From: Christiangramia crocea
GTDB lineage: Bacteria; Bacteroidota; Bacteroidia; Flavobacteriales; Flavobacteriaceae
DNA: 64,000 bases
Direction of reading: 5' to 3'
Assembly: GCF_022410465.1 (NCBI RefSeq)
Contig: NZ_JAJSON010000008.1
Location: forward strand, 1-64,000
How positions within the stretch are numbered: position 1 is the stretch's first letter; each line of letters starts with the position of its first letter. A program made the position numbers and the translations under genes. This document shows, piece by piece, positions 1 to 64,000 of this stretch. The notes beneath the pieces are model-generated. The model was not told the DNA's origin, ran no database searches, and was given only the letters and a program-made list of their open reading frames with translations.

Positions 1-876
1 TTTGATCTCGCCGGGGCTTCTGCGGAAGAGGTCTTAAAACTCTGGCAGGGACTGGGGTATTATTCCAGAGCACGAAACCTTCATGAAACAGCCAGGTATG
101 TGGCAAATGATCTGGATGGTGAATTTCCCCGAAACTACAAAGGTCTTATAAAATTAAAGGGTGTTGGAGATTATACGGCCAGTGCAATTGCTTCAATCTG
201 CTATAATGAACCAGTGGCCGTGGTTGATGGAAATGTTTATCGTGTTCTTTCCAGAATTTTTGGAATAGATACCCCTATAAATACAACAAAAGGGAATAAA
301 GACTTTAAGGCTCTGGCCGAAGAATTACTGGATAGGAAAGACCCGGCTACCTTTAATCAGGCACTAATGGAATTTGGAGCTCTGCATTGTAAACCTCAAA
401 ATCCGGCATGTGAGGTTTGCCCATTCAATGATAAATGTGTGGCTTTAAAGAATCATAAAGTCCGGGAATTGCCAGTCAAGCTTAAAAAGACAAAGGTGAA
501 AAAAAGGTATTTTAATTACCTGGTTTTTGATCTTGAAAATAACAGGACTGTTCTCGAACAGCGCACAGGAAAGGGAATCTGGAATGGTCTATACCAGTTT
601 CCTTTAGTTGAATCGGAAAAACTTCTGGAAGAAAGGGAGCTCATTTTAAAAAATGACTTCAAAACAATGGTTGATGGTAACTTTTGTATTGAACTTTTTA
701 ATGAAGAACCGGTGGTTCACAAATTGTCCCATCAGCATTTATATACGCGTTTCTGGCTCGTGAATGCTTCAGGAATGTCTAAAGAAGCAGTTGGCCTGGA
801 GCAGGTGATGGATTATCCGGTACCAGTGCTGATTGAAAATTTTCTAAATGAATTTCTTCCTGAGGAGTATAAGTAA
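1..876 (+). CDS. mutY: A/G-specific adenine glycosylase MutY (5' truncated)
   Basis: Base-excision repair enzyme that removes adenine mispaired with 8-oxoguanine. The frame is open from base 1, so about 60 N-terminal residues lie outside the window; 291 residues are visible. The fragment reads LWQGLGYYSRARNLH near its start, then the helix-hairpin-helix segment LKGVGDYTASAI, the catalytic Asp in VVDGNVYRV, and a 4Fe-4S loop with Cys-x6-Cys-x2-Cys-x5-Cys spacing (HCKPQNPACEVCPFNDKC). The last 130 residues form the NUDIX-like 8-oxoG-reading domain. A GTG at 100 is in frame but is not the start, because conserved MutY sequence precedes it. The following gene order (ssb, gldE, gldD) is typical of Flavobacteriia. 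Confidence 0.97.
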   Translation, partial: FDLAGASAEEVLKLWQGLGYYSRARNLHETARYVANDLDGEFPRNYKGLIKLKGVGDYTASAIASICYNEPVAVVDGNVYRVLSRIFGIDTPINTTKGNKDFKALAEELLDRKDPATFNQALMEFGALHCKPQNPACEVCPFNDKCVALKNHKVRELPVKLKKTKVKKRYFNYLVFDLENNRTVLEQRTGKGIWNGLYQFPLVESEKLLEERELILKNDFKTMVDGNFCIELFNEEPVVHKLSHQHLYTRFWLVNASGMSKEAVGLEQVMDYPVPVLIENFLNEFLPEEYK

Positions 877-972
877 TTCCTTGTTTATATCTTTGGCTGT
901 TTTTGCAGATTTAGGTAGAATTTTTTAGTATTTTAGTTCTAATAAGGTTTAAAGCCAATAAAAAATAAAGAA

Positions 973-1443
973 ATGACAGGTACATTGAACAAAGTAATGT
1001 TAATTGGGCATACAGGAGATGACGTGAAAATGCATTATTTTGAAGGCGGTGGCTCCATTGGGCGATTCCCTCTGGCTACTAATGAAAGTTACACTAATAG
1101 AACTACCGGAGAACGGGTGACCAGCACAGAATGGCACAATGTGGTGGTTCGTAACAAGGCCGCCGAGATCTGTGAGAAATACCTGAAAAAAGGAGATAAG
1201 GTCTATATTGAAGGACGTATAAAGACCCGTAAATGGCAGGATGACCAGGGGAATGAGAGGTATCAAACAGAGATTCACTGTTCCGAGTTCACCTTTTTAA
1301 CTCCTAAAAATGAGTCTGGCGCTGAGCCTTCCGGAAACTCTCAAGCTTCTGCAAGTAAATCTGCAAAGCCTAAGAAGGATGACTATTCAAATCGTAATGA
1401 GACATATTCTCAGGACGAAGAGGAAGACGATTTGCCATTCTAA
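973..1443 (+). CDS. ssb: Single-stranded DNA-binding protein SSB
   Basis: Binds and protects single-stranded DNA in replication, recombination and repair. The 156-residue protein has an OB-fold over residues 1-110 (opening MTGTLNKVMLIGHTG, with TEWHNVVVRNKAAEICEKYLKKGDKVYIEGR in the middle), a flexible Ser/Lys/Gln-rich linker, and the acidic C-terminal tip ending DDLPF that docks partner proteins. ATG start after an AT-rich 96-bp gap; a loose promoter-like TTTG and TAGTATTT pair lies near 902-933, but I would not call it firmly. The length is normal for the family. Confidence 0.96.
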   Translation: MTGTLNKVMLIGHTGDDVKMHYFEGGGSIGRFPLATNESYTNRTTGERVTSTEWHNVVVRNKAAEICEKYLKKGDKVYIEGRIKTRKWQDDQGNERYQTEIHCSEFTFLTPKNESGAEPSGNSQASASKSAKPKKDDYSNRNETYSQDEEEDDLPF

Positions 1444-1464
1444 GTTTAATTTAAAATTTTGCCT

Positions 1465-2787
1465 TTGGATTCGGAACCTCCCAGTTTGCTTTTGTTTTGG
1501 GCCACAATGGGAATCACCCAGTTTATCAGCTTGATATTTTTATTCGTGCTACTACTATGCTCTGCTTTGATCTCAGGAGCTGAGGTGGCATTCTTTTCTC
1601 TAACCCCGGCTAATTTTATTACCGAAGATGGGAAAAGGACCAAAACCCAGAATATAGTTATCAACCTTCTTGAAAAACCCAAGAAGTTGCTGGCAACTAT
1701 TCTTGTTGCTAATAATTTCATCAATATTGCCATTGTCCTGCTGTTTGATGATCTTGCCGACGATTTGTTTGCAGGAGTGAATACTGAGGTATATGGTGTT
1801 GATTTGCGTCTTTTTTTTGAAGTTGGGCTGGTGACCTTTCTTATCCTGCTTTTTGGTGAGATCCTTCCGAAGGTATATGCAAGCAGAAATAAGGTGCAGT
1901 TCTCCAATTTTATGGCTCATCCTATTAATTTCCTGGACAGTTTCTTTTCGCCCCTAAGTACACCTATGCGGGCAGTGACCTTGTTTTTTTATGAAAAATT
2001 GGGGAAACGGCGCTCTTTTATAAGTATTGATCATCTTTCACAGGCTCTGGAGCTTACAAGTGAAGAAGATACAACACGGGAAGAGCAGAAAATACTTCAG
2101 GGTATTGTAAGTTTCGGGAATACCGATACCAAGCAGGTGATGCGCCCCAGGATGGATATCTTCGCCCTGAACGAGGAAAGTCCGTTTAATGAGATCATCC
2201 CGGAGATAATAGAAAATGGATATTCCCGGATCCCGGTCTACAGGGAAAATGTAGATAATGTAATAGGTATACTTTACATCAAGGATTTATTACCGCATCT
2301 TGGCAGGAAAAGCTTTGACTGGAAAGGTTTATTGCGTGAACCCTATTTTGTTCCTGAAAACAAGAAGCTGGATGATCTTTTAAACGAATTCCAGGACAAG
2401 AAAAATCATCTTGCCATTGTTGTAGATGAGTATGGCGGGACCAGCGGACTTATCTCACTGGAAGATATTATAGAAGAGATAGTAGGGGATATTAGCGATG
2501 AATTTGATGATGAAGATCTTATTTATTCAAAACTGGATGAAAATAACTTCGTCTTTGAAGGGAAAACACCTTTGAAGGATTTCTATAAGATCGTTAAAAT
2601 TGATGATCCTTCGGTTTTTGAAGATCAAAAAGGGGAGGCTGATACCCTGGCGGGATTCCTGCTTGAGATCTCTGGTGGTTTTCCAAAAAAGAATGATGTG
2701 ATCACCTTCCTTAATTATGCCTTTACCATTGAAGTGATGGACGACAGGCGTATTAAACAAATTAAATTGAGTATAGCGCCGGTATGA
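1465..2787 (+). CDS. gldE: Gliding motility-associated protein GldE (CNNM/CorC-type)
   Basis: Inner-membrane protein of the gliding/type IX secretion neighbourhood, needed in some Flavobacteria to support GldD. The N-terminal DUF21-type membrane domain covers about residues 15-190 and has the motif SALISGAEVAFFSL. A CBS-domain pair follows (MRPRMDIFALNEE; VVDEYGGTSGLISLEDIIEEIVG), then a C-terminal CorC/HlyC domain. Start choice: no ATG fits well. TTG at 1465 gives (M)DSEPPSLLLF, which resembles GldE N-termini as I remember them; TTG 1459 and ATG 1507 are alternatives. Its stop overlaps the gldD start by 4 bp, so the two are translationally coupled. Confidence 0.9.
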   Translation: MDSEPPSLLLFWATMGITQFISLIFLFVLLLCSALISGAEVAFFSLTPANFITEDGKRTKTQNIVINLLEKPKKLLATILVANNFINIAIVLLFDDLADDLFAGVNTEVYGVDLRLFFEVGLVTFLILLFGEILPKVYASRNKVQFSNFMAHPINFLDSFFSPLSTPMRAVTLFFYEKLGKRRSFISIDHLSQALELTSEEDTTREEQKILQGIVSFGNTDTKQVMRPRMDIFALNEESPFNEIIPEIIENGYSRIPVYRENVDNVIGILYIKDLLPHLGRKSFDWKGLLREPYFVPENKKLDDLLNEFQDKKNHLAIVVDEYGGTSGLISLEDIIEEIVGDISDEFDDEDLIYSKLDENNFVFEGKTPLKDFYKIVKIDDPSVFEDQKGEADTLAGFLLEISGGFPKKNDVITFLNYAFTIEVMDDRRIKQIKLSIAPV

Positions 2788-3359
2788 GAAGACTGAATAT
2801 GGCTTTCTGGGGAATCCTGTTTCTGACTATCTCGGCATGTAAGGATGATCCTAAGCCAAAACCTAGAGGTTTTTTAGCCCTTGAATATCCAGAACCTGAA
2901 TACAGGAGGGTGGATATTGGCTGCCCCTACACTTTTGAAAAGAATGATCTTGCGGAAATAGCGCCTTCCAGGAACCGGATACCCTGCTGGATCAACCTGG
3001 AATATAAATCTATGAACGGGGCTATCTTTATCACTTATCAGCGGGTTGATAATAACCTCGACTCATTACTTAGGGACGCCCAGAAACTGCCTTTGCAGCA
3101 TACTATAAAAGCCGACGTAATAGAGGGGGATATCTATACCAACGATTATAATAATACCTATGGAATGTTCTATGAAGTAGATGGGGACGCAGCCTCCCAG
3201 GCTCAATTTTACCTTACAGACAGTACAGACCATTTCCTTACAGGATCGGTTTACTTCAATTCACTTCCCAATTTTGACTCCATCGTTCCCGCAGCAGATT
3301 ACCTTAAAGAAGACATAAGACATTTAATGGAGAGTTTAAAATGGGAAAGGAATAATTAG
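2784..3359 (+). CDS. gldD: Gliding motility lipoprotein GldD
   Basis: Lipoprotein required for gliding and type IX secretion in Flavobacteria. The signal peptide ends in a lipobox (FLTISAC, Cys at about residue 19), and the mature protein has the family blocks GFLALEYPEPEYR and CPYTFEKND. At 191 residues it has the usual family length. The ATGA overlap with gldE and the gldE-gldD order match the conserved pairing of these genes. The periplasmic or outer-membrane side location is inferred from lipoprotein sorting. Confidence 0.93.
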   Translation: MRRLNMAFWGILFLTISACKDDPKPKPRGFLALEYPEPEYRRVDIGCPYTFEKNDLAEIAPSRNRIPCWINLEYKSMNGAIFITYQRVDNNLDSLLRDAQKLPLQHTIKADVIEGDIYTNDYNNTYGMFYEVDGDAASQAQFYLTDSTDHFLTGSVYFNSLPNFDSIVPAADYLKEDIRHLMESLKWERNN

Positions 3360-3417
3360 CCGGAATACCTTTTTCTTCGGATAAGAATGCCGATTTTTGC
3401 CGTTTCAATCGGTAAAT

Positions 3418-4323
3418 ATGCTTGCTAAAAATCTTAAATGGATATATCTGATTATACTTTCCGTAGTCTGGGGGAGTTCTTTCATACTTATAAAAAAAGC
3501 GCTTATAGGACTCACGGCCTTTCAGGTGGGGTCTTTACGAATAATTTTTGCGGCCCTTTTTCTTATCCTGGTGGGTTTTAAAAGTATAAACCGGCTAACC
3601 CGAAGACAATGGAAATGGATAATCATCTCAGGTTTCCTTGGTTCCTTCTTTCCTGTCTACCTTTTTTCTTTTGCTGAAACCGAGATCGATAGTGCAGTGG
3701 CTTCTATCCTGAATGCTACCACGCCTTTACTCACGTTGATTATTGGAGCTGTTTCTTTTCGGGCTGTATTCACTCAGAATAAGGTGCTGGGTGTTATAAT
3801 TGGATTGATAGGAACGGCAGGGCTTATCTTCAGCGGAGCCAGTATTAACCCGGATCAGAATTATTTATATTCCTTTCTTGTAGTTATCGCAGCCGGCTGT
3901 TATGCGATGAATGTGAACATCCTGAAAAGCAGGATGAGCGATATTTCGCCTCTGGGTATTGCAGCGGGGAATTTTTCTGCTCTGCTGATACCGGCAGTGC
4001 TAATTCTTTATTTCACAGGTTTTTTTGAGCTTGCTGAATACTCTTCAAAAACTGAATGGTCTGTAATATATGTTGCTATGCTTGGAATAATTGGAACAGG
4101 GTTAGCTATGATCATATTCAATAAGCTGGTGCAGATATCAGACCCGGTCTTCACAACATCTGTTACCTACACCATTCCGGTAGTGGCTTTAGGCTGGGGG
4201 GTACTTGATGGTGAAGTCTTTAGTTTATGGCAGCTTATCTCGGCGCTAATAATTCTTGGAGGTGTATTTATTGTTAATCGATCTAAGGATATTATCTCCA
4301 GGTTCAGGAAACAGGCGACATAA
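3418..4323 (+). CDS. EamA/DMT-superfamily permease
   Basis: Integral membrane transporter of the drug/metabolite family; the substrate cannot be read from sequence. It has two tandem EamA repeats of five transmembrane segments each, with the signature IILSVVWGSSFILIKKAL at the start of repeat one and a matching repeat from about residue 150. I place the start at ATG 3418 (MLAKNLKWIYL); a TTG at 3397 would add seven residues without hydrophobic or conserved character. It follows gldD by 58 bp in the same direction and may be co-transcribed, but a role in gliding is not implied. Confidence 0.88.
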   Translation: MLAKNLKWIYLIILSVVWGSSFILIKKALIGLTAFQVGSLRIIFAALFLILVGFKSINRLTRRQWKWIIISGFLGSFFPVYLFSFAETEIDSAVASILNATTPLLTLIIGAVSFRAVFTQNKVLGVIIGLIGTAGLIFSGASINPDQNYLYSFLVVIAAGCYAMNVNILKSRMSDISPLGIAAGNFSALLIPAVLILYFTGFFELAEYSSKTEWSVIYVAMLGIIGTGLAMIIFNKLVQISDPVFTTSVTYTIPVVALGWGVLDGEVFSLWQLISALIILGGVFIVNRSKDIISRFRKQAT

Positions 4324-4598
4324 AATTGGGGAGCTTCTTTTATCTCCGTGTAATTATTGGTGATGCCGTCATGGTTTGTGTTTAATCAGCCATATCTTCA
4401 AAAGAATTTAGTCAATACCGCCTGCGGTTTTTCTGTGATTTTTTCATTTGAACCAATTAAAATTAAGTGAGAACGCTAAAAAGTTTACAATTTGTTGGTG
4501 AAAGCCTTCAAAGAATGCGAAATGTGTTAAAATTAACAAGCTATTAAGGCAAAAAGAGGTTCATTTTTAGGAAATTTACTTTTAAATCATACTGTTTT

Positions 4599-5063
4599 AT
4601 GACACATGTAAAAATTCCAATTCTATATGGCTTTATTATAGCGGCTTGTTTGGCTGCCTATTTTCTTATTCTTTCAATATTCGGGTTACACATAAATCCG
4701 GTCTATAGTATATTTAATGGTTTTATAATGGCTGTAGGACTGTGGATGGCACTGAAAGCATATAGGAAAAGCAAGGGGAATAAGTTCAAATATCAAAAAG
4801 GCTTTTCTCTCATCTTTATTACCGGAATTAATGCAACCATCATTTTCGTGATTTTCTTCGGATTCTATGCCACCGAGCTGAATCCAGGATTTTTAGATCA
4901 GCTCATTAATATGTGGGCAACATTTTATAATACGACTATTGGTATAGTCCTCTTCACAATTGCCTTAATGGGCTTTTCAACCAGTATTGTACTTGCGCTG
5001 GCCTATATGCAATTATTCAAGGATTCCTGGAATACCAAAGAAGGAAAAAAGCATACCTATTAG
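4599..5063 (+). CDS. DUF4199-family membrane protein
   Basis: Small inner-membrane protein of unknown function, 154 residues with about four transmembrane helices: residues 6-28, 33-50 (SIFNGFIMAVGLWMALKAY), 68-90 and 115-138. The size, the helix pattern and the pairing of a short basic loop after helix two with a long third helix fit the DUF4199 family common in Bacteroidota. It stands alone between a 275-bp gap upstream and the rplU promoter downstream. No catalytic motif is visible. Confidence 0.7.
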   Translation: MTHVKIPILYGFIIAACLAAYFLILSIFGLHINPVYSIFNGFIMAVGLWMALKAYRKSKGNKFKYQKGFSLIFITGINATIIFVIFFGFYATELNPGFLDQLINMWATFYNTTIGIVLFTIALMGFSTSIVLALAYMQLFKDSWNTKEGKKHTY

Positions 5064-5088
5064 ATCTGGTTTGAAAAAATAAAAAACC

Positions 5089-5119
5089 TTTGTCAATTAA
5101 TTAATTAGGATTATATTTG
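5089..5119 (+). promoter_or_regulatory. rplU promoter P1 (Bacteroidota type)
   Basis: TTTG at 5089-5092 and TATATTTG at 5112-5119 are separated by exactly 19 nt, an excellent match to the Bacteroidota -33/-7 consensus. The start of transcription would fall near 5126, giving a leader of about 55 nt. That leader contains the inverted repeat CACCC...GGGTG (5119-5145) with an inner CGT/ACG pair. Confidence 0.75.
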
Positions 5120-5126
5120 CACCCGC

Positions 5127-5154
5127 TTGCGTGAAAACGTGGGTGTTATATTTG
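5127..5154 (+). promoter_or_regulatory. Possible second rplU promoter P2
   Basis: A second copy of TATATTTG (5147-5154) lies 35 bp downstream of the first, with TTG at 5127-5129 seventeen bases upstream. It overlaps the leader hairpin of P1. Tandem promoters are plausible for a ribosomal operon, but the short spacer makes this weaker than P1. Confidence 0.4.
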
Positions 5155-5179
5155 TATCAAAATTAATTAATCATACGCT

Positions 5180-5701
5180 ATGTACGCAATTGTAGAGATA
5201 GCAGGGCAGCAGTTTAAAGTTGCAAAAGACCAAAAGGTATTTGTTCACCGTTTGGATGGTAAGGAAGGCGACAGTGTCTCTTTTGACAAAGTTCTTCTTA
5301 CCGCAGACGGAGATAATGTAACCGTTGGCGCCCCGGCTATAGAAGGAGCTCTTGTAGGAGCCAAGATCAATCGTCATCTAAAAGGTGATAAAGTGATCGT
5401 TTTCAAAAAGAAAAGACGTAAAGGTTACCGTGTTAAGAACGGTCACCGCCAGGCCTTGACCGAGATCCTTATCGAAGGAATCGATCTTAAAGGAGGTAAA
5501 AAAGCAACTTCGGCTAAGAAAGAAGAGCCTAAAAAAGAAGAAGCTAAAAAAGAGTCTAATAAACAGGAGCCTAAAGCTGATAAAAAATCAGAAGACCTTA
5601 GCAAGCACACGGTAGTGGAGCTTAAAGAAATGGCTAAGGAAAGAGGAATTGAAGGTTATTCTTCCATGAAGAAAGCCGAATTAATTGAGGCTCTTAGCTA
5701 A
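5180..5701 (+). CDS. rplU: Ribosomal protein bL21 with C-terminal SAP-like extension
   Basis: Large-subunit protein that contacts 23S rRNA. Residues 1-103 are a complete bL21 ([18 protein letters not shown] at the start; [15 protein letters not shown] near its end), the normal length of the family. A Lys/Glu-rich linker (about 104-138) and a 33-residue helical segment follow ([20 protein letters not shown], then KKAELIEAL). This tail resembles a SAP or Rho-N type nucleic-acid-binding motif, and such extensions occur in Flavobacteriia. rpmA follows by 26 bp, so this is the classic bL21-bL27 operon. Confidence 0.95.
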
Positions 5702-5727
5702 ATTTAAACTACTAAAAACGAAATAAA

Positions 5728-5988
5728 ATGGCACATAAAAAAGGAGTTGGTAGTTCCAAGAACGGTAGAGAATCAGAATCGAAACGCTTAGGTGTGAAGA
5801 TCTTTGGTGGTCAGGCTGCCGTTGCTGGTAACATTCTTGTAAGACAACGCGGATTCACTCATCATCCAGGTGATAATGTGTATGCCGGTAAAGACCATAC
5901 ATTACATGCCAAAATAGATGGCCTTGTAAAATTCACTAAGAAGAAAAATGATAAATCTTATGTTTCCATTGAGCCTTTTGAAGCTTAA
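5728..5988 (+). CDS. rpmA: Ribosomal protein bL27
   Basis: Large-subunit protein near the peptidyl-transferase centre. The 86-residue sequence starts [24 protein letters not shown], the usual Bacteroidota N-terminus without a cleavable extension, and contains [18 protein letters not shown]. It is co-transcribed with rplU and followed 23 bp later by an intrinsic terminator. Confidence 0.97.
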
Positions 5989-6011
5989 TTAGAAACCGAT
6001 TTACCAAATAT

Positions 6012-6041
6012 AAACCCTCTTCATCACGATGGGGGTTTTTT
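6012..6041 (+). terminator. Intrinsic terminator of rplU-rpmA
   Basis: AAACCCTC and GGGGGTTT flank an inner CATC-AC-GATG hairpin, and the stem runs into a T tract at 6036-6041. It lies directly downstream of rpmA. Confidence 0.8.
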
Positions 6042-6180
6042 ATTTTCTGTATTTAATGAGATCTTTAGGTATGCCGTCCACCGGATATGTGAGTTTCAGA
6101 GTTCTGTCATTTAAAGGGGATTGTAGAATGTATTTAATAACAGTTATATTTATGAAATCAATATTCGGTAAATCCAGATC

Positions 6181-7758
6181 ATGAAAAATTTTTTATCTAA
6201 AAAGATTTGTCTGCTTTTTCTTATGGTATTTATAAACCATAGTTATTCCCAGCAGGCTGTAAAAGTAGAAACTAAATACGGAACACTTGAGGGAGTCCAT
6301 GATAAAGAAAAAGGGATCGACCTTTTTCTTGGGGTTCCTTTCGCTGAACCTCCTGTGGGCGAATTACGCTGGAAAGCTCCCCGGCCTCCTAAGAAATGGC
6401 AGGGTATAAAACCTGCAAGAGAGTTTGGCCCGGCAGCAGTACAAACCAATGTTTTTGGAGATATGGTTTACCGGGGAAAAGGGACTAGCGAAGACTGTCT
6501 TTATTTAAATATATGGACTCCTGAGGCAAATGAGAATAAAGCACTTCCCGTGCTGGTCTATTTTTATGGCGGTGGATTGGTGGCAGGCGATGGCTCAGAG
6601 CCAAGATATGATGGGGCTTCAATGGCACAAAAAGGGATAGTGACGGTTACGGTGAATTATCGTCTCAATGTTTTTGGGTTTTTAGCACATCCTGAATTAA
6701 CAGAAGAAGCTCCTTATGGTGCTTCTGGGAATTATGGGCTGCTTGATCAGAATGCAGCATTAAAATGGGTATACGAGAATATTGAAGAATTTGGAGGTGA
6801 CCCTGAAAGAATAACCATAGCAGGGGAATCCGCTGGCTCCATTTCAGTAAGTGCTCACATGGCCTCGCCTTTATCCAGGGATCTTCTTGCCGGGGCGATT
6901 GGAGAAAGTGGTGCTTCTATAAAGCCCACGCTTGCTCCGGTTCCTCTTGCAGAAGCCGAAAAGACAGGAAAACAATTTGCCGGGAATATAGGGCACCCTT
7001 CTCTTAAAGAATTAAGATCGCTTAGTACTGATGAACTTTTTAAGCTTTATAACGAGTCCGGAAGATTCGGTTTTCCAACCGTGATAGATTCGTATTTCCT
7101 CCCTCAGTCCTTACCTGAGATTTTTAAAAACGGGGATCAGGCACAAATTCCGCTTCTTGTTGGCTGGAATTCTGCCGAAATGCCGTCGGTTAGTTTGATG
7201 CAGGGACAGGAATTTTCAGAGTCTAATTATAAGGAAAAGATTAAGGAGCTCTATCCTGAGAATTTTGATAGGGTTATGGAGTTATATCCTGCATCTCCTG
7301 TAAATGAAATCAGAAGCTCTGCAACAGCATTGGCTTCAGACAGGTTTATTGCCTATAGCACTTGGAAATGGGCCGATCTTCATTTAAATAATTCTGATCA
7401 GCCTGTGTACAGGTATATTTTTAGCCGAATCAGGCCATCAACGCAGGAAAATCCTTCATATAAACCTGAAGGTGCTCCTCATGCTTCCGAAATTGAATAT
7501 TTCATGGGTAACCTGGGTTTGATAGACAATCCTAATTTAACCGAAGAAGATTTTCAAATTTCCGGAACCATTCAAAAGTATCTCGTCAATTTCATTAAAA
7601 CCGGGAACCCTAATTCTCAGGATCTGCTTAATTGGCCATCTCTTAGGGAATCTAATGGCATCATTCCTGTAATGATAATGGATTCGGAATTTAAAGTTAT
7701 TCAGTCCCAGGAGGAGGATAGATATGAGTTTCATGATGAGTTCTATGGAAATAACTAA
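6181..7758 (+). CDS. Secreted type-B carboxylesterase
   Basis: Alpha/beta-hydrolase of the carboxylesterase/cholinesterase family that cleaves carboxylic esters; the natural substrate is unknown. A signal peptide covers about residues 1-23, ending ...FINHSYS before QQA. Family landmarks: GVPFAEPPVGELRW, the EDCLYLNIW block, the oxyanion loop YFYGGGLVAGDG, the nucleophile elbow GESAGS, a Glu after VGWNS, and the catalytic His in GAPHASEIEYFMG. At 525 residues it is full length. A weak promoter-like TTG/TATATTTA pair lies at 6121-6152. The gene stands alone and converges on an LVIVD lipoprotein gene. Confidence 0.92.
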   Translation: MKNFLSKKICLLFLMVFINHSYSQQAVKVETKYGTLEGVHDKEKGIDLFLGVPFAEPPVGELRWKAPRPPKKWQGIKPAREFGPAAVQTNVFGDMVYRGKGTSEDCLYLNIWTPEANENKALPVLVYFYGGGLVAGDGSEPRYDGASMAQKGIVTVTVNYRLNVFGFLAHPELTEEAPYGASGNYGLLDQNAALKWVYENIEEFGGDPERITIAGESAGSISVSAHMASPLSRDLLAGAIGESGASIKPTLAPVPLAEAEKTGKQFAGNIGHPSLKELRSLSTDELFKLYNESGRFGFPTVIDSYFLPQSLPEIFKNGDQAQIPLLVGWNSAEMPSVSLMQGQEFSESNYKEKIKELYPENFDRVMELYPASPVNEIRSSATALASDRFIAYSTWKWADLHLNNSDQPVYRYIFSRIRPSTQENPSYKPEGAPHASEIEYFMGNLGLIDNPNLTEEDFQISGTIQKYLVNFIKTGNPNSQDLLNWPSLRESNGIIPVMIMDSEFKVIQSQEEDRYEFHDEFYGNN

Positions 7759-7763
7759 ACAAA

Positions 7764-7787
7764 AAATCCCTGTGTAAACAGGGATTT
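7764..7787. terminator. Bidirectional terminator between convergent genes
   Basis: A perfect 9-bp stem AAATCCCTG / CAGGGATTT with a 6-nt loop, flanked by A-rich and T-rich sequence on both sides. It lies between the ends of the esterase and the LVIVD lipoprotein genes and can serve both strands. Confidence 0.8.
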
Positions 7788-7812
7788 CAAAAAACCAAAC
7801 AAAAAGGGGAAA

Positions 7813-9039
7813 TCAATCCAAAGCAAAACTGCTTATTAAACTAATTTCGTTACCCTTGTAGGAGTACTGGTAAAGTATATTTTCCCCGACCATAAGCAGC
7901 TTATCCTCTAAAGGGATAACATCGTAGGTGCTAACGTTGCTGAATTGATCTATTAACCTTAGGTCGGGGGTGTCCTGAATATCGTAGACCTTTAAGCCTG
8001 CGTCACCATCGCATACAAATAACCAGTCGTCTTTGACGCCTAATCCGTAAGGATTATTCATTTGATAGGTCTTTTCTATAAACGGATTTGTCTTATCTGA
8101 AATATTTACCACATCAAGCTGGTTGAAATTCTGTCCGCACAGGTTCCCCCCGCGAATGGTAACATAGGCATAATCCTCTTTAACAACCACAGGATCGCAG
8201 CCTAATACATGTTGTAAATATGATATTTGTTGTGGAGAGGAAGGGTCTTCTATACTGTATATATACATTCCTCTGTCACTTCCCAGATACAAGTGGTCTT
8301 CATAGTTAAAAATTGTTTCGATATTCCAGCCAACCTGCAGGGCGCTAACCCGGTTCGTAGCTGAAGGATTAGAAATATCGAACGCTGAAAGTTTTGACTC
8401 ATCAGCCACATACAGGTAATTGTCCTTTATACTGAATCTGGCCATACTTCCGCCTGTGCCCGCATTTCCCCTTCCGGCATCTGTTGCCATTTCAAATCTC
8501 CCCCAGTCGGGCTGTGCATATTCAATCTTTCTTGTTTCCAGAACATAACCAACGATCACTTGCCGGGCAGGATCAAAATTTTCAAAATCTACATAATGGG
8601 CACCTTCCGGTGCTACAGTATAATAATTGGGAAAAACATCCTTAACCCGGGCAATCTCCTTGATCTGGTTTATATCGCTTATGTCAAACACAACCAGGTC
8701 CATTCCGTTATCTGCATATAGCTTTTCGTCTTTTATGGCTATATCCATATTCCTTGGGATCTTAAGGAATTTTATATTTTCCGGGTTAAAAGGATCGGTA
8801 TTATCAATTATATGAACCCCTTCATTTTTATCATTGACGAAAATATAGTCCCGCCAGGCATATATCTTGCCCGATTCGGCAATGATCCTCGGCTCCTGGA
8901 TCTTGACGGAAGCCCTGAAATCGGCTACAGACTGGGTCACGGGAACAGCTACGGTAGATAATTGCGGATCTTCCTCATCGCTGCACGAAGTAAGAATTGA
9001 AAGTGCAAAAAATAAAGGAAGAAATAGTAGCTTTTTCAT
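7813..9039 (-). CDS. LVIVD-repeat surface lipoprotein
   Basis: Predicted lipoprotein (lipobox ILTSC, Cys at about residue 19) of 408 residues. The mature part is built of beta-propeller-like repeats in which phrases such as GVHIIDNTDP, LVVFDISDINQ, LSAFDISNP, MYIYSIEDPSSP, LDVVNISDKTNP and LKVYDIQDTP recur about every 45-50 residues. This is the LVIVD repeat. Such proteins are common surface or outer-membrane lipoproteins in Bacteroidota and their function is unknown. It is a single gene divergent from miaB. Confidence 0.85.
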   Translation of the reverse strand: MKKLLFLPLFFALSILTSCSDEEDPQLSTVAVPVTQSVADFRASVKIQEPRIIAESGKIYAWRDYIFVNDKNEGVHIIDNTDPFNPENIKFLKIPRNMDIAIKDEKLYADNGMDLVVFDISDINQIKEIARVKDVFPNYYTVAPEGAHYVDFENFDPARQVIVGYVLETRKIEYAQPDWGRFEMATDAGRGNAGTGGSMARFSIKDNYLYVADESKLSAFDISNPSATNRVSALQVGWNIETIFNYEDHLYLGSDRGMYIYSIEDPSSPQQISYLQHVLGCDPVVVKEDYAYVTIRGGNLCGQNFNQLDVVNISDKTNPFIEKTYQMNNPYGLGVKDDWLFVCDGDAGLKVYDIQDTPDLRLIDQFSNVSTYDVIPLEDKLLMVGENILYQYSYKGNEISLISSFALD

Positions 9040-9119
9040 TTTTCAGGTCAATTAGTTATCTATTAGATGTCCGGAATTTGAAAAGGTTGCGTTTGAGTTT
9101 ATAAATTTTTTTCTGTCAC

Positions 9120-9150
9120 TTTGTCAGAACTCACTTTAGCCCTATCTTTG
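9120..9150 (+). promoter_or_regulatory. miaB promoter (Bacteroidota type)
   Basis: TTTG at 9120-9123, a 19-nt spacer, then TATCTTTG at 9143-9150: a full match to the consensus. Transcription would start near 9157, about 27 nt before the miaB ATG. Confidence 0.75.
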
Positions 9151-9183
9151 CCAATCTAAAAACCGAAAGGTTATTGAAGAATT

Positions 9184-10629
9184 ATGGAGAAGATAATAGA
9201 CGAGAAAAAACAGGGAAACTCTTTGGTAATGGAGGCTAAGTCAGAGAACAGTCGTAAACTTTTTATAGAAAGTTATGGCTGCCAGATGAATTTTAGCGAT
9301 TCAGAAATAGTAGCTTCCATCCTGTCTAAAGAGGGCTTTAATACCACCCAGAATCTTGAGGAGGCCGATCTGGTTTTGGTGAATACCTGTTCAATTAGAG
9401 AGAAAGCTGAACAGACCGTACGTAAACGTCTGGAAAAATACAATGCTGTTAAAAGAATAAACCCGGGAATGAAAGTAGGTGTGCTTGGCTGTATGGCCGA
9501 GCGACTGAAAAGTAAATTCCTGGAAGAGGAAAAGATCGTGGATCTGGTGGTGGGCCCTGATGCCTATAAAGATCTTCCAAATCTTATCAATGAAGTTGAG
9601 GAAGGTCGTAATGCTGTGAACGTAATTCTTAGTAAGGAAGAGACCTATGGTGATATTTCACCGGTTAGGCTCCAGTCTAATGGAGTTTCGGCATTTGTTT
9701 CCATCACCAGGGGTTGTGACAATATGTGTACTTTTTGCGTGGTGCCTTTTACCCGCGGCCGCGAGCGTAGCCGTGATCCGCAGAGTATAGTTGAGGAAGT
9801 GAACGATCTGGCGGCAAAAGGTTATAAGGAAATAACCCTGCTTGGACAGAATGTGGATAGTTATTTATGGTACGGAGGTGGTTTAAAGAAGGATTTCAAG
9901 AATGCTAGCGAAATTCAGAAAGCTACCGCTACTAATTTTGCCGGACTTTTAAAATTTGTAGCCGAAGCTCAGCCAAAAATGCGAATCCGGTTCTCTACTT
10001 CCAATCCGCAGGATATGACCTTGGATGTGATAGAAGTGATGGCCAATTACAGGAATATCTGTAATTATATCCATCTTCCGGTGCAGAGCGGAAGCGATCG
10101 TATCCTGAAAAAGATGAATCGTCTTCATACCAGAGAGGAGTATTTCACCCTTATTGATAATATCAGGAAACTAATTCCTGATTGCGGAATCTCCCATGAT
10201 ATCATTACCGGTTTCCCGACCGAAACTGAGGAAGATCATCAGGATACTCTTTCTTTGATGGAATATGTGAAGTATGATTTCGGATTTATGTTTGCTTATT
10301 CCGAAAGACCAGGCACTATGGCAGAGCGTAAATTCGAAGACGATGTTCCGGAAGAAATCAAAAAAAGAAGACTGACTGAAATTGTGAATCTTCAGCAAGA
10401 ACATAGCAGACACAATACTCAAAAATTCATCGGGAAGACAGTTGAGGTTTTAATCGAAAAGGAATCTAAGAAATCTGATGCTCACTGGAGCGGAAGGAAT
10501 TCTCAGAATACTGTAGTGGTATTTCCTAAAGAGAATTACCAGGTAGGTGATTTTGTAAATGTAAAAATCAATGACTGTACCAGTGCTACCTTGATAGGAG
10601 AGGCAGTGGGATATAGTAAAAACAACTAA
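9184..10629 (+). CDS. miaB: tRNA-2-methylthio-N6-dimethylallyladenosine synthase MiaB
   Basis: Radical SAM methylthiotransferase that modifies A37 of tRNAs reading UNN codons. Domains in order: an N-terminal UPF0004 domain with cluster-binding cysteines in [14 protein letters not shown] and LGCMAE; a radical SAM core with [17 protein letters not shown] (Cys-x3-Cys-x2-Cys); and a C-terminal TRAM domain from about residue 405. The first 25 residues are poorly conserved, and ATG 9232 ([12 protein letters not shown]) is an alternative start. It heads a block with a sigma-54-type activator and lptE, an order I have met in other Flavobacteriia. Confidence 0.96.
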
Positions 10630-10700
10630 AAAAAGGTTAGGGTATATAGTTGTTAGTTTAAAAAACTTATTACTATTTACTGCATACTGAATACTTGGAA

Positions 10701-11963
10701 ATGGAATCAGTTCAGGCAATAAAACAAAGATTTGGGATCATAGGGGACGATCCTAAACTGAATCGCGCTGTTGAAAAGGCGATCCAGGTGGCTCCTACAG
10801 ATATCTCTGTACTCGTGACAGGGGAAAGCGGGGTTGGAAAGGAAAGTATTCCCAAGATCATCCATGCGCTTTCACATAGAAAACATGGGAAATATATAGC
10901 TGTTAACTGTGGGGCGATCCCTGAAGGTACTATAGACAGCGAATTGTTCGGGCATGAAAAAGGTGCCTTTACCGGGGCTACTCAAACCCGTAGCGGTTAT
11001 TTTGAAGTGGCCGATGGCGGTACAATCTTTCTTGATGAGGTAGGTGAATTGCCTTTGCCAACACAGGTAAGGCTGCTTCGTGTGCTGGAGAACGGAGAAT
11101 TCATAAAGGTAGGTTCTTCCAAGGTGCAGAAGACGAATGTGAGGATTGTTGCAGCTACGAATATTAACATGTTTGAATCCATTAAAAAGGAAAAATTCCG
11201 TGAAGATCTTTATTATCGTTTGAGTACGGTAGAGATTAATCTTCCACCCTTGCGCGAGAGAAAGGATGATATTCATCTGTTATTCAGAAAATTTGCTTCC
11301 GATTTCGGACTTAAATATAAGATGCCAACCATCAAGCTCGAGGATGAGGCAGTAGAGCTTTTGAAGAAATATCGCTGGGGTGGAAATATACGTCAGCTTA
11401 GGAATATCGCCGAACAGATCTCAGTTCTTGAACAGAAGAGAAGCATCAATGCAGAAGAGTTAAGACATTATCTTCCAGATGTGGGAAGCAATCTTCCGGC
11501 GGTAATTTCAGATAAGAAGAAGGAAGGTGATTTCAGCAACGAAAGAGAGATCCTTTATAAAGTGCTTTTCGACATGAAGAACGACCTGAACGATCTGAAA
11601 AAACTCACCTTAAAGCTGATGCAGGAAGGTGATACCAAACAGGTGCAGGACGAGAATGAGGGTCTTATACAGAAGATCTATGGGAACAGTGGTGGAGATA
11701 TAGATGAAGCTGATATTGATGAAGATAAGCTGGAAGTGCTTCAGATCCCTCAGCAGAATGCTAACCAAAAACAGGAGGAAAAGGATAAGTATTACTTTGC
11801 CGAAGAGATAGAGGAAGAGGAGACGCTTTCTTTACAGGATAAAGAACTGGAACTGATCAAAAAATCCCTTGAAAGGCATGGCGGGAAACGAAAGGCCGCT
11901 GCGGAAGAACTTGGTATTAGTGAGAGAACCCTTTACCGAAAGATCAAACAATATAATTTGTAG
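10701..11963 (+). CDS. Sigma-54 interaction AAA+ transcriptional activator, no receiver domain
   Basis: Enhancer-binding-type activator of sigma-54 RNA polymerase. The AAA+ domain starts almost at the N-terminus: Walker A TGESGVGKE, the sigma-54 contact loop ELFGHEKGAFTGA, Walker B GGTIFLDEVGELP, and the arginine-finger region YYRLSTVEINLPPLRERKDDI. A long acidic linker (about residues 265-375) separates it from a C-terminal Fis-type HTH (GGKRKAAAEELGISERTLYRKI). No response-regulator receiver or GAF sensor precedes the AAA+ domain, so activity is probably controlled by level or by a partner. ATG 10701 is preferred to TTG 10695. Confidence 0.9.
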   Translation: MESVQAIKQRFGIIGDDPKLNRAVEKAIQVAPTDISVLVTGESGVGKESIPKIIHALSHRKHGKYIAVNCGAIPEGTIDSELFGHEKGAFTGATQTRSGYFEVADGGTIFLDEVGELPLPTQVRLLRVLENGEFIKVGSSKVQKTNVRIVAATNINMFESIKKEKFREDLYYRLSTVEINLPPLRERKDDIHLLFRKFASDFGLKYKMPTIKLEDEAVELLKKYRWGGNIRQLRNIAEQISVLEQKRSINAEELRHYLPDVGSNLPAVISDKKKEGDFSNEREILYKVLFDMKNDLNDLKKLTLKLMQEGDTKQVQDENEGLIQKIYGNSGGDIDEADIDEDKLEVLQIPQQNANQKQEEKDKYYFAEEIEEEETLSLQDKELELIKKSLERHGGKRKAAAEELGISERTLYRKIKQYNL

Positions 11964-12051
11964 CATCAGGTTTTAAGTCTAAAGCAAAAAGCTTTATTTA
12001 GTGTTGCTAAAAAAGCTTACAGCCTTAAACTTTAAGCTTTAACTTTCAAAA

Positions 12052-12558
12052 ATGATTAAAAGAACACTCTTTATATTCTGTTCAGTTTTATTGTTCACTT
12101 TCCAGTCCTGCGGAATTTATTCCTTTACCGGTGCTGATACCGGGGAGGCGGAAACCTTTCAGGTGAACTTCTTTCAGAATAATGCCGATCTCGTGGAGCC
12201 GGGGATAGACCGGGCTTTTACCATTTCATTGCAGGATCTTATTCAGAATCAGACCAGTCTGAGCCTGGTGAACAATAATGGAGACCTGATATTTGAAGGC
12301 GAAATCACCGAATATTATATTTCCCCCATGTCAGCCACGGCCCAAAATACCGCCGCTCAAAACAGGCTTACTGTTACGGTGAATGTTCGTTATTACAATA
12401 CCCTGGAGCCGGAAAAGGATTTTGAGAACCGTTTTTCTTTCTTTTATGATTATCCGGCCGCAACCCAGCTGGTAGGATCGAACCTGGAAACTGCCCTGGA
12501 TGAGATCTACACCCGTTTGACCCAGGATATATTCAACGCAGCTTTAACCGACTGGTAA
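12052..12558 (+). CDS. lptE: LPS-assembly lipoprotein LptE
   Basis: Outer-membrane lipoprotein that plugs LptD during LPS export. It has a signal peptide with lipobox FQSC, then GIYSFTGADTGEAETFQVNFFQNNA, typical of the Bacteroidota LptE family. The 168 residues also contain LIFEGEITEYYISP and a beta-rich core. Its TAA stop overlaps the ATG of the next gene (TAATG), which indicates translational coupling. Position after the sigma-54 activator and before secG supports the call. Confidence 0.85.
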   Translation: MIKRTLFIFCSVLLFTFQSCGIYSFTGADTGEAETFQVNFFQNNADLVEPGIDRAFTISLQDLIQNQTSLSLVNNNGDLIFEGEITEYYISPMSATAQNTAAQNRLTVTVNVRYYNTLEPEKDFENRFSFFYDYPAATQLVGSNLETALDEIYTRLTQDIFNAALTDW

Positions 12559-13445
12559 TGGATGTAAAAGCTCTCACATATTTACTGGAAAATCCGGGGG
12601 AGATCACCGCGGAGCAAACCCGTGAGATCGAAAAAATTCTTGAAAAAGCACCATATTTTCAGGCTGCCCGGGCGATAAGATTAAAAGGGCTTAAAGAACA
12701 TCAGGAATTCAGTTATAATTCAGCTCTAAAAAAGACGGCAGCCTATACCACAGATAGGAGTATACTTTTTGATTTTATCACTTCCGAAGAATTCCATCAG
12801 AACCAGATCGCCAGGCAAATCCGGGAGCAGGAAGAACGACTGAAGGATATAACCGTCTATGAACCGGAAGAGGTGCATGGCCGGAAGAGCATCGATATTA
12901 ATGAGGCTATCCGGATGAAACAATCTGAGTCTGAAAGGGTGATGGACCCTGCTTTATTTGAAAGAGTTGAAAAACCTGATACTGAGATGCAAGCCGGAGA
13001 GGTGGAAAATGAGGATGCTACTTCAGAAGAGAAACTGGGTATAGGGAAGCCACTGGAGTTCGACCAAAAGGAATCCCATTCCTTTTCTGAGTGGTTGAAG
13101 CTTACCAAAGCACAACCTATAGAGCGGGAAAAAAATGATAGTTCTGATGAAGATACTGATGAGAATCGTTCCCGGAAATTTGAGCTTATCGAGGAATTCA
13201 TCTCTAAGAATCCAAGAATAAAACCCGGTAAAACTGCCGCCAAAGTGAATCTCGCAGAGCAGAGCATGGCTGCGCCTGAATCCTTAATGACAGAGACTTT
13301 AGCGAAGGTTTATCTGGAGCAGAAAAATTATAAAAAGGCCATCCAGGCATATAAAATATTAATTTTGAAAAATCCCGAAAAAAGTGGTTTCTTTGCAGAC
13401 CAAATTCGGGCAATAGAGAAATTACAGGATACTAATAACGAATAA
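12558..13445 (+). CDS. Tetratricopeptide-like hypothetical protein
   Basis: A 295-residue cytosolic protein of unknown function. The N-terminus (LTYLLENPGEITAEQTREI, then EKAPYFQAARAIRLKGLKEH) and the C-terminus (LAKVYLEQKNYKKAIQAYKILILKNPEKSGFFADQI) look like TPR units, separated by about 150 residues of acidic low-complexity sequence. It starts inside the lptE stop codon and is followed 2 bp later by secG, so it belongs to the lptE-secG unit. No catalytic motif is visible. Confidence 0.75.
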   Translation: MDVKALTYLLENPGEITAEQTREIEKILEKAPYFQAARAIRLKGLKEHQEFSYNSALKKTAAYTTDRSILFDFITSEEFHQNQIARQIREQEERLKDITVYEPEEVHGRKSIDINEAIRMKQSESERVMDPALFERVEKPDTEMQAGEVENEDATSEEKLGIGKPLEFDQKESHSFSEWLKLTKAQPIEREKNDSSDEDTDENRSRKFELIEEFISKNPRIKPGKTAAKVNLAEQSMAAPESLMTETLAKVYLEQKNYKKAIQAYKILILKNPEKSGFFADQIRAIEKLQDTNNE

Positions 13446-13447
13446 GA

Positions 13448-13792
13448 ATGAGTACATTCACTATTTTTTTAGCTTTAATAATTATCGTGGCATTTTTGCT
13501 GGTAGTTGTGATAATGGTTCAGAACCCAAAAGGAGGAGGACTTTCTTCTTCTTTCGGAGGTGGTGGTCAGCAATTAGGAGGTGTTAAGAAAACAACCGAT
13601 TTTCTTGACAAAAGTACCTGGACACTTGCTACCTTACTTTTGGTTCTTATCTTACTTTCTAATGTGACCATTATGGATGCTCCGGGAGAAGTCGGGCCTG
13701 ATGTTTTTGAAAGCGATGAACCTGTAGAAACTCAAGTTCCTGCTACACAAACTCCGGCGCAACAACCCATGGAAACTGACAGCGCTCAGTAG
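13448..13792 (+). CDS. secG: Preprotein translocase subunit SecG
   Basis: Small inner-membrane subunit of SecYEG. It has two transmembrane helices (residues 3-24 and about 58-76) joined by the diagnostic loop MVQNPKGGGLSSSFGGGGQQLGG (given in part), and an acidic Pro/Thr-rich cytoplasmic tail typical of Bacteroidota SecG (114 residues in all). It lies 2 bp after the TPR-like gene and is followed by a strong terminator. Confidence 0.93.
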   Translation: MSTFTIFLALIIIVAFLLVVVIMVQNPKGGGLSSSFGGGGQQLGGVKKTTDFLDKSTWTLATLLLVLILLSNVTIMDAPGEVGPDVFESDEPVETQVPATQTPAQQPMETDSAQ

Positions 13793-13816
13793 TTTTAAGA
13801 AAATATTACAATTTAA

Positions 13817-13849
13817 AAATGCCAGCTTATGACAAGCTGGCATTTTTTG
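13817..13849 (+). terminator. Intrinsic terminator after secG
   Basis: A 12-bp perfect stem AAATGCCAGCTT / AAGCTGGCATTT with a 5-nt loop, followed by further T residues. It closes the miaB-to-secG block ahead of groES. Confidence 0.88.
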
Positions 13850-13856
13850 TTGGCTA

Positions 13857-13887
13857 TTGGCAGAAATAAGCCGCTGGCATAATTTTA
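13857..13887 (+). promoter_or_regulatory. Candidate groES-groEL promoter
   Basis: TTG at 13857-13859 and TAATTTTA at 13880-13887 are separated by about 20 nt, a partial match to the Bacteroidota consensus. It is the best candidate between the secG terminator and groES. No CIRCE inverted repeat is visible. Confidence 0.35.
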
Positions 13888-13943
13888 GAAATATCCCTAA
13901 CCGACTTTAAAAATTGATTAACCTAAAATAAAATTTGTAAAAA

Positions 13944-14219
13944 ATGGGACTAAACATTAAACCGCTTTCAGACAGGGTTGTTATTGAACCTGCTGCTGCA
14001 GAGAATAAGACAGCATCTGGTATTATTATTCCTGAGACTGCTAAAGAAAAGCCACAAAAAGGTAAAGTAGTGGCAGTTGGTGCGGGAACAAAAGACCACA
14101 AGATGACCGTTAAGGAAGGCGATATGGTACTATACGGTAAATATGCCGGTACCGAGCTTAAACTTGAAGGTACAGATTATCTTATCATGCGGGAAGATGA
14201 TATACTTGCAATAGTATAA
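13944..14219 (+). CDS. groES: Co-chaperonin GroES
   Basis: Lid of the GroEL chamber. The 91-residue protein has the family blocks [16 protein letters not shown], the mobile loop region [27 protein letters not shown], and [17 protein letters not shown]. It is followed by groEL after 112 bp in which a hairpin TTCCCG / CGGGAA (14237-14257) is present. Confidence 0.97.
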
Positions 14220-14236
14220 GTTTCACCTCAATAATT

Positions 14237-14257
14237 TTCCCGGTATTCTGTCGGGAA
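14237..14257 (+). other. Hairpin between groES and groEL
   Basis: TTCCCG (14237-14242) and CGGGAA (14252-14257) form a 6-bp stem with a 9-nt loop and no T tract, so it is not a standard terminator. It may stabilise or process the groESL message; this is inference. Confidence 0.35.
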
Positions 14258-14301
14258 CAATTCATTAAAAAAATAATTAACCAGATTTTTTCAAAGTTTA
14301 A

Positions 14302-15972
<1,671 letters not shown>

Positions 15973-15992
15973 TTTCAAGCTTACTATAAATC

Positions 15993-16024
15993 AAAACCCG
16001 TTTCCATTGGAAGCGGGTTTTTTT
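15993..16024 (+). terminator. Intrinsic terminator of groESL
   Basis: AACCCGTTTCC and GGAAGCGGGTT pair around an ATT loop with one T/G mismatch, followed by a run of T residues to 16024. It lies 20 bp after groEL, in the gap to the convergent App1-like gene. Confidence 0.85.
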
Positions 16025-16045
16025 AGGAATAATTATTTAAAGAAT

Positions 16046-17176
16046 CTATTCTTTATCTTTTTTGCAATCACTTTCAATCTCTTCAAGGTGTCCCTGGTTG
16101 ATCCATTCCATATCGCAGCAATGTCTGGCTGCGTCCAGGGTATCCTCGATCAAAAACATTTCAACATCATTATCCTTTACCTTTTTAGCAATTTTTTCAA
16201 TCTCTTTATCTCTTTTATCAGGTGAAACATCCCTAATATAAATCGCTTTGATCCTGCCGGGATATTTTTCAACAATCTGGCTGTAAATCTCCGGGTCATG
16301 CTGACCGCTGTCCCCAATACAAATAAAATTTAGATCTGGATAGGTTTCCAGAATATGGCTGATCCTTTCCTGCTTATATTCGTTCTTATTGATAGAGAAT
16401 TTGCCTTTGGTGCCTTTATCTTTAAGTAATAATGGACCTTTAGGTATTTCCTGGTATTCAAAGAAATTTACCAGCAGGTCGAAAAGATTCCATTCGCTTC
16501 CTGAAACGTAAAATAATGCATTTCTGCCACTACCATCTGCTCCTTTCAAAAGGGCCCGTAAAAATGCAGCTATCCCGGGAAAAGGACTCCTTTCTGAGGC
16601 ATCTTTAAGAAGCATTAGACGAAGTTTGGAAATAAAATCGGTGATCTGTGAGACCAGTACGGTGTCGTCTATATCTGAGATAACCCCAAACTCGGCGTCC
16701 TTATCAGGTACAAAAATTCTTGCCCTGGCTTTCATTTCATCATCTTCTGTCTTTGAATCCATTAATTCCAGTGCTACCTCAAAACCATGCTTTTCATAAT
16801 CTATAGGTTCGTCAAATTCGAATTCAAAGTCAAAGAAACCTTCTTTATCTGTCTCTATTTTTAATTCTTTACCGGCATAAGTTGCTTTTACTAGAATGTT
16901 GGGAATTTCATCGGTCTCATAGCGTTTATAGGTGTTTCGAATATGCTTTAGCTTACTAACACCTTCTTCCTTGCTTTTAACCTTTTCCTTTTCCAGAACC
17001 CTGCCTTTAACAAAAATGTATTTCTCATTGCCATAGCCATAATAGGGCATGATTTTTATAGGTTCAATAAGATCCAGATGATCCTTAATACTGTATTTGG
17101 CTTTCGATATTTCGTTTTCTGCTTTTGTAATCGCTTGCAGAAGTCGATCTTTAATTCCTTCGGTCGTACTAATCAT
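16046..17176 (-). CDS. App1-like (DUF2183) phosphatase
   Basis: Predicted phosphatase related to yeast App1 phosphatidate phosphatase, HAD-like fold. The catalytic block FGVISDIDDTVLVSQITDF carries the DxDxT signature; FYVSGSEWNLFDLLVNFFE and ICIGDSGQHDPEIY supply the other expected motifs of the App1 catalytic domain. An N-terminal region of about 160 residues with a beta-sandwich-like stretch (GKELKIETDKEGFFDFEFEF) precedes it. ATG 17176 (MISTTEGIKD) is preferred; GTG 17194 would add six residues. The bacterial substrate is unknown. Confidence 0.85.
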   Translation of the reverse strand: MISTTEGIKDRLLQAITKAENEISKAKYSIKDHLDLIEPIKIMPYYGYGNEKYIFVKGRVLEKEKVKSKEEGVSKLKHIRNTYKRYETDEIPNILVKATYAGKELKIETDKEGFFDFEFEFDEPIDYEKHGFEVALELMDSKTEDDEMKARARIFVPDKDAEFGVISDIDDTVLVSQITDFISKLRLMLLKDASERSPFPGIAAFLRALLKGADGSGRNALFYVSGSEWNLFDLLVNFFEYQEIPKGPLLLKDKGTKGKFSINKNEYKQERISHILETYPDLNFICIGDSGQHDPEIYSQIVEKYPGRIKAIYIRDVSPDKRDKEIEKIAKKVKDNDVEMFLIEDTLDAARHCCDMEWINQGHLEEIESDCKKDKE

Positions 17177-17248
17177 AATTTTTTTCTGATTCACTGTAAG
17201 TGAGGTATTGATTTAAATAATTTGTCAGCAGCCTCTTAAATTCCATTT

Positions 17249-19411
17249 TTATACACTGAAAGTCTTTTTCACGGGCAGGTCCCTCACTCGCTGGCCCGTC
17301 GCGGCATAAATTGCATTAACGATAGCTGCTGAAGTAGCACCCTGGGCAGCCTCGCCTGCGCCTAAAGGCGGTTCGTAAGGCCGATCAATAATCTGTACTT
17401 CCATATGAGGGATATTTGCAATTCGGAAGATTGGGTAGTCTTGCCAATCCAGGCTGGTCACATGGGTTTTGTCAAATTTCACTTCTTCCATCATGGTCCA
17501 GCTTGCAGACTGGATCATACCTCCTTCGGTTTGATTTTTTAGGCCATCAGGATTGATGACCTCCCCTGAATCTATTACGCCCCACATATTTTTGATCCTT
17601 ATCCTCTGGTCTTTTTCCCGGCTTACTTTTACCGCAGCTCCAAAATATGAATCGGTGTTCTTATACCTGGAAAAGGCAAATCCTAATCCTTCATTTCCTG
17701 CCAAATGCAGGTTAGAAGTCATCTCCTTCAATTTATTCAATATATCTATCGCCCGTTGGTCTGTAAGATGATCAAGACGGAATTCAAGAGGATCCTTTCC
17801 TGCCTTTTCCGCCAGCTCATCCATAAAGCTTTCAATGGCAAAAATATTGGCATAGGCTCCAAGACTCCTTAAAGCCGAAACTCTTAAAGGGCCCTCGAAA
17901 AAATGTGCGTCAATTTTTTTATTTTGTATGGTATAGTAAGGCTGTGCATTCCTGTAAGCCCCTCCAAGATAGCCTTGAGAAGGTCCGGTTCTGGTTCCTT
18001 CATAGTAAGAAGTGGGCAGTAGATTTTCCTTTCTTCCCCCAGGACGTGTACTATGGGTGTCAGACCATAACTCGTATTTCCAGTTGTTAATCTTCCCATT
18101 CTTATCAAGGTTCCCTTCCAGCTCCATAAGCATTGCAGAGCCGTAGGGTTCCCAGCCGTGTTCATCACTCCTTGACCATTGCAGCCGAATATGCTTTCCG
18201 GGATTTTCCAGGGCAAGTATAGCGACTTCAGCAGATACATCATCAGCAGCGTTGTGGCCATAGCAGCCGGAGCCCGGTACTCCGGTTACTTGCATTTTGC
18301 CTTCGTTGATATTCAGAAGGTCGGCAACTGCCCCCTGTAATGGATATACTCCCTGACTATGGGTCCAGATCTGGAGTTTGTCCCCGTCAAAGAACCCAAC
18401 AGCACATGAAGGCCCAATAGACCCATGCATAATATAAGGTTTCGAATAAAAAGCCTTGACGGAATTATCCCTGAAGTTCAAATTTCCGGTACTTTCGACA
18501 TTTTCAGATTTTGACGAAATTTCCTTTATATAATCTTTCCAGGCATCAGTTTGAGGTAAGCTGGCAGGGACAGACCATTTACAATCCCTTTCAAGGATTT
18601 CTTTGGCCTTCTGCGCCTGATATTCATCGCCGGCAAGTATCCCGATAAAATTGTTTTTCCTGATAATATTAATGATAGTACTAAGTTTTTCTGCTTTTTC
18701 CGGTTTAAATTCTTCCAATACAGAGTTATATGCCGGAGGTCTTATTACACGGGCATGGATCATATCCGGAAATCTAAGGTCCTGAACATATACAGGTTCA
18801 CCGGTAACCATTTTAAGAATATCTTTCCTGGGAACCGGGGTTCCCACAAGCTGGTATTCAGATTTCCGTTTTAATTTTATTTCTGAAGGGATGGCAGCCT
18901 CTATCTGTTTTCCCTGAAGAACTTCTGGAAAGGAATAAGCTTTGCCATTTTCTTTATTGAGGATCTTGCCTTTTTGAAGAATTAGGGATTGTTTCTGTAA
19001 ATTATATTTTTCTGAAGCAGTTTCAAGGAGTATATCTGCAGCAGTCGCTGCAGCCTTTCTTACATTCATGGCACTTTGGGTGATAGAACGGCTCCCCGCG
19101 GTATATCCTTCATTGGGTGTTGTCTTGGTTTCGGCAAGGTGTACTTCAACTTGGTCTATATCCATATTGAGTTCTTCTGCAGCCACCTGTGCGATCGCGA
19201 TCCGTATTCCCTGTCCCAGTTCCATTTTACCGGTGAAGATGAGTATCCTGCCATCTTCCAGAACCTGGAACCAGTCCTTTACCCTTGGGTCCTGCATAAT
19301 GACTTCTTCAAAACCACAACTTTCATAAGAAAGGACAGTCTCTGGGATCATGCTGAAACCAATGGCAACATAACCGGTGTTTTTAATAAAAGTTCTGCGG
19401 GTGATCTTCAT
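17249..19411 (-). CDS. Molybdopterin-binding subunit of IorB-type aldehyde/isoquinoline oxidoreductase
   Basis: Large subunit of a two-subunit molybdenum hydroxylase. The N-terminus MKITRRTFIKNTGYVAIGF is a twin-arginine signal, so the complex probably acts in the periplasm. Moco-domain landmarks: GRILIFTGKMELGQGI, GVPGSGCYGHNAADDVSAE, LGAYANIFAIESFMDELAE and GAGEAAQGATSAAI, which contains the presumed catalytic Glu. At 720 residues it has the length of the IorB group, which lacks a separate FAD subunit. It overlaps the 2Fe-2S subunit gene by 4 bp. The substrate cannot be assigned from sequence. Confidence 0.88.
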   Translation of the reverse strand: MKITRRTFIKNTGYVAIGFSMIPETVLSYESCGFEEVIMQDPRVKDWFQVLEDGRILIFTGKMELGQGIRIAIAQVAAEELNMDIDQVEVHLAETKTTPNEGYTAGSRSITQSAMNVRKAAATAADILLETASEKYNLQKQSLILQKGKILNKENGKAYSFPEVLQGKQIEAAIPSEIKLKRKSEYQLVGTPVPRKDILKMVTGEPVYVQDLRFPDMIHARVIRPPAYNSVLEEFKPEKAEKLSTIINIIRKNNFIGILAGDEYQAQKAKEILERDCKWSVPASLPQTDAWKDYIKEISSKSENVESTGNLNFRDNSVKAFYSKPYIMHGSIGPSCAVGFFDGDKLQIWTHSQGVYPLQGAVADLLNINEGKMQVTGVPGSGCYGHNAADDVSAEVAILALENPGKHIRLQWSRSDEHGWEPYGSAMLMELEGNLDKNGKINNWKYELWSDTHSTRPGGRKENLLPTSYYEGTRTGPSQGYLGGAYRNAQPYYTIQNKKIDAHFFEGPLRVSALRSLGAYANIFAIESFMDELAEKAGKDPLEFRLDHLTDQRAIDILNKLKEMTSNLHLAGNEGLGFAFSRYKNTDSYFGAAVKVSREKDQRIRIKNMWGVIDSGEVINPDGLKNQTEGGMIQSASWTMMEEVKFDKTHVTSLDWQDYPIFRIANIPHMEVQIIDRPYEPPLGAGEAAQGATSAAIVNAIYAATGQRVRDLPVKKTFSV

Positions 19412-19878
19412 CTTAATCGGCTTTTAGCTGCAGCTTTTTCAACTGCCTTTATAAACCTGCTGTGAGTTCCACACCGGCAGAGTACTCTTTTCAGTCCTTC
19501 ATCAATGGCGGCCCTATCGGGATCGGGATTTTCCTTCAATAATGAAATCGTGGAGATAAGCATTCCGTTAAGGCAGTATCCGCATTGGGCTGCCTGTTCT
19601 TCAAGAAATGCTTCCTGTACAGGATGTAATTTGTCCCTGTTTCCCAGTCCCTTCAGGGTTATGATATCTCTATTCTGAACTACACTTACGGGAATCCTGC
19701 AGCTGGGATAGGCTTTATCGTCCAGCAGGACCATACATGCGCCACATTGTTCATAACCACAGCCGTATTTAGGCCCGTTCAATTCCAGCTGATTTCTAAG
19801 TACGTAAAGCAAAGGGGTTTCCGGATCCGTTTCCAGTTGATACTTTTTAGAATTTACGGTAAGAGATATTTTATCCAT
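19408..19878 (-). CDS. 2Fe-2S subunit of IorA-type molybdenum hydroxylase
   Basis: Small electron-transfer subunit of 156 residues holding two [2Fe-2S] clusters. The N-terminal plant-ferredoxin cluster uses the cysteines in YGCGYEQCGACMVLL plus a later Cys (YPSCR). The C-terminal four-helix cluster uses CGYCLNGM and VLCRCGTH. It lacks its own signal peptide and would be carried by the Tat signal of the large subunit. It is the first gene of the operon and is coupled to the large subunit. No FAD subunit or XdhC-like maturation factor is nearby. Confidence 0.92.
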   Translation of the reverse strand: MDKISLTVNSKKYQLETDPETPLLYVLRNQLELNGPKYGCGYEQCGACMVLLDDKAYPSCRIPVSVVQNRDIITLKGLGNRDKLHPVQEAFLEEQAAQCGYCLNGMLISTISLLKENPDPDRAAIDEGLKRVLCRCGTHSRFIKAVEKAAAKSRLR

Positions 19879-19965
19879 GCTTTCGCTTATTTAGGGATTG
19901 TGCCGGTGATTCCTAAATATAACGAAAATATAAATATCTGAATTTAAGGTTTTTATGGTTTGATG

Positions 19966-20421
19966 TTACGAGTTCTTCATGAAGTCGAAAGCTCCTTTCC
20001 TTAGATTGATATCATATTCAAGATAAGCCTTAAGGCAGGCCAGGAAATTTGCCCATCCTTCAGAATTTCTTCCAAACCATTCAATCCCTTTATCATTGGT
20101 ATCCATTTTCCCTTCCGTAATTCTTACCAGGGTGTTGTTATCAGCTCTGGATTCAAGTTTGATGTCTACATTCAGCTTTTTACCCGGGGCTCCTTCCCAT
20201 TCAAAAGCAATTAGCTGCGGCTGTATCACTTTGGTTACTTCTATATTAAATTTGTCATCAAATTCAGGGAATTTCCAGGTAATGGTTTCTCCCTCAATCA
20301 TTTTACCACTGCCTTCTGCAATAAAATAATTAGACATTTTAGCCGGATCTATAATGGCGTCAAATACTTCATCTACTGGTTTCGAGATTTGAATGGCGGT
20401 TTTTATTTCAAGCTGTGTCAT
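19966..20421 (-). CDS. SRPBCC (AHSA1-like) domain protein
   Basis: A 151-residue START/Bet v1-like fold protein with a hydrophobic ligand cavity; ligand unknown. Typical features are the N-terminal strand IKTAIQISKPVDEVFDAI, the central EGETITWKFPEF and IAFEWEGAP, and the C-terminal helix GWANFLACLKAYLEYDI. It lies upstream of the molybdenum hydroxylase genes in the same direction with an 87-bp gap. A functional link is possible but not shown. Confidence 0.85.
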   Translation of the reverse strand: MTQLEIKTAIQISKPVDEVFDAIIDPAKMSNYFIAEGSGKMIEGETITWKFPEFDDKFNIEVTKVIQPQLIAFEWEGAPGKKLNVDIKLESRADNNTLVRITEGKMDTNDKGIEWFGRNSEGWANFLACLKAYLEYDINLRKGAFDFMKNS

Positions 20422-20495
20422 AAGATTTATTTAGGTAGAATTTTAAAGTTCGGAAAAATTATTCTTTTTACTAATTATTTATGCCTGGAAGTAAA

Positions 20496-20508
20496 GATGC
20501 GACGCATC
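20496..20508. repeat. 13-nt perfect palindrome upstream of the SLC13 gene
   Basis: GATGCG-A-CGCATC is a perfect inverted repeat around one base, 53 bp before the SLC13 start at 20561 in the divergent region with the SRPBCC gene. It could be an operator or a fragment of a dispersed repeat; there is no second copy that I noticed in the window. Confidence 0.3.
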
Positions 20509-20560
20509 AGATGAAGCCTTATTATTTTATTTATCTTGGTTGAGAAAACTGACTGACCTC

Positions 20561-22042
20561 ATGAATCAAAATATTAAAAGACTCATTCTGCTTCTGGGCC
20601 CTTTGATGTTTATTTTATTACAAATACTGGGAAGACCGGCATCAATGCCCGAAGAAGCGTTTGAAGTATTATGTGTTACTATCTGGATGGCCCTGTGGTG
20701 GGTCTTTGAGGTCATACCTATTTCGGTAACTGCGATTTTACCAATAATCCTTTTTCCTTTAACCGGTGCGGTTGATATTGAAACAACTACCGCTGCATTC
20801 GGTCATAAATACGTTTTTCTCTATCTGGGAGGTTTTATACTAGCTGTGGCAATAGAAAAATGGGACCTTCATAAAAGGATCGCACTTTCAATTATCAATC
20901 TGATTGGAACCAATATCAAACTTATTATCCTGGGTTTTATGGTAGCTACAGCCTTTTTGTCTATGTGGATCTCCAATACAGCTACAACTGTTATGATGCT
21001 TCCTATCGGGACAGCGATAATTTCCCAGTTAAAGGATAATCCCAGTACCGCTGAGGATGAAAACAAAATTTTCGGAAAGGCACTAATGCTTGCCATAGCT
21101 TATAGCGCCTCTATTGGCGGGGTTGCCACCTTAATTGGAACGCCTCCCAACCTTGTTTTTGCAGGAATAGTAGAAGAACTCTATGGTATTGAGATCAGTT
21201 TTCTTAAATGGTTAATGCTTGGCTTACCTATTTCTATTGTACTTCTTTTCCTGTGCTGGAAGTATCTCACTGTAAAAGCCTTTAATTTTGGTCAAAGTCG
21301 GTTCCCGGGTGGGAAAGAGGAAATACGACGTCTCTTGCAGCAGCTCGGGAATCTGAATAAGCAGGAGAAAAGAGTATTACTGGTTTTTAGCCTGACAGCT
21401 TTCTGTTGGATCAGCCGAAGTTTTTTGTTGCAACCATTTCTGCCTTTTATAGACGATACCATAATAGCCATGTCAGCGGCGGTTGTCCTTTTTATAATTC
21501 CTTCGGGTAAACCAAAACAAAAACTTATTAGCTGGGAAGAAGCAGTTAAAATTCCATGGGGTATTATTCTGCTTTTTGGTGGAGGCATGGCACTGGCTAA
21601 AGGTTTTAGCGATTCCGGTTTGGCAGTGTGGATAGGAGAGCAGCTCGTAAACCTTGAAAATTTACCTCTATTCCTTCTCGTTGTAGTACTCATAGCTGCC
21701 GTGAATTTTCTAACAGAAGTCACTTCCAATCTGGCAACAACGGCCATGCTGTTACCTATACTGGCTCCCATGGCTGTGGCTCTTGATTTGCACCCTTATT
21801 TTTTGATGGTCGGCGCCACGCTTGCAGCTTCCTGTGCATTCATGCTTCCGGTGGCCACACCTCCCAATGCGGTGGTTTTTGGATCCGGTTATCTGCACAT
21901 CCCCGATATGATAAGAACGGGAATATGGATGAATATAGTTTCGATAATTATCCTGAGCCTGGTGGTATATTTTGCCTTACCTATAATCTGGGATTTCGAT
22001 CCTGAAGTGATACCCAAGAAATTTGAATTGTCAAAAATCTAA
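20561..22042 (+). CDS. SLC13/DASS-family sodium-coupled anion transporter
   Basis: Inner-membrane symporter for di/tricarboxylates or sulfate, with about 12 transmembrane helices. Landmarks: WMALWWVFEVIPISVTAILP at the N-terminus, the SNT motifs MWISNTATTVMMLPIGTAI and EVTSNLATTAMLLPILAPM, and LIGTPPNLVFAG paired with LPVATPPNAVVFGSG, the two conserved hairpin ends of the DASS fold. ATG 20561 (MNQNIKRLIL) is preferred; TTG 20540 would add seven residues. Its 3' end overlaps the convergent AraC gene by 4 bp. The exact substrate is not decidable here. Confidence 0.9.
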   Translation: MNQNIKRLILLLGPLMFILLQILGRPASMPEEAFEVLCVTIWMALWWVFEVIPISVTAILPIILFPLTGAVDIETTTAAFGHKYVFLYLGGFILAVAIEKWDLHKRIALSIINLIGTNIKLIILGFMVATAFLSMWISNTATTVMMLPIGTAIISQLKDNPSTAEDENKIFGKALMLAIAYSASIGGVATLIGTPPNLVFAGIVEELYGIEISFLKWLMLGLPISIVLLFLCWKYLTVKAFNFGQSRFPGGKEEIRRLLQQLGNLNKQEKRVLLVFSLTAFCWISRSFLLQPFLPFIDDTIIAMSAAVVLFIIPSGKPKQKLISWEEAVKIPWGIILLFGGGMALAKGFSDSGLAVWIGEQLVNLENLPLFLLVVVLIAAVNFLTEVTSNLATTAMLLPILAPMAVALDLHPYFLMVGATLAASCAFMLPVATPPNAVVFGSGYLHIPDMIRTGIWMNIVSIIILSLVVYFALPIIWDFDPEVIPKKFELSKI

Positions 22043-23085
22043 TTCGTATCTCCTTGTATTTCCTCTTCTGAGTGATTTTTCTTTGACTTTAAAAAGTATT
22101 TTGGACTCACCCCATATTTTTCTTTGAATATCTTCGAGAAGTAACTGCGATTGTTCAGCCCAATAGATGTCACGATCTCAGAAATGTTCTTTTCGGAAAG
22201 CATCAGCATTTCTTTGGCAGCCTCAAGCTTTACATGCTGCATGTATTTGTTCACCGTAAGATTATAGACATACTTAAAACCATCCTGGAGTTTATTCACA
22301 TTGGTACCCGCTTCTTTAGCAAGAGACTCAACAGTATGATTTGTGCTAAGATCTCCCTGGATGCGTTTGGCTACATAATCTACTTTTTGGATGTCAGATT
22401 TTCTGAGGATCTTTGGCAGGTTTTCACCGTTCTCATCGTCTTCATACTGAGCTATCTGTATTACCATCATCTCAAAGGCTTTTCCTTCCAAAAAGAGACT
22501 CCTCAGAAAACCGGTATAATCCTTAGTGTTGATCGCGTCCATAAGATCTGCCGCTTTAATACTGTAATTCCCCTGGTAAAAAAATTGGTTTTTAGAAACC
22601 GCGTCCTTGAAAAGTTCTTTCAGTGTAGGGTCCAGATCTTTGAAATCATAATTAGAACGGTGGGCAAAAATAGACCTTATAATTTCCAGACTTGAAACGT
22701 GAGTGGGAACATTCTTTTTGAAGTATAATATATGACCATCGTAGCCACTACTGCTCACTACGATATTTTGATACGGATCAATTTTATGGACCTTATCGCT
22801 CTTTTGAAAACTATGTTTAACGCTCCCTTCTGAACAGAAAATGAATTTAAGCGGATGCACGGTATTGATAGAGAAATGGATCTCTACGTCTTCATTAAAT
22901 TTACAATTGTAGTTGACAAAACCTATTCCGGAATCAAAACTGCATCCCCTGATATATCCTTCACCTAGTTCTGAAGGAATCTCAATAGTCAGTTCACCAC
23001 TGCTGTTTTTCAATTCCGTCTCCAAACAACCAGCAATATCTTCCAGGATCTCATTTACCGGTAAAGTTTTTACATTTATTCTCAT
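22039..23085 (-). CDS. AraC-family transcriptional regulator
   Basis: DNA-binding regulator with a C-terminal double HTH domain (about the last 100 residues): TVESLAKEAGTNVNKLQDGFK for the first HTH, and MLMLSEKNISEIVTSIGLNN followed by YFSKIFKEKYGVSPKYF for the second. The N-terminal 240 residues match no domain I can name but would hold the effector site. ATG 23085 (MRINVKTLPVNEIL) is chosen; upstream codons to 23136 add an unlikely hydrophobic stretch. It is convergent with the SLC13 gene and divergent from the arsenosugar cluster; the regulated gene is unknown. Confidence 0.85.
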   Translation of the reverse strand: MRINVKTLPVNEILEDIAGCLETELKNSSGELTIEIPSELGEGYIRGCSFDSGIGFVNYNCKFNEDVEIHFSINTVHPLKFIFCSEGSVKHSFQKSDKVHKIDPYQNIVVSSSGYDGHILYFKKNVPTHVSSLEIIRSIFAHRSNYDFKDLDPTLKELFKDAVSKNQFFYQGNYSIKAADLMDAINTKDYTGFLRSLFLEGKAFEMMVIQIAQYEDDENGENLPKILRKSDIQKVDYVAKRIQGDLSTNHTVESLAKEAGTNVNKLQDGFKYVYNLTVNKYMQHVKLEAAKEMLMLSEKNISEIVTSIGLNNRSYFSKIFKEKYGVSPKYFLKSKKNHSEEEIQGDTN

Positions 23086-23381
23086 ATGCAGTAGTGGTGC
23101 TAATAACGCCCATTTAAAGTTAAGCGTTTTTAACAAATTATTTAAAAATATTGGTGGCGTAAAATTATAATTTGTGTGAAAAAATTAAGAATCGGAAAGA
23201 AATATATTATTCTTTGAGATAATTGTAATGCGAAAAACGTTATTCACAATCTTCCGAAAGCTATTATTCAGGCAGGTTTCAGTTTTATGAGGTCAAATTC
23301 CCGAATGAAAATAATTTGTTAAATGTTACTGCTGTCTTCTTAGTAGGTCCTTTTTATTTTAAATTCAGGAAAAGTAATATT

Positions 23382-23561
23382 ATGAGTAAACATGACAGAT
23401 CTTCACCGGTGCCTACCAAGCATCGTGAATCGGAAGAAGGAAGAAATCAATCAACAGAGACAAGAACCGATAAGTCCAGATCAAAATTATGGATCGTTAT
23501 ACTTATTGTTATTGTATTTTTACTTATTATTCTTGCCGTAACAGGCGTTGTAACCTTATAA
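23382..23561 (+). CDS. Small single-span membrane protein
   Basis: A 59-residue protein: a charged, Ser/Thr/Glu-rich N-terminal 36 residues (MSKHDRSSPVPTKHRESEEG) and one C-terminal transmembrane helix (LWIVILIVIVFLLIILAVTG). No family is recognised. ATG 23382 is preferred; in-frame codons back to 23316 encode unrelated residues. It lies 59 bp before the AhpD-like gene of the arsenosugar cluster and could be its first gene. Confidence 0.6.
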   Translation: MSKHDRSSPVPTKHRESEEGRNQSTETRTDKSRSKLWIVILIVIVFLLIILAVTGVVTL

Positions 23562-23620
23562 AACTGATCGCCTTAATTTTTCGTAAATATTTTAAATGCT
23601 TAAAGCATAATTGATTCGCT

Positions 23621-23956
23621 ATGTCTAAAAATTATTATGATCCTGCCGATTTGAGAAAATTCAGGGAGATAACTGAATGGAGTGAAGAACTGGGTACTAA
23701 ATTCTTTGATTATTATGGAAAAGTGTTCGAGGAAGGAGCGCTATCTGCCAGGGAGAAATCCCTTATCGCCCTTGCTGTTTCGCATGTGGTGAAATGCCCT
23801 TATTGCATTGATGCCTACACCAAGGATGGGTTGCAGCGTGGGATTACCAAAGAAGAGATGATGGAAGCCGTTCATGCCGGTGCAGCCATAGAAAGTGGTG
23901 CGACCCTGGTCCATGGCGTGCAAATGATGAATAAATACAAAAAGCTGAGCATGTAA
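23621..23956 (+). CDS. Arsenosugar-associated AhpD-like (carboxymuconolactone decarboxylase family) protein
   Basis: An all-helical AhpD-type protein of 111 residues with the redox pair CPYC in HVVKCPYCIDAYTKDGLQRG. Members of this group are recurrently found beside arsS and are annotated as arsenosugar-biosynthesis-associated peroxidase-like proteins. It may reduce a substrate or protect arsenic intermediates through its CxxC; that role is inferred. arsS follows by 47 bp in the same direction. Confidence 0.85.
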   Translation: MSKNYYDPADLRKFREITEWSEELGTKFFDYYGKVFEEGALSAREKSLIALAVSHVVKCPYCIDAYTKDGLQRGITKEEMMEAVHAGAAIESGATLVHGVQMMNKYKKLSM

Positions 23957-24003
23957 GTTAATTCAGAAAAACTGAACTAACTAATACTCAAGAAAACCTG
24001 TTT

Positions 24004-25059
24004 ATGACAATTAAGTCTTTAAAAGCCAGAAAGGACGATCTTTCAAGCCCTGAAAACCAACTCGAATTTTTAAGTAATGGGATCTTTAAGAAAGGGGAAC
24101 TGCCTCTTTTTAAAGAAAAGATCGCTGAATCTGGAAAATATCCTTTAAAGCCCAAAAAGCTTGAAATATTACAGATCAACCTTGGTTATATGTGTAACCA
24201 GGTTTGTTCACATTGCCATGTAGATGCGGGCCCTGACAGGAAGGAGATCATGACACCGGCAACAATGAAGCAGTGTCTGGAAGTGATCAAAAACACAGGA
24301 GCACATACGCTTGATCTTACCGGCGGTGCTCCGGAAATGAACCCTAATTTCAGGTGGTTTGTGGAAGAAGCTTCCAAAGCCGGGATCAAAGATTTTATCG
24401 TTCGTTCAAATCTTACCATTATTCTTGCTAACAAGAAATATCATGATCTGCCCGAATTTTTCAGGCAACATAATGTGCATGTGGTTTCTTCCCTTCCTTT
24501 TTATAAAAGGGAAAAGACAGATAAACAGCGTGGGAGTGGTGTTTTTGACAAGTCTATCAAGGCGCTTCAGATGCTGAATAAAGTGGGATATGCGCAGGAA
24601 GGGACTGGCTTGAAACTGGACCTGGTCTATAACCCGTCAGGAGCATTTCTTCCAACCAATCAGCAGGCCATGGAAAATGATTTTAAAGTGGCATTAAAGG
24701 AGGATTTCAATATAGATTTTGACAATCTCTTTGCAATCACAAATTTACCAATAAGTCGTTTTCTGGAATATCTTATCGCTTCAGAAAATTATGAAGATTA
24801 TATGTATTCTTTGGTGGAGGCCTACAATCCTTCGGCTGTTGAAAACGTAATGTGTACAAATACGATTTCGATAAGCTGGGACGGCTGGTTATACGATTGC
24901 GATTTTAATCAGATGCTGGACCTTAAAGTGAATAGCAAGGTGAAGCACATCAGTGAATATAATGAAGACCTGTTAAACGATAGAAATATTATCATTTCTC
25001 AACATTGCTACGGTTGCACAGCAGGAGCCGGTAGTAGTTGTCAGGGAAGCGTTGCATAG
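24004..25059 (+). CDS. arsS: Arsenosugar biosynthesis radical SAM protein ArsS
   Basis: Radical SAM enzyme known to add the 5'-deoxyadenosyl group of SAM to dimethylarsenite, giving the nucleoside precursor of arsenosugars. The cluster motif GYMCNQVCSHCHVDAGPDR uses Cys64, Cys68 and Cys71 (Cys-x3-Cys-x2-Cys). The C-terminal SPASM-like tail has SWDGWLYDCDFNQ and ends with QHCYGCTAGAGSSCQG. In some bacteria this family is a selenoprotein; here all these positions are ordinary Cys codons and no in-frame TGA is needed. 351 residues, full length. Confidence 0.93.
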   Translation: MTIKSLKARKDDLSSPENQLEFLSNGIFKKGELPLFKEKIAESGKYPLKPKKLEILQINLGYMCNQVCSHCHVDAGPDRKEIMTPATMKQCLEVIKNTGAHTLDLTGGAPEMNPNFRWFVEEASKAGIKDFIVRSNLTIILANKKYHDLPEFFRQHNVHVVSSLPFYKREKTDKQRGSGVFDKSIKALQMLNKVGYAQEGTGLKLDLVYNPSGAFLPTNQQAMENDFKVALKEDFNIDFDNLFAITNLPISRFLEYLIASENYEDYMYSLVEAYNPSAVENVMCTNTISISWDGWLYDCDFNQMLDLKVNSKVKHISEYNEDLLNDRNIIISQHCYGCTAGAGSSCQGSVA

Positions 25060-25069
25060 GATTTTGGAT

Positions 25070-25567
25070 ATGATGAAGCCCCATTTATTTCTTTTGATAC
25101 TTATGTCTGCTTTGCCTTCGTTGTACGCACAGCAATCTATCGGTGATCTTTTGGAAAAATATAACTCCGGGAATGTCCCGTACATTTCTGTCGAGGAATT
25201 AAGAATGCAGCAGCTGGATAGCAATGTGATCATCCTGGATGCACGTGAACAGGAGGAATTTGAGGTAAGTCATATTAAAGGTGCTCATTTTATAGGCTAT
25301 AATGAATTCGATATTTCCCGGCTTAATAATTATCCTAAGAACAGGAAGATAGTGGTCTACTGTTCTATTGGGGTAAGATCAGCCAAGATCGGGGATAAGC
25401 TCCAGAATGCTGGCTTCAAAAATGTAAGAAATCTTTACGGCGGAATCTTTTCCTGGAAAAATAAGGGATATGAAGTTATGAATTCTGAAGGAAAGCAAAC
25501 AGAGAAAGTGCATGCATACTCAAAGCACTGGTCAAATTGGTTAAAAAATGCCGAAAAGGTTTATTAA
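25070..25567 (+). CDS. Exported rhodanese-like sulfurtransferase domain protein
   Basis: A signal peptide (MMKPHLFLLILMSALPSLYA) is followed by one rhodanese domain of about 110 residues. It contains VIILDAREQEEFEVSHIKGA and the active-site loop IVVYCSIGVRSAKIG, in which Cys is the presumed catalytic residue. ATG 25070 lies just after the arsS stop (25059). Location is probably periplasmic. Its place between arsS and the CofC-like gene suggests a part in arsenosugar or thiol chemistry, but the reaction is unknown. Confidence 0.85.
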   Translation: MMKPHLFLLILMSALPSLYAQQSIGDLLEKYNSGNVPYISVEELRMQQLDSNVIILDAREQEEFEVSHIKGAHFIGYNEFDISRLNNYPKNRKIVVYCSIGVRSAKIGDKLQNAGFKNVRNLYGGIFSWKNKGYEVMNSEGKQTEKVHAYSKHWSNWLKNAEKVY

Positions 25568-26188
25568 GTGAATAAAGAGAATCTACTTATAATTTTTACC
25601 AAAAATCCCGTTAGGGGTAAGGTGAAGACGAGGCTTGCCAAAGACCTTGGAGAAGAGAATGCACTGGAAATTTATAAATTCCTTTTAAAACATTCTTTTG
25701 ATATAACTGTCTCTCTTGAGGTGACTAAACAGGTGTATTATTCAGATGAGATACCTGAGAAAGATATGTGGAATGATGGGAATTTCATTAAAAAACAACA
25801 GAAAGGAAATGATCTTGGCGAACGGATGGAGAATGCTTTTAAAGATGGATTTGCAGATGGTTTTCAAAGAATTGTAATCATTGGGACAGATCTTATCGAG
25901 CTGAAGACAGATGATATTAAGGAAGCTTTCAGGCATTTATATGATAATGATTATGTAGTGGGTCCTGCGGAAGACGGAGGATATTATCTTCTAGGTATGA
26001 ATTCTTTAAATTCGGAAATCTTTAAAAATAAAGAATGGAGTACTTCCGGTGTTCTGAGAGATACATTGAAGGATATGGAAGGCTCTAAAATCAAATTATT
26101 ACGAACCCAAAACGATATAGATGTGCCTGGTGACATTGAAGCTCACCCGGTCTTTCAAAAAATTATAGAATATGAGCGACAGAATTGA
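25568..26188 (+). CDS. CofC-like nucleotidyl/glycosyltransferase (TIGR04282-type, arsenosugar-associated)
   Basis: A 206-residue DUF2064-type protein with a nucleotide-diphospho-sugar transferase fold. It shows IIFTKNPVRGKVKTRLAKDLG (compare the basic NTP-binding loop of CofC/MobA-like enzymes), GNDLGERMENAF, VIIGTDLIEL and GPAEDGGYYLLGM. The start is GTG, directly after the rhodanese stop, and the 3' end overlaps the phosphorylase gene by 17 bp. Family annotation calls it a glycosyltransferase. The CofC-like loop also allows NTP-dependent activation of a sugar 1-phosphate, my preferred reading in this context. Confidence 0.82.
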   Translation: MNKENLLIIFTKNPVRGKVKTRLAKDLGEENALEIYKFLLKHSFDITVSLEVTKQVYYSDEIPEKDMWNDGNFIKKQQKGNDLGERMENAFKDGFADGFQRIVIIGTDLIELKTDDIKEAFRHLYDNDYVVGPAEDGGYYLLGMNSLNSEIFKNKEWSTSGVLRDTLKDMEGSKIKLLRTQNDIDVPGDIEAHPVFQKIIEYERQN

Positions 26189-26984
26189 TGAATCTGTAGA
26201 CTATTTAAAATCCAAAGGCTTTGGCAAGCCTGAAATAGGTATTATCCTGGGAACCGGCCTGGGTCAGTTACTGGATGAAATCGATATTGAAGTAGAGACA
26301 AGTTATAACCATATTCCCTATTTTCCAACGGCTACCGTAGAATTTCACAAAGGGAAACTTATTTACGGTAGCCTGGAAGGAAAGAAGGTTGTGGTGATGC
26401 AGGGAAGGTTCCATCTCTATGAAGGCTACAGTCTTTTTGATGTAACCTATCCCGTAAGAGTCATGAAAAGACTGGGGATAAAAAGAATGCTGGTTTCAAA
26501 TGCTTCCGGGGCGATCAACCTTGATTTCCAAAAGGGCGAACTAATGCTGATAGATGATCATATTAACCTGCAGGGAGGTTCACCTCTGGCTTTTCATGGG
26601 GTAGATCGTTTGGGAGAGCGTTTCGTAGATATGAGCGAGCCTTACGATCCCGATATGAACAGGCTTTTTGAAGAATCTGCAAAGGAGAATAATATCACTT
26701 TACATAAGGGAGTATATGCCTCAGTACTGGGTCCGCAACTGGAGACCAGGGCAGAGTACAGATACCTTAAAATCATCGGCGCAGATGCGGTAGGGATGAG
26801 TACCGTTCCCGAGGTGATTGTAGCCAATCACCTTGAGATTCCCGTTTCGGCAATTTCAGTGATAACAGATCAGGGAGATCCTGATAATCTTGAAAAGGTG
26901 AATATAAAGGATATCCTGGCCATGGCTGCGAAAGCGGAACCCGATATGGTAAAATTATTTAAAGGAATACTAAATAAAATTTAA
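26172..26984 (+). CDS. Purine nucleoside phosphorylase, trimeric type, with adenine-type Asp233
   Basis: Cleaves purine nucleosides with phosphate to base and ribose 1-phosphate. Trimeric PNP landmarks: phosphate loop IGIILGTGLGQLL, VVVMQGRFHLYEGY, MLVSNASGAINLDF, ADAVGMSTVPEVIVANH. At the base-recognising position the sequence is SVITDQGD. Asp233 stands where human PNP has Asn243; Asp at this site is found in methylthioadenosine phosphorylase and is reported to let PNP accept adenosine. Within the arsenosugar cluster this points to removal of adenine from an arsinoyl-deoxyadenosine. 270 residues. Confidence 0.9.
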   Translation: MSDRIDESVDYLKSKGFGKPEIGIILGTGLGQLLDEIDIEVETSYNHIPYFPTATVEFHKGKLIYGSLEGKKVVVMQGRFHLYEGYSLFDVTYPVRVMKRLGIKRMLVSNASGAINLDFQKGELMLIDDHINLQGGSPLAFHGVDRLGERFVDMSEPYDPDMNRLFEESAKENNITLHKGVYASVLGPQLETRAEYRYLKIIGADAVGMSTVPEVIVANHLEIPVSAISVITDQGDPDNLEKVNIKDILAMAAKAEPDMVKLFKGILNKI

Positions 26985-27106
26985 GAATAAATTGATTTGA
27001 GGCATTTTGGAAGCTATCCCGGGAGATAAGGCTTTAATCTGATAGGAAGAATTCGCCACGAATATAAATTTCAAATTCTCAAATCATCCCATTGATAAAT
27101 TAATAA

Positions 27107-28075
27107 ATGAGCTATTTAGAAACGACAAAAGATGTATACAGGGAGGCGGCTTTAACGCCTGATGTTGGATTATGCTGCACCACCAATCCCATCTGGGAAT
27201 TACCTGGATTAAAGATCCCGAAGATCATGCAGGAAATGAACTATGGTTGTGGAACCACTGTACATGCCAGGGACCTTACCAATAGTCCCAAAACGCTGTA
27301 TGTAGGTGTGGGCGGAGGAATGGAATTGCTTCAGTTCGCTTATTTTTCAAGGCAGGAATCCGGGGTGGTAGGAGTAGATGTGGTGGACGAAATGCTGGAG
27401 GCTTCGAGAAGGAATTTTAAGGAAGCCGAGGAATTGAATCCCTGGTTCAAATCTGAATTCGTAGATCTGAAAAAAGGAGATGCCACAGATCTTCCGGTGG
27501 AGGACAATTCCATTGATGTGGCTGCCCAGAACTGCCTTTTTAATATTTTCAAGACCGAAGAGCTTACAAAAGCTTTAAAGGAAATGTATCGTGTTCTGAA
27601 ACCTCATGGCCGGCTGGTGATGAGCGATCCTACCTGCGAGCAGGAGATGAACGAAGAGCTAAGGAATGATGAAAGGTTACGTGCCTTATGCCTTAGCGGA
27701 AGCCTTCCTATTAAGGATTATGTAAAAGCGCTGACGGATGCAGGCTTTGGTACCATTGAGATTCGTGCCAGGAAACCATATAGAATCCTGGATCCTAAAA
27801 ACTATCCTACCAAAAATCTCGTATATATAGAGTCTATTGAAGTGGCCGCGATCAAAGATCCGATGCCGGAGGATGGTCCCTGTGTTTTTACGGGAAAAGC
27901 AGCGATTTATTACGGTGAAGATGATCATTTTGATGACGGGGCAGGTCATATTCTCATTAAGAATCAGCCTTTGGCGATCTGTGATAAAACTGCCGGAGCA
28001 CTGGCTTCTCTGGGGAGAGATGATATATTTATTAGTGAGTCTACCTTCCATTACGATGGCGGGGGTTGTTGCTAA
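27107..28075 (+). CDS. arsM: Arsenite methyltransferase ArsM (arsenosugar type)
   Basis: SAM-dependent methyltransferase acting on arsenite. The Rossmann SAM loop is YVGVGGGMELLQFAYF with VGVDVVDEML. Candidate arsenic-binding cysteines are Cys23-Cys24 (GLCCTTNP), Cys48 (NYGCGTT), Cys143 (QNCLFNIF) and Cys195 (RALCLSG); the protein ends GGGCC. This longer form (322 residues) belongs to the branch that accompanies arsS. Together they give dimethylated then adenosylated arsenic. It is separated from the phosphorylase by 122 bp. Confidence 0.92.
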   Translation: MSYLETTKDVYREAALTPDVGLCCTTNPIWELPGLKIPKIMQEMNYGCGTTVHARDLTNSPKTLYVGVGGGMELLQFAYFSRQESGVVGVDVVDEMLEASRRNFKEAEELNPWFKSEFVDLKKGDATDLPVEDNSIDVAAQNCLFNIFKTEELTKALKEMYRVLKPHGRLVMSDPTCEQEMNEELRNDERLRALCLSGSLPIKDYVKALTDAGFGTIEIRARKPYRILDPKNYPTKNLVYIESIEVAAIKDPMPEDGPCVFTGKAAIYYGEDDHFDDGAGHILIKNQPLAICDKTAGALASLGRDDIFISESTFHYDGGGCC

Positions 28076-28083
28076 GAGATGTT

Positions 28084-28110
28084 TTGCCAGGCTGAGCTGA
28101 GTCGAAATCC
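28084..28110. repeat. Fragment of a dispersed flavobacterial repeat
   Basis: GCCAGGCTGAGCTGAGTCGA and the following bases resemble a half-palindrome (consensus like GTCAGGCTGAGCGCAGTCGAAG) that I recall as widely dispersed in Flavobacteriaceae intergenic regions. It lies between arsM and the DUF547 gene. A related stretch occurs inside the mannosyltransferase gene near 37331. Confidence 0.4.
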
Positions 28111-28128
28111 ATATTTTAAAAAGATATT

Positions 28129-28929
28129 ATGAAAAAGCTTATTCTGATTTTTGCACTCCTGATTTGCGGAGTCTTCGCTTTTGCTTCCTGTAACCTTATT
28201 TCCAGCGCAGGTTTTAATAGTAAAGGGCTTCCAAATCCTGATGTAAATGATGAAATAAGGGCAGAAATGGGATCAGAGGTTCAGCTTGATCACGGTGCCT
28301 GGAATTCGCTTCTTCAGAAATATGTGGCTGAAAACGGCCTGGTGAATTATAAGGCTTTTAAGAAGGACAGAGAGAAGCTGGATGAATACCTGAAAATGTT
28401 ATCAGATCAGGTTCCTGATGATAGCTGGTCTGATGCTGAGTTACTGGCCTACTATATCAATCTTTATAATGCCTATACGGTAGATCTTATCCTGAGGAAT
28501 TATCCGGTAAAGAGTATCAAGGATATTGACGGCCCATGGACAAATGAATTCGTCAGGGTTGGTGATGCCAATATCTCGCTTGGTGCATTAGAGAACAGTA
28601 TCCTCAGAAAGATGAATGAGCCAAGGATACATTTTGCGATTAATTGTGCGTCCATATCCTGTCCAAAATTAATGGATGAAGCCTATACGGCAGAAAAGAT
28701 AGAAGAGCAGCTTGAAAAGGCTACCAGGGAATTTATCAATTCCGATAAGAATGAGATCACTGCCAATTCCGTTAAGCTATCATCGATCTTTGACTGGTAT
28801 AAAGGAGACTTTACTGAAGATGGCATGACGCTTATAGACTATGTGAACCAATATTCCGACACCAGGATTAATTCAGGTGCCTCCATATCCTTTAAAGAAT
28901 ATGACTGGAATCTTAACGAAGCCAAGTAG
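28129..28929 (+). CDS. DUF547-domain lipoprotein (arsenosugar-associated)
   Basis: A predicted lipoprotein of 266 residues with lipobox AFASC (Cys at about residue 21). The DUF547 core includes YKAFKKDREKLDEYLKMLS, AYYINLYNAYTVDLILRNYP and FAINCASISCPKLMDEAYT, with a conserved Cys pair in the last. DUF547 has weak resemblance to papain-like/transglutaminase folds and its activity is unknown. It lies between arsM and a glycosyltransferase, and such genes recur in arsenosugar clusters. Confidence 0.85.
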   Translation: MKKLILIFALLICGVFAFASCNLISSAGFNSKGLPNPDVNDEIRAEMGSEVQLDHGAWNSLLQKYVAENGLVNYKAFKKDREKLDEYLKMLSDQVPDDSWSDAELLAYYINLYNAYTVDLILRNYPVKSIKDIDGPWTNEFVRVGDANISLGALENSILRKMNEPRIHFAINCASISCPKLMDEAYTAEKIEEQLEKATREFINSDKNEITANSVKLSSIFDWYKGDFTEDGMTLIDYVNQYSDTRINSGASISFKEYDWNLNEAK

Positions 28930-28936
28930 TTGACTG

Positions 28937-29623
28937 ATGATCAGTCTTGTTATTCCAGTCTATAATGAAGAAGAGCAGCTTCCGGTTCTTTTAAACCATC
29001 TGGAAAAGGTTTCAGCTGGTAATATTTCAGAAATTATAATCGTTGATGGTGGTAGTAATGATGGTACGGCAGAGGTTGTAAAAAATTTCGAAAAAACAGT
29101 TTATATAAATTCAGAAAAGGGACGTGCTATTCAAATGAATAAAGGTGCACAGGCCGCGAATTCTGATATTCTCTATTTCCTTCATGCAGATAGTCTTCCG
29201 CCGGAGGAATTCGATAAACTTATCCTGGAGCAGGTAGAAAAAGCTAATAAAGCCGGTTGTTTTCAGATGAAGTTCGATAAGGACCACTGGTGGCTTAATT
29301 TAATGGGTTGGCTTACAAGAGTAAATCATATCTCCTGCCGGGGTGGTGATCAGTCTCTTTTTGTGGAAAAGGAACTTTTTGAAAAGATCGGAGGCTTTGA
29401 TGAATCCTATAAGGTCTATGAAGATAACGAGATCGTAAAACGTTTGTATGAGCAGAACCAATTTGTGATCATAAAGAGCTGGCTTACAACATCAGCACGC
29501 CTTTACGAAAAATTGGGCGTATGGAAAACACAGCTTCTTTTTGTGGAGATCTACTGGAAAAGAAGGTTCGGTGCAACAGCCGAGGAACTCTACACTCACT
29601 ACTACAGGAGGCTTAATTCCTGA
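28937..29623 (+). CDS. Family 2 glycosyltransferase (TIGR04283-type, arsenosugar-associated)
   Basis: GT-A fold glycosyltransferase of 228 residues. It opens SLVIPVYNEEEQLPVLLNHL, then IIVDGGSNDGTAEVV, the metal-binding acidic pair within LYFLHADSLPP, and the acceptor region CRGGDQSLFVEKELFEKIGG with FDESYKVYEDNEIVKRL. ATG 28937 is 7 bp after the DUF547 stop, so the genes are co-transcribed. Members of this group accompany arsS/arsM and are thought to move the arsenoribose or decorate it; donor and acceptor are unknown. The end overlaps the convergent glycosidase gene by 11 bp. Confidence 0.85.
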   Translation: MISLVIPVYNEEEQLPVLLNHLEKVSAGNISEIIIVDGGSNDGTAEVVKNFEKTVYINSEKGRAIQMNKGAQAANSDILYFLHADSLPPEEFDKLILEQVEKANKAGCFQMKFDKDHWWLNLMGWLTRVNHISCRGGDQSLFVEKELFEKIGGFDESYKVYEDNEIVKRLYEQNQFVIIKSWLTTSARLYEKLGVWKTQLLFVEIYWKRRFGATAEELYTHYYRRLNS

Positions 29624-30644
29624 ATTTCCTGTAATATTCCCTAACCACCTTTTCGGCAGGTTTATTTTGTGGTGTAAAGCGATTGTTCTCAATTCCTCCC
29701 GCTTCTTCATGCTGATGCCATTTCCATAAAAAACCTCCTGCAAACCAGTTCTCGGTCCAGAACTCTTCGTAGATTACAGAAAGTGCCCTTGCCTGCAGGT
29801 TATGGTTTATACTACTGATCTCTCTTTCCGAATTCCAGGGTTCTTTTAACGCGAAATCAACATTTCGGTAACCATATTCGGTAAACATAACCGGAATACG
29901 ATGAGTGGAAGAAAGTTCTTTAAGCATTTCTTTGTGCTGTTTCCAGCCTTCCTGAATTTCTTCCTGGTTTGGGGATATTTTTTCACTTAAGGGGAAATAG
30001 GCGTCTGCACCAATATAGTCGAGGTCTTCCCAGATATCAGTTTTATCCACTTTATCCCAGTTCTCAGCATAGACTAATTTGCCATCGTATGTCATTCTTA
30101 ATTCGGCGATCAGATCCTTCCAGAATTCCGGTCGTTCATTCACGAAATTGAATAGTTCCGTTCCAATACAAAACAGTTCAACATTATGTTCTGCGGCAAT
30201 GGAAGCATACAAAAGAATATATTGGCGATATGAAGATTCAAACTTTTTCCAGTCCGCTTCAGAAGAAAAATCAAGATCTCCCGTAAACTGCCCGTTCCTT
30301 ATCCAGATCTGAGGTTTTACCATGATCTTAAGATTCCTTGCCTGAACCAGTTTAATAGCCTGCTCAATCCCTTCTGCCCTTTCTCCAAACCATTGTCTAT
30401 CAAGATTAAAATAAAGTTCGGCTTCATTGGTGTGCCGCATAAAGGCAAAGGGCATGAGAGCGACTGCATTTGAGTTTATATCAAGGATTTTTTCAATATG
30501 ATCTTTAGTAAGACTATCCCTGGAAGCAACCAGGCTCAGGCCATTCAACTTTTTAGCATTGAGGGGAATATCAGCCTGGCAGGAACATAAAAATGTTCCG
30601 ACTATATAAATGAAAAGTTTAAAATGCTTTTTCGGCAGGGTCAT
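29613..30644 (-). CDS. GH113-like glycoside hydrolase lipoprotein
   Basis: A predicted lipoprotein (FLCSC lipobox, Cys at about residue 22) with a TIM-barrel glycosidase domain. ALMPFAFMRHTNEAE, LKIMVKPQIWIRNG, FCIGTELFNF (candidate acid/base Glu), LDYIGADAYFPL and PVMFTEYGYRNVD (candidate nucleophile Glu) match the beta-strand ends expected for GH113 mannanase-like enzymes. 343 residues. It is antisense to the surrounding arsenosugar genes and overlaps the GT2 gene tail-to-tail. A role in trimming an arsenosugar glycan is possible but speculative. Confidence 0.78.
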   Translation of the reverse strand: MTLPKKHFKLFIYIVGTFLCSCQADIPLNAKKLNGLSLVASRDSLTKDHIEKILDINSNAVALMPFAFMRHTNEAELYFNLDRQWFGERAEGIEQAIKLVQARNLKIMVKPQIWIRNGQFTGDLDFSSEADWKKFESSYRQYILLYASIAAEHNVELFCIGTELFNFVNERPEFWKDLIAELRMTYDGKLVYAENWDKVDKTDIWEDLDYIGADAYFPLSEKISPNQEEIQEGWKQHKEMLKELSSTHRIPVMFTEYGYRNVDFALKEPWNSEREISSINHNLQARALSVIYEEFWTENWFAGGFLWKWHQHEEAGGIENNRFTPQNKPAEKVVREYYRKFRN

Positions 30645-30751
30645 GTCTCAGCTATTATTTAAGCACAGTACTTGGGATTCTGGCTATTTTCTGCTTACTT
30701 TACTCGAATACAGTTCTGGCAAAATCAGCCTTGCCAAATTATGAAAAATTA

Positions 30752-32038
30752 ATGGAGCATATCGTAATTATTGGAAATGGCATTTCCGGGATCACTGCCG
30801 CCAGGCATATCCGGAAAAGATCTGATAACAGGATCACTGTGATCTCTGCTGAATCTGACTTTTTCTTTTCCCGTACCGCCCTTATGTATGTCTATATGGG
30901 CCATATGAAGTGGGAACATCTGAAACCTTATGAAGACTGGTTCTGGGAAAAGAACAGGATTGAGTTGAAGAATGCCTGGGTTGAAAATATCGATTTTGAT
31001 AAAAAGGAGCTTAATTTTTCTGAAGGGGATTCTATGACTTATGATAAACTGGTGCTGGCGACCGGCTCGGTCTATAACAAATTTGGCTGGGAAGGTGAAG
31101 ACCTTGAAGGCGTACAGGGACTGGTGAGTAAACAGGATCTGGAACTGCTTGAGAAGAATACAAAATTCACAAAAAAGGCGGTCATTGTCGGTGGCGGACT
31201 GATAGGCGTTGAACTTGCTGAAATGCTGCGTACCAGAAAGATCGAAGTGACTTTCCTTGTGCGTGAGCAGGCTTTCTGGCATAATGTTTTGCCTCTTCCT
31301 GAAGGTGAGATGATATCCGATCATATTAAAGCCCACGGCATAGACCTAAGACATAATGTTGAACTTGATAAGATCCTTTCTGACGGAAACGGTAGAGTGA
31401 GGGCAGTAACTACCAGTGAAGGTGAAGAAATTGAATGCCAGTTAGTAGGTTTATGTACAGGTGTACGTCCCAATATTGAGTTTTTAAGGGATACTCCGCT
31501 GGAGACAGATAAAGGCATACTTGTCAATGAATATCTGGAAACGAATATCCCTGATGTATATGCCATTGGTGATTGTGTGCAGCATCGCCAGATTTCTGGT
31601 GGAAGAAAAGCTGTTGAACAGGTATGGTATACCGGCAGGATCATGGGGGAAACACTCGCGCAAACTTTAACGGGAAACCCCACGAAATATACTCCCGGGA
31701 ACTGGTTCAATTCAGCTAAATTCTTTGATATAGAATATCAGACCTATGGCTGGGTTTTACCAAAATCCACGGCCAACGAATCACATTTTTACTGGCAGCA
31801 CCGCAAGGAACTTAAGGCCATTACCATTGCATATAATAAGGATTCGGGGGAATTTATAGGGATCAATACTTTTGGAATCAGGATGCGGCATGAAGTTCTC
31901 GATAAATGGCTTACCGAAAAGAAGAGCATAGAGTTCGTTCTGGCCAATCTGAAACAGGCCAATTTCGATCCCGAATTCTACGACCACCATGAAAAGGAAA
32001 TTTTCAGAAGTTTTAAGAATAATCTACAGGAAGCATAA
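30752..32038 (+). CDS. NAD(P)/FAD-dependent oxidoreductase
   Basis: Two-dinucleotide-binding-domain flavoprotein resembling NirB-type or rubredoxin-reductase-like enzymes. The FAD-binding GxGxxG is in IVIIGNGISGITAARHIRKR, the NAD(P) site in AVIVGGGLIGVELAEMLRTR, and the second FAD motif in DVYAIGDCVQHRQ. ATG 30752 (MEHIVIIGNG) is the start; the upstream in-frame TTG would add seven residues before the Rossmann strand. 428 residues. The next non-mobile gene is a polyferredoxin, so the pair may pass electrons from NAD(P)H to a membrane iron-sulfur protein. Confidence 0.9.
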   Translation: MEHIVIIGNGISGITAARHIRKRSDNRITVISAESDFFFSRTALMYVYMGHMKWEHLKPYEDWFWEKNRIELKNAWVENIDFDKKELNFSEGDSMTYDKLVLATGSVYNKFGWEGEDLEGVQGLVSKQDLELLEKNTKFTKKAVIVGGGLIGVELAEMLRTRKIEVTFLVREQAFWHNVLPLPEGEMISDHIKAHGIDLRHNVELDKILSDGNGRVRAVTTSEGEEIECQLVGLCTGVRPNIEFLRDTPLETDKGILVNEYLETNIPDVYAIGDCVQHRQISGGRKAVEQVWYTGRIMGETLAQTLTGNPTKYTPGNWFNSAKFFDIEYQTYGWVLPKSTANESHFYWQHRKELKAITIAYNKDSGEFIGINTFGIRMRHEVLDKWLTEKKSIEFVLANLKQANFDPEFYDHHEKEIFRSFKNNLQEA

Positions 32039-32046
32039 AAATGTAA

Positions 32047-32078
32047 AGACCTCACTGGTCTTAAAACCTGTGAGGTTT
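32047..32078. repeat. Left imperfect palindrome flanking the REP-type transposase
   Basis: AGACCTCACTGGTCTT followed at once by AAAACCTGTGAGGTTT: 16-nt arms with three mismatches. The right arm is nearly the same as the right arm of the perfect palindrome downstream of the transposase (32663-32695). It is therefore a diverged copy of the same REP-like unit. Confidence 0.8.
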
Positions 32079-32089
32079 AACTAAGAAAG

Positions 32090-32659
32090 ATGCAATACGA
32101 ACCATTGATAGCAGACAGATATTACCACGTTTTTAACCGTGGTAATAACAAACAGCAGATTTTCTTTGAAAGGGAGAATTATCATTATTTTTTAAAACTC
32201 ATTAAAAAATATCTGGTCCCTGTTTGCGATGTCTACGCCTATTGCTTAATAAGTAATCACTTCCATTTACTCATAAAAACAAAAGGGGAGATTGCTGATA
32301 AGGCTATTTCCCAGGCTTTCTCTAATTGTTTTAACTCTTATACAAAAGCCATTAATAAATCTTATAATAGAAGTGGGAGCTTGTTTCAGGATAGGTTTAA
32401 AAGAAAAGTGGTGCAAGAGGAGAAGTATTTGCGTAAGTTGATTATTTATATTCATTTGAACCCGGAGCTTCATCAATTAATTGAAGATTTTACCAATTAT
32501 GATTTCTCTTCTTTTAAAAGTTTCCTGACGGTAAAACCAAGTTTATTGAAAAGAGAGGAAGTTCTAGGTCTTTTTGGTGACCTCGAGAATTTTAAGTTTG
32601 TACATGCAGAACGAAATTTTGAAATTGAACAAAACAAAGAGGAGCTATTCTTAGAATAA
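32090..32659 (+). mobile_element. REP-associated tyrosine transposase (RAYT, Y1_Tnp) gene
   Basis: A 189-residue single-domain transposase of the IS200/Y1 superfamily. It starts RYYHVFNRGNNKQQIFFERE and has the HUH motif SNHFHLLIK, followed by a helix with RSGSLFQDRFKRKVV and YLRKLIIYIHLNPE, where the catalytic Tyr is expected. RAYTs move or copy REP palindromes rather than themselves. Palindromes of the same sequence flank the gene on both sides (32047-32078 and 32663-32695). It interrupts the arsenosugar cluster between the flavoprotein and polyferredoxin genes. Confidence 0.88.
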
Positions 32660-32662
32660 AGG

Positions 32663-32695
32663 AGACCTCACAGGTTTTTAAAACCTGTGAGGTCT
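32663..32695. repeat. Right perfect palindrome (REP-like) after the transposase
   Basis: AGACCTCACAGGTTTT - T - AAAACCTGTGAGGTCT: two 16-nt arms that are perfectly complementary around one base, followed by an A tract on the + strand. It is the presumed REP target of the RAYT and may also end transcription. It shares its right arm with the left-flank copy. Confidence 0.88.
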
Positions 32696-32708
32696 AAAAA
32701 AAAATTAT

Positions 32709-34292
32709 ATGAGCAGACTAGAACATAATATGGCAATGACGGGGGATGCGCCCGCCACACTTTCGGGAAAGCAGAAACTGGCTACCGGAATTGGCGTCGC
32801 AGGTTTATTTATACTAATACTTGCCATTGCTAATGTCAATTTTCCTAATAAAACCCTGTTTCTTTCTCTTTCTTTAGGTCTTATTGCCGCGGGAACCATC
32901 ATTTTCGCCAATGATGCTTACCTGGGAAAACACAAAGGGGTAAAAAATGATGGAATCTGGTTCCGGTCTATGACGGGCCGGGGTTTCTGGGCCTGGATCG
33001 CGGGGATTTCCCTGACTCTTTTTTACATTGTTTTATACTGGTATCCCGAGTATTTAGGTTTGAATCCTGATGGGGAGAACACCGGGATAGTTGCCTTATT
33101 CGATCCCCTGAGCAAACTGATCAATGGCGGCCCTGCGAGTCAGTGGTTTGTTTATGGAACGCTGTATACCCTGGCGATCCTGGTCTTTGGATATAAGTTC
33201 ATTCTTAAATACCGCCACAACAGGTATGAGGTGATAAGAACTTTTTCGGTCATGTTCTTTCAGCTTGGTTTTGCCTTTTTGATCCCTGAGATTCTGATCA
33301 GGTTAAATAAGCCTTATTATGACTTCAAGAATATCTGGCCGCTTAATTATGACCTTTTTGCCGGATATAAACTTGAGGAATTTCTTTCCGCCGGGAACCT
33401 GGGAATGTTCATGCTGATCTTTGGAATTGTTTCCATCTTTGTGATTACTCCCATCCTTACCTATAAATATGGAAAACGATGGTATTGTTCCTGGGTGTGT
33501 GGATGTGGAGGACTTGCCGAAACTGCCGGTGACCCGTACCGGCATCTGTCAGATAAGTCACTTTTTGCCTGGAAAGTGGAGCGCTGGGTGATACATAGCG
33601 TTCTGGTCTTTGTAACGGTAATGACTATCGCAGTTGTCTATAGTTTCCTGGGTGATGAGTCCCAGGGATACTGGCTAACCAAAGATGTTTTCCTTTGGGC
33701 CAGCGCTCTATTGCTTACCCTGGTTTTTGCACTTATCATGATCTTTAAAAGAGAAGAGCTTGCAAAAGACGCTAAAATAGGAGCGGTCTCCTATTTCGTG
33801 ATCATACTGGCCATCATAGGGATCAATTATTTCAGCGGGAATTACAAGATCTTCTTCTTTGATGCCTACCTGTTAAGACAATGGTACGGATTCCTGATTG
33901 GTGCTGCTTTTTCAGGGGTTATCGGGGTTGGCTTTTATCCAATCTTCGGAAGTCGTGTGTGGTGCCGTTTTGGTTGTCCTTTTGCAGCGATCCTGGGAAT
34001 GCAGCAACGGCTTTTCTCCAAATTCAGGATAACCACTAATGGAGGACAGTGTATCTCCTGTGGGAATTGTTCCGTTTACTGTGAGATGGGTATCGATGTA
34101 CGCGCATATGCTCAGAAAGGTCAGAATATTGTAAGATCCAGTTGTGTAGGCTGCGGAATCTGTTCAGCGGTATGTCCCAGAGGTGTGCTGAAACTTGAGA
34201 ATGGTTCAAGAAAGGACAGGATCAGATCTGAGGAAGCTGTGATGAGCGATAATGTAGATCTGATGGATTTAATCGACGAGAGTAGTAAATAA
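32709..34292 (+). CDS. Membrane-bound polyferredoxin (NapH/CcoG-like 4Fe-4S protein)
   Basis: A 527-residue integral membrane protein with about eight to nine helices and cytoplasmic cysteine clusters. WYCSWVCGCGG (about residue 260) and WCRFGCPFAAILG (about 418) are NapH-type CxxxC(x)P loops. The C-terminal ferredoxin domain has CISCGNCSVYCEMG and SSCVGCGICSAVCPRG, two 4Fe-4S sites. It probably carries electrons across or along the membrane from the neighbouring flavoprotein. Similar proteins recur with arsenosugar genes in Bacteroidota. The start ATG lies 14 bp after the REP palindrome. Confidence 0.85.
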   Translation: MSRLEHNMAMTGDAPATLSGKQKLATGIGVAGLFILILAIANVNFPNKTLFLSLSLGLIAAGTIIFANDAYLGKHKGVKNDGIWFRSMTGRGFWAWIAGISLTLFYIVLYWYPEYLGLNPDGENTGIVALFDPLSKLINGGPASQWFVYGTLYTLAILVFGYKFILKYRHNRYEVIRTFSVMFFQLGFAFLIPEILIRLNKPYYDFKNIWPLNYDLFAGYKLEEFLSAGNLGMFMLIFGIVSIFVITPILTYKYGKRWYCSWVCGCGGLAETAGDPYRHLSDKSLFAWKVERWVIHSVLVFVTVMTIAVVYSFLGDESQGYWLTKDVFLWASALLLTLVFALIMIFKREELAKDAKIGAVSYFVIILAIIGINYFSGNYKIFFFDAYLLRQWYGFLIGAAFSGVIGVGFYPIFGSRVWCRFGCPFAAILGMQQRLFSKFRITTNGGQCISCGNCSVYCEMGIDVRAYAQKGQNIVRSSCVGCGICSAVCPRGVLKLENGSRKDRIRSEEAVMSDNVDLMDLIDESSK

Positions 34293-34307
34293 ATGCCAAG
34301 CTTGTTC

Positions 34308-34315
34308 TAAATTTG
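34308..34315 (+). promoter_or_regulatory. Candidate -7 element before the glycosyltransferase module
   Basis: TAAATTTG matches TAnnTTTG and would give a start near 34322, about 30 nt before the GT2 gene. No convincing TTTG lies 19 nt upstream, so it may be weak or regulated. Confidence 0.35.
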
Positions 34316-34351
34316 CGCCCTTAAACTTCGCATAAAATAGAAACCAACTGC

Positions 34352-35044
34352 ATGCCCCAGCATATAAAAGTTATAATCCCGGCCTTTAACGAAGCTGATT
34401 CAATTGCCCATGTTATTGGTGATATCCCTGATTTCGTGGAAGAGGTGATCGTGGTGAACAATAATTCCAGCGATGATACCGAAAAGAATGCGGCGCAGGC
34501 GGGAGCTACTGTTCTTACCGAGAAAAGAAAGGGGTATGGCTATGCATGCTTAAAGGGGATGGATTATATCGCTTCTCAAAAGCCGAAACCGGATATTATT
34601 GTGTTCCTGGATGGGGATTATTCTGATCATCCTGAGGAAATGGGCAGGGTGCTGCAACCGATTATTGAAGAAGATAAAGACTTTGTAGTGGGAGCCCGGG
34701 TGAAGAGATGGAGGGAAAAAGGTTCAATGACCGTTCCGCAGATATTTGGTAACTGGCTGGCCACAACCCTGATGAAATTATTTTTTGGTTCCACCTTTAC
34801 CGATCTTGGTCCCTTCAGGGCGATTAAATATGAAAAACTGATTCAGCTGGAAATGCAGGATAAAACTTATGGCTGGACGGTTGAAATGCAACTCAAGGCT
34901 TTACGACAAAACCTAAGCTATGCCGAGGTGCCGGTGCACTATAAAAATCGTATTGGCTTCTCAAAAGTTTCAGGAACTGTGAAAGGTGCTATCTTTGCAG
35001 GAATAAAGATCCTCGGCTGGATTTTTAAATATAGTTTTAAATGA
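34352..35044 (+). CDS. Family 2 glycosyltransferase (polyprenyl-phosphate type)
   Basis: GT-A enzyme of 230 residues resembling dolichyl-phosphate glucose/mannose synthases: VIIPAFNEADSIAHVIGDI, VVNNNSSDDTEKNA, the DxD in IVFLDGDYSDHPEEM, and FTDLGPFRAIKYEKL near the acceptor site. It lacks C-terminal membrane helices apart from a weak amphipathic end. Its stop overlaps the next gene by 4 bp (ATGA). It probably makes a polyprenyl-phosphate sugar used by the GT-C mannosyltransferase two genes downstream; that link is inferred. Confidence 0.85.
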   Translation: MPQHIKVIIPAFNEADSIAHVIGDIPDFVEEVIVVNNNSSDDTEKNAAQAGATVLTEKRKGYGYACLKGMDYIASQKPKPDIIVFLDGDYSDHPEEMGRVLQPIIEEDKDFVVGARVKRWREKGSMTVPQIFGNWLATTLMKLFFGSTFTDLGPFRAIKYEKLIQLEMQDKTYGWTVEMQLKALRQNLSYAEVPVHYKNRIGFSKVSGTVKGAIFAGIKILGWIFKYSFK

Positions 35045-36516
35045 TAGATTTAGCGGTAATTACAATTTATACTCTTGCCTTACTCGTTATCTTTATTTAT
35101 AGCCTTTCCCAGCTTCATCTGCTTTTCAATTATCTAAAGGCCATAAGAGCTACAGATGATTCAGAGAAATTTGATTTTTCGGGCAAAGATGAATTGCCGC
35201 AAGTAACCATTCAGCTCCCTCTGTATAATGAATACTATGTAGTGGAGCGACTTTTAAGAAATATCGCTCAGATCAATTACCCTAAAAACAAACTGGAGAT
35301 ACAGGTGCTGGATGATTCTAACGATCATTCCGTGGAAAAGACCAGAGACCTGGTGTCAGAGATCAGTTCAAAGGGATTCGATATACAGCATATTAGAAGA
35401 ATTGATAGAGAAGGTTTTAAAGCCGGAGCCCTGAAGGAGGGACTGAAAATTGCAAAAGGAGAGTTTATCGCGGTTTTTGATTCCGATTTTATGCCTGGCG
35501 AAGACTGGCTTTTAAAGACCCTTCCCTATTTTAAGAATGAAAAGATTGGCGTGGTGCAGACCCGCTGGGGGCATTTAAATCGGGATTATTCCCTGCTGAC
35601 TAGGATACAGGCCTTTGCACTAGACTTTCACTTTATCCTGGAGCAGACAGGCAGGAACTTTGGTCGCAATTTCATCAATTTTAATGGTACCGCTGGTATC
35701 TGGCGTAAGGAGTGCATTATAGATGCAGGAAACTGGAGCGGGGATACCTTAACGGAAGATCTTGACCTTAGTTACCGTGCACAAATGAAAAATTGGGAAT
35801 TCAAGTATCTTGAGGATGTGGAAACCCCGGCTGAACTACCGGTAGTCATCAGCGCGGCGAGGAGTCAGCAATTCAGATGGAATAAGGGCGCTGCCGAAAA
35901 CTTCAGAAAGAACTACGGAAAACTCCTTAAAGATCCTTCGGTTTCATTCAGTACCAAGTTCCACGGTTTCTTCCATTTGCTTAATTCCAGTATGTTCCTG
36001 ATTGTACTGCTGCTGGCTGTAATGAGTGTTCCCGTACTATACATAAAAAATACAAATCCCGATTTTAGCTTGTATTTCAATGTGCTGGCGGCATTTGCCG
36101 TGAGTACAGTAATCTTCTTTGCCTGTTATTATGTGGCCTATGTAAAAATTCACGGAAAAGGAATAAAGAATTTTTTCAGGTTCATTGGAATGTTCTTTAC
36201 CTTTTTTTCAATCGCGATGGGCTTCTCGGTACATAATTCCCTGGCTGTGCTGGAAGGTCATTTCGGAAAGAAATCTGAATTTATCAGGACCCCCAAGTTC
36301 AATATAAATTCTTTGAAGGATAGCTGGAAAGGGAACAGGTACCTTAACAATAAATTTTCGGCTAATCTTATTATTGAAATATTGCTCTTTCTCTATTTTG
36401 GCTTTGCGATATTCAGTGCCTTTAAACTGAATGAATACGGCTTGCTTTTATTCCATCTAATGCTTTTCAGTGGCTTTGGTTTTGTGGTTTTTAAAAGCCT
36501 GAAAGCTGAAGTTTGA
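35041..36516 (+). CDS. Processive family 2 glycosyltransferase, cellulose-synthase-like
   Basis: Membrane glycosyltransferase of 491 residues. One N-terminal helix is followed by a cytoplasmic GT-A domain: TIQLPLYNEYYVVERLLRNI, LDDSNDHSVEKT, the DxD in VFDSDFMPGEDW, TEDLDLSYRAQ as the catalytic TED, and the QxxRW motif in SQQFRWNKGAAENF. Four or five C-terminal helices complete it. The motif set is that of cellulose/glucomannan synthase-like enzymes, so a beta-linked glycan is likely; the sugar is not known. Confidence 0.87.
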   Translation: MIDLAVITIYTLALLVIFIYSLSQLHLLFNYLKAIRATDDSEKFDFSGKDELPQVTIQLPLYNEYYVVERLLRNIAQINYPKNKLEIQVLDDSNDHSVEKTRDLVSEISSKGFDIQHIRRIDREGFKAGALKEGLKIAKGEFIAVFDSDFMPGEDWLLKTLPYFKNEKIGVVQTRWGHLNRDYSLLTRIQAFALDFHFILEQTGRNFGRNFINFNGTAGIWRKECIIDAGNWSGDTLTEDLDLSYRAQMKNWEFKYLEDVETPAELPVVISAARSQQFRWNKGAAENFRKNYGKLLKDPSVSFSTKFHGFFHLLNSSMFLIVLLLAVMSVPVLYIKNTNPDFSLYFNVLAAFAVSTVIFFACYYVAYVKIHGKGIKNFFRFIGMFFTFFSIAMGFSVHNSLAVLEGHFGKKSEFIRTPKFNINSLKDSWKGNRYLNNKFSANLIIEILLFLYFGFAIFSAFKLNEYGLLLFHLMLFSGFGFVVFKSLKAEV

Positions 36517-36546
36517 TTAATTTAGCAGGAAGCTGACCAGATTCCC

Positions 36547-37974
36547 ATGGATTTCCGAAAACTAAAACTCTATCAGACCCCGATTATCTTAAGTCTGGGC
36601 TGTATGGCTTTCTACCTTTCCTTTGCTTATGACCTTGACCGGAGTGATTTTATAAAACTGGCAGGACTCTATGGAGCTTTGTTTTTTATGAGCTTTAAAC
36701 TTATCCAGGTCCAGAAGCATAACTTCTGGATACTGGTTTCTATTGCACTTATTTTCAGGCTGCTCTTTATCGTTTCGCTTCCTAATCTATCCCAGGACTA
36801 TTTTCGGTTTATATGGGACGGAAGATTACTTGCAAATGGCTGGAACCCTTACGAATTTATCCCGATGGAACTTATAGGAGCGCAGGGTTTTACGATAGCA
36901 CAAGCCAGGGAACTGCTGCAGGGGATGGGAAGTCTCAGCGCGGGAAATTTTACTAATTATGCACCGGTAAATCAATTGATCTTTTCCTTTGCCGGATGGC
37001 TAGGTCCAACCAGTATTTTATTCTCCGTAATTCTTTTAAGAATAGTGATCATCCTGGCCGATTTTGGCACCCTGTTTTATGGGAGTAAACTACTAAGGTC
37101 TCTGGGATTACCCGAATACCGGATCTTCTGGTACATACTAAATCCTTTTATCATTATTGAACTTACCGGGAACCTGCATTTTGAAGGGGTTATGGTTTTC
37201 TTCCTGGTCTGGTCGCTTTATCTCCTGCATAAAAAGAAATGGATATGGAGCGCCATTATTTTCGGGCTTTCGGTTTCAGTAAAATTACTGCCCCTGATGT
37301 TCCTGCCATTACTGTTCAGGTATTTTAAGACTTCTACTTCGCTTAGCCGTATAAATGATTCAAGCGGGACCAGCAATAGCATAAAAAGAAGTCGCCCCGA
37401 TCGATGTCCGGAAGTCTTGAACATCAGGAAACTGATTCTTTTTTACCTGATCGTTCTCATCATTTTTATAGCTTTCTTTTCCCCTTTCTATTCCCCCGAA
37501 GTCATTCAGAATTTCACTCAGAGTATCGGACTATGGTTTGGAAAATTCGAGTTTAATGCCAGTATTTATTATATAGTTCGATGGATAGGATTCCAGGTGA
37601 AAGGTTATAATATTATTGAAACTGCCGGTTTGGTACTGGCGGTTATTACTTTTTTAATAATTCTGGCACTAAGCTTTTTCAGAAAAAATGCCACTACCAG
37701 GCAGCTTATTACCAGTATGCTTTTTGCGATCACTGCCTACCTGTTCCTTTCCACTACCGTGCATCCATGGTATCTGGCTATTCCTCTTGTGCTTTCAGTA
37801 TTCACTGAATTCAGATATATGATAGTTTGGACAGCGGTGGTCATTCTCAGTTATTTTACCTATTCCAATGCTGAATTTCAGGAAAGCCTTTGGCTGCTGG
37901 CACTGGAATATATCATCGTATTTAGCTTTTTAGGATGGGAATTATTAAAGCCTGGGAAAACGATTAAGGTTTGA
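36547..37974 (+). CDS. GT-C-type mannosyltransferase-like membrane protein with in-frame insert
   Basis: Multi-span (about 11 helices) polyprenol-phosphate-sugar-dependent glycosyltransferase-like protein of 475 residues. The first-loop acidic motif is in LSQDYFRFIWDGRLLANGWN, followed by NPFIIIELTGNLHFEGVMVF. A hydrophilic run at about residues 261-290 (TSTSLSRINDSSGTSNSIK...) sits in a cytoplasmic loop, is bounded by an 8-bp inverted repeat in the DNA and looks like an inserted repeat. It is third in the glycosyltransferase module and overlaps the convergent HTH gene by 11 bp. Confidence 0.8.
   Translation: MDFRKLKLYQTPIILSLGCMAFYLSFAYDLDRSDFIKLAGLYGALFFMSFKLIQVQKHNFWILVSIALIFRLLFIVSLPNLSQDYFRFIWDGRLLANGWNPYEFIPMELIGAQGFTIAQARELLQGMGSLSAGNFTNYAPVNQLIFSFAGWLGPTSILFSVILLRIVIILADFGTLFYGSKLLRSLGLPEYRIFWYILNPFIIIELTGNLHFEGVMVFFLVWSLYLLHKKKWIWSAIIFGLSVSVKLLPLMFLPLLFRYFKTSTSLSRINDSSGTSNSIKRSRPDRCPEVLNIRKLILFYLIVLIIFIAFFSPFYSPEVIQNFTQSIGLWFGKFEFNASIYYIVRWIGFQVKGYNIIETAGLVLAVITFLIILALSFFRKNATTRQLITSMLFAITAYLFLSTTVHPWYLAIPLVLSVFTEFRYMIVWTAVVILSYFTYSNAEFQESLWLLALEYIIVFSFLGWELLKPGKTIKV
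37327..37418. repeat. Probable repeat element inserted in frame in a coding sequence
   Basis: The segment begins AAGACTTC and ends GAAGTCTT, a perfect 8-bp inverted repeat 92 bp apart end to end. Just inside the left end, TTCTACTTCGCTTAGCC resembles the dispersed flavobacterial repeat motif TTCGACTCCGCTCAGCC (14 of 17). It encodes about 30 hydrophilic residues that interrupt an otherwise hydrophobic protein. Confidence 0.5.
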
Positions 37975-39739
37975 TTTCGGCATCATACGGAATATAATTA
38001 TTCCATTCCCAGGGAGTGTAAACATCTTTCAGGGCTACTTCCAGTAATTCTTTAAAAATACTTTCTCCGTTTTCGCTATTGGTCATTATTAAAATACCTT
38101 TTCCTACTTCCGGAAACAATACTGAAAAATGCTCAAAGCCGCTTCCGTGGCCACCCTTCGATGCTGCCCATCCATAAGGAGTTCTATATAAACCCCAACC
38201 CAGGCCATAAGAAAGATTAATATCATCGTTCAGGTTACCATCTTTTTCTGAAAGCGGCCCAAATTGCCTTAAAGAGCGTATCCTGATCTGTGGCCTGAAT
38301 ATCTCCTTCCAGGAATTCTCTGTAATAATTTTTTGATTAAGAGCAGCCAATAGAAATTTATTGTAATCTTCTATGGTAGTTTCCAGAGTACTTGGTGCTC
38401 GCGGTTCATTATCCTTATCTTTCTTATAAGCCTGTTCTAATTTATTATGCCCGTTTGCATAATCATTTTCGAATTCAGGTTGCCATTTAAAGCTGGAATT
38501 TTCCATTTTGAGTGGCTGGAAAACTATTTCCTGTGCAAGGTCTTCAAAGCTTTTTCCTGTTAGCTTCTCGAGGACTACCTGGAGATACACCATGCCTTCT
38601 CCGGAATACATGTACCTGCTACCCGGTTCCTGTTTTACCCTGAGTTTTTTATCCGGTTCAAAAAATCTCCAGTTAGGGAATCCACTGGTATGGGCCAGGC
38701 ACATCCTTCCAGTTATCTTATGATAAAGGGTATCATTTCTAAGATCTGAATAATCATCATGCCATTTGGCCTGGGGCTCATACTCATAAATTTTCTTTGG
38801 TAAATAAGATTCTAGTGGAATATCCAGATCAATAACATTATCCTCTACCAGCTTCATTACAATCACACTAAAAACCGCTTTACTTAGCGATGCCCCATAC
38901 ATGTTGGTGGTTTCATTAAGAACGAGGCCTTCATTATTATTTCTGAAACCAAAACTTTTGGTATAGGCAATTTCATCATTATTAAATACACTTAAACCAA
39001 TGCCGGTCACCCTGGCTTCCTGCATCAGGTATTCGATGTGCCTCTTTAGTGAATCCCTGGTAATAGTGGAATTATCCAGCCTTTGGATATTTTGCGAATA
39101 GCTGGAAAATGCCGTGGAAAAAACCAAAAAGATCACAGCTGCCGCGGTTTTGTTATTCTTATTGGAAATATTCTTTCTTTTTGAAATGAAGGGAATAGAT
39201 AAAGGATAAAAACAGGTGCCTTTATTTACAGCAGAAATAACATTTAAAATCATAACTATAGCTGCCAAAGGAAGAATAGCAATGAATAGGAAAAAGCCGA
39301 CCCCTTCTACCGAAACCAAAGCGATGAAAGAAATCAGGAATAGCAGGGTAATGGTGATCTGGAAATTAATCACTTTTCGGCCATGATTATCATAGACCGG
39401 ATTGTCGTCTCGTTTGTGGATCCAAACAAAAAGAGGGATGAAGATATTAAATAGCGGTAATATAAAACCCAGAAAGGGAGTGGCATGAATCATCAGAAGC
39501 CATTTTTTTTGAATATTTTCCTCTTTCGGATCTTGTAGAGGTAGCAGATCTTCAACTTCGATCTCCAGTGCTGCAGCAAGTAGTTTTACCGTTTGGAGAT
39601 GAGGTTCTGATTCCCCTTTTTCAATACGCTGAATGGTCCTTACAGTTACGTTTGTCTTTTCGGAAAGATCTTTTTGAGTAAGACCTTTTAATTTTCTTTG
39701 GTAAACCAGATTGCCTGAAATTGAATTTTGAGTTTCCAT
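37964..39739 (-). CDS. Fusion protein: XRE HTH, DUF4870 membrane domain, serine beta-lactamase-type domain
   Basis: A 591-residue chimera. Residues 10-66 are an XRE HTH (YQRKLKGLTQKDLSEKTNVT, then VRTIQRIEKGES). Residues 78-175 hold three or four membrane helices with the DUF4870 loop NPVYDNHGRKVINFQ. A hydrophobic segment near 198-215 (AAAVIFLVFSTAFSSYSQ) looks like a former signal peptide. Residues 225-590 are a class-C-like serine hydrolase domain with the SxxK in ASLSKAVFSV (Ser284), YSGEGM at the second motif and HGSGFEH at the third. It is probably a membrane-bound regulator with an external beta-lactam- or peptidoglycan-sensing domain. ATG 39739 is preferred over an upstream codon at 39793. 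Confidence 0.85.
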   Translation of the reverse strand: METQNSISGNLVYQRKLKGLTQKDLSEKTNVTVRTIQRIEKGESEPHLQTVKLLAAALEIEVEDLLPLQDPKEENIQKKWLLMIHATPFLGFILPLFNIFIPLFVWIHKRDDNPVYDNHGRKVINFQITITLLFLISFIALVSVEGVGFFLFIAILPLAAIVMILNVISAVNKGTCFYPLSIPFISKRKNISNKNNKTAAAVIFLVFSTAFSSYSQNIQRLDNSTITRDSLKRHIEYLMQEARVTGIGLSVFNNDEIAYTKSFGFRNNNEGLVLNETTNMYGASLSKAVFSVIVMKLVEDNVIDLDIPLESYLPKKIYEYEPQAKWHDDYSDLRNDTLYHKITGRMCLAHTSGFPNWRFFEPDKKLRVKQEPGSRYMYSGEGMVYLQVVLEKLTGKSFEDLAQEIVFQPLKMENSSFKWQPEFENDYANGHNKLEQAYKKDKDNEPRAPSTLETTIEDYNKFLLAALNQKIITENSWKEIFRPQIRIRSLRQFGPLSEKDGNLNDDINLSYGLGWGLYRTPYGWAASKGGHGSGFEHFSVLFPEVGKGILIMTNSENGESIFKELLEVALKDVYTPWEWNNYIPYDAEIKP

Positions 39740-39756
39740 CTTTAATTTGTTTGGAA

Positions 39757-39764
39757 CAAAACTA
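39757..39764 (-). promoter_or_regulatory. -7 element of the HTH-beta-lactamase gene
   Basis: On the minus strand the sequence reads TAGTTTTG, a full TAnnTTTG match, about 18 nt before the ATG. No TTTG is present at -33; an inverted repeat lies there instead. Confidence 0.5.
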
Positions 39765-39788
39765 GGTTCAAAACCTTGAAATAAGGAC

Positions 39789-39813
39789 GACATTTGGGTG
39801 TCATATAAATGTC
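39789..39813. promoter_or_regulatory. Inverted repeat over the -33 region (candidate operator)
   Basis: GACATTT (39789-39795) and AAATGTC (39807-39813) are perfectly complementary around 11 nt, and TGTCAT occurs twice within and beside it. Its position at and above -33 fits a binding site for the XRE domain encoded by the downstream gene. Confidence 0.4.
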
Positions 39814-39916
39814 ATTTCACCTCAAAAAGCCTGATAAGTATGGTTTTGCGTAAAATGGTTCCTTTAAAACTGAAAAATACCAAAATAAAATGAAGACCGT
39901 ATTTAGAATACAGATA

Positions 39917-39950
39917 TAAAAAAAGCTGTCCGCAAATAGCGGACAGCTTC
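39917..39950 (-). terminator. Intrinsic terminator of the polyamine operon
   Basis: AAGCTGTCCGC / GCGGACAGCTT is a perfect 11-bp stem with a 5-nt loop. Read on the minus strand it is followed by a T tract, just after the deoxyhypusine-synthase-like gene. Confidence 0.88.
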
Positions 39951-39971
39951 CCTCATTGAAAGTCGAGTGGT

Positions 39972-40943
39972 TTACATATCCAGAAGATATGCAAAGACCA
40001 GGGGGGCGACTATTGTCGCATCGCTTTCAATAATATGTTTAGGGGTGTTGATGTCAAGTTTCCCCCAGGTGATCTTCTCATTAGGAACGGCACCGGAATA
40101 AGATCCGTAACTGGTGGTGGAATCTGATATCTGGCAGAAGTAGCTCCAGAAAGGAGTATCTGTTCTTTCCATATCCTGATACAGCATTGGTACCACGCAA
40201 ATTGGGAAATCTCCGGCAATTCCTCCGCCAATCTGGAAGAAGCCAATTCCGTTGCTGGAATTATCTGTATACCAGTCGGCTAAGAAGGTCATATATTCTA
40301 TTCCGGACTTCATGGTGCTGGCTTTCAATTCACCTTTCAACACGTAAGAGGCGAAAATATTCCCAAGAGTACTGTCTTCCCATCCGGGAACTACCATTGG
40401 TAAATTCTTTTCGGCTGCCGCATACATCCATGAATCTTTCAGGTCAATCTCATAGTGTTCTTCCATAACCCCGCTTAACAAAAGCTTATGCAGAAATTCA
40501 TGCGGAAAATAACGTTCACCTTTTTCCTCGGCATCTTTCCATATCTTGAAAATATGCTCCTGGATTCTTCTGAATGCTTCTTCTTCAGGGATACAGGTGT
40601 CGGTCACACGGTTGAGCCCTTTTTCCAGAAGATCCCATTCCTCCTGAGGAGTAAGATCCCGGTAATTTGGAACTCTTTTATAGTGTGAATGCGCTACAAG
40701 GTTCATTACATCTTCCTCCAGGTTTGCACCCGTACAGGAAATGATATGCACTTTATCCTGGCGAATCATTTCGGCGAAGATCTTTCCCAGCTCGGCTGTA
40801 CTCATCGCACCAGCGAGGGAAACCAGCATTTTGGAGCCTTGCTCCAGCTGCTTTTCATAATCTTTTGCCGCATCTACCAGAGCAGCTGCATTAAAGTGTA
40901 AATAATATTTTTCTATGAACTGAGAAATCTGTCCTTTACTCAT
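39972..40943 (-). CDS. Deoxyhypusine synthase-like protein (possible homospermidine-type synthase)
   Basis: A 323-residue enzyme of the DHS fold, which transfers an aminobutyl group from spermidine-like donors through a Lys-imine using NAD. Visible: LVSLAGAMSTAELG, the NAD-contacting ISCTGANLEEDVMNL, GFFQIGGGIAGDFPI, and TWGKLD holding the Lys equivalent to the catalytic Lys of eukaryotic DHS. Bacteria lack eIF5A, so a polyamine product such as homospermidine is likelier than deoxyhypusine. It overlaps the agmatinase gene by 8 bp. Confidence 0.85.
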   Translation of the reverse strand: MSKGQISQFIEKYYLHFNAAALVDAAKDYEKQLEQGSKMLVSLAGAMSTAELGKIFAEMIRQDKVHIISCTGANLEEDVMNLVAHSHYKRVPNYRDLTPQEEWDLLEKGLNRVTDTCIPEEEAFRRIQEHIFKIWKDAEEKGERYFPHEFLHKLLLSGVMEEHYEIDLKDSWMYAAAEKNLPMVVPGWEDSTLGNIFASYVLKGELKASTMKSGIEYMTFLADWYTDNSSNGIGFFQIGGGIAGDFPICVVPMLYQDMERTDTPFWSYFCQISDSTTSYGSYSGAVPNEKITWGKLDINTPKHIIESDATIVAPLVFAYLLDM

Positions 40944-41811
40944 CTTCGTCGTCTTCGTTGTAATTTTGATATTTGAATTTATAGCTTAACATCTTGTAGT
41001 AAAGCTTTGCCGCAAGAAAGTCTGATGATTTTTCATTTTCATTAGGGCAAAGTTCCACGATATCAAAGCCAACCACATTTTTCTTTTTGAACAAGAGCTT
41101 CAGGAATTCCAGGGTTTCATACCAGAACAAGCCACCCGGCTCGGGTGTACCTGTAGAGGGTAAGATACTTGGATCAAAAGCGTCCAGATCTATGGTAATA
41201 AAAACATTAGGCGTCATCTGGCCAATGGCGTCATCCTGCCAGTCTTCGTAGAGGTCATGAGCAAAATACACCTGATTCTCATCCATATGATCCATTTCTG
41301 AAATGTCCATGGACCGGATTCCCACCTGTATAAGGTTAGTGGTTTTGCTGGCCTCGTGAACGGCACAGGCATGATTGCATTTGGAGCCTTCATATTCGGG
41401 TCTAAGATCGGCATGAGCATCGATCTGAACCACGGTGAGATCTTCAAAAGACTCATTAAAGGCTCTGATGCTTCCTATTGAAATGGAATGTTCACCGCCG
41501 AATAGGGTGACGAACTTGTCCTGTTTTATGTAGTTTTTTGTGGTTTTGTAAACAGCTTCTACCATTTTTTCGGGAGAAGAATTCTCACTTACAGGAGGAG
41601 CAAGGTAGACACCTTTCTTATAAACCTCACTTCGGGTCTCAATATCGAACAGCTCCATATTCTCGGAGGCATTCAAAAATGCATCAGGGCCTTTGTCGGC
41701 CCCTTTTTGCCAGGTACTGGTACCATCGTAGGGAACAGGAATCAATACCACCTTTGCTTCGTCTATGCGAGCATATTTATCGGGTATCCCGGCATAATTC
41801 TTTTTGCTCAT
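40936..41811 (-). CDS. speB: Agmatinase
   Basis: Binuclear manganese ureohydrolase converting agmatine to putrescine and urea. The metal ligands are in TLFGGEHSIS, VQIDAHADLRPEYEG and TIDLDAFDPSILPSTGTPEPGG. 291 residues with a normal start (MSKKNYAGIPDKYARID). The position between arginine decarboxylase and the DHS-like gene defines a route from arginine through agmatine and putrescine to a longer polyamine. Confidence 0.93.
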   Translation of the reverse strand: MSKKNYAGIPDKYARIDEAKVVLIPVPYDGTSTWQKGADKGPDAFLNASENMELFDIETRSEVYKKGVYLAPPVSENSSPEKMVEAVYKTTKNYIKQDKFVTLFGGEHSISIGSIRAFNESFEDLTVVQIDAHADLRPEYEGSKCNHACAVHEASKTTNLIQVGIRSMDISEMDHMDENQVYFAHDLYEDWQDDAIGQMTPNVFITIDLDAFDPSILPSTGTPEPGGLFWYETLEFLKLLFKKKNVVGFDIVELCPNENEKSSDFLAAKLYYKMLSYKFKYQNYNEDDEDE

Positions 41812-41857
41812 GGCTAATTGAATTGTTTAGTTAGTTGATTTTTAAAGTTATAAAATA

Positions 41858-43261
41858 TTAATTCTTTCCATTATAACCCAGAATCTTCAGCATATCTTCA
41901 GCATCCTGCTGTTTACTGAATAAACTGGTTTTAAGTTCTCCGTTTTCATCCCTGTCTATCAGAATATGTTTAGGCTGGGGTATCAAACAGTGCTGTAAAC
42001 CTCCAAAACCTCCTATAGTGTCCTGATAGGCTCCAGTGTTGAAAAATCCTATATATAAAGGTTTATCCTTTTTAAATTTCGGAAGATAGATGGCGTTGGT
42101 ATGTTGCTCTGAGTTGTAATAATCATCAGAGTCGCAGGTAAGTCCGCCCAGTAGCACTCTTTCATATTCATCGTTCCAGCGATTGATGGCCAGCATCACG
42201 AATTTCTTGCTTATCGCCCAGGTATCTGGCAGGGTGGTGATAAAAGATGAATTGATCATATTCCATTTCTCCCTGTCGTTTTGCTGCTTCTGGTAAAGCA
42301 CTTCATAGATGGCCCCGCCGCTTTCGCCAACCGTAAAGCTGCCGAACTCGGTAAAGATATGTGGAGCTTCAACTTCTGCTTCCTCACAGGCCAGCTGGAT
42401 CTGGTTGATGATCTCATCAACCATATACTGGTAATCATATTCAAAAGCCAGTGAATTCTTTATTGGGAAGCCGCCGCCAATATTCAGACTGTCCAGTGTT
42501 GGACAGATCTTCTTTAAGGCGATATATACTTTCAGACATTTATTCAGCTCGTTCCAGTAATAAGCAGTGTCACGAATCCCGGTATTGATGAAGAAATGCA
42601 GCATTCTAAGATCTACCTGCTCATTATCTTCCAGTTGCTTTTTGTAGAAGGGAACAATATTCTTGTAACCTATTCCAAGCCTGGAGGTATAGAACTCGAA
42701 TTTTGGCTCTTCCTCTGAAGCGATCCTGATGCCCACCTGGAACTTTCCGTCAATATTTTCTGAAAGCAGATCCAGTTCTTCATAGTTATCTATGATAGGA
42801 AGGCAGTTCTTGTGTCCGCCGTTTAAGAGCCGGCTTATATTTTCAATATACTGGTCTCTTTTAAAGCCATTGCATAAAACCCAGGTTTCGTCGGTGACCT
42901 TCCCCGATTGTTTTAATTTTTCCACGATATTGATATCGAAGGCCGAAGAGGTTTCAATATGAATATCATTTTTTAAAGCCTCATTAAGAACATGCTCAAA
43001 ATGTGAGCTTTTGGTACAATAACAGTAATTATAAGAACCCGGGTAATTATATTTCTCGATCGCGTTCCTGAACCAGTCTTTTGCGCGGTTAATATTATCG
43101 GAGATCTTCGGTAGATAGGTGAACTTCAGGGGAGCCCCATATTTATTCACCAGTTCCATCAGATCTATATCGTGAAATTTTAACTGGGAACCATCTAGGC
43201 TAAATTCTTCCTGGGGGAAGTAATAGGTTTGGTCAATTAGGTTGTTGTACTTGGTGTTCAA
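41858..43261 (-). CDS. speA: Arginine decarboxylase, alanine-racemase-fold (short Bacteroidota type)
   Basis: PLP-dependent decarboxylase giving agmatine. The PLP Lys lies in YCYCTKSSHFEHVL; the C-terminal domain has the substrate-binding LLGGLTCDSDDYY and FNTGAYQDTIGGF. At 467 residues it is shorter than the E. coli SpeA and matches the Bacteroidota form, whose N-terminus resembles MNTKYNNLIDQTYYFPQEEF; this fixes the start at a TTG codon (43261). It is the first gene of the speA-speB-dhs unit, with a 46-bp gap before speB. Carboxynorspermidine decarboxylase-like activity cannot be fully excluded. Confidence 0.85.
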   Translation of the reverse strand: MNTKYNNLIDQTYYFPQEEFSLDGSQLKFHDIDLMELVNKYGAPLKFTYLPKISDNINRAKDWFRNAIEKYNYPGSYNYCYCTKSSHFEHVLNEALKNDIHIETSSAFDINIVEKLKQSGKVTDETWVLCNGFKRDQYIENISRLLNGGHKNCLPIIDNYEELDLLSENIDGKFQVGIRIASEEEPKFEFYTSRLGIGYKNIVPFYKKQLEDNEQVDLRMLHFFINTGIRDTAYYWNELNKCLKVYIALKKICPTLDSLNIGGGFPIKNSLAFEYDYQYMVDEIINQIQLACEEAEVEAPHIFTEFGSFTVGESGGAIYEVLYQKQQNDREKWNMINSSFITTLPDTWAISKKFVMLAINRWNDEYERVLLGGLTCDSDDYYNSEQHTNAIYLPKFKKDKPLYIGFFNTGAYQDTIGGFGGLQHCLIPQPKHILIDRDENGELKTSLFSKQQDAEDMLKILGYNGKN

Positions 43262-43350
43262 TTTTTTGAAAAATTTAAAGGCTAAAAATTAGATAATAAT
43301 TTATAGGGTCAAAAAAATCGACTGGTAAATTAATGTTAAGAATAGGTAGC

Positions 43351-43434
43351 ATGGAAACAACAGGTTGTCAAAGAAGTGACTTTGAACGCTGGTGTGAATT
43401 TTGGCTGAATGATTTTCAACCTTTAAAAAAGTGA
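43351..43434 (+). CDS. Possible 27-codon small ORF
   Basis: ATG at 43351 opens a 27-codon frame (METTGCQRSDFERWCEFWLN and seven more residues) in the 278-bp gap upstream of speA, on the opposite strand. It is followed 27 bp later by a terminator-like hairpin on the same strand. It has no known family, and may be chance or part of a small RNA. Confidence 0.2.
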   Translation: METTGCQRSDFERWCEFWLNDFQPLKK

Positions 43435-43461
43435 TCTTTTCCAATTACATAAAAATCGATT

Positions 43462-43490
43462 GGAAGTCTTGTTGTTCCGACTTCTTTTTT
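43462..43490 (+). terminator. Terminator-like hairpin on the + strand upstream of speA
   Basis: GAAGTC (43463-43468) and GACTTC (43479-43484) flank a 10-nt loop and are followed at once by six T residues. On the minus strand, only a spaced ATTTTTA follows, so it fits + strand termination better. No established + strand gene precedes it. Confidence 0.5.
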
Positions 43491-43539
43491 GACCCGGTAA
43501 ATGTATTAAAAAAATAAAATGAATAGCCTAAAAAAATCA

Positions 43540-44427
43540 CTAGAGCATTCCAAGGTTAATTACCTCCTGCTCAGTTAGATTCCTATGTCTTCCGCGAGGC
43601 AGGTCCTTCTTGGTTAGACCGCCAAAAACCACACGGTCCAGGCTCTCCACTTCATAACCCAGGCTTTTGAAGATACGGGTTACTATATGTTCCTTTATAC
43701 TGTTAAGTTCTATCCCGACTTCATTATGAGGGCGGTTTTCAATATAGCTAATGTCTGTGATAATAACTTTAGACCCTTCTATATAGACTCCTTTTTTCAT
43801 GGAGTCCATATCTTCCTGGCTAAGATTCTTATCCAAGGTGACCTGGTAGATCTGTCTTATTCCATTCTTAGGCTTGGCTAGTTTCTTGGCGAGAGTACCA
43901 TCATTGGTAAATAGTAGCAGGCCTTTTGCCTGGTTGTCGAGTTTGCCAACCGGACTAACCTTTGCTTTAGTAGCTTTAGAAACCAGTTCCATTACTGTTC
44001 TTCCTCCTTTTTCAGGATTTCCGGTTACAAAGAAACCAGCGGGTTTGTTAAGCAGGATGTATTCAGGTTTTTCCGGGTTAAGGCGTCTGCCATCAAAACG
44101 TACATCATCTTCCAGTTTTACACGGTAGCCCATTTCTGTAATGGTCTCTCCGTTCACCGTTACGTTTCCGGCAGCGATATACATATCGGCTTCCCGGCGT
44201 GAGCACACTCCGGAGTTTGCGATATATTTATTCAGTCTTATTCCGTCAGCATTGGACAAAGGACTTTTCTCCATTTTCTTTTTAATGGGTGCATTTCCTC
44301 TGGCATAAGATTTTTTCCTCTGGCCTCCGCCCTGTCTTCCGCTTTGCTTTCCACCGGAAGTTCTATCGCCTCTACTGCCTGAAGGTTTATTGTTTCTCCT
44401 ACCTGAAGATCTGTCGTTCCTGCTCAT
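43540..44427 (-). CDS. RsuA/RluB-family pseudouridine synthase
   Basis: rRNA pseudouridine synthase of 295 residues. About 65 basic, Gly/Arg/Ser-rich residues at the N-terminus are disordered and typical of Bacteroidota members. An S4 RNA-binding domain follows (IRLNKYIANSGVCSRREADMYI) and then the catalytic domain with GRRLNPEKPEYILLNKPAGF and PVGKLDNQAKGLLLFTNDG, where the Asp after KL is catalytic. Specificity (23S U2605, RluB type, versus 16S RsuA type) is not certain; the C-terminal length favours RluB. Confidence 0.9.
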   Translation of the reverse strand: MSRNDRSSGRRNNKPSGSRGDRTSGGKQSGRQGGGQRKKSYARGNAPIKKKMEKSPLSNADGIRLNKYIANSGVCSRREADMYIAAGNVTVNGETITEMGYRVKLEDDVRFDGRRLNPEKPEYILLNKPAGFFVTGNPEKGGRTVMELVSKATKAKVSPVGKLDNQAKGLLLFTNDGTLAKKLAKPKNGIRQIYQVTLDKNLSQEDMDSMKKGVYIEGSKVIITDISYIENRPHNEVGIELNSIKEHIVTRIFKSLGYEVESLDRVVFGGLTKKDLPRGRHRNLTEQEVINLGML

Positions 44428-44441
44428 CCTTAAATTTTTTG

Positions 44442-44473
44442 CAAAGATACATCATCGCCAATGAGCAAGCCAA
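44442..44473 (-). promoter_or_regulatory. Promoter of the pseudouridine synthase gene
   Basis: On the minus strand TATCTTTG occupies 44449-44442, with TTG at 44473-44471, a spacer of 21 nt. The -7 box is identical to that of miaB. The start would be about 8-10 nt upstream of the ATG. Confidence 0.55.
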
Positions 44474-44507
44474 GTATTTGAGAAAAGTTTTAGAATGAGG
44501 GGGTTAA

Positions 44508-45413
44508 CTAGAAAACCCTGTTTAATACCTCGTCCAGATCTATGAGAAGAATACTGAAGACCCCTGCAACTATGATCAGTTTCAGGATATTATGTAAAAT
44601 CAGGTATTGCCATTTTGCGGTGCTGAAGTAAAGAAGCAGCAAAAAGATGATCAATAACAGGAAGGAAGAGTAGAAGTAATAGTCCATATAGCCTATCTCA
44701 TACCAGTTTACCAGTAAGTAGATGGGAAGAACTGCCAGAAGAGTACAGACGGCAAGAAAAAATTTGCTCCATTTCTCCCCGTATACCAAAGGGATGGTAT
44801 GATAGTTCTGTACCAGGTCTCCCTGCATATTTTCCAGATCCTTTACCAGTTCCCGCATAACGATCATCAGGTAAAGAAAAGTGGCGTGGATAAAAATCAC
44901 CGTTTCAAAATTCTTGTAGTATACAAAGACAATAAAGAATGGGGTGATGGTAAGTATTGAGGCTACCAGGTTTCCTAAAAAGAGTATTCTTTTAAGACGG
45001 TGGGAGTAAAGCCAGATCACGAATATATATATGGAAAAGAACACTACTGCTCTGAAGGATACGTAACTGGCAAAGAATATAGAAGCGAAATTCAGGATAA
45101 AATAGACCGATAATTTTGTGCGCTGACTTACCACACGGTCCAGCATGGTCTTTTTTGGCCTGTTGATCAGGTCTTTTTCACTGTCATAGAAATTGTTGAT
45201 TATATAACCCGATGCGATTACACTGGCCGAAGCAAGTATTAGAAAGAACAGGTTTGGATCAAAGAGAATCTGGCTTATCGGGAGGTCTGGCGCAAGGATA
45301 AATGCCGAGGTAAGGTACTGGGCGATCACTACCACCAGGATATTATATCCCCTTACCACAGAAAACAGACTGAGTATTTTCAGTAGTAAGCGCTTGTTAG
45401 CAGAAGACGCCAT
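44508..45413 (-). CDS. UbiA-family prenyltransferase (geranylgeranylglycerol-phosphate synthase type)
   Basis: Integral membrane prenyltransferase of 301 residues with about nine helices. The first Asp-rich motif is in NNFYDSEKDLINRPKKTML (NDxxDxxxD-like). The second is in VKDLENMQGDL, the KDxxDxxGD-like site. In Flavobacteriaceae this group is annotated as a digeranylgeranylglyceryl-phosphate synthase-like enzyme; the true acceptor is uncertain. It is the last gene of an operon with mevalonate kinase and MvaD, consistent with isoprenoid use. Confidence 0.83.
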   Translation of the reverse strand: MASSANKRLLLKILSLFSVVRGYNILVVVIAQYLTSAFILAPDLPISQILFDPNLFFLILASASVIASGYIINNFYDSEKDLINRPKKTMLDRVVSQRTKLSVYFILNFASIFFASYVSFRAVVFFSIYIFVIWLYSHRLKRILFLGNLVASILTITPFFIVFVYYKNFETVIFIHATFLYLMIVMRELVKDLENMQGDLVQNYHTIPLVYGEKWSKFFLAVCTLLAVLPIYLLVNWYEIGYMDYYFYSSFLLLIIFLLLLYFSTAKWQYLILHNILKLIIVAGVFSILLIDLDEVLNRVF

Positions 45414-45422
45414 GAACCGGAT

Positions 45423-46367
45423 TTAGAAGTTGTAAACTACCTCCAGGTTATAACCTTTCAGGGATTTTCTGGCTTTTTCAATATCCTCGGTGAACCCGAG
45501 AATATATCCTCCGCCACCGGAACCACATAATTTAAGATAGTAATCGTTGGTTTCGATCCCTTTCTTCCAAAGCTTATGGAATTGTGCAGGGATCATTGGT
45601 TTGAAGTTATCAAGCACCGTATGTGAAAGTTTCTTCACATTCTTGAATAGTGATTTTACATCACCTTTAAGAAAATCATCCACGCAGGCATCGGTATGTT
45701 TAACGAACTGGTTTTTCAGCATTTTTCTGAAAGGCTCCTGTTTCATGTTCTCCATGAAGATACTTACCATGGGGCCTGTTTCGCCGGTAGTCCCGCTGTC
45801 AAGTAGGAATACGGCTCCAGTGCCGTTCTCTGTTTGAGAAGGGATGCCCGCAGGTTCAATATTTTCCCTGGAGTTTATAAGGATAGGAATGCTTAAATAG
45901 GAATTCAACGGATCCAGTCCCGAAGACTTTCCATGGAAGAAAGACTCCATTTCTCCGAAGATCTTTTTAAGTTTTAAAAGCTTATCTCTGGTAAGGTTCT
46001 CAAGAACGGTGATCTTATCATTGGCATATTTATCATAAATAGCTGCTACCAGTGCACCACTACTTCCAACACCATATCCCTGAGGAATACTCGAGTCGAA
46101 ATACATTCCCCTGTCTATATCCTTCTGTAAGGCGTCAAGATCGAACTGAACCAGTTCCGGATTGCTTACCTCAAGGCTCTTAAGGTAAGAAGCAAATCTT
46201 CTCAGGTTTTCATTAGATCTCCTGGCGTCATCGCTCAGATCTTCATCCAGCTTGAGTGCCCCGTTATAAAAGTTATATGGAATGGATAAACCCTTGGAAT
46301 CCTTAATGATCCCGTACTCCCCAAAAAGGAGGATTTTCGAATAAAATAGAGGTCCTTTCATAAGCAT
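45423..46367 (-). CDS. Mevalonate kinase-like GHMP kinase
   Basis: GHMP-superfamily kinase of 314 residues. Visible: FYSKILLFGEYGIIKDSKG at the N-terminus, the ATP loop SSIPQGYGVGSSGALVAAIYDKY, and the C-terminal GHMP motif LKLCGSGGGGYILGF. Context between MvaD and a UbiA enzyme supports mevalonate kinase, which phosphorylates mevalonate; phosphomevalonate kinase cannot be ruled out. Ten bp separate it from the prenyltransferase gene. Confidence 0.85.
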   Translation of the reverse strand: MLMKGPLFYSKILLFGEYGIIKDSKGLSIPYNFYNGALKLDEDLSDDARRSNENLRRFASYLKSLEVSNPELVQFDLDALQKDIDRGMYFDSSIPQGYGVGSSGALVAAIYDKYANDKITVLENLTRDKLLKLKKIFGEMESFFHGKSSGLDPLNSYLSIPILINSRENIEPAGIPSQTENGTGAVFLLDSGTTGETGPMVSIFMENMKQEPFRKMLKNQFVKHTDACVDDFLKGDVKSLFKNVKKLSHTVLDNFKPMIPAQFHKLWKKGIETNDYYLKLCGSGGGGYILGFTEDIEKARKSLKGYNLEVVYNF

Positions 46368-46434
46368 TTAAGATTCATTCAGGCGAATGTGAGCTGCAAA
46401 ATTAGCGTTAAAGGGCTTAAAAACAGGTTTAAAA

Positions 46435-47517
46435 TTACAATTTTTTTGCTCCCGTGCCAACTCTGTCGCAAATATAATGCCCGTTTTGACAATATGCAAC
46501 TAACTCATTCTTAATGAATTCTAAAACTTTCGTTTCGTTAGCTGATGGATAAAGCAGGTGTACGTTCGCACCTGCGTCCAGAGTGAAACACACCGGGATG
46601 CCCGTAGCTTTCCGGTAAGCCCAGATCCTGTTTATGATCTCCAGGGTATTGGGTTTCATCAGGATGAAATAGGGTTCACTGCTCATCATCATTGCATGCA
46701 GGCTTAGGGCTTCACTTTCAACTATATTTATGAATTCTTCAGTATTTCCCGATTTAAGTACCGGGTTAAGCCTCTTTAAATTTTCACTGGCCTGCGCAAA
46801 TCGTTTTTCGGCAAATGGATGCCCGTGCATCAGGTTATGACCTACACTGCTGCTCACCTGTTTTTCTCCTTTGTCCACGAGTAAAATGGTATCGCGATAA
46901 TCCCTGAATATTTCATGAACTTCATGAGGGAAAGGAATTCCATAAAGGTCTGATGATCCATTAACAGCGCTATGCTCACCCCAAACTACCAAAGTTCCAT
47001 CGATGCTTCGGCAGGCGCTTCCGGAACCCAGTCTTGCCAGGAAAGAAGCTTTTTGTTTGAAAAAGCTTTCATCCATGTTCGGGTACAATTTATTTTCTAG
47101 GTCCATAATACACAGGGCAAGTGCACTCATGCCACTGGCAGAAGACGCGATCCCGCTGCTATGCGGAAAGGAATTCTCACTGTGTATCTCCAATTTATAC
47201 TGCCTGAGATACGGACAGTAAGCCTCGATCCTTTCAAAGAACTTGCGGATCTTGGGCTTAAAATCTTCCTTTTCCCTGCCTTCAAAATAAAAGCCGAAGT
47301 CAAAATCTTTCGCAACTTCTTTCTTTTTTGTAAACTTCAGGCTGGTAGTACTTTTGCAATGATCAAGGGTAAAACTTATAGAGGGATTTGCCGGAATCTG
47401 ATGTTCCTTCTTACCCCAGTATTTCACCAGAGCGATATTGCTTGGTGACTGCCAGCTGACTTCTCCTGATTCTATATTTTCTGCCTTGCGTTTAGGGATA
47501 AATTCCTGTTGGGTCAT
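46435..47517 (-). CDS. mvaD: Diphosphomevalonate decarboxylase
   Basis: ATP-dependent decarboxylation of mevalonate diphosphate to isopentenyl diphosphate. Family signatures are PSNIALVKYWGKKEHQIPAN, the P-loop SENSFPHSSGIASSASGMSAL, GSGSACRSIDGTLVVWGEH and FTLDAGANVHLLYP. ATG 47517 (MTQQEFIPKRK) is chosen over an upstream in-frame codon at 47580. It is first in the mvaD-kinase-UbiA unit, with a 67-bp gap to the kinase. Confidence 0.93.
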   Translation of the reverse strand: MTQQEFIPKRKAENIESGEVSWQSPSNIALVKYWGKKEHQIPANPSISFTLDHCKSTTSLKFTKKKEVAKDFDFGFYFEGREKEDFKPKIRKFFERIEAYCPYLRQYKLEIHSENSFPHSSGIASSASGMSALALCIMDLENKLYPNMDESFFKQKASFLARLGSGSACRSIDGTLVVWGEHSAVNGSSDLYGIPFPHEVHEIFRDYRDTILLVDKGEKQVSSSVGHNLMHGHPFAEKRFAQASENLKRLNPVLKSGNTEEFINIVESEALSLHAMMMSSEPYFILMKPNTLEIINRIWAYRKATGIPVCFTLDAGANVHLLYPSANETKVLEFIKNELVAYCQNGHYICDRVGTGAKKL

Positions 47518-47535
47518 CCTCAAAAAAATTTTTGC

Positions 47536-47543
47536 CAAAGTTA
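47536..47543 (-). promoter_or_regulatory. -7 element of the mvaD operon
   Basis: On the minus strand this reads TAACTTTG, a full TAnnTTTG match about 18 nt before the mvaD ATG. The -33 box is not clear. Confidence 0.45.
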
Positions 47544-47616
47544 AACTTTTATGCGATGGTTTCCTTCCTGAACAATCCAAATAAATTCCTATTTTAGTGG
47601 AATCAACCGGCCAGTT

Positions 47617-48096
47617 ATGACAAGAAAACTGTTAATAAGGAGCTCTTTTGCTGTTTTGGTATGTCTCATATTTGGTTTTATGGGAACAGTGGCTACTCAA
47701 ACCGGAGTGGCAGAATGGTATCCGGGTCTCACCAAACCAAGGTTTAGTGTAGATGTGGATATAGTTAGTGCCGTGTGGATAGTGATGTATGTGCTTATGG
47801 GGCTGGCTGCAGGAATTGTCTGGAGCAAGGGCTTTTATCACAAATGGGTGAAAACGGCCCTGTACCATTTCGGGTTTCAGTTGTTCCTTAACGGTTTCTG
47901 GTTCCTGCTTTTCTTCGCGCTTGAAGAACCTTTTATCGCTCTGCTGGACCTGGTAGTGCTTTTTATAATGATACTTTTTACCATTAAATGGTTCCGCATA
48001 GTGAATGTTATGGCAGCCTATCTCCTTATCCCCTATGCGATCTGGGTGCTCTTGACCATCGCCTACAATTTCGAGATCTGGCGTCTCAACTCATAG
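47617..48096 (+). CDS. TspO/MBR-family protein
   Basis: Outer- or inner-membrane tryptophan-rich sensory protein with five helices, 159 residues. It binds tetrapyrroles such as protoporphyrin and is linked to stress and light responses in other bacteria. The family blocks are TGVAEWYPGLTKPRFS, WIVMYVLMGLAAGIVW, FQLFLNGFWFLLFF, and the C-terminal AYLLIPYAIWVLLTIAYNFEI. It is divergent from mvaD and its end overlaps the convergent flavoprotein gene by 11 bp. Confidence 0.93.
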   Translation: MTRKLLIRSSFAVLVCLIFGFMGTVATQTGVAEWYPGLTKPRFSVDVDIVSAVWIVMYVLMGLAAGIVWSKGFYHKWVKTALYHFGFQLFLNGFWFLLFFALEEPFIALLDLVVLFIMILFTIKWFRIVNVMAAYLLIPYAIWVLLTIAYNFEIWRLNS

Positions 48097-49294
48097 CCTT
48101 AGCCGCAAGAAAGGCTCCCGTCCAGGCATTCTGAAAGTTAAAACCGCCGGTAATGGCATCGATGTTCAGGATCTCCCCGGCGAAGAACAGGTCTTTATGT
48201 ATTTTGCTTTCAAAGGTTTTAAAGTCCACTTCTTTCAGGTCTATCCCGCCTGCCGTTACGAACTCCTCCTTAAAGGTGCTTTTTCCGTTCACTTTAAAGA
48301 CTGCTTCGGTAAGCTCTTCGGAAAGTTTTTTTAACTGGTTCTTATTCAGATCTGCCCATTTTGCTTCTGTGCTTATGGCTGAAGCGGAAACTATACTTTG
48401 CCATAGTCTCCTGGGAAGATCAAACTGTGACCTCTTTGCTACCTGTTGTTTTGATAAAGAGAATTTGAGCTTTTTCAGTTCTTCCAGTAGCGCGGTGGCC
48501 GATCGTCCCGGCAGCCAGTTCACTGAGATCCTGAATTTATAATCCAGTTTGTTCAGCTCCCTTGCTCCCCAGGCCGAGAGTTTCAGAATGGCAGGGCCGC
48601 TCATTCCCCAGTGGGTGATGAGTAGCGGGCCCGAGCTTTCCAGGTGCTCTCCTTCCACATTTACTTCGGCTTCGGTCGATATCCCCGCCAGGCCTTTTAT
48701 CCTTGGGTCCTGGATGTTGAAGGTGAAAAGTGAAGGTACAGCGGGAACGATGCTATGCCCCATCCTTTCAAGCAGGTTCCATACCTTGGTATTGCTCCCG
48801 GTGGCAAGCATAAGTTTCCCGCATTCAAAATCTTCTTTGCTGGTCCGGACCTTCCAGAACTCCCCTTCTTTTTTAAAATTCTTCAGGCTATGGCCTTTCA
48901 GGACCTCAATATTCAGGCGTTTGCATTCCTTTTTGAAACAGTCTATGATGGTCTGTGAATTATCTGTCACCGGGAACATACGCCCGTCTTCCTCGATCTT
49001 AAGTTCCACCCCGCGTTCTTCGAACCAGGCAATGGTGTCTCCGGTCATGAATTTATGAAAGGGTCCGCGCAGTTCCTTTTCACCACGGGGATATCTTTTC
49101 ACCAGTTCTGCGGGGATGAATTCTGCATGGGTTACATTGCAACGCCCGCCCCCAGAGACCTTTACCTTGGTAAGCACTTCTTTCCCTCGTTCAAGGATAA
49201 GTACCCTTAACTGAGGATCATTTTCCGCGGCATTGATGGCGGTAAAGAATCCGGCGGCTCCCCCGCCAGCTATTATGATATCATATTTCTCCAA
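48086..49294 (-). CDS. HI0933/BaiN-like NAD(P)/FAD-dependent oxidoreductase
   Basis: Flavoprotein of 402 residues in the HI0933-like family. FAD binding is by YDIIIAGGGAAGFFTAINAA, with KVKVSGGGRCNVTH and the C-terminal FAGEILNIDAITGGFNFQNAW as family hallmarks. The reaction is unknown; homologues have been linked to bile acid or tRNA-related reductions but without general proof. The start is a TTG codon (49294), because no in-frame ATG precedes the Rossmann strand. Confidence 0.88.
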   Translation of the reverse strand: MEKYDIIIAGGGAAGFFTAINAAENDPQLRVLILERGKEVLTKVKVSGGGRCNVTHAEFIPAELVKRYPRGEKELRGPFHKFMTGDTIAWFEERGVELKIEEDGRMFPVTDNSQTIIDCFKKECKRLNIEVLKGHSLKNFKKEGEFWKVRTSKEDFECGKLMLATGSNTKVWNLLERMGHSIVPAVPSLFTFNIQDPRIKGLAGISTEAEVNVEGEHLESSGPLLITHWGMSGPAILKLSAWGARELNKLDYKFRISVNWLPGRSATALLEELKKLKFSLSKQQVAKRSQFDLPRRLWQSIVSASAISTEAKWADLNKNQLKKLSEELTEAVFKVNGKSTFKEEFVTAGGIDLKEVDFKTFESKIHKDLFFAGEILNIDAITGGFNFQNAWTGAFLAAKAMS

Positions 49295-49352
49295 ATTCCT
49301 TCCATTTAAGGCTGTAAAAATAGGCAGTTAAAAGCTGAAGCAGAAATTAGTT

Positions 49353-50066
49353 TCAGGGCTTTAGCTCCAGCAACGGATTATGTAGCCTGTTGGGGTAGTC
49401 TGAAATGATCCCGTCAACCCCAAAATCCATCATCCTGAGAATATCCTGTCGCTCGTTCACCGTCCATACATTCACCTTAAAACCTTCCGCCTGGCAGAGT
49501 TTGGTATTATCCCGGGTAATGATCCCAAGGGAAGGGTGAATGGCACTGGCATTCAGAAGCTTTCCAAGTTCGATCGCTTCAGGCACACTGGCTTTGCTCA
49601 GCACCCCAAGAGGCACATGATCGTCGAACTGCCGTACCTGGAAAAGTTCATTTTTCTGAAAGCTGGAAATGAGGAAACTGGAATACTCCCATTTACCTGA
49701 GGCCACTCTTTTCTGAACTTCCTTGCATACAGGTTCGGCGGTATTAAGTCCTTTTAGTTCAATATTGATATCGCATTTTCCTTCGATGAGGTCCAGCACC
49801 TCTGTTAGTAAAGGAATTCTATAATGTCCCTCCACTTTCAGTTTACTTATCTCTTCGGCCGAACGTTTTGCTATCTCACCACTGCCATCGGTAGTGCGGT
49901 CCAGGGTGAAATCATGTATCACCCACAGTTCCCCGCTGGCACATTTGTGAACGTCGATTTCCACCATATCCACACCTATATCCAGGGCTTTCCGGATACT
50001 TTCCAGGGTGTTTTCAGCTACATGGGCTTTGGCCCCGCGATGCCCGATCTTTAAAAATTCGTTCAT
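49353..50066 (-). CDS. Glycerophosphodiester phosphodiesterase
   Basis: Cytoplasmic GDPD of 237 residues (no signal peptide), hydrolysing glycerophosphodiesters to glycerol 3-phosphate and an alcohol. Catalytic and metal residues are in LKIGHRGAKAHVAENT, MVEIDVHKCASGELWVIHD and CDINIELKG; the C-terminus has VNVWTVNERQDILRMMDFGVDGIISDYP. ATG 50066 is preferred to TTG 50072. Single gene, divergent from the SDR-led operon. Confidence 0.92.
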   Translation of the reverse strand: MNEFLKIGHRGAKAHVAENTLESIRKALDIGVDMVEIDVHKCASGELWVIHDFTLDRTTDGSGEIAKRSAEEISKLKVEGHYRIPLLTEVLDLIEGKCDINIELKGLNTAEPVCKEVQKRVASGKWEYSSFLISSFQKNELFQVRQFDDHVPLGVLSKASVPEAIELGKLLNASAIHPSLGIITRDNTKLCQAEGFKVNVWTVNERQDILRMMDFGVDGIISDYPNRLHNPLLELKP

Positions 50067-50213
50067 ACTCAAATGTATTCAATTAATTCATTCCAACCAT
50101 CTATTGATGCTATTAGTCAGGGGATTTTAAAATTTACAAAGGCTTATGATTGCTTAACATTTATTTATCTGAAAAGCATTGTAATTTAGGGAACTGACCA
50201 ATTAAAATGACCT

Positions 50214-51062
50214 ATGAGCAAAGTAAAAAATGTCCCAGATCAGGATCAGGAACAGCCGGGCGATGAGTATAAAATGCATCCGGAACCCGAGATCATCCGG
50301 AATGATTACCGGGGCAGTGATAAACTGAAAGGACGAACAGCACTCATAACCGGTGGCGACAGTGGTATTGGCCGTAGCGCGGCAGTTCATTTTGCCCGGG
50401 AAGGAGCCGATGTTGCCATAGTTTACCTGGAAGAAAAAGAAGATGCGCTTGAAACAAAAAAGCTGGTAGAAAAAGAGGGAAGGAAGTGCCTGATTATTGC
50501 CGGAGACCTTAAGGAAGAAGCTTTCTGCCGGGAAGCCGTACAGAAGGTAATTTCAGAATTTGGCAAACTTGATATTCTTGTGAACAATGCAGCCATGCAA
50601 TTTCCCAAGGGAGAGGTGGAAGAGATAAGTTCCGAGCAATTCAAAATGACCTTCAGTACCAATATCTATCCTTATTTCTACATGGTCAAAGCCGCCCTGG
50701 AACATCTTAAGGAAGATTCGGTCATAATTAATACCACCTCGGTAACAGCCTACAGGGGGAGCTCGCACCTGCTGGATTATTCCAGCACAAAAGGAGCGAT
50801 CGTAAGCTTTACACGCTCCCTGTCAAAAATGCTGGTGGAAAGGAAGATCAGGGTGAACGCCGTGGCCCCCGGACCTGTGTGGACACCATTGATCCCTTCC
50901 ACCTTTGATGATGTTTCAGAATTTGGAAAGAAGGTGCCCATGGGAAGACCCGGGCAGCCCAGTGAAATCGGGCCGGCCTATGTTTTCCTTGCAGGCAGGG
51001 ACAGCAGTTATATCACGGGACAGGTGATCCATATTAATGGTGGAGAAATAATAGGAAGTTAG
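50214..51062 (+). CDS. SDR-family oxidoreductase (YghA/general-stress type)
   Basis: NAD(P)-dependent short-chain dehydrogenase of 282 residues. The cofactor loop is LITGGDSGIGRSAAVHFA; NNAAMQFPKG supplies the NNAG-like motif; the catalytic Ser and Tyr-x3-Lys lie in TTSVTAYRG and LLDYSSTKGA. The N-terminal 45 residues (QDQEQPGDEYKMHPEPE...) are typical of the stress-associated subgroup with members such as YghA/YhdF. It is first in a run of nine tightly spaced genes ending with DUF1989. Confidence 0.9.
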   Translation: MSKVKNVPDQDQEQPGDEYKMHPEPEIIRNDYRGSDKLKGRTALITGGDSGIGRSAAVHFAREGADVAIVYLEEKEDALETKKLVEKEGRKCLIIAGDLKEEAFCREAVQKVISEFGKLDILVNNAAMQFPKGEVEEISSEQFKMTFSTNIYPYFYMVKAALEHLKEDSVIINTTSVTAYRGSSHLLDYSSTKGAIVSFTRSLSKMLVERKIRVNAVAPGPVWTPLIPSTFDDVSEFGKKVPMGRPGQPSEIGPAYVFLAGRDSSYITGQVIHINGGEIIGS

Positions 51063-51064
51063 AT

Positions 51065-51592
51065 ATGGATATACACAAATGGTTTATATACGATGAAAAT
51101 GAATTTATTGCGATAGTACTTACCGCGATCGGGATCTATCTGGCGGTCATAATTTTTACACGACTGGCGGGAAAAAGAAGTTTCTCGAAAATGTCCAGTT
51201 TCGATTTTGCGATGACCGTTGCCATAGGTTCCATGATCGCAACAACGGTACTTTCTTCCGGAGTGAAATTATGGGACGGGATTATTGGCATTGGCGCGGT
51301 TTATATTTTACAGATAGGCGTAGCCCTGCTCAGGAGGTTCAAAGTGGTAAAAAAGGTAGTGGACAATTCTCCATTGCTTCTTATGGAAGGGGAAAATATC
51401 CTGGAAGACAACCTCAGGAAAGCCAGGGTAAGTGAGGCCGACCTGCGCTCTAAACTCAGGGAGGCGAATGTTTTAAAATTCGACCAGGTGAGGGCCGTGA
51501 TCTTTGAAACAACCGGGGATATTTCGGTGCTGCATACAGATGATCCGCAGGTCCAGATAGAGGAATGGTTATTAAAGGATGTTGAAAGATGA
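51065..51592 (+). CDS. DUF421/YetF-family membrane protein
   Basis: A 175-residue protein with three N-terminal transmembrane helices (IAIVLTAIGIYLAVIIFTRL first) and a cytoplasmic alpha/beta domain. Family phrases include GKRSFSKMSSFDFAMTVAIGSM and LLLMEGENILEDNLRKARVSEADL. Function is unproven; YetF-like proteins are often stress-related in spore-formers and Bacteroidota. It starts 2 bp after the SDR stop and overlaps the SemiSWEET gene by 4 bp. Confidence 0.88.
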   Translation: MDIHKWFIYDENEFIAIVLTAIGIYLAVIIFTRLAGKRSFSKMSSFDFAMTVAIGSMIATTVLSSGVKLWDGIIGIGAVYILQIGVALLRRFKVVKKVVDNSPLLLMEGENILEDNLRKARVSEADLRSKLREANVLKFDQVRAVIFETTGDISVLHTDDPQVQIEEWLLKDVER

Positions 51593-51855
51593 GCCTGAGC
51601 AATGAGGAAATACTGGGGCTGGTTGCGGGAGTATGTACTACTATCGCTGTGATCCCACAGATAAAAAAGGCATGGAAGACCAAAAAGGTCAAGGATGTAT
51701 CCCCGGGAATGTTTGCCATCCTGATGCTGGGTGTTGGTTTATGGGTGGTATACGGGATCGTGCAGAACGACCTTCCCATTATCGCCACCAATGGGGTCTC
51801 ACTGGGACTTAATTCGGTCATGATGTACCTGATGATCCGTTACCGGGAAAAATAG
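51589..51855 (+). CDS. SemiSWEET-family sugar transporter
   Basis: A small membrane protein of 88 residues with one three-helix bundle, which dimerises to form a sugar facilitator. The PQ signature is in TIAVIPQIKKAWKTKKVKDVS, followed by the second and third helices with VGLWVVYGI and SLGLNSVMMYLMI, where the Asn is usually in the transport path. Coupled to the YetF gene by overlap. The sugar is unknown. Confidence 0.9.
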   Translation: MSLSNEEILGLVAGVCTTIAVIPQIKKAWKTKKVKDVSPGMFAILMLGVGLWVVYGIVQNDLPIIATNGVSLGLNSVMMYLMIRYREK

Positions 51856-51887
51856 AATGAAAAAGAAAATTAAGAGGAAAGAGATCT

Positions 51888-52586
51888 ATGAGATTAGTAG
51901 AAGACAGACCAGAGTTGAAAAAAGTGAAGGAATACTCTGATGAGAAAATGTTGAAAAGACAGTTCGAGGATTTTATCCTGGAGAACGACCACCCATGCGT
52001 CATGGCGCAGACCGTCTTCAGTATGGAGCAGGTGGAACTGCATGCTTATAAGGATTTTGGCTCGGCCGGGGCTGCACGGAAGCTGATAAAAGACCTGGAA
52101 GAATATGTGGCCGGCTACGATTTTGAGTCGAACGATTTCAGGACTTTTCTGGCAGTCTTTCCTGATTCGCCAAATTATTCCGAAATTGAATTCGAAAAGC
52201 GGCTCTGGAAACAGCTGAAGGCTTTGAATGAAGCTGATAAGTGCGATTGGGATGCCCGGGTAAGTTCAGATCCTGAAAGCGAACATTTCAGTTTCAGCAT
52301 TGCAGGCAGGGCATTTTATATTGTAGGCATGCATCCCGGAGCCTCAAGAAAGGCAAGGCAGAGCCCCTGCACGGCCATCGCGTTCAACCTGCACTGGCAG
52401 TTCGAGAAGTTGAGGGAAATGGGAACTTATGAGACCGTTCGGGATAAGATAAGGGAACGTGATAAGGAATTGCAGGGGAATATTAACCCCATGCTGGAAG
52501 ATTTTGGAAAAAGAAGTGAAGCGAGGCAGTACAGCGGAAGAGAGGTTGGTGATGACTGGAAATGTCCCTTTCACCATAGCAAATAA
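51888..52586 (+). CDS. YqcI/YcgG-family (GntA/DcsA-like) heme protein
   Basis: A 232-residue protein of the PF08892 type. Conserved stretches are ENDHPCVMAQTVFSMEQVELHAY, RTFLAVFPDSPNYSE, HFSFSIAGRAFYIVGMHPGASRKARQSP, and AIAFNLHWQFEKLREMG. Characterised relatives (DcsA in cycloserine and GntA in guanitoxin biosynthesis) are heme enzymes that N-hydroxylate arginine-type guanidino groups. Whether this one does is unknown; the Cys of HPC and several His are candidate heme ligands. It sits between SemiSWEET and PaiB-like genes in the stress operon. Confidence 0.85.
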   Translation: MRLVEDRPELKKVKEYSDEKMLKRQFEDFILENDHPCVMAQTVFSMEQVELHAYKDFGSAGAARKLIKDLEEYVAGYDFESNDFRTFLAVFPDSPNYSEIEFEKRLWKQLKALNEADKCDWDARVSSDPESEHFSFSIAGRAFYIVGMHPGASRKARQSPCTAIAFNLHWQFEKLREMGTYETVRDKIRERDKELQGNINPMLEDFGKRSEARQYSGREVGDDWKCPFHHSK

Positions 52587-52591
52587 ATTAT

Positions 52592-53209
52592 ATGTACAGA
52601 CCACCAAAATACCGGAAAGACGATAAGGAGTTCATCTTCTCATTTATTGAAGAGAATCCGTTTGCGAGTTTTATCCTGAAAGGCGAAAGACTGCTCGCAA
52701 CCCATATTCCGGTGCTTGCTGAAGGCAATGCGGAAGACTTCAGGCTGTATTCACATATCGCCAACCATAATGAACAGAAAGCATTCATAGAGGACGGGGC
52801 AGAGGCGCTGCTCATCTTTCATGGCCCCCACGCTTATGTTTCGTCGTCATGGTATAAGGAAAAGGATATAAGCACCTGGGATTACACGGCGGTACATGTG
52901 AATGCGAGGATAAGGATGCAGACTGCTGAAGAGCTGGAAGCTTCACTTGAAAGAATGGTGGAACGATTTGAAAAGAAGCAGGAAAGTCCGCTTTATTATA
53001 AGGATATCCCAGAGCTCATGCTGAAGGAACACCTGCCGCTTATCACCGGTTTCTGGCTGGAGCCTTTCAAAATTGAGGGAGTGGCAAAACTGCACCAGGC
53101 CTATGCTAAACATGATATAGCCGCGGTCACCAAAAAGCTGGATAAGTCAGACTCCTCCATGGAGCGTGAGCTTAGCGCGGCGATAAGAAAAGAGAACAAG
53201 ACAGATTAA
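52592..53209 (+). CDS. PaiB-like FMN-binding protein
   Basis: A 205-residue split-barrel flavin-binding protein of the PaiB (FMN-binding negative transcriptional regulator) family: MYRPPKYRKDDKEFIFSFIE at the N-terminus, LATHIPVL, LYSHIANHNEQ, and HAYVSSSWYKEKDISTWDY for the flavin site. PaiB was named for repression of sporulation genes in Bacillus; most members are probably enzymes or sensors. It lies 5 bp after the YqcI/YcgG gene and 12 bp before the LigD phosphoesterase gene. Confidence 0.9.
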   Translation: MYRPPKYRKDDKEFIFSFIEENPFASFILKGERLLATHIPVLAEGNAEDFRLYSHIANHNEQKAFIEDGAEALLIFHGPHAYVSSSWYKEKDISTWDYTAVHVNARIRMQTAEELEASLERMVERFEKKQESPLYYKDIPELMLKEHLPLITGFWLEPFKIEGVAKLHQAYAKHDIAAVTKKLDKSDSSMERELSAAIRKENKTD

Positions 53210-53221
53210 ATCTTTTGAAAG

Positions 53222-53833
53222 ATGGGAAAGAAAGGATTTTTAGAGAAGTATCACCGGAAGCGAAATTTCGATATCTCGTCTGAACCTTTCGGCGATGAAA
53301 GCAAAAAGAAGGATAAGGACAAACAGATCTTCGTGATACATAAGCACGATGCTACCAACCTGCATTTCGATTTCAGGCTGCTGGTAGACGGGGTGCTTAA
53401 AAGCTGGGCGGTTCCCAAAGGTCCTTCCACCGATCCCAAAGTGAAACGACTGGCCATTCCCACTGAAGACCACCCGCTGGAATATGCCGATTTTGAAGGC
53501 GTGATCCCCGAGGGGCAGTATGGCGGGGGAACGGTGATGGTATGGGATGCCGGGAAATTCGACAATGATAAGAAGGACGATGAAGGCAATCCTATCCCGA
53601 TGGAAGAACAGATAAAGAACGGGCATACCACCTTTATTCTCCATGGAAAGAAACTAAAAGGCGGTTACACCCTCATAAGGACCTCAAAAGGGGATGATGA
53701 AAAATGGTTCCTGAAAAAGGTGGATGATGAGGAAGCCGATGCCCGACGCAATCCCGTTAGTACCGAGAATGAATCGGTGCTTACCGGAAGGAGCATGGAC
53801 GAGATCGCAAAAGAAGAGAAAAAGGATGACTGA
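53222..53833 (+). CDS. LigD 3'-phosphoesterase domain protein (free-standing)
   Basis: End-processing module of bacterial non-homologous end joining, removing 3'-ribonucleotides and phosphates. A 203-residue protein equal to one LigD PE domain: HKHDATNLHFDFRLLVDGVL carries the His and Asp metal ligands, then SWAVPKGPSTDPKVKRLAI, DHPLEYADFEGVIPEGQYGG and a C-terminal strand region. In most LigD proteins this domain is fused to ligase and polymerase; here each is a separate gene. Its stop overlaps the ligase start by 8 bp. Confidence 0.92.
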   Translation: MGKKGFLEKYHRKRNFDISSEPFGDESKKKDKDKQIFVIHKHDATNLHFDFRLLVDGVLKSWAVPKGPSTDPKVKRLAIPTEDHPLEYADFEGVIPEGQYGGGTVMVWDAGKFDNDKKDDEGNPIPMEEQIKNGHTTFILHGKKLKGGYTLIRTSKGDDEKWFLKKVDDEEADARRNPVSTENESVLTGRSMDEIAKEEKKDD

Positions 53834-54827
53834 TGCGCTCAGGGAAATACCGGAAGAGCTTCAGGAGAAGCTGAAAAAGAAAAAGCAGCCGGACTGGATG
53901 TCGCCCATGCTGGCAAAACTTACCCATGAGGTATTTTCAGATGAGCACTGGATCTTTGAGCGAAAACTGGACGGGGAGCGCTGCCTTATCTTTAAGAAAG
54001 GCAAAGAGGTGAACATCATGTCCCGAAACAAGAAGAACCTGAACGCGGTCTATCCCGAGATAGTTTCGGCACTGGAAGAGCAGAAGACGGGTAACTTTAT
54101 AGCCGACGGGGAGATGGTAGCCTTCAAGGGAAAGATCACCAGTTTTGCTGAACTACAGAAGCGCATGCACCTTAAAAAGGAGAAGGAAGTAAAGAACAGC
54201 AAGACAAAGGTCTATTTCTACTTTTTTGACCTGATGTTCCTGGAAGGCCATGACCTTACTAAATTACCGCTTACCGAAAGAAAGAAGCTGCTCAACAACA
54301 GCATAAGTTTTAAAGACCCCTTACGCTTCACTGCGCATCGCAACGAGAAGGGCGAGGAATTCTATAAGGAAGCCTGTAAAAAGAAATGGGAGGGCCTTAT
54401 CGCCAAAAAGGCCGACAGCAGTTATGCGCACAGCCGCTCTTCCAACTGGCTTAAGTTCAAATGCGAGAATCAGCAGGAATTCGTGATAGGCGGTTATACC
54501 GATCCGCAGGGGGAAAGAAAGGGCTTCGGGGCTTTGTTGCTGGGATTCTATGAGGATGGAGAACTGCAGTATGCCGGGAAAGTAGGCACGGGTTATACCG
54601 ATAAGATGCTGGAAGAGCTTCAGGCGAAAATGTCAGAAATAGAAGTAGACGAACCGGCATTTGCGAAGAACGGCGACCTGCCCGCTAAGAACGTACACTG
54701 GCTGAAACCCAAGATGGTGGGCGAGGTGGCCTTTACCGAGTGGACAAAGACGAACAAATTAAGGCATCCCCGTTACCTGGGCCTGAGACGGGACAAGAAA
54801 GCAAAGGATGTTATAAAAGAAGCATAA
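53826..54827 (+). CDS. LigD-type ATP-dependent DNA ligase (free-standing)
   Basis: ATP-dependent ligase domain of LigD, 333 residues. The nucleotidyl-Lys motif is IFERKLDGERCL (Lys at about residue 46), followed by MSRNKKNL, FIADGEMVAF, FYFFDLMFLEG, KKWEGLIAKKADS and WLKFKCENQ (motifs III to V), with the OB domain after that. ATG 53826 (MTDALREIPEEL) overlaps the phosphoesterase gene; a longer frame from 53724 would run through that gene and is rejected. The polymerase gene follows after 1 bp. Confidence 0.92.
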   Translation: MTDALREIPEELQEKLKKKKQPDWMSPMLAKLTHEVFSDEHWIFERKLDGERCLIFKKGKEVNIMSRNKKNLNAVYPEIVSALEEQKTGNFIADGEMVAFKGKITSFAELQKRMHLKKEKEVKNSKTKVYFYFFDLMFLEGHDLTKLPLTERKKLLNNSISFKDPLRFTAHRNEKGEEFYKEACKKKWEGLIAKKADSSYAHSRSSNWLKFKCENQQEFVIGGYTDPQGERKGFGALLLGFYEDGELQYAGKVGTGYTDKMLEELQAKMSEIEVDEPAFAKNGDLPAKNVHWLKPKMVGEVAFTEWTKTNKLRHPRYLGLRRDKKAKDVIKEA

Positions 54828-54828
54828 A

Positions 54829-55749
54829 ATGGGAGAGGAAAAGAAATTTGGCAGCCATAGTTTTGAGGTGAGCAACCTGGATAAGGTCTTCTTTCCAAAG
54901 GAAGGCTATACCAAGGGCGACCTTATAGATTACTACGAAAAGATAGCCGATACCATGCTGCCCTATATCAAGAACCGGCCACTCACCATGATAAGGTTTC
55001 CCAACGGGATAGAAGACAAGCAGTTCTACCAGAAGGATGCGCCCGATTATTTCCCGGCGTGGATAAAGACAAAGGCCATTGAGAAACAGGAGGGTGGCAC
55101 CACCAATTATGTGGTATGCAACGATAAGGCGACCCTGGTGTATCTCGCCAACCAGGCCTGCATCACTCCGCATATCTGGCTGAGCCGGCAGGACAGGCTG
55201 GATTTCCCGGACAGGATGATCATAGACCTGGATCCTTCGCATGATGATTTTGGTGAGGTAAAGGATGCCGCGAAAAAGATCAGGGAACTGCTGGGAGAGG
55301 AGCTGGGACTGCCGCTTTATCTTATGACCACCGGTTCACGCGGGCTGCATATCGTGGTGCCCATGAAACGGACCCGGGATTTTGATGAGGTTCGCAAATT
55401 TGCCCAGAAGGCGGCGAGGTTCCTGGAACAGGAATATCCCGATACCATGACCACGGCAGCGAGGAAGAACAAGCGGGGGGATAAGCTTTTTCTCGATGTT
55501 GGCAGGAACGCTTTCGGGCAGACGGGCGTGGCTCCCTATTCAGTAAGGCCGATCAATGGCGCGCCGGTGGCGACCCCGCTGGACTGGGACGAGCTGGACC
55601 GTTCTTCCCTTTCGGCGCAGAGCTATAACATAAAGAACATTTTTAACAGGCTGGGCAGTAAGGAAGACCCATGGAAAGATATGGACGCTTCAGCAGTGAG
55701 CCTTACTGCAGCCAGAAAGGAACTCAATAATATATTCAAGGAAAATTAG
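54829..55749 (+). CDS. LigD-type polymerase/primase (free-standing)
   Basis: Primase-polymerase of the archaeo-eukaryotic type that fills gaps with ribonucleotides during end joining, 306 residues. The metal residues are in MIIDLDPSHDDFGE (DxD) and LFLDVGRNAFGQT. SRGLHIVVPMKRT supplies the nucleotide-binding His motif. QFYQKDAPDYFPAW and YLANQACITPHIWLSR are family blocks. It completes a three-gene LigD set in the order PE, ligase, polymerase. No ku gene is present in the window. Confidence 0.92.
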   Translation: MGEEKKFGSHSFEVSNLDKVFFPKEGYTKGDLIDYYEKIADTMLPYIKNRPLTMIRFPNGIEDKQFYQKDAPDYFPAWIKTKAIEKQEGGTTNYVVCNDKATLVYLANQACITPHIWLSRQDRLDFPDRMIIDLDPSHDDFGEVKDAAKKIRELLGEELGLPLYLMTTGSRGLHIVVPMKRTRDFDEVRKFAQKAARFLEQEYPDTMTTAARKNKRGDKLFLDVGRNAFGQTGVAPYSVRPINGAPVATPLDWDELDRSSLSAQSYNIKNIFNRLGSKEDPWKDMDASAVSLTAARKELNNIFKEN

Positions 55750-55750
55750 G

Positions 55751-56332
55751 ATGACGCAGGTGATCGAAAAACAAAGCGGAACCGCTTTCAGAATAAAAAA
55801 AGGACAGAAACTAAAGGTTACAGACCCCCAGGGCGGGCAGGTGAGCGATATGGTGCTCTTCAATGCCGAAGACAAAAGGGAAAAGATCTCCAGTGGCAAG
55901 ACCCTGGATTTCGAGGAAAACATACTTATCACAAAGGGTGATTTTCTATGGAGCAACCGCAGCAATAAGATGATGAAGATCCTGGAAGATACCAATGGCA
56001 GGAACGATTTCCTGCTGGCGCCCTGCAGCCCCGAGACCTTTAAGATCATGTACAATAATAACGAATATCATCCCAGCTGTTTCGAGAACCTCTATACCAG
56101 CCTGGAGCAGTACGGGATAGAACCCGATGATATCCCCACGGCCTTCAATATCTTTATGAACGTACAGTTTGAGCCTGACGGAAAGCTTAGCGTGGAACCG
56201 CCATTAAGCAAAGCCGGCGACCATGTGCTCTTTGAGGCGCAGATGGACCTTATCGTGGGGCTTACCGCCTGCTCGGCCGAAGACAGCAACGGCGGCAGTT
56301 TTAAGCCCATTCATTACGAAATTACTGACTAG
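55751..56332 (+). CDS. DUF1989 (urea carboxylase-associated) family protein
   Basis: A 193-residue protein of the family often beside urea/guanidine carboxylase genes, where some members act on carboxyguanidine. Visible: KLKVTDPQGGQVSDMVLFNAED, LWSNRSNKMMKILEDTNGRND, LAPCSPETFKIMYNN, CFENLYTSLEQYG and DLIVGLTACSAEDSNGG with conserved cysteines. Its role here is unknown. It is 1 bp after the polymerase gene and so belongs to the same operon; the end overlaps terC by 11 bp on the other strand. Confidence 0.85.
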   Translation: MTQVIEKQSGTAFRIKKGQKLKVTDPQGGQVSDMVLFNAEDKREKISSGKTLDFEENILITKGDFLWSNRSNKMMKILEDTNGRNDFLLAPCSPETFKIMYNNNEYHPSCFENLYTSLEQYGIEPDDIPTAFNIFMNVQFEPDGKLSVEPPLSKAGDHVLFEAQMDLIVGLTACSAEDSNGGSFKPIHYEITD

Positions 56333-57047
56333 TATTCTTTTTACGGTACCTCATGTTAAGCATCTCTATGGCTAGAGAGAAGAAGACCGCGAAATAGATA
56401 TAACCCTTAGGCACATGATAATGCGCGCCTTCCACGATAAGCATCACACCTATCAGGATAAGGAATGAAAGGGCGAGTATCTGTATGGTAGGGTGCTGGT
56501 TCACGAATTCCCCTACCGGTTTGGCGAAGATCATCATTACAATTATGGCGACGACCACCGCGATCACCATCAGGATGATCTCATCGGTAAGTCCCACTGC
56601 GGTTAGTATGGAGTCAAAAGAGAATACAAGGTCCAGCAAGACTATCTGTACGATGGCGGTGCTGAAGCTCATGGTCTTGTTTACCTTTTTCCCGGTCTCG
56701 TCTTCCTCATACTGGCCTTCCACCTTATGATGTATCTCCAGGGTAGACTTTACCAGCAGGAAGACACCACCGGCTATGAGGATGATGTCGCGCCAGCTCA
56801 GCTCAAAGTCGGCGACGGTGAGTATGGGTTCTGTAAGGCCAATGATCCAGGCGATACTCAAAAGCAGGAGTATCCTCATGACAAGGGCGATGGTAAGACC
56901 TCCCAGCCGGGCCTTCTTCTGGCTCTCTTCCGGCACTTTTCCGGCTACCAGGGAGATAAAGATGATGTTATCTATTCCAAGTACTATTTCCAGAAAGGTC
57001 AGGGTAAGCAGGGCTACCCAGGTATCGGGCTGTAAGAAGATCTCCAT
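56322..57047 (-). CDS. TerC-family integral membrane protein
   Basis: A 241-residue membrane protein with seven or eight helices, related to TerC and implicated in manganese or tellurite homeostasis. Characteristic acidic membrane motifs: TFLEIVLGIDNIIFISLVAG near the N-terminus and VLLDLVFSFDSILTAVGLT in the middle. ATG 57047 (MEIFLQPDTWVALL) is preferred to the in-frame start at 57083. The region 57073-57115 upstream carries two direct repeats of AAATTATGCAAA, 31 bp apart. Confidence 0.9.
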   Translation of the reverse strand: MEIFLQPDTWVALLTLTFLEIVLGIDNIIFISLVAGKVPEESQKKARLGGLTIALVMRILLLLSIAWIIGLTEPILTVADFELSWRDIILIAGGVFLLVKSTLEIHHKVEGQYEEDETGKKVNKTMSFSTAIVQIVLLDLVFSFDSILTAVGLTDEIILMVIAVVVAIIVMMIFAKPVGEFVNQHPTIQILALSFLILIGVMLIVEGAHYHVPKGYIYFAVFFSLAIEMLNMRYRKKNTSQ

Positions 57048-57072
57048 GTCGAAAATTGGTTGATAAGCCGCT

Positions 57073-57115
57073 AAATTATGCAAAAACCCACGCTTTTCGG
57101 TTAAAATTATGCAAA
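57073..57115. repeat. 12-bp direct repeat upstream of terC
   Basis: AAATTATGCAAA occurs at 57073-57084 and again at 57104-57115. The 31-bp period is three helical turns, which would suit a protein bound to one face of the DNA. It lies directly upstream of the terC start and downstream of the envelope protein gene at 57144. Confidence 0.35.
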
Positions 57116-57143
57116 GGAAGGGAGGGACTTCGGTAAAATACTG

Positions 57144-57629
57144 TTAATCAAAGCCGAACTTAACAGAGACCCCTCCATAGACCGAGACCTGGAAGAAATC
57201 ATAATCGGTGCGCCAGCGCGATTCCCCGCGGGCATAGATAAAAAATCGGTCAAAGTGGTATTCTAACCGGGTGTTGATGGCCAGGGAAGGGTAGGTCTTC
57301 CAGGGGCGGCGTATAAAGGAAAAGCTGAGGTCGGCGACGGGGATAAGCATTTTTCCGGGCCTGAAGACATAACCGGGATTCACACCCATGGACTCGTACC
57401 TGATGGCAGCAAAGGTCTCGTAATAGGCCAGGATGCTGAAACCCGCGTTGCGGTAACCCACGCTCAGGGTACCGTCGTAGGAGGCGTCGTTCACGGTCCC
57501 GCCAAAGATCGCGTTGCGAACGTCCACGCCGGTGCTAACAAAGAAGTAGTCTTCATCGCGGGTAAGCCAGTACTGGGCGAAGCTGTGTGCCGGGAGCAGC
57601 AGTAGAAGAAGGAAGAGAAGTCTTTTCAT
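57144..57629 (-). CDS. Small outer-membrane beta-barrel-like protein
   Basis: A 161-residue exported protein with a clear signal peptide (MKRLLFLLLLLLPAHSFA before QYW). The mature part alternates hydrophobic and polar residues in strands rich in Tyr/Phe (LSVGYRNAGFSILAYYETF, INTRLEYHFDRFFIYARGES) and ends VSVKFGFD, as in outer-membrane barrels with a C-terminal aromatic. Family not recognised; an eight-stranded barrel is a reasonable guess. Confidence 0.7.
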   Translation of the reverse strand: MKRLLFLLLLLLPAHSFAQYWLTRDEDYFFVSTGVDVRNAIFGGTVNDASYDGTLSVGYRNAGFSILAYYETFAAIRYESMGVNPGYVFRPGKMLIPVADLSFSFIRRPWKTYPSLAINTRLEYHFDRFFIYARGESRWRTDYDFFQVSVYGGVSVKFGFD

Positions 57630-57872
57630 TGCACAGGGACCAAATGGGGGCTATTTCGTGTTCATTCTGAAAGGCTTATGAATATACATCATAATTGGGA
57701 ATTGAGAAGCGACAAAATAGAACAACGGTAAAAATATAAATGCCCTGGGATCCTGACAGGTGATATGTATAGGGCTTTAAATCAAATAGTTAAACAGGTT
57801 TATCTTGAGTTTTTCATAGGTTGTCTTCCTTCAATTGACTAAATTGTATGCTTATTTTTTAAATTTTCTCTT

Positions 57873-59183
57873 ATGGACAGACGCAGTTTTTTAAACCGTA
57901 CCGGAATTGCCATGGGGGCAGGGATCGGCCTCCCCGCTCTAAGCGCTTTTGAAAGCATTACTCCCCGGGAGCTAATTGATCGTGATATCCCCGGGAGCTG
58001 GGGCGATCTCAGGGATATGTTCCAGCTGGAACCCGGCAGGATACATATGGCCCTTATGCTGCTGGCTTCCCATCCCCGGCCGGTGCAGAACGCCATCGCC
58101 AGGCACAGGGAAAATTTTGATAATAACCCGGCAGAGTACTGGGAAAGTAATTATATGGCCGCGGAACCCAGGGTGATTGCCGCCGCCGCGGAATATATGA
58201 ATGCCGATCCCTCTGAGGTCGCGCTCACCGATAGCACCACCCAGGGCCTGGGAATATTGTATACGGGCTTTAAACTTAAGGAAGGCGAGGAGATACTTAC
58301 CACCATCCACGACCATTACTCCACCGAAAAATCACTGGAGTTCGGGGCAGAGAGAAGCGGCGCAAAGATCAAGAGGATAGCTCTTTACGATGAGCCCTCT
58401 CAGGTATCGGCCGATGAGGTGCTAAGCAGGATCAAAAAGAACATCACTCCCAAAACCCGGCTTGTGGCGGTTACCTGGGTGCATTCCTGTACCGGGGTGA
58501 AACTGCCCGTAAAGAAGATAAGCGGACTCATTAAGGAATTGAACAGCTCTAGGGCAGAAGAAGAGCGTATCTATTTCGCGGTAGACGGGGTGCATGCCTT
58601 TGGCCTTGACAATATAGACATCCAGGATCTTGGCTGTGACTTTTTAGCGGCCGGCACCCATAAATGGCTGTTTGGTCCACGGGGCACCGGGATCTTATTT
58701 GCGAAGAAAGATGCCCATGACATGGTGGTTCCCGTGATCCCGGCCTTCTCGGCCGCGTACGGGGAATGGCTGGGCGTTGTGCCCAAGGACCAGCTTAACT
58801 TTAGTCATTTGAATTCTCCCGGTGGTTTCCATGCTTTTGAACACCGCTGGTCCCTTGATGAGGCCTTTAAGCTTCATATGAACACGGGCAAGGAAAATAT
58901 CGCCGCGAGGAGCAAAAAGCTGAATACGATGCTTAAGGAAGGCATGAGCGAGATGGCTCATGTGAGATTGCTAACGCCGGTCTCCGACGAATATTCAGAG
59001 GCCATCAACTGCTTTGAAGTGGATGGATTAAGCCCGGGCGAGACGGTACAAAAACTTCATGAAAAGAAGATCATAGCGAGCAGCTCACCTTACCGGAAGA
59101 GCTATGCCAGGCTTACTCCAAGTGTGATCAATACCGAAGAGGAGGTGGAACAATGTCTTAAGGCAATTGAAGAATTGGCGTAA
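57873..59183 (+). CDS. Exported class V aminotransferase-fold PLP enzyme
   Basis: PLP-dependent fold-type I enzyme of 436 residues resembling isopenicillin N epimerase/cysteine desulfurase-like proteins. The N-terminus MDRRSFLNRTGIAMGAG is a twin-arginine signal, so the folded cofactor-loaded enzyme is probably periplasmic. PLP residues: ALTDSTTQGLGILYTG, FAVDGVHAFGLDNIDI (Asp under the ring) and AAGTHKWLFGPRGTG with the Schiff-base Lys. The substrate is unknown. It is a single gene followed by an intrinsic terminator. Confidence 0.88.
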   Translation: MDRRSFLNRTGIAMGAGIGLPALSAFESITPRELIDRDIPGSWGDLRDMFQLEPGRIHMALMLLASHPRPVQNAIARHRENFDNNPAEYWESNYMAAEPRVIAAAAEYMNADPSEVALTDSTTQGLGILYTGFKLKEGEEILTTIHDHYSTEKSLEFGAERSGAKIKRIALYDEPSQVSADEVLSRIKKNITPKTRLVAVTWVHSCTGVKLPVKKISGLIKELNSSRAEEERIYFAVDGVHAFGLDNIDIQDLGCDFLAAGTHKWLFGPRGTGILFAKKDAHDMVVPVIPAFSAAYGEWLGVVPKDQLNFSHLNSPGGFHAFEHRWSLDEAFKLHMNTGKENIAARSKKLNTMLKEGMSEMAHVRLLTPVSDEYSEAINCFEVDGLSPGETVQKLHEKKIIASSSPYRKSYARLTPSVINTEEEVEQCLKAIEELA

Positions 59184-59202
59184 AATTTAATTTTAATATT
59201 GG

Positions 59203-59234
59203 AACCCGGAAGCTGCTGGCTTGCCGGGGTTTCT
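59203..59234 (+). terminator. Intrinsic terminator after the PLP enzyme gene
   Basis: AACCCGGAAGC and GCTTGCCGGGGTT pair around TGCTG with one or two bulged bases, followed by T-rich sequence. It separates the chromosomal block from the AT-rich Gabija element. Confidence 0.7.
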
Positions 59235-59345
59235 TATTCATAGATAACCGCTTTTATGGGCAATTGTTAGTTAAATTGTTGAAAACGATTTTACAGGAAA
59301 GCGTTATAGAATAAAAAAATGGCTGTAGTTTTATAAAAACATCAT

Positions 59346-59406
59346 GTTATGCCACGAATCTCATTGGTAAAGAGAAAAAAATTAGTGGATATAACGAGTT
59401 AGCGTT
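59346..59406. repeat. Upstream attC-like imperfect palindrome of the Gabija element
   Basis: GTTATGCCAC (59346-59355) pairs with GTGGATATAAC (59385-59395) with one extra base, and TCTC/GAGA pair within. Three bases further the element ends GTTAGCGTT (59398-59406), which has the GTT core of an integron recombination junction and is exactly complementary to AACGCTAAC at 62860-62868 downstream of gajB. Confidence 0.55.
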
Positions 59407-59425
59407 CATTTTTCAATAAAATTAG

Positions 59426-61315
59426 ATGTATATATCCAAATTAGAAATAAAGAATTACAAAAATTTTAGAGATTTTGAGATTCAATTAAAGCCCCTAACC
59501 TTAATAATTGGAGAAAATAATATTGGTAAATCGAATTTACTAAACTGTTTAGGTTTAATCTTCAGCCAAGATGTTTCAATATATAAAAAACGAAATCTAG
59601 AAATTTCAGATTTTAATTATGACTGTATATTAAATTATAAAAGAGACGTTCTTAATAATGAAAAACCCATAGAGGAGATTGAATTTCCAGAAATTGAAAT
59701 TGCTGCTACATTAAAGGATTGGAATACTGATCAAGAATCAGTTATAGGTGATTGGTATATAAATGAAGAATTAACAGAAGCTAAACTAACTTACATCTAT
59801 TCTCCTGTTTCTTCATTTAATCAATTAGAAGAGTTACAAAATCAAAGAGATTTCATAAATGCTTTTAAGAAAGATATCGGTGCTGAAAAACTTTCGCAAT
59901 TTTCTGAAAAAGATTTACTTGATTTAATTAATTTCCCCATATCTAAATACTACTATTCAATAATTGGAGGAAATCAAAATGAAACGCAAGCAAACGCTTA
60001 CCATCTTAATCAATTAAAATTTGAACTATTAGATGCTTTAAGAGATGCTAAAACTGAATTATCTGCAAATAACAGAGGCAACCTTTTATTTAGAGTTTTA
60101 AACGCGAAAGAAGAAAACGAATATCAAGACTTAAAAAAACAGTTAGTTGGTTTACAATCATCAATACAAGAAAACACAGCCATTCAGAGTATTATCTCTG
60201 GTATTTCAACTCAATTAGATAAGGTATCATTATCGACTGAAAACTCTAATAATGAAATTGATTTAATCTTCTCGTTGCCAAATGTTGAAGATATTCTAAA
60301 AAAGTTAAGTCTTATTTACGGAGAAAACCCTCTAAAAATTGAACATAATGGAACAGGTCGTAATAATTTACTTTTTATGTCCCTAATCCTATCATACATT
60401 GAAGATCCTAATTCAGCACAAAGTAATTATTTTAGAGTAGTAGGTATTGAAGAACCGGAATCTCATCTACACGCAAATTTACAGAACCATCTAGCTTCCA
60501 ATATAGAATCCTTAATTAAATTAGAGGGTTCAGCAGAATATAGAAAAGATATTCAACTACTATTGACTTCTCATTCAAATCATATTACTACTAAAATAAA
60601 ATTTGAAAGTACTGTGGTTTTATATAATAAAGATGGAAACTTAGCTACTCATTATGTTCTACAAGGATTTTCAACTAATGCAGAAGACACAAAGAGAGTT
60701 AAATATTTAAGAAAGTACTTAGATTCTGAAAATATAAATCTTTTCTATTCCAGAAAAATTGTTTTAGTCGAAGGAATCTCAGAAAAACTCCTATTCCCAG
60801 TATTTTTTGAAATTGAAAAATCCGAAACTATGGATAAATTGAGTACTTGCATAGTTAACGTGAACGGATTAGCTTTTAAAAACTTTTTGGATTTAATAAA
60901 AAACGGATATCATACGAAATGTTTGGTTTTAACGGACAGTGATAGACATACCAAAGCTGAAGATAGAGCTGAGAATTTAGTGAAAGAATACTCTAAATTT
61001 AATGTAATTTCAATTTGCATAAGTTCTGAGTCGACTTTTGAGAAAGATATTATAGCGTGTAATAAGAGTGGTTTAGGGAAAGAAATTTTAATTAAAGTAC
61101 TAAAATTAGTGAGACCAATTTCAGGTAAAACTTACGACGAGGGACTTGGAGAAGATGATATAAATATAGAAGATTACTTTTCTCTTATTGAAAATTTTAA
61201 ATCTGATTTTGCATTTCAATTATCATTGGAGCTACAAGAAAACAATAATGGTTTCATTATTCCTAAATATATAAAATCAGGAATTTCTTTCTTAAATCCT
61301 GAAACAACTGATTAA
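59426..61315 (+). CDS. gajA: Gabija anti-phage protein GajA (OLD-family ATPase-TOPRIM nuclease)
   Basis: DNA-nicking endonuclease of the Gabija defence system, regulated by nucleotide binding. The ABC-type ATPase has Walker A IIGENNIGKSNLLN (residues 28-40), Walker B GIEEPESHLHANLQ (about 340-352) and LLTSHSNHITT as the switch. The C-terminal TOPRIM domain has VLVEGISEKLLFPV (metal Glu, about 445) and LVLTDSDRHTK (DxD, about 501). 629 residues, as in other GajA. AT-rich: a 60-base sample (60361-60420) is 28% GC against 42% for one in the LigD genes. It overlaps gajB by one base. Confidence 0.88.
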   Translation: MYISKLEIKNYKNFRDFEIQLKPLTLIIGENNIGKSNLLNCLGLIFSQDVSIYKKRNLEISDFNYDCILNYKRDVLNNEKPIEEIEFPEIEIAATLKDWNTDQESVIGDWYINEELTEAKLTYIYSPVSSFNQLEELQNQRDFINAFKKDIGAEKLSQFSEKDLLDLINFPISKYYYSIIGGNQNETQANAYHLNQLKFELLDALRDAKTELSANNRGNLLFRVLNAKEENEYQDLKKQLVGLQSSIQENTAIQSIISGISTQLDKVSLSTENSNNEIDLIFSLPNVEDILKKLSLIYGENPLKIEHNGTGRNNLLFMSLILSYIEDPNSAQSNYFRVVGIEEPESHLHANLQNHLASNIESLIKLEGSAEYRKDIQLLLTSHSNHITTKIKFESTVVLYNKDGNLATHYVLQGFSTNAEDTKRVKYLRKYLDSENINLFYSRKIVLVEGISEKLLFPVFFEIEKSETMDKLSTCIVNVNGLAFKNFLDLIKNGYHTKCLVLTDSDRHTKAEDRAENLVKEYSKFNVISICISSESTFEKDIIACNKSGLGKEILIKVLKLVRPISGKTYDEGLGEDDINIEDYFSLIENFKSDFAFQLSLELQENNNGFIIPKYIKSGISFLNPETTD

Positions 61316-62844
61316 TGCTTAAAAAGCCAAAGCTTGTTATTGCTGGTCCTGGTGCCGGAAAAACTTTTGGAATGGTGAATGAAATTATTCATTCATTAAG
61401 TAAGCTGTCTCCAGCAAGGTATATGATTGTAATTACTTATACTAATTCAGCAACTAATAATATCAAAGACAGATTAGCTAAACGCATTCAAATACCACCA
61501 AATTTATTTATTGGAACAATGCATTCCTTTTTAAATAAGTTTATTGTCATTCCTTTCTCTTCTTTCCATAATAATGAAATTAAAGGTGAGAAACTTTTTA
61601 TTCAGTGTCAAACAGATGATATTTTTGAGAAACTAAAAAAGGAATCGGGAAAAACATATGATTTTAAAGTAGCAAATTTCATCAAAAAAAAGATTCGAAT
61701 TTCAATGCAGAAAAACGGCTATATAACTTATGACCAAACTGTCACATTAGCTAAGGAATGTTTTGAGAATAAAAGAATTAAAAGAATTATTTCAAATCGT
61801 ATTCAATATTTATTTGTAGATGAATTTCAAGATACTAGTAATAATATTTTTTATATCATAGATTCAATTAGGAAAGAGAAAATGACTCAAATATATTGTG
61901 TTGGTGATCCCGAACAATATATTCAGAGTTTTGCTTCAACTATTAAAAACTTTAGTAACATCCCCATCTTAAAATCTTCAAAATCCAAATCTTATGAATT
62001 GAGTGTTAATAACTCAAATTACCGCACAACTGAATCTATTACAACTTTTCTTAACAATTTTAATGGTAGAAATTTTGGATCAGTTACTTTCAAGCAAAAT
62101 TGTATTAACAAAAGTGAAAGTGTACCTGTAAAATTTTTAAACGAATTTGAGAATGTCTCAAATTTGGTTCCACCTTTTTTTAGCGAATGCGATAAACTAA
62201 ACATAGGTAATAATGATAGATGTATACTTGCTAAGAAAAATGATATAGTCAGAAGAGTTATCTCTGCTCTAGATGATAATTATATTCCACCTCTAAAAAG
62301 TAATAATCTAAATCCTATTAAGGAGATTATGGCTACACTACTTTCCTCATTGAATTTAAATCAATCTGAATATTTGAAAAAATACAACTCGTCAATTTTT
62401 GATTTAAGAAAAATTTGTATTCAAATATTAAAGAGAATAAAGGATGGTACGATTTATAATGAAAATACTTTTTTTAATTATGTAAGAACGGAATTTGAAT
62501 TAGACATTAAAACTACCGTACCCGTTAAAATTCAAAATCTTAGAATTAATAATTCCACAATTTCCAAAAAAGATGCTGTAGTTGTTTCTAACATACATAA
62601 TTATAAAGGCCTTGAATCTGAAGCAGTTTTAGCTATTGCTAAAACAGAAGAGGAATTACTATTATGGATTGAAACAGATCAAAAAATTAGAGATTCTAAA
62701 AGGAATATAGAAACTACAGATTATCCAAGATTAGGATATGTTGCATTCAGTAGAGCAAGGAAATTATTATGTATTTCCTGCTTAGAGAAAATTTCCAATG
62801 AAACAGAAAAAAAATTAAATGCATTGGATGTTCAAATTATATAA
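61315..62844 (+). CDS. gajB: Gabija anti-phage protein GajB (UvrD-like helicase)
   Basis: Superfamily 1 helicase-like partner of GajA, 509 residues. Motif I is VIAGPGAGKTFGMVNEI (residues 8-24), motif II LFVDEFQDTSNN (about 166-177), motif III GDPEQYIQSF (about 197), and the C-terminal motifs SNIHNYKGLESEAVLAI and GYVAFSRARKLLCIS. In the Gabija model it senses or hydrolyses nucleotides and activates GajA when DNA ends or nucleotide depletion signal phage replication. TAATG overlap with gajA gives coupled translation. The palindrome with attC-like ends begins 16 bp after its stop. Confidence 0.88.
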   Translation: MLKKPKLVIAGPGAGKTFGMVNEIIHSLSKLSPARYMIVITYTNSATNNIKDRLAKRIQIPPNLFIGTMHSFLNKFIVIPFSSFHNNEIKGEKLFIQCQTDDIFEKLKKESGKTYDFKVANFIKKKIRISMQKNGYITYDQTVTLAKECFENKRIKRIISNRIQYLFVDEFQDTSNNIFYIIDSIRKEKMTQIYCVGDPEQYIQSFASTIKNFSNIPILKSSKSKSYELSVNNSNYRTTESITTFLNNFNGRNFGSVTFKQNCINKSESVPVKFLNEFENVSNLVPPFFSECDKLNIGNNDRCILAKKNDIVRRVISALDDNYIPPLKSNNLNPIKEIMATLLSSLNLNQSEYLKKYNSSIFDLRKICIQILKRIKDGTIYNENTFFNYVRTEFELDIKTTVPVKIQNLRINNSTISKKDAVVVSNIHNYKGLESEAVLAIAKTEEELLLWIETDQKIRDSKRNIETTDYPRLGYVAFSRARKLLCISCLEKISNETEKKLNALDVQII

Positions 62845-62859
62845 TAGAAAGAAAAACGA

Positions 62860-62992
62860 AACGCTAACAACGGTTATCACAAATAGCGGGTAACCTTTCA
62901 AAGAAAATAATTAACTTCACCAAAAAACCAGGTCTAAGCCGACAAGTTCGTATCCCTACTCCCGCTACTTGTGTTAACCGAGACCGTTGGCA
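62860..62992. repeat. Downstream attC-like imperfect palindrome of the Gabija element
   Basis: It starts AACGCTAAC (62860-62868) and ends CCGTTGGCA (62984-62992). The inner arms 62874-62890 and 62961-62977 are complementary at 15 of 17 positions; outer AACGG (62869-62873) pairs with CCGTT (62984-62988) with six extra bases on the right side only. A loop of about 70 nt closes it. Arm asymmetry and end boxes resemble an integron attC site. Confidence 0.6.
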
Positions 62993-63033
62993 AATATTTA
63001 AAATGATCCAATTAACGTTTTGAACTTAAAAAA

Positions 63034-63390
63034 TTGAATAAAGTTTTAAAAGTATTATTGATGTGGCTGCCTTCAGTTATAATTAGCCTGTTCTTTATTC
63101 CAAACGCACTGGATAAGATCCTTAACTCTGATCAAATGGATAAAATCGTGACCAATAGTACCATCATGATCAGTACAGGAATTTTCCTTTTGATAGCAAC
63201 AGGATTGTTCCTGTATAATAAAACTATACTCATCGGGACCACGCTCCTGGCTCTCTATATGACTTTTATAGTCTTCATTCATATGTACAAGGGAAAACCA
63301 TATGAGGTTGCAATTTTAATTGTGATGGCCACAATATTTGCCTCTTATATTAGAAAACCCCAATTGTTCTATCAAAAACAGGAATTGTAG
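63034..63390 (+). CDS. Small DoxX-like membrane protein
   Basis: A protein of up to 118 residues with four hydrophobic helices (MWLPSVIISLFFIPNALDKI; IMISTGIFLLIATGLFLY; ILIGTTLLALYMTFIVFIHM; YEVAILIVMATIFASYI). The pattern and the Asn-Ala-x-Asp-Lys-Ile after helix one resemble DoxX-like small membrane proteins; function unknown. TTG 63034 is the longest start; ATG 63061 removes nine residues and begins at the first helix. It lies 41 bp after the downstream palindrome of the Gabija element. Confidence 0.6.
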   Translation: MNKVLKVLLMWLPSVIISLFFIPNALDKILNSDQMDKIVTNSTIMISTGIFLLIATGLFLYNKTILIGTTLLALYMTFIVFIHMYKGKPYEVAILIVMATIFASYIRKPQLFYQKQEL

Positions 63391-63531
63391 ATTGATGATC
63401 AATAAGTTTGATTTGGCAATAGTAAACTAAAACAGGCGATACCGTTAGAAAGAAAAAATTGACCTGGCCAGCAAGCCATTTCTAAGGCATTAACTCGCAA
63501 TAATCGAAACGCTTGGCTGTAATTTAAAAAT

Positions 63532-64000
63532 ATGGATATAGAAAAAATCTTTCAAGACCTGAAGTTTGACTTACAATCGATAAACAGAAGAGCAAATGAA
63601 AGATTGCTAAAAGAAGAACAGATTAGGTCTAGTATTTATTGTTCTCTACGAAACCAGGGGTATATAGTTGCGGCAGAAAGGAATTATGATAAGAATTCAG
63701 AGGTTGAATGCGATTTGGTCTTTTGGGGAAATTCGAAATCAGAATCCTGGATGGAGATAAAAACTGCCAGGTATTCAAAAGCAATAAATGATGTTAGAAA
63801 ATTAGATAAATTCGGGAAGGATAGTTGGAATAACGGAGAAAAAGGTCAATTCAGAAGCTGGAAAAAGGATATTGAAAAATTTGATCTATTAAAAAATAAG
63901 GATGTTGGGAAATACTTTGTTCTTGTAGAACAATGCTTTGATGAATCACTATTTGATAAATTGTATTCACAGGATAGATATGAGATGAAACAGCTTTTCG
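63532..64000 (+). CDS. Hypothetical protein with PD-(D/E)XK-like motif (3' truncated by the window)
   Basis: An open frame from ATG 63532 to the window end (156 codons, no stop). It starts MDIEKIFQDLKFDLQSINRR, then EQIRSSIYCSLRNQGYIVAAE, and has EVECDLVFWGN followed by SWMEIKTARYSKA, the D...ExK arrangement of PD-(D/E)XK nuclease folds. The base composition is AT-rich, like the Gabija genes nearby. Function not known; a nuclease or a restriction-related protein is possible. Confidence 0.55.
   Translation, partial: MDIEKIFQDLKFDLQSINRRANERLLKEEQIRSSIYCSLRNQGYIVAAERNYDKNSEVECDLVFWGNSKSESWMEIKTARYSKAINDVRKLDKFGKDSWNNGEKGQFRSWKKDIEKFDLLKNKDVGKYFVLVEQCFDESLFDKLYSQDRYEMKQLF

Follow-up and report, generated by a model that had tools for sequence, protein, structure and literature searches.

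In the marine bacterium Christiangramia crocea, the phage-defence operon gajAB occupies the first cassette position of an integron-like array. It lies in the window, the 64,000-nt stretch of DNA (on contig C30) that was analysed, and is, judging by sequence, very probably (roughly 0.9) a mobile gene cassette belonging to a Flavobacteriaceae integron-like system. Entry of the operon into such a Bacteroidota system by recombination at G|TT had been proposed in a first-pass annotation; it is now strongly supported by the relation between site boxes (box rule), the tie between recombinase and arrays, strand bias and a leave-one-out HMM.

The identification of a Gabija operon in the same annotation holds. 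On the forward strand, gajA (59426–61315; 629 aa) scores 790.8 bits against PADLOC model PDLC00077 and contains AAA_15 (PF13175) and OLD-like TOPRIM (PF20469) domains, and gajB (61315–62844; 509 aa) scores 488.3 bits against PDLC00118 and contains a UvrD-helicase domain (PF00580). An ATPase–OLD TOPRIM GajA followed by a UvrD-like GajB is the gene content of Gabija, and the window's pair is presumably expressed and active in defence. Gabija is not obligatorily cassette-borne; relatives in genomes G676 and G017 are without sites (nhmmer, E ≤ 1; site model R1 gives only 12.7 and 11.0 bits). That the nearest gajA relatives elsewhere sit outside cassettes counts against the overall reading.

The cassette spans 59399–62986 on the forward strand (3,588 bp, TTAGCGTT to ...GAGACCG) and is delimited by G|TT at both ends and by complementarity between left box and junction. 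Its attC-like recombination site occupies 62856–62998 (forward strand), with a left box ending in AAC at 62868 and a right box GTT from 62986. The junction GTTAGCGTT at 59398–59406 and the left box AACGCTAAC at 62860–62868 are exact reverse complements, as had been reported, and each occurs once on the window's forward strand. The larger downstream palindrome is likewise genuine, with 20-nt arms that are 90% complementary; as DNA, its bottom strand folds with z −3.25 (0/200 shuffles equally good) and its top strand with z −1.98 (7/200). An HMM built from eight other sites recovers it at E 2.4e-28; site model R1, whose own training set includes this site, scores it 140.1 bits. Rfam gave no match in 57000–64000 up to E 5. 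The only other window match of the leave-one-out HMM at E < 1 (63431–63488, E 5.6e-8) marks the following site of the array, which is decayed. It belongs to a second cassette (62987–63530, forward strand) with a 118-aa ORF (63034–63390); the AAC anchor is absent from this cassette's site, so that the box rule is not applicable there. The ORF of a third cassette starts at 63532 on the same strand and continues past the window end (63532–64000; 203 aa, no Pfam match).

The left boundary is of a different kind. It had been taken for an attC-type palindrome, wrongly: the imperfect palindrome upstream of gajA folds in an ordinary way (z −0.85; 38/200 shuffles equally good) and its sequence is attI-like. 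The attI-like site (59337–59398, forward strand) has the core GATATAACGAG at 59388–59398, with the exchange point between G59398 and T59399. A position weight matrix made from 74 distinct recombinase-linked attI sites ranks it first among 127,820 positions on both strands of the window (score 27.8; next −11.4); with the arms of the matrix alone, it is exceeded at six positions. The exact core occurs five times in the 3.9-Mb genome. When one mismatch is allowed, the pattern matches 31 and 25 times and its reversed control 27 and 37 times, and therefore only exact matches count. In other genomes the motif is found downstream of 22 of 40 fetched recombinases and at 55 of 80 named loci, the conservation of its core being by construction since the core was chosen by motif; in a weaker tier (L130–L145) there is none. 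As in integrons, attI thus stands beside the recombinase gene. Canonical integrons have a cassette promoter at attI; here a promoter-like box is present in 53 of 85 attI sites (shuffles average 12.2) and was not seen, by eye, in that of the window, a point against the overall reading.

gajAB heads an array in which nine sites were matched on the same contig, and the flanks of the operon are therefore not the orphan attC pair that had been suggested. The other C30 sites are decayed, which counts against the overall reading: five of the nine are without the AAC anchor, and three other, anchored ones match no detected junction. The genome as a whole has 39 attC-like sites in co-oriented arrays (nine of the 39 were left out of the box test because the anchor is missing), several of which begin with an attI-like site. 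Array genes include Gabija, AbiH-, OLD- and DrmC-like genes. The proposed search for an empty site turned up a relative, G157, in which the left gene is the same and an attI-like site is followed by a different first cassette; the exact empty site was not found. In two relatives the array is absent at the locus corresponding to gajAB. In genome G160, which is counted as array-free, a single weak and partial match to a site (11.8 bits) speaks against the reading. A peptidase-like gene (labelled by eye), the right array neighbour in G151 and G160, was not seen by eye among the C30 ORFs up to the contig end.

The logic of the sites is clearest in a complete relative (G165), which has 171 sites over 187 kb, all on one strand. 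In 151 of 168 consecutive pairs, against a mean of 5 in shuffles, the left box and the junction before it are reverse complements, and in a further set this holds for 75 of 115; the left box thus pairs with the beginning of its own cassette, with exchange at G|TT, as in integrons and in gajAB itself. Most G165 cassettes (140/168) contain one gene. The bottom strand folds better at 165 of 170 sites, compared with 55 of 170 random segments, and the same integron-like preference is seen at 16/16 and 137/150 sites in further sets. The right box of canonical attC sites has the consensus GTTRRRY; only 23 of 170 G165 sites conform. The sites share a long conserved loop. RNAalifold found only seven pairs in 16 sites; 20 pairs were then named by hand from single sites and tested for covariation. 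Of the cells, 75.3% are paired and the covariation score lies above shuffles; two other measures are less clear-cut ('further pair types' 139/500; 'pairs changed on both sides' 29/500). Non-coding repeats or terminators that had spread as dispersed elements between genes would also be intergenic and numerous with a common loop, and some sites do hold an inserted palindrome of their own. That such elements, rather than recombination sites, explain the data is extremely unlikely: each box predicts the previous junction and not the site's own other end, strand is uniform in G165, and matches are confined to behind one recombinase family.

This family is represented in C. crocea by a dedicated tyrosine recombinase, a single-copy gene at C3:16710–17888. 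The first-pass annotation had seen no integrase in the window; the gene is indeed on another contig, and a recombinase does exist in the genome. Its distance from the window's array, which it does not adjoin, counts against the overall reading. Near recombinases of the family in 40 other genomes, every one of the 150 site matches is downstream of the recombinase and on its strand. Arrays could instead be moved by XerC/XerD or by a 447-aa recombinase on contig C6, with the C3 protein merely nearby; the genome does encode XerC, XerD and further tyrosine recombinases, and the 447-aa one is encoded upstream of the C6 array, ~2.3 kb ahead of its attI. We consider this very unlikely, given that arrays follow a C3-type recombinase in 40 + 80 loci, that 23 of 24 genomes of the genus have exactly one such recombinase, and that the C6 protein, a Phage_int_SAM_5-type recombinase, reaches only 31.1 bits against PF00589.

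It is similarly improbable that the arrays are a canonical IntI/attC integron gained by horizontal transfer. The system here resembles canonical integrons in site logic, choice of strand and arrays of cassettes, a C-terminal SP(L/V)D is common to both recombinases, the Treponema integrase gene also points towards attI (in the part of PMC3607928 consulted), and IntI scores above cut-off in 105 of 395 genomes of the GTDB phylum. Against this, canonical IntI is nearly absent from the host's class in that sample, G206 being the only over-cut-off match in the family, order or class among the matches listed, and 0 of 149 family genomes exceed the cut-off in a search in which no control gave a match either. 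The C3-type recombinase reaches 201 bits against TIGR02249 (IntI; cut-off 265), IntI forms a separate clade (100/100), and the low GTTRRRY count also speaks against a canonical system. The IntI-specific block (~42–45 residues near patch III) is absent in the alignment rows shown, ~43 residues being missing relative to IntI4; the lack of a block essential in known IntI also counts against the integron-like reading. An extra N-terminal domain is present; its assignment to HARP is weak (PF07443 match in 1 of 40 members, E 7.8e-4).

In the integron-like system favoured here, the gajAB cassette would circularise at its attC-like site, whose bottom strand would fold into a hairpin. The C3-encoded recombinase would join this hairpin to the double-stranded attI-like site at G|TT, so that the cassette would enter in one orientation, directly behind attI. 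Several attI-like platforms, the window's included, have no adjoining recombinase gene; we infer that the C3 recombinase acts on them in trans, and catalysis and the circular intermediate are likewise inferences. No recombinase remnant was found by tblastn before other platforms in eight stretches of the genome; C17 carries an 82-bp copy of the recombinase gene end plus attI.

The system thus appears to work like an integron in which two defining features fail, the IntI-specific block and the GTTRRRY right box, and is apparently a branch undescribed so far. In this part of the tree, few integrons have been recorded. The consulted part of the IntegronFinder 2.0 paper gives a complete Bacteroidetes integron only in Salinibacter ruber M1 (PMC9024848), and a Tenacibaculum genome was scored integron-free with that program, according to the portion seen of PMC10013915. 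Among the entries listed in literature searches, whose scope did not extend to preprints and most subscription papers, none describes a Flavobacteriaceae integron. If the reading is correct, a superintegron in Christiangramia would be a gene-capture platform for an abundant marine group, of a type that present-day tools may overlook. PMC8138268 describes the IntI insertion as essential to integron function; site logic that seems to persist without it would make a mechanistic question testable. A broader proposal, which as a whole we hold to be slightly more probable than its negation, is that the Flavobacteriaceae harbour a distinct integron lineage, with ~170 cassettes in one measured array. 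Its recombinase would either have lost the IntI-specific block or have been without it from the start, and may read folded attC via its extra N-terminal domain; one recombinase would serve several attI platforms in trans, the platforms arising by duplication of an ~80-bp attI module; arrays would serve as a store of accessory genes, anti-phage ones among them; and the lineage would have escaped notice because searches depend on models of IntI and canonical attC.

Compared with known Gabija systems, gajA and gajB are here full length and in the usual order; the difference is their cassette packaging, which the two closest relatives found do not share. The recombinase resembles Xer proteins (XerA/XerC/XerD) in that the XerA profile (218.8 bits) scores slightly above IntI and archaeal Xer 4a8e gives the highest structural Z (23.1). 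It differs in that the genome's own XerC/XerD branch apart (99/99) and are without SP(L/V)D, and 4a8e superposes at 10.4 Å vs 3.7 Å for IntI. Sedentary chromosomal integrons (TIGR02249) share single-orientation arrays of mostly one-gene cassettes, the box rule, bottom-strand folding, attI beside the recombinase and insertion at G|TT. Unlike them, the present system has a recombinase without the IntI-specific block and with an extra N-terminal domain, right boxes that are mostly not GTTRRRY, a long conserved loop, extended box pairing, and a recombinase gene that points towards attI. Treponema chromosomal integrons, in the consulted part of their description (PMC3607928), have this last feature as well, their recombinase gene being transcribed towards attI in the cassette direction; what sets them apart, by description, is that they are called with intI and canonical attC.

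In Christiangramia crocea, gajA (59426-61315) and gajB (61315-62844) are both full length and clear, and are followed by a palindrome (62856-62998) that is the attC-like site of the gajAB cassette (59399-62986). The first-pass annotation had placed the pair between two integron-like palindromes. The downstream one is borne out and is unlikely to have arisen by chance; a model built from eight other sites, with this one excluded, finds it at E 2.4e-28. The proposed relation between the two ends also holds, in that GTTAGCGTT (59398-59406) is the exact reverse complement of AACGCTAAC (62860-62868), each occurring once on the forward strand of the window. The palindrome claimed upstream of gajA has to be given up, as this stretch folds no better than shuffles (z -0.85). 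When the cassette end is joined to its own start, the bottom-strand energy goes from -20.4 to -31.3 kcal/mol.

The genome (3.9 Mb, 32 contigs, the window being C30:1-64000) contains many relatives of the palindrome, in clusters and with the same orientation within them. A site HMM built from nine sites and applied at E<=0.01 to eight fetched stretches of this genome gave 39 matches, with a single orientation per contig: 13 on contig C17, nine on C30, six each on C3 and C6, four on C31 and one on C4. The Gabija pair opens the C30 array as its first cassette, and the array extends to about C30:74,800; later C30 sites have lower scores and a decayed appearance. The long loop of aligned sites is conserved and comes in at least two sequence types, in contrast to the variable loop that canonical attC should have; it may itself be functional. 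In several sites on C17, C3 and C31 (fetched stretches L033, L036 and L037), the loop between the stems carries an insert, TCCCGATAGCTATCGGGA, itself palindromic and absent from others.

Besides gajAB, 21 of the 47 ORFs listed in or around these arrays were examined for their cargo functions, some giving no match. Several look like defence genes, namely AbiH as the first cargo gene of C31, an OLD/Gabija-like ATPase and a Schlafen-AlbA_2 protein on C3, and a DrmC-like PLD nuclease on C6; enrichment is not claimed. Other cargo includes beta-lactamase-fold hydrolases, an amidohydrolase, a dehydrogenase and a cation exchanger.

The sites are linked to a dedicated tyrosine recombinase (C3:16710-17888), which is matched at E<=1e-50 in 91 of 149 family genomes. 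One neighbourhood each was taken from 40 of these 91, picked by score and contig room, with flanks that favour the downstream side (0.3-4.7 kb before the gene, 0.2-14.7 kb behind). All 150 site matches (E<=0.01) lie behind the recombinase gene and on its strand; none lies before it or on the opposite strand. Five loci have no site match: L113, L127 and L136 (less than 250 bp left), L123 (1.7 kb) and L122 (13 kb). A fairer control used 80 named loci, taken with as much as 6 kb to either side of the gene; many of their contigs stop shortly past it. Here, 108 of 109 matches (E<=0.001), in 44 loci by hand count, are behind the gene on its strand, the single exception (L164) being upstream on the other strand. 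The seed HMM detects sites in 12 of the 80 and is therefore narrow. Of the 24 genomes of the genus, sites are present in 23, and likewise 23 have exactly one recombinase; the exception, G168, is 67% complete. At phylum level, a recombinase match at E<=1e-50 is present in 101 of 395 genomes, and all matches above 340 bits belong to the same family. Residues 1-72 of the recombinase (L036:4735-4950) form an additional beta-alpha domain, predicted with confidence; among 40 relatives, one weakly matches the HARP domain.

The system is seen at full scale in the complete genome of a relative (G165), where the recombinase and its attI come with 171 sites (E<=1e-3) on a single strand, in an array of 187 kb (5.4% of the genome); the 20 kb past it contain no significant site. 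The figure of 133 sites from the genus-level scan reflects a scoring cap and is no count. Median cassette length is 877 bp over the 168 measured, of which 140 contain exactly one plus-strand ORF of at least 80 aa. Of 191 non-overlapping ORFs of at least 80 aa, 176 share one direction.

The bottom strand folds better in all 16 aligned C. crocea sites (16 of 17 taken from the 39), in 137 of 150 sites of relatives, and in 165 of 170 G165 sites versus 55 of 170 random segments of the same region. In 15 of the 16 aligned sites, one position of the stem reads A.C in the top strand and consequently G.T in the bottom one. A hand-named 20-pair stem has 75.3% of its cells paired versus no more than 40.0% after a shift of 1-3 columns; its covariation score exceeds all 500 shuffles, and two of five measures stand out less clearly, the shuffles ignoring relatedness throughout.

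In integrons, the attC left box of a cassette pairs with that cassette's own start. For the C. crocea sites, the best match to the complement of the 14 bases ending at the left-box AAC was sought up to 9 kb upstream, leaving out nine of the 39 that have no AAC anchor. All six C3 sites match the previous junction, agreeing in 11-13 of the 14 letters; the first of these matches lies directly behind the recombinase gene. On C6 the best match falls at the expected junction for three of six sites, with a tie in a fourth; on C17, a detected junction is matched by four sites; two C31 sites match and a third ties. Among four anchored C30 sites gajAB alone matches, and the C4 site has no junction match. 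Across 40 other genomes, 6 or more of 8 letters agree in 75 of 115 consecutive pairs (shuffle expectation 4.9), in a count that drops anchorless sites and is reduced by undetected sites between neighbours. In G165, 151 of 168 pairs obey the rule (shuffle mean 5.0, maximum 12). At the eleventh base, A stands almost always against G; the top strand thus has a C/A mismatch there, and the bottom strand a G.T wobble.

The motif gATATAAC.AG|TTg stands behind many recombinase genes, after TTATCC and GGATAA-like arms overlapping the gene end; the set was gathered with a TATAAC.AGTT-type pattern, so that the core, not the arms, is conserved by construction. This attI motif follows 22 of the 40 fetched recombinase genes and is present at 55 of the 80 named loci. 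It is absent behind a weaker recombinase tier (L130-L145), which seems to use another attI; several of L137-L145 have an inverted repeat such as AAACACAATTGTGTTT ahead of TTG, suggesting a second attI type. The left junction in the window, which was outside the training set, is the best of 127,820 window positions. The genome contains five exact copies of its core, GATATWACNAGTT, and those at C30 (gajAB), C31, C6 and C4:64072 each precede a site or array. The fifth, at C4:99949-99961 (+), has the start of an ORF behind it and lies some 1.4 kb short of the contig end; an array may extend from here onto a further contig. The C3 attI of the recombinase itself and the C17 copy are one base off; the latter belongs to an 82-bp, 85% match to the recombinase gene end and attI. 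The C6 attI has a 447-aa SAM_5-type recombinase (G000:C6:100216-100758, minus strand) some 2.3 kb ahead of it. A promoter-like box, TAnnTTTG, is found in 53 of 85 attI sites (shuffle mean 12.2) and is, by eye, absent from that of the window.

The gene left of the gajAB array (57873-59183) is present in four of 24 genus genomes. G157 has an attI-like site behind this gene, then another first cassette and a site. In G151 and G160 the gene precedes one that is peptidase-like by eye, without attI, and G160 has only one weak partial site match further along (11.8 bits, E 0.0023). The comparison gives no perfect empty site, since no alignment is obtained for the DNA from the left gene to attI. Close gajA relatives occur in three of 397 family genomes, C. 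crocea included. Since the two others are without sites, Gabija was probably packaged as a cassette rather than born as one. At L279 (G017:C5), a Gabija pair is directly followed by an ORF that is HNH-like by eye.

No account of this Flavobacteriaceae system was found in the literature searched, which did not extend to preprints and most subscription papers, and an earlier description may exist. A complete Bacteroidetes integron is named in Salinibacter (PMC9024848), and Bacteroidota are listed among the phyla with integrons (PMC8618304). Canonical integrons are marked by an IntI-specific block and a GTTRRRY right box. Because the recombinase is without this block and the box is found in only 23 of 170 G165 sites, the present system is not classed with them; in its working, anatomy and strand logic, it is integron-like.
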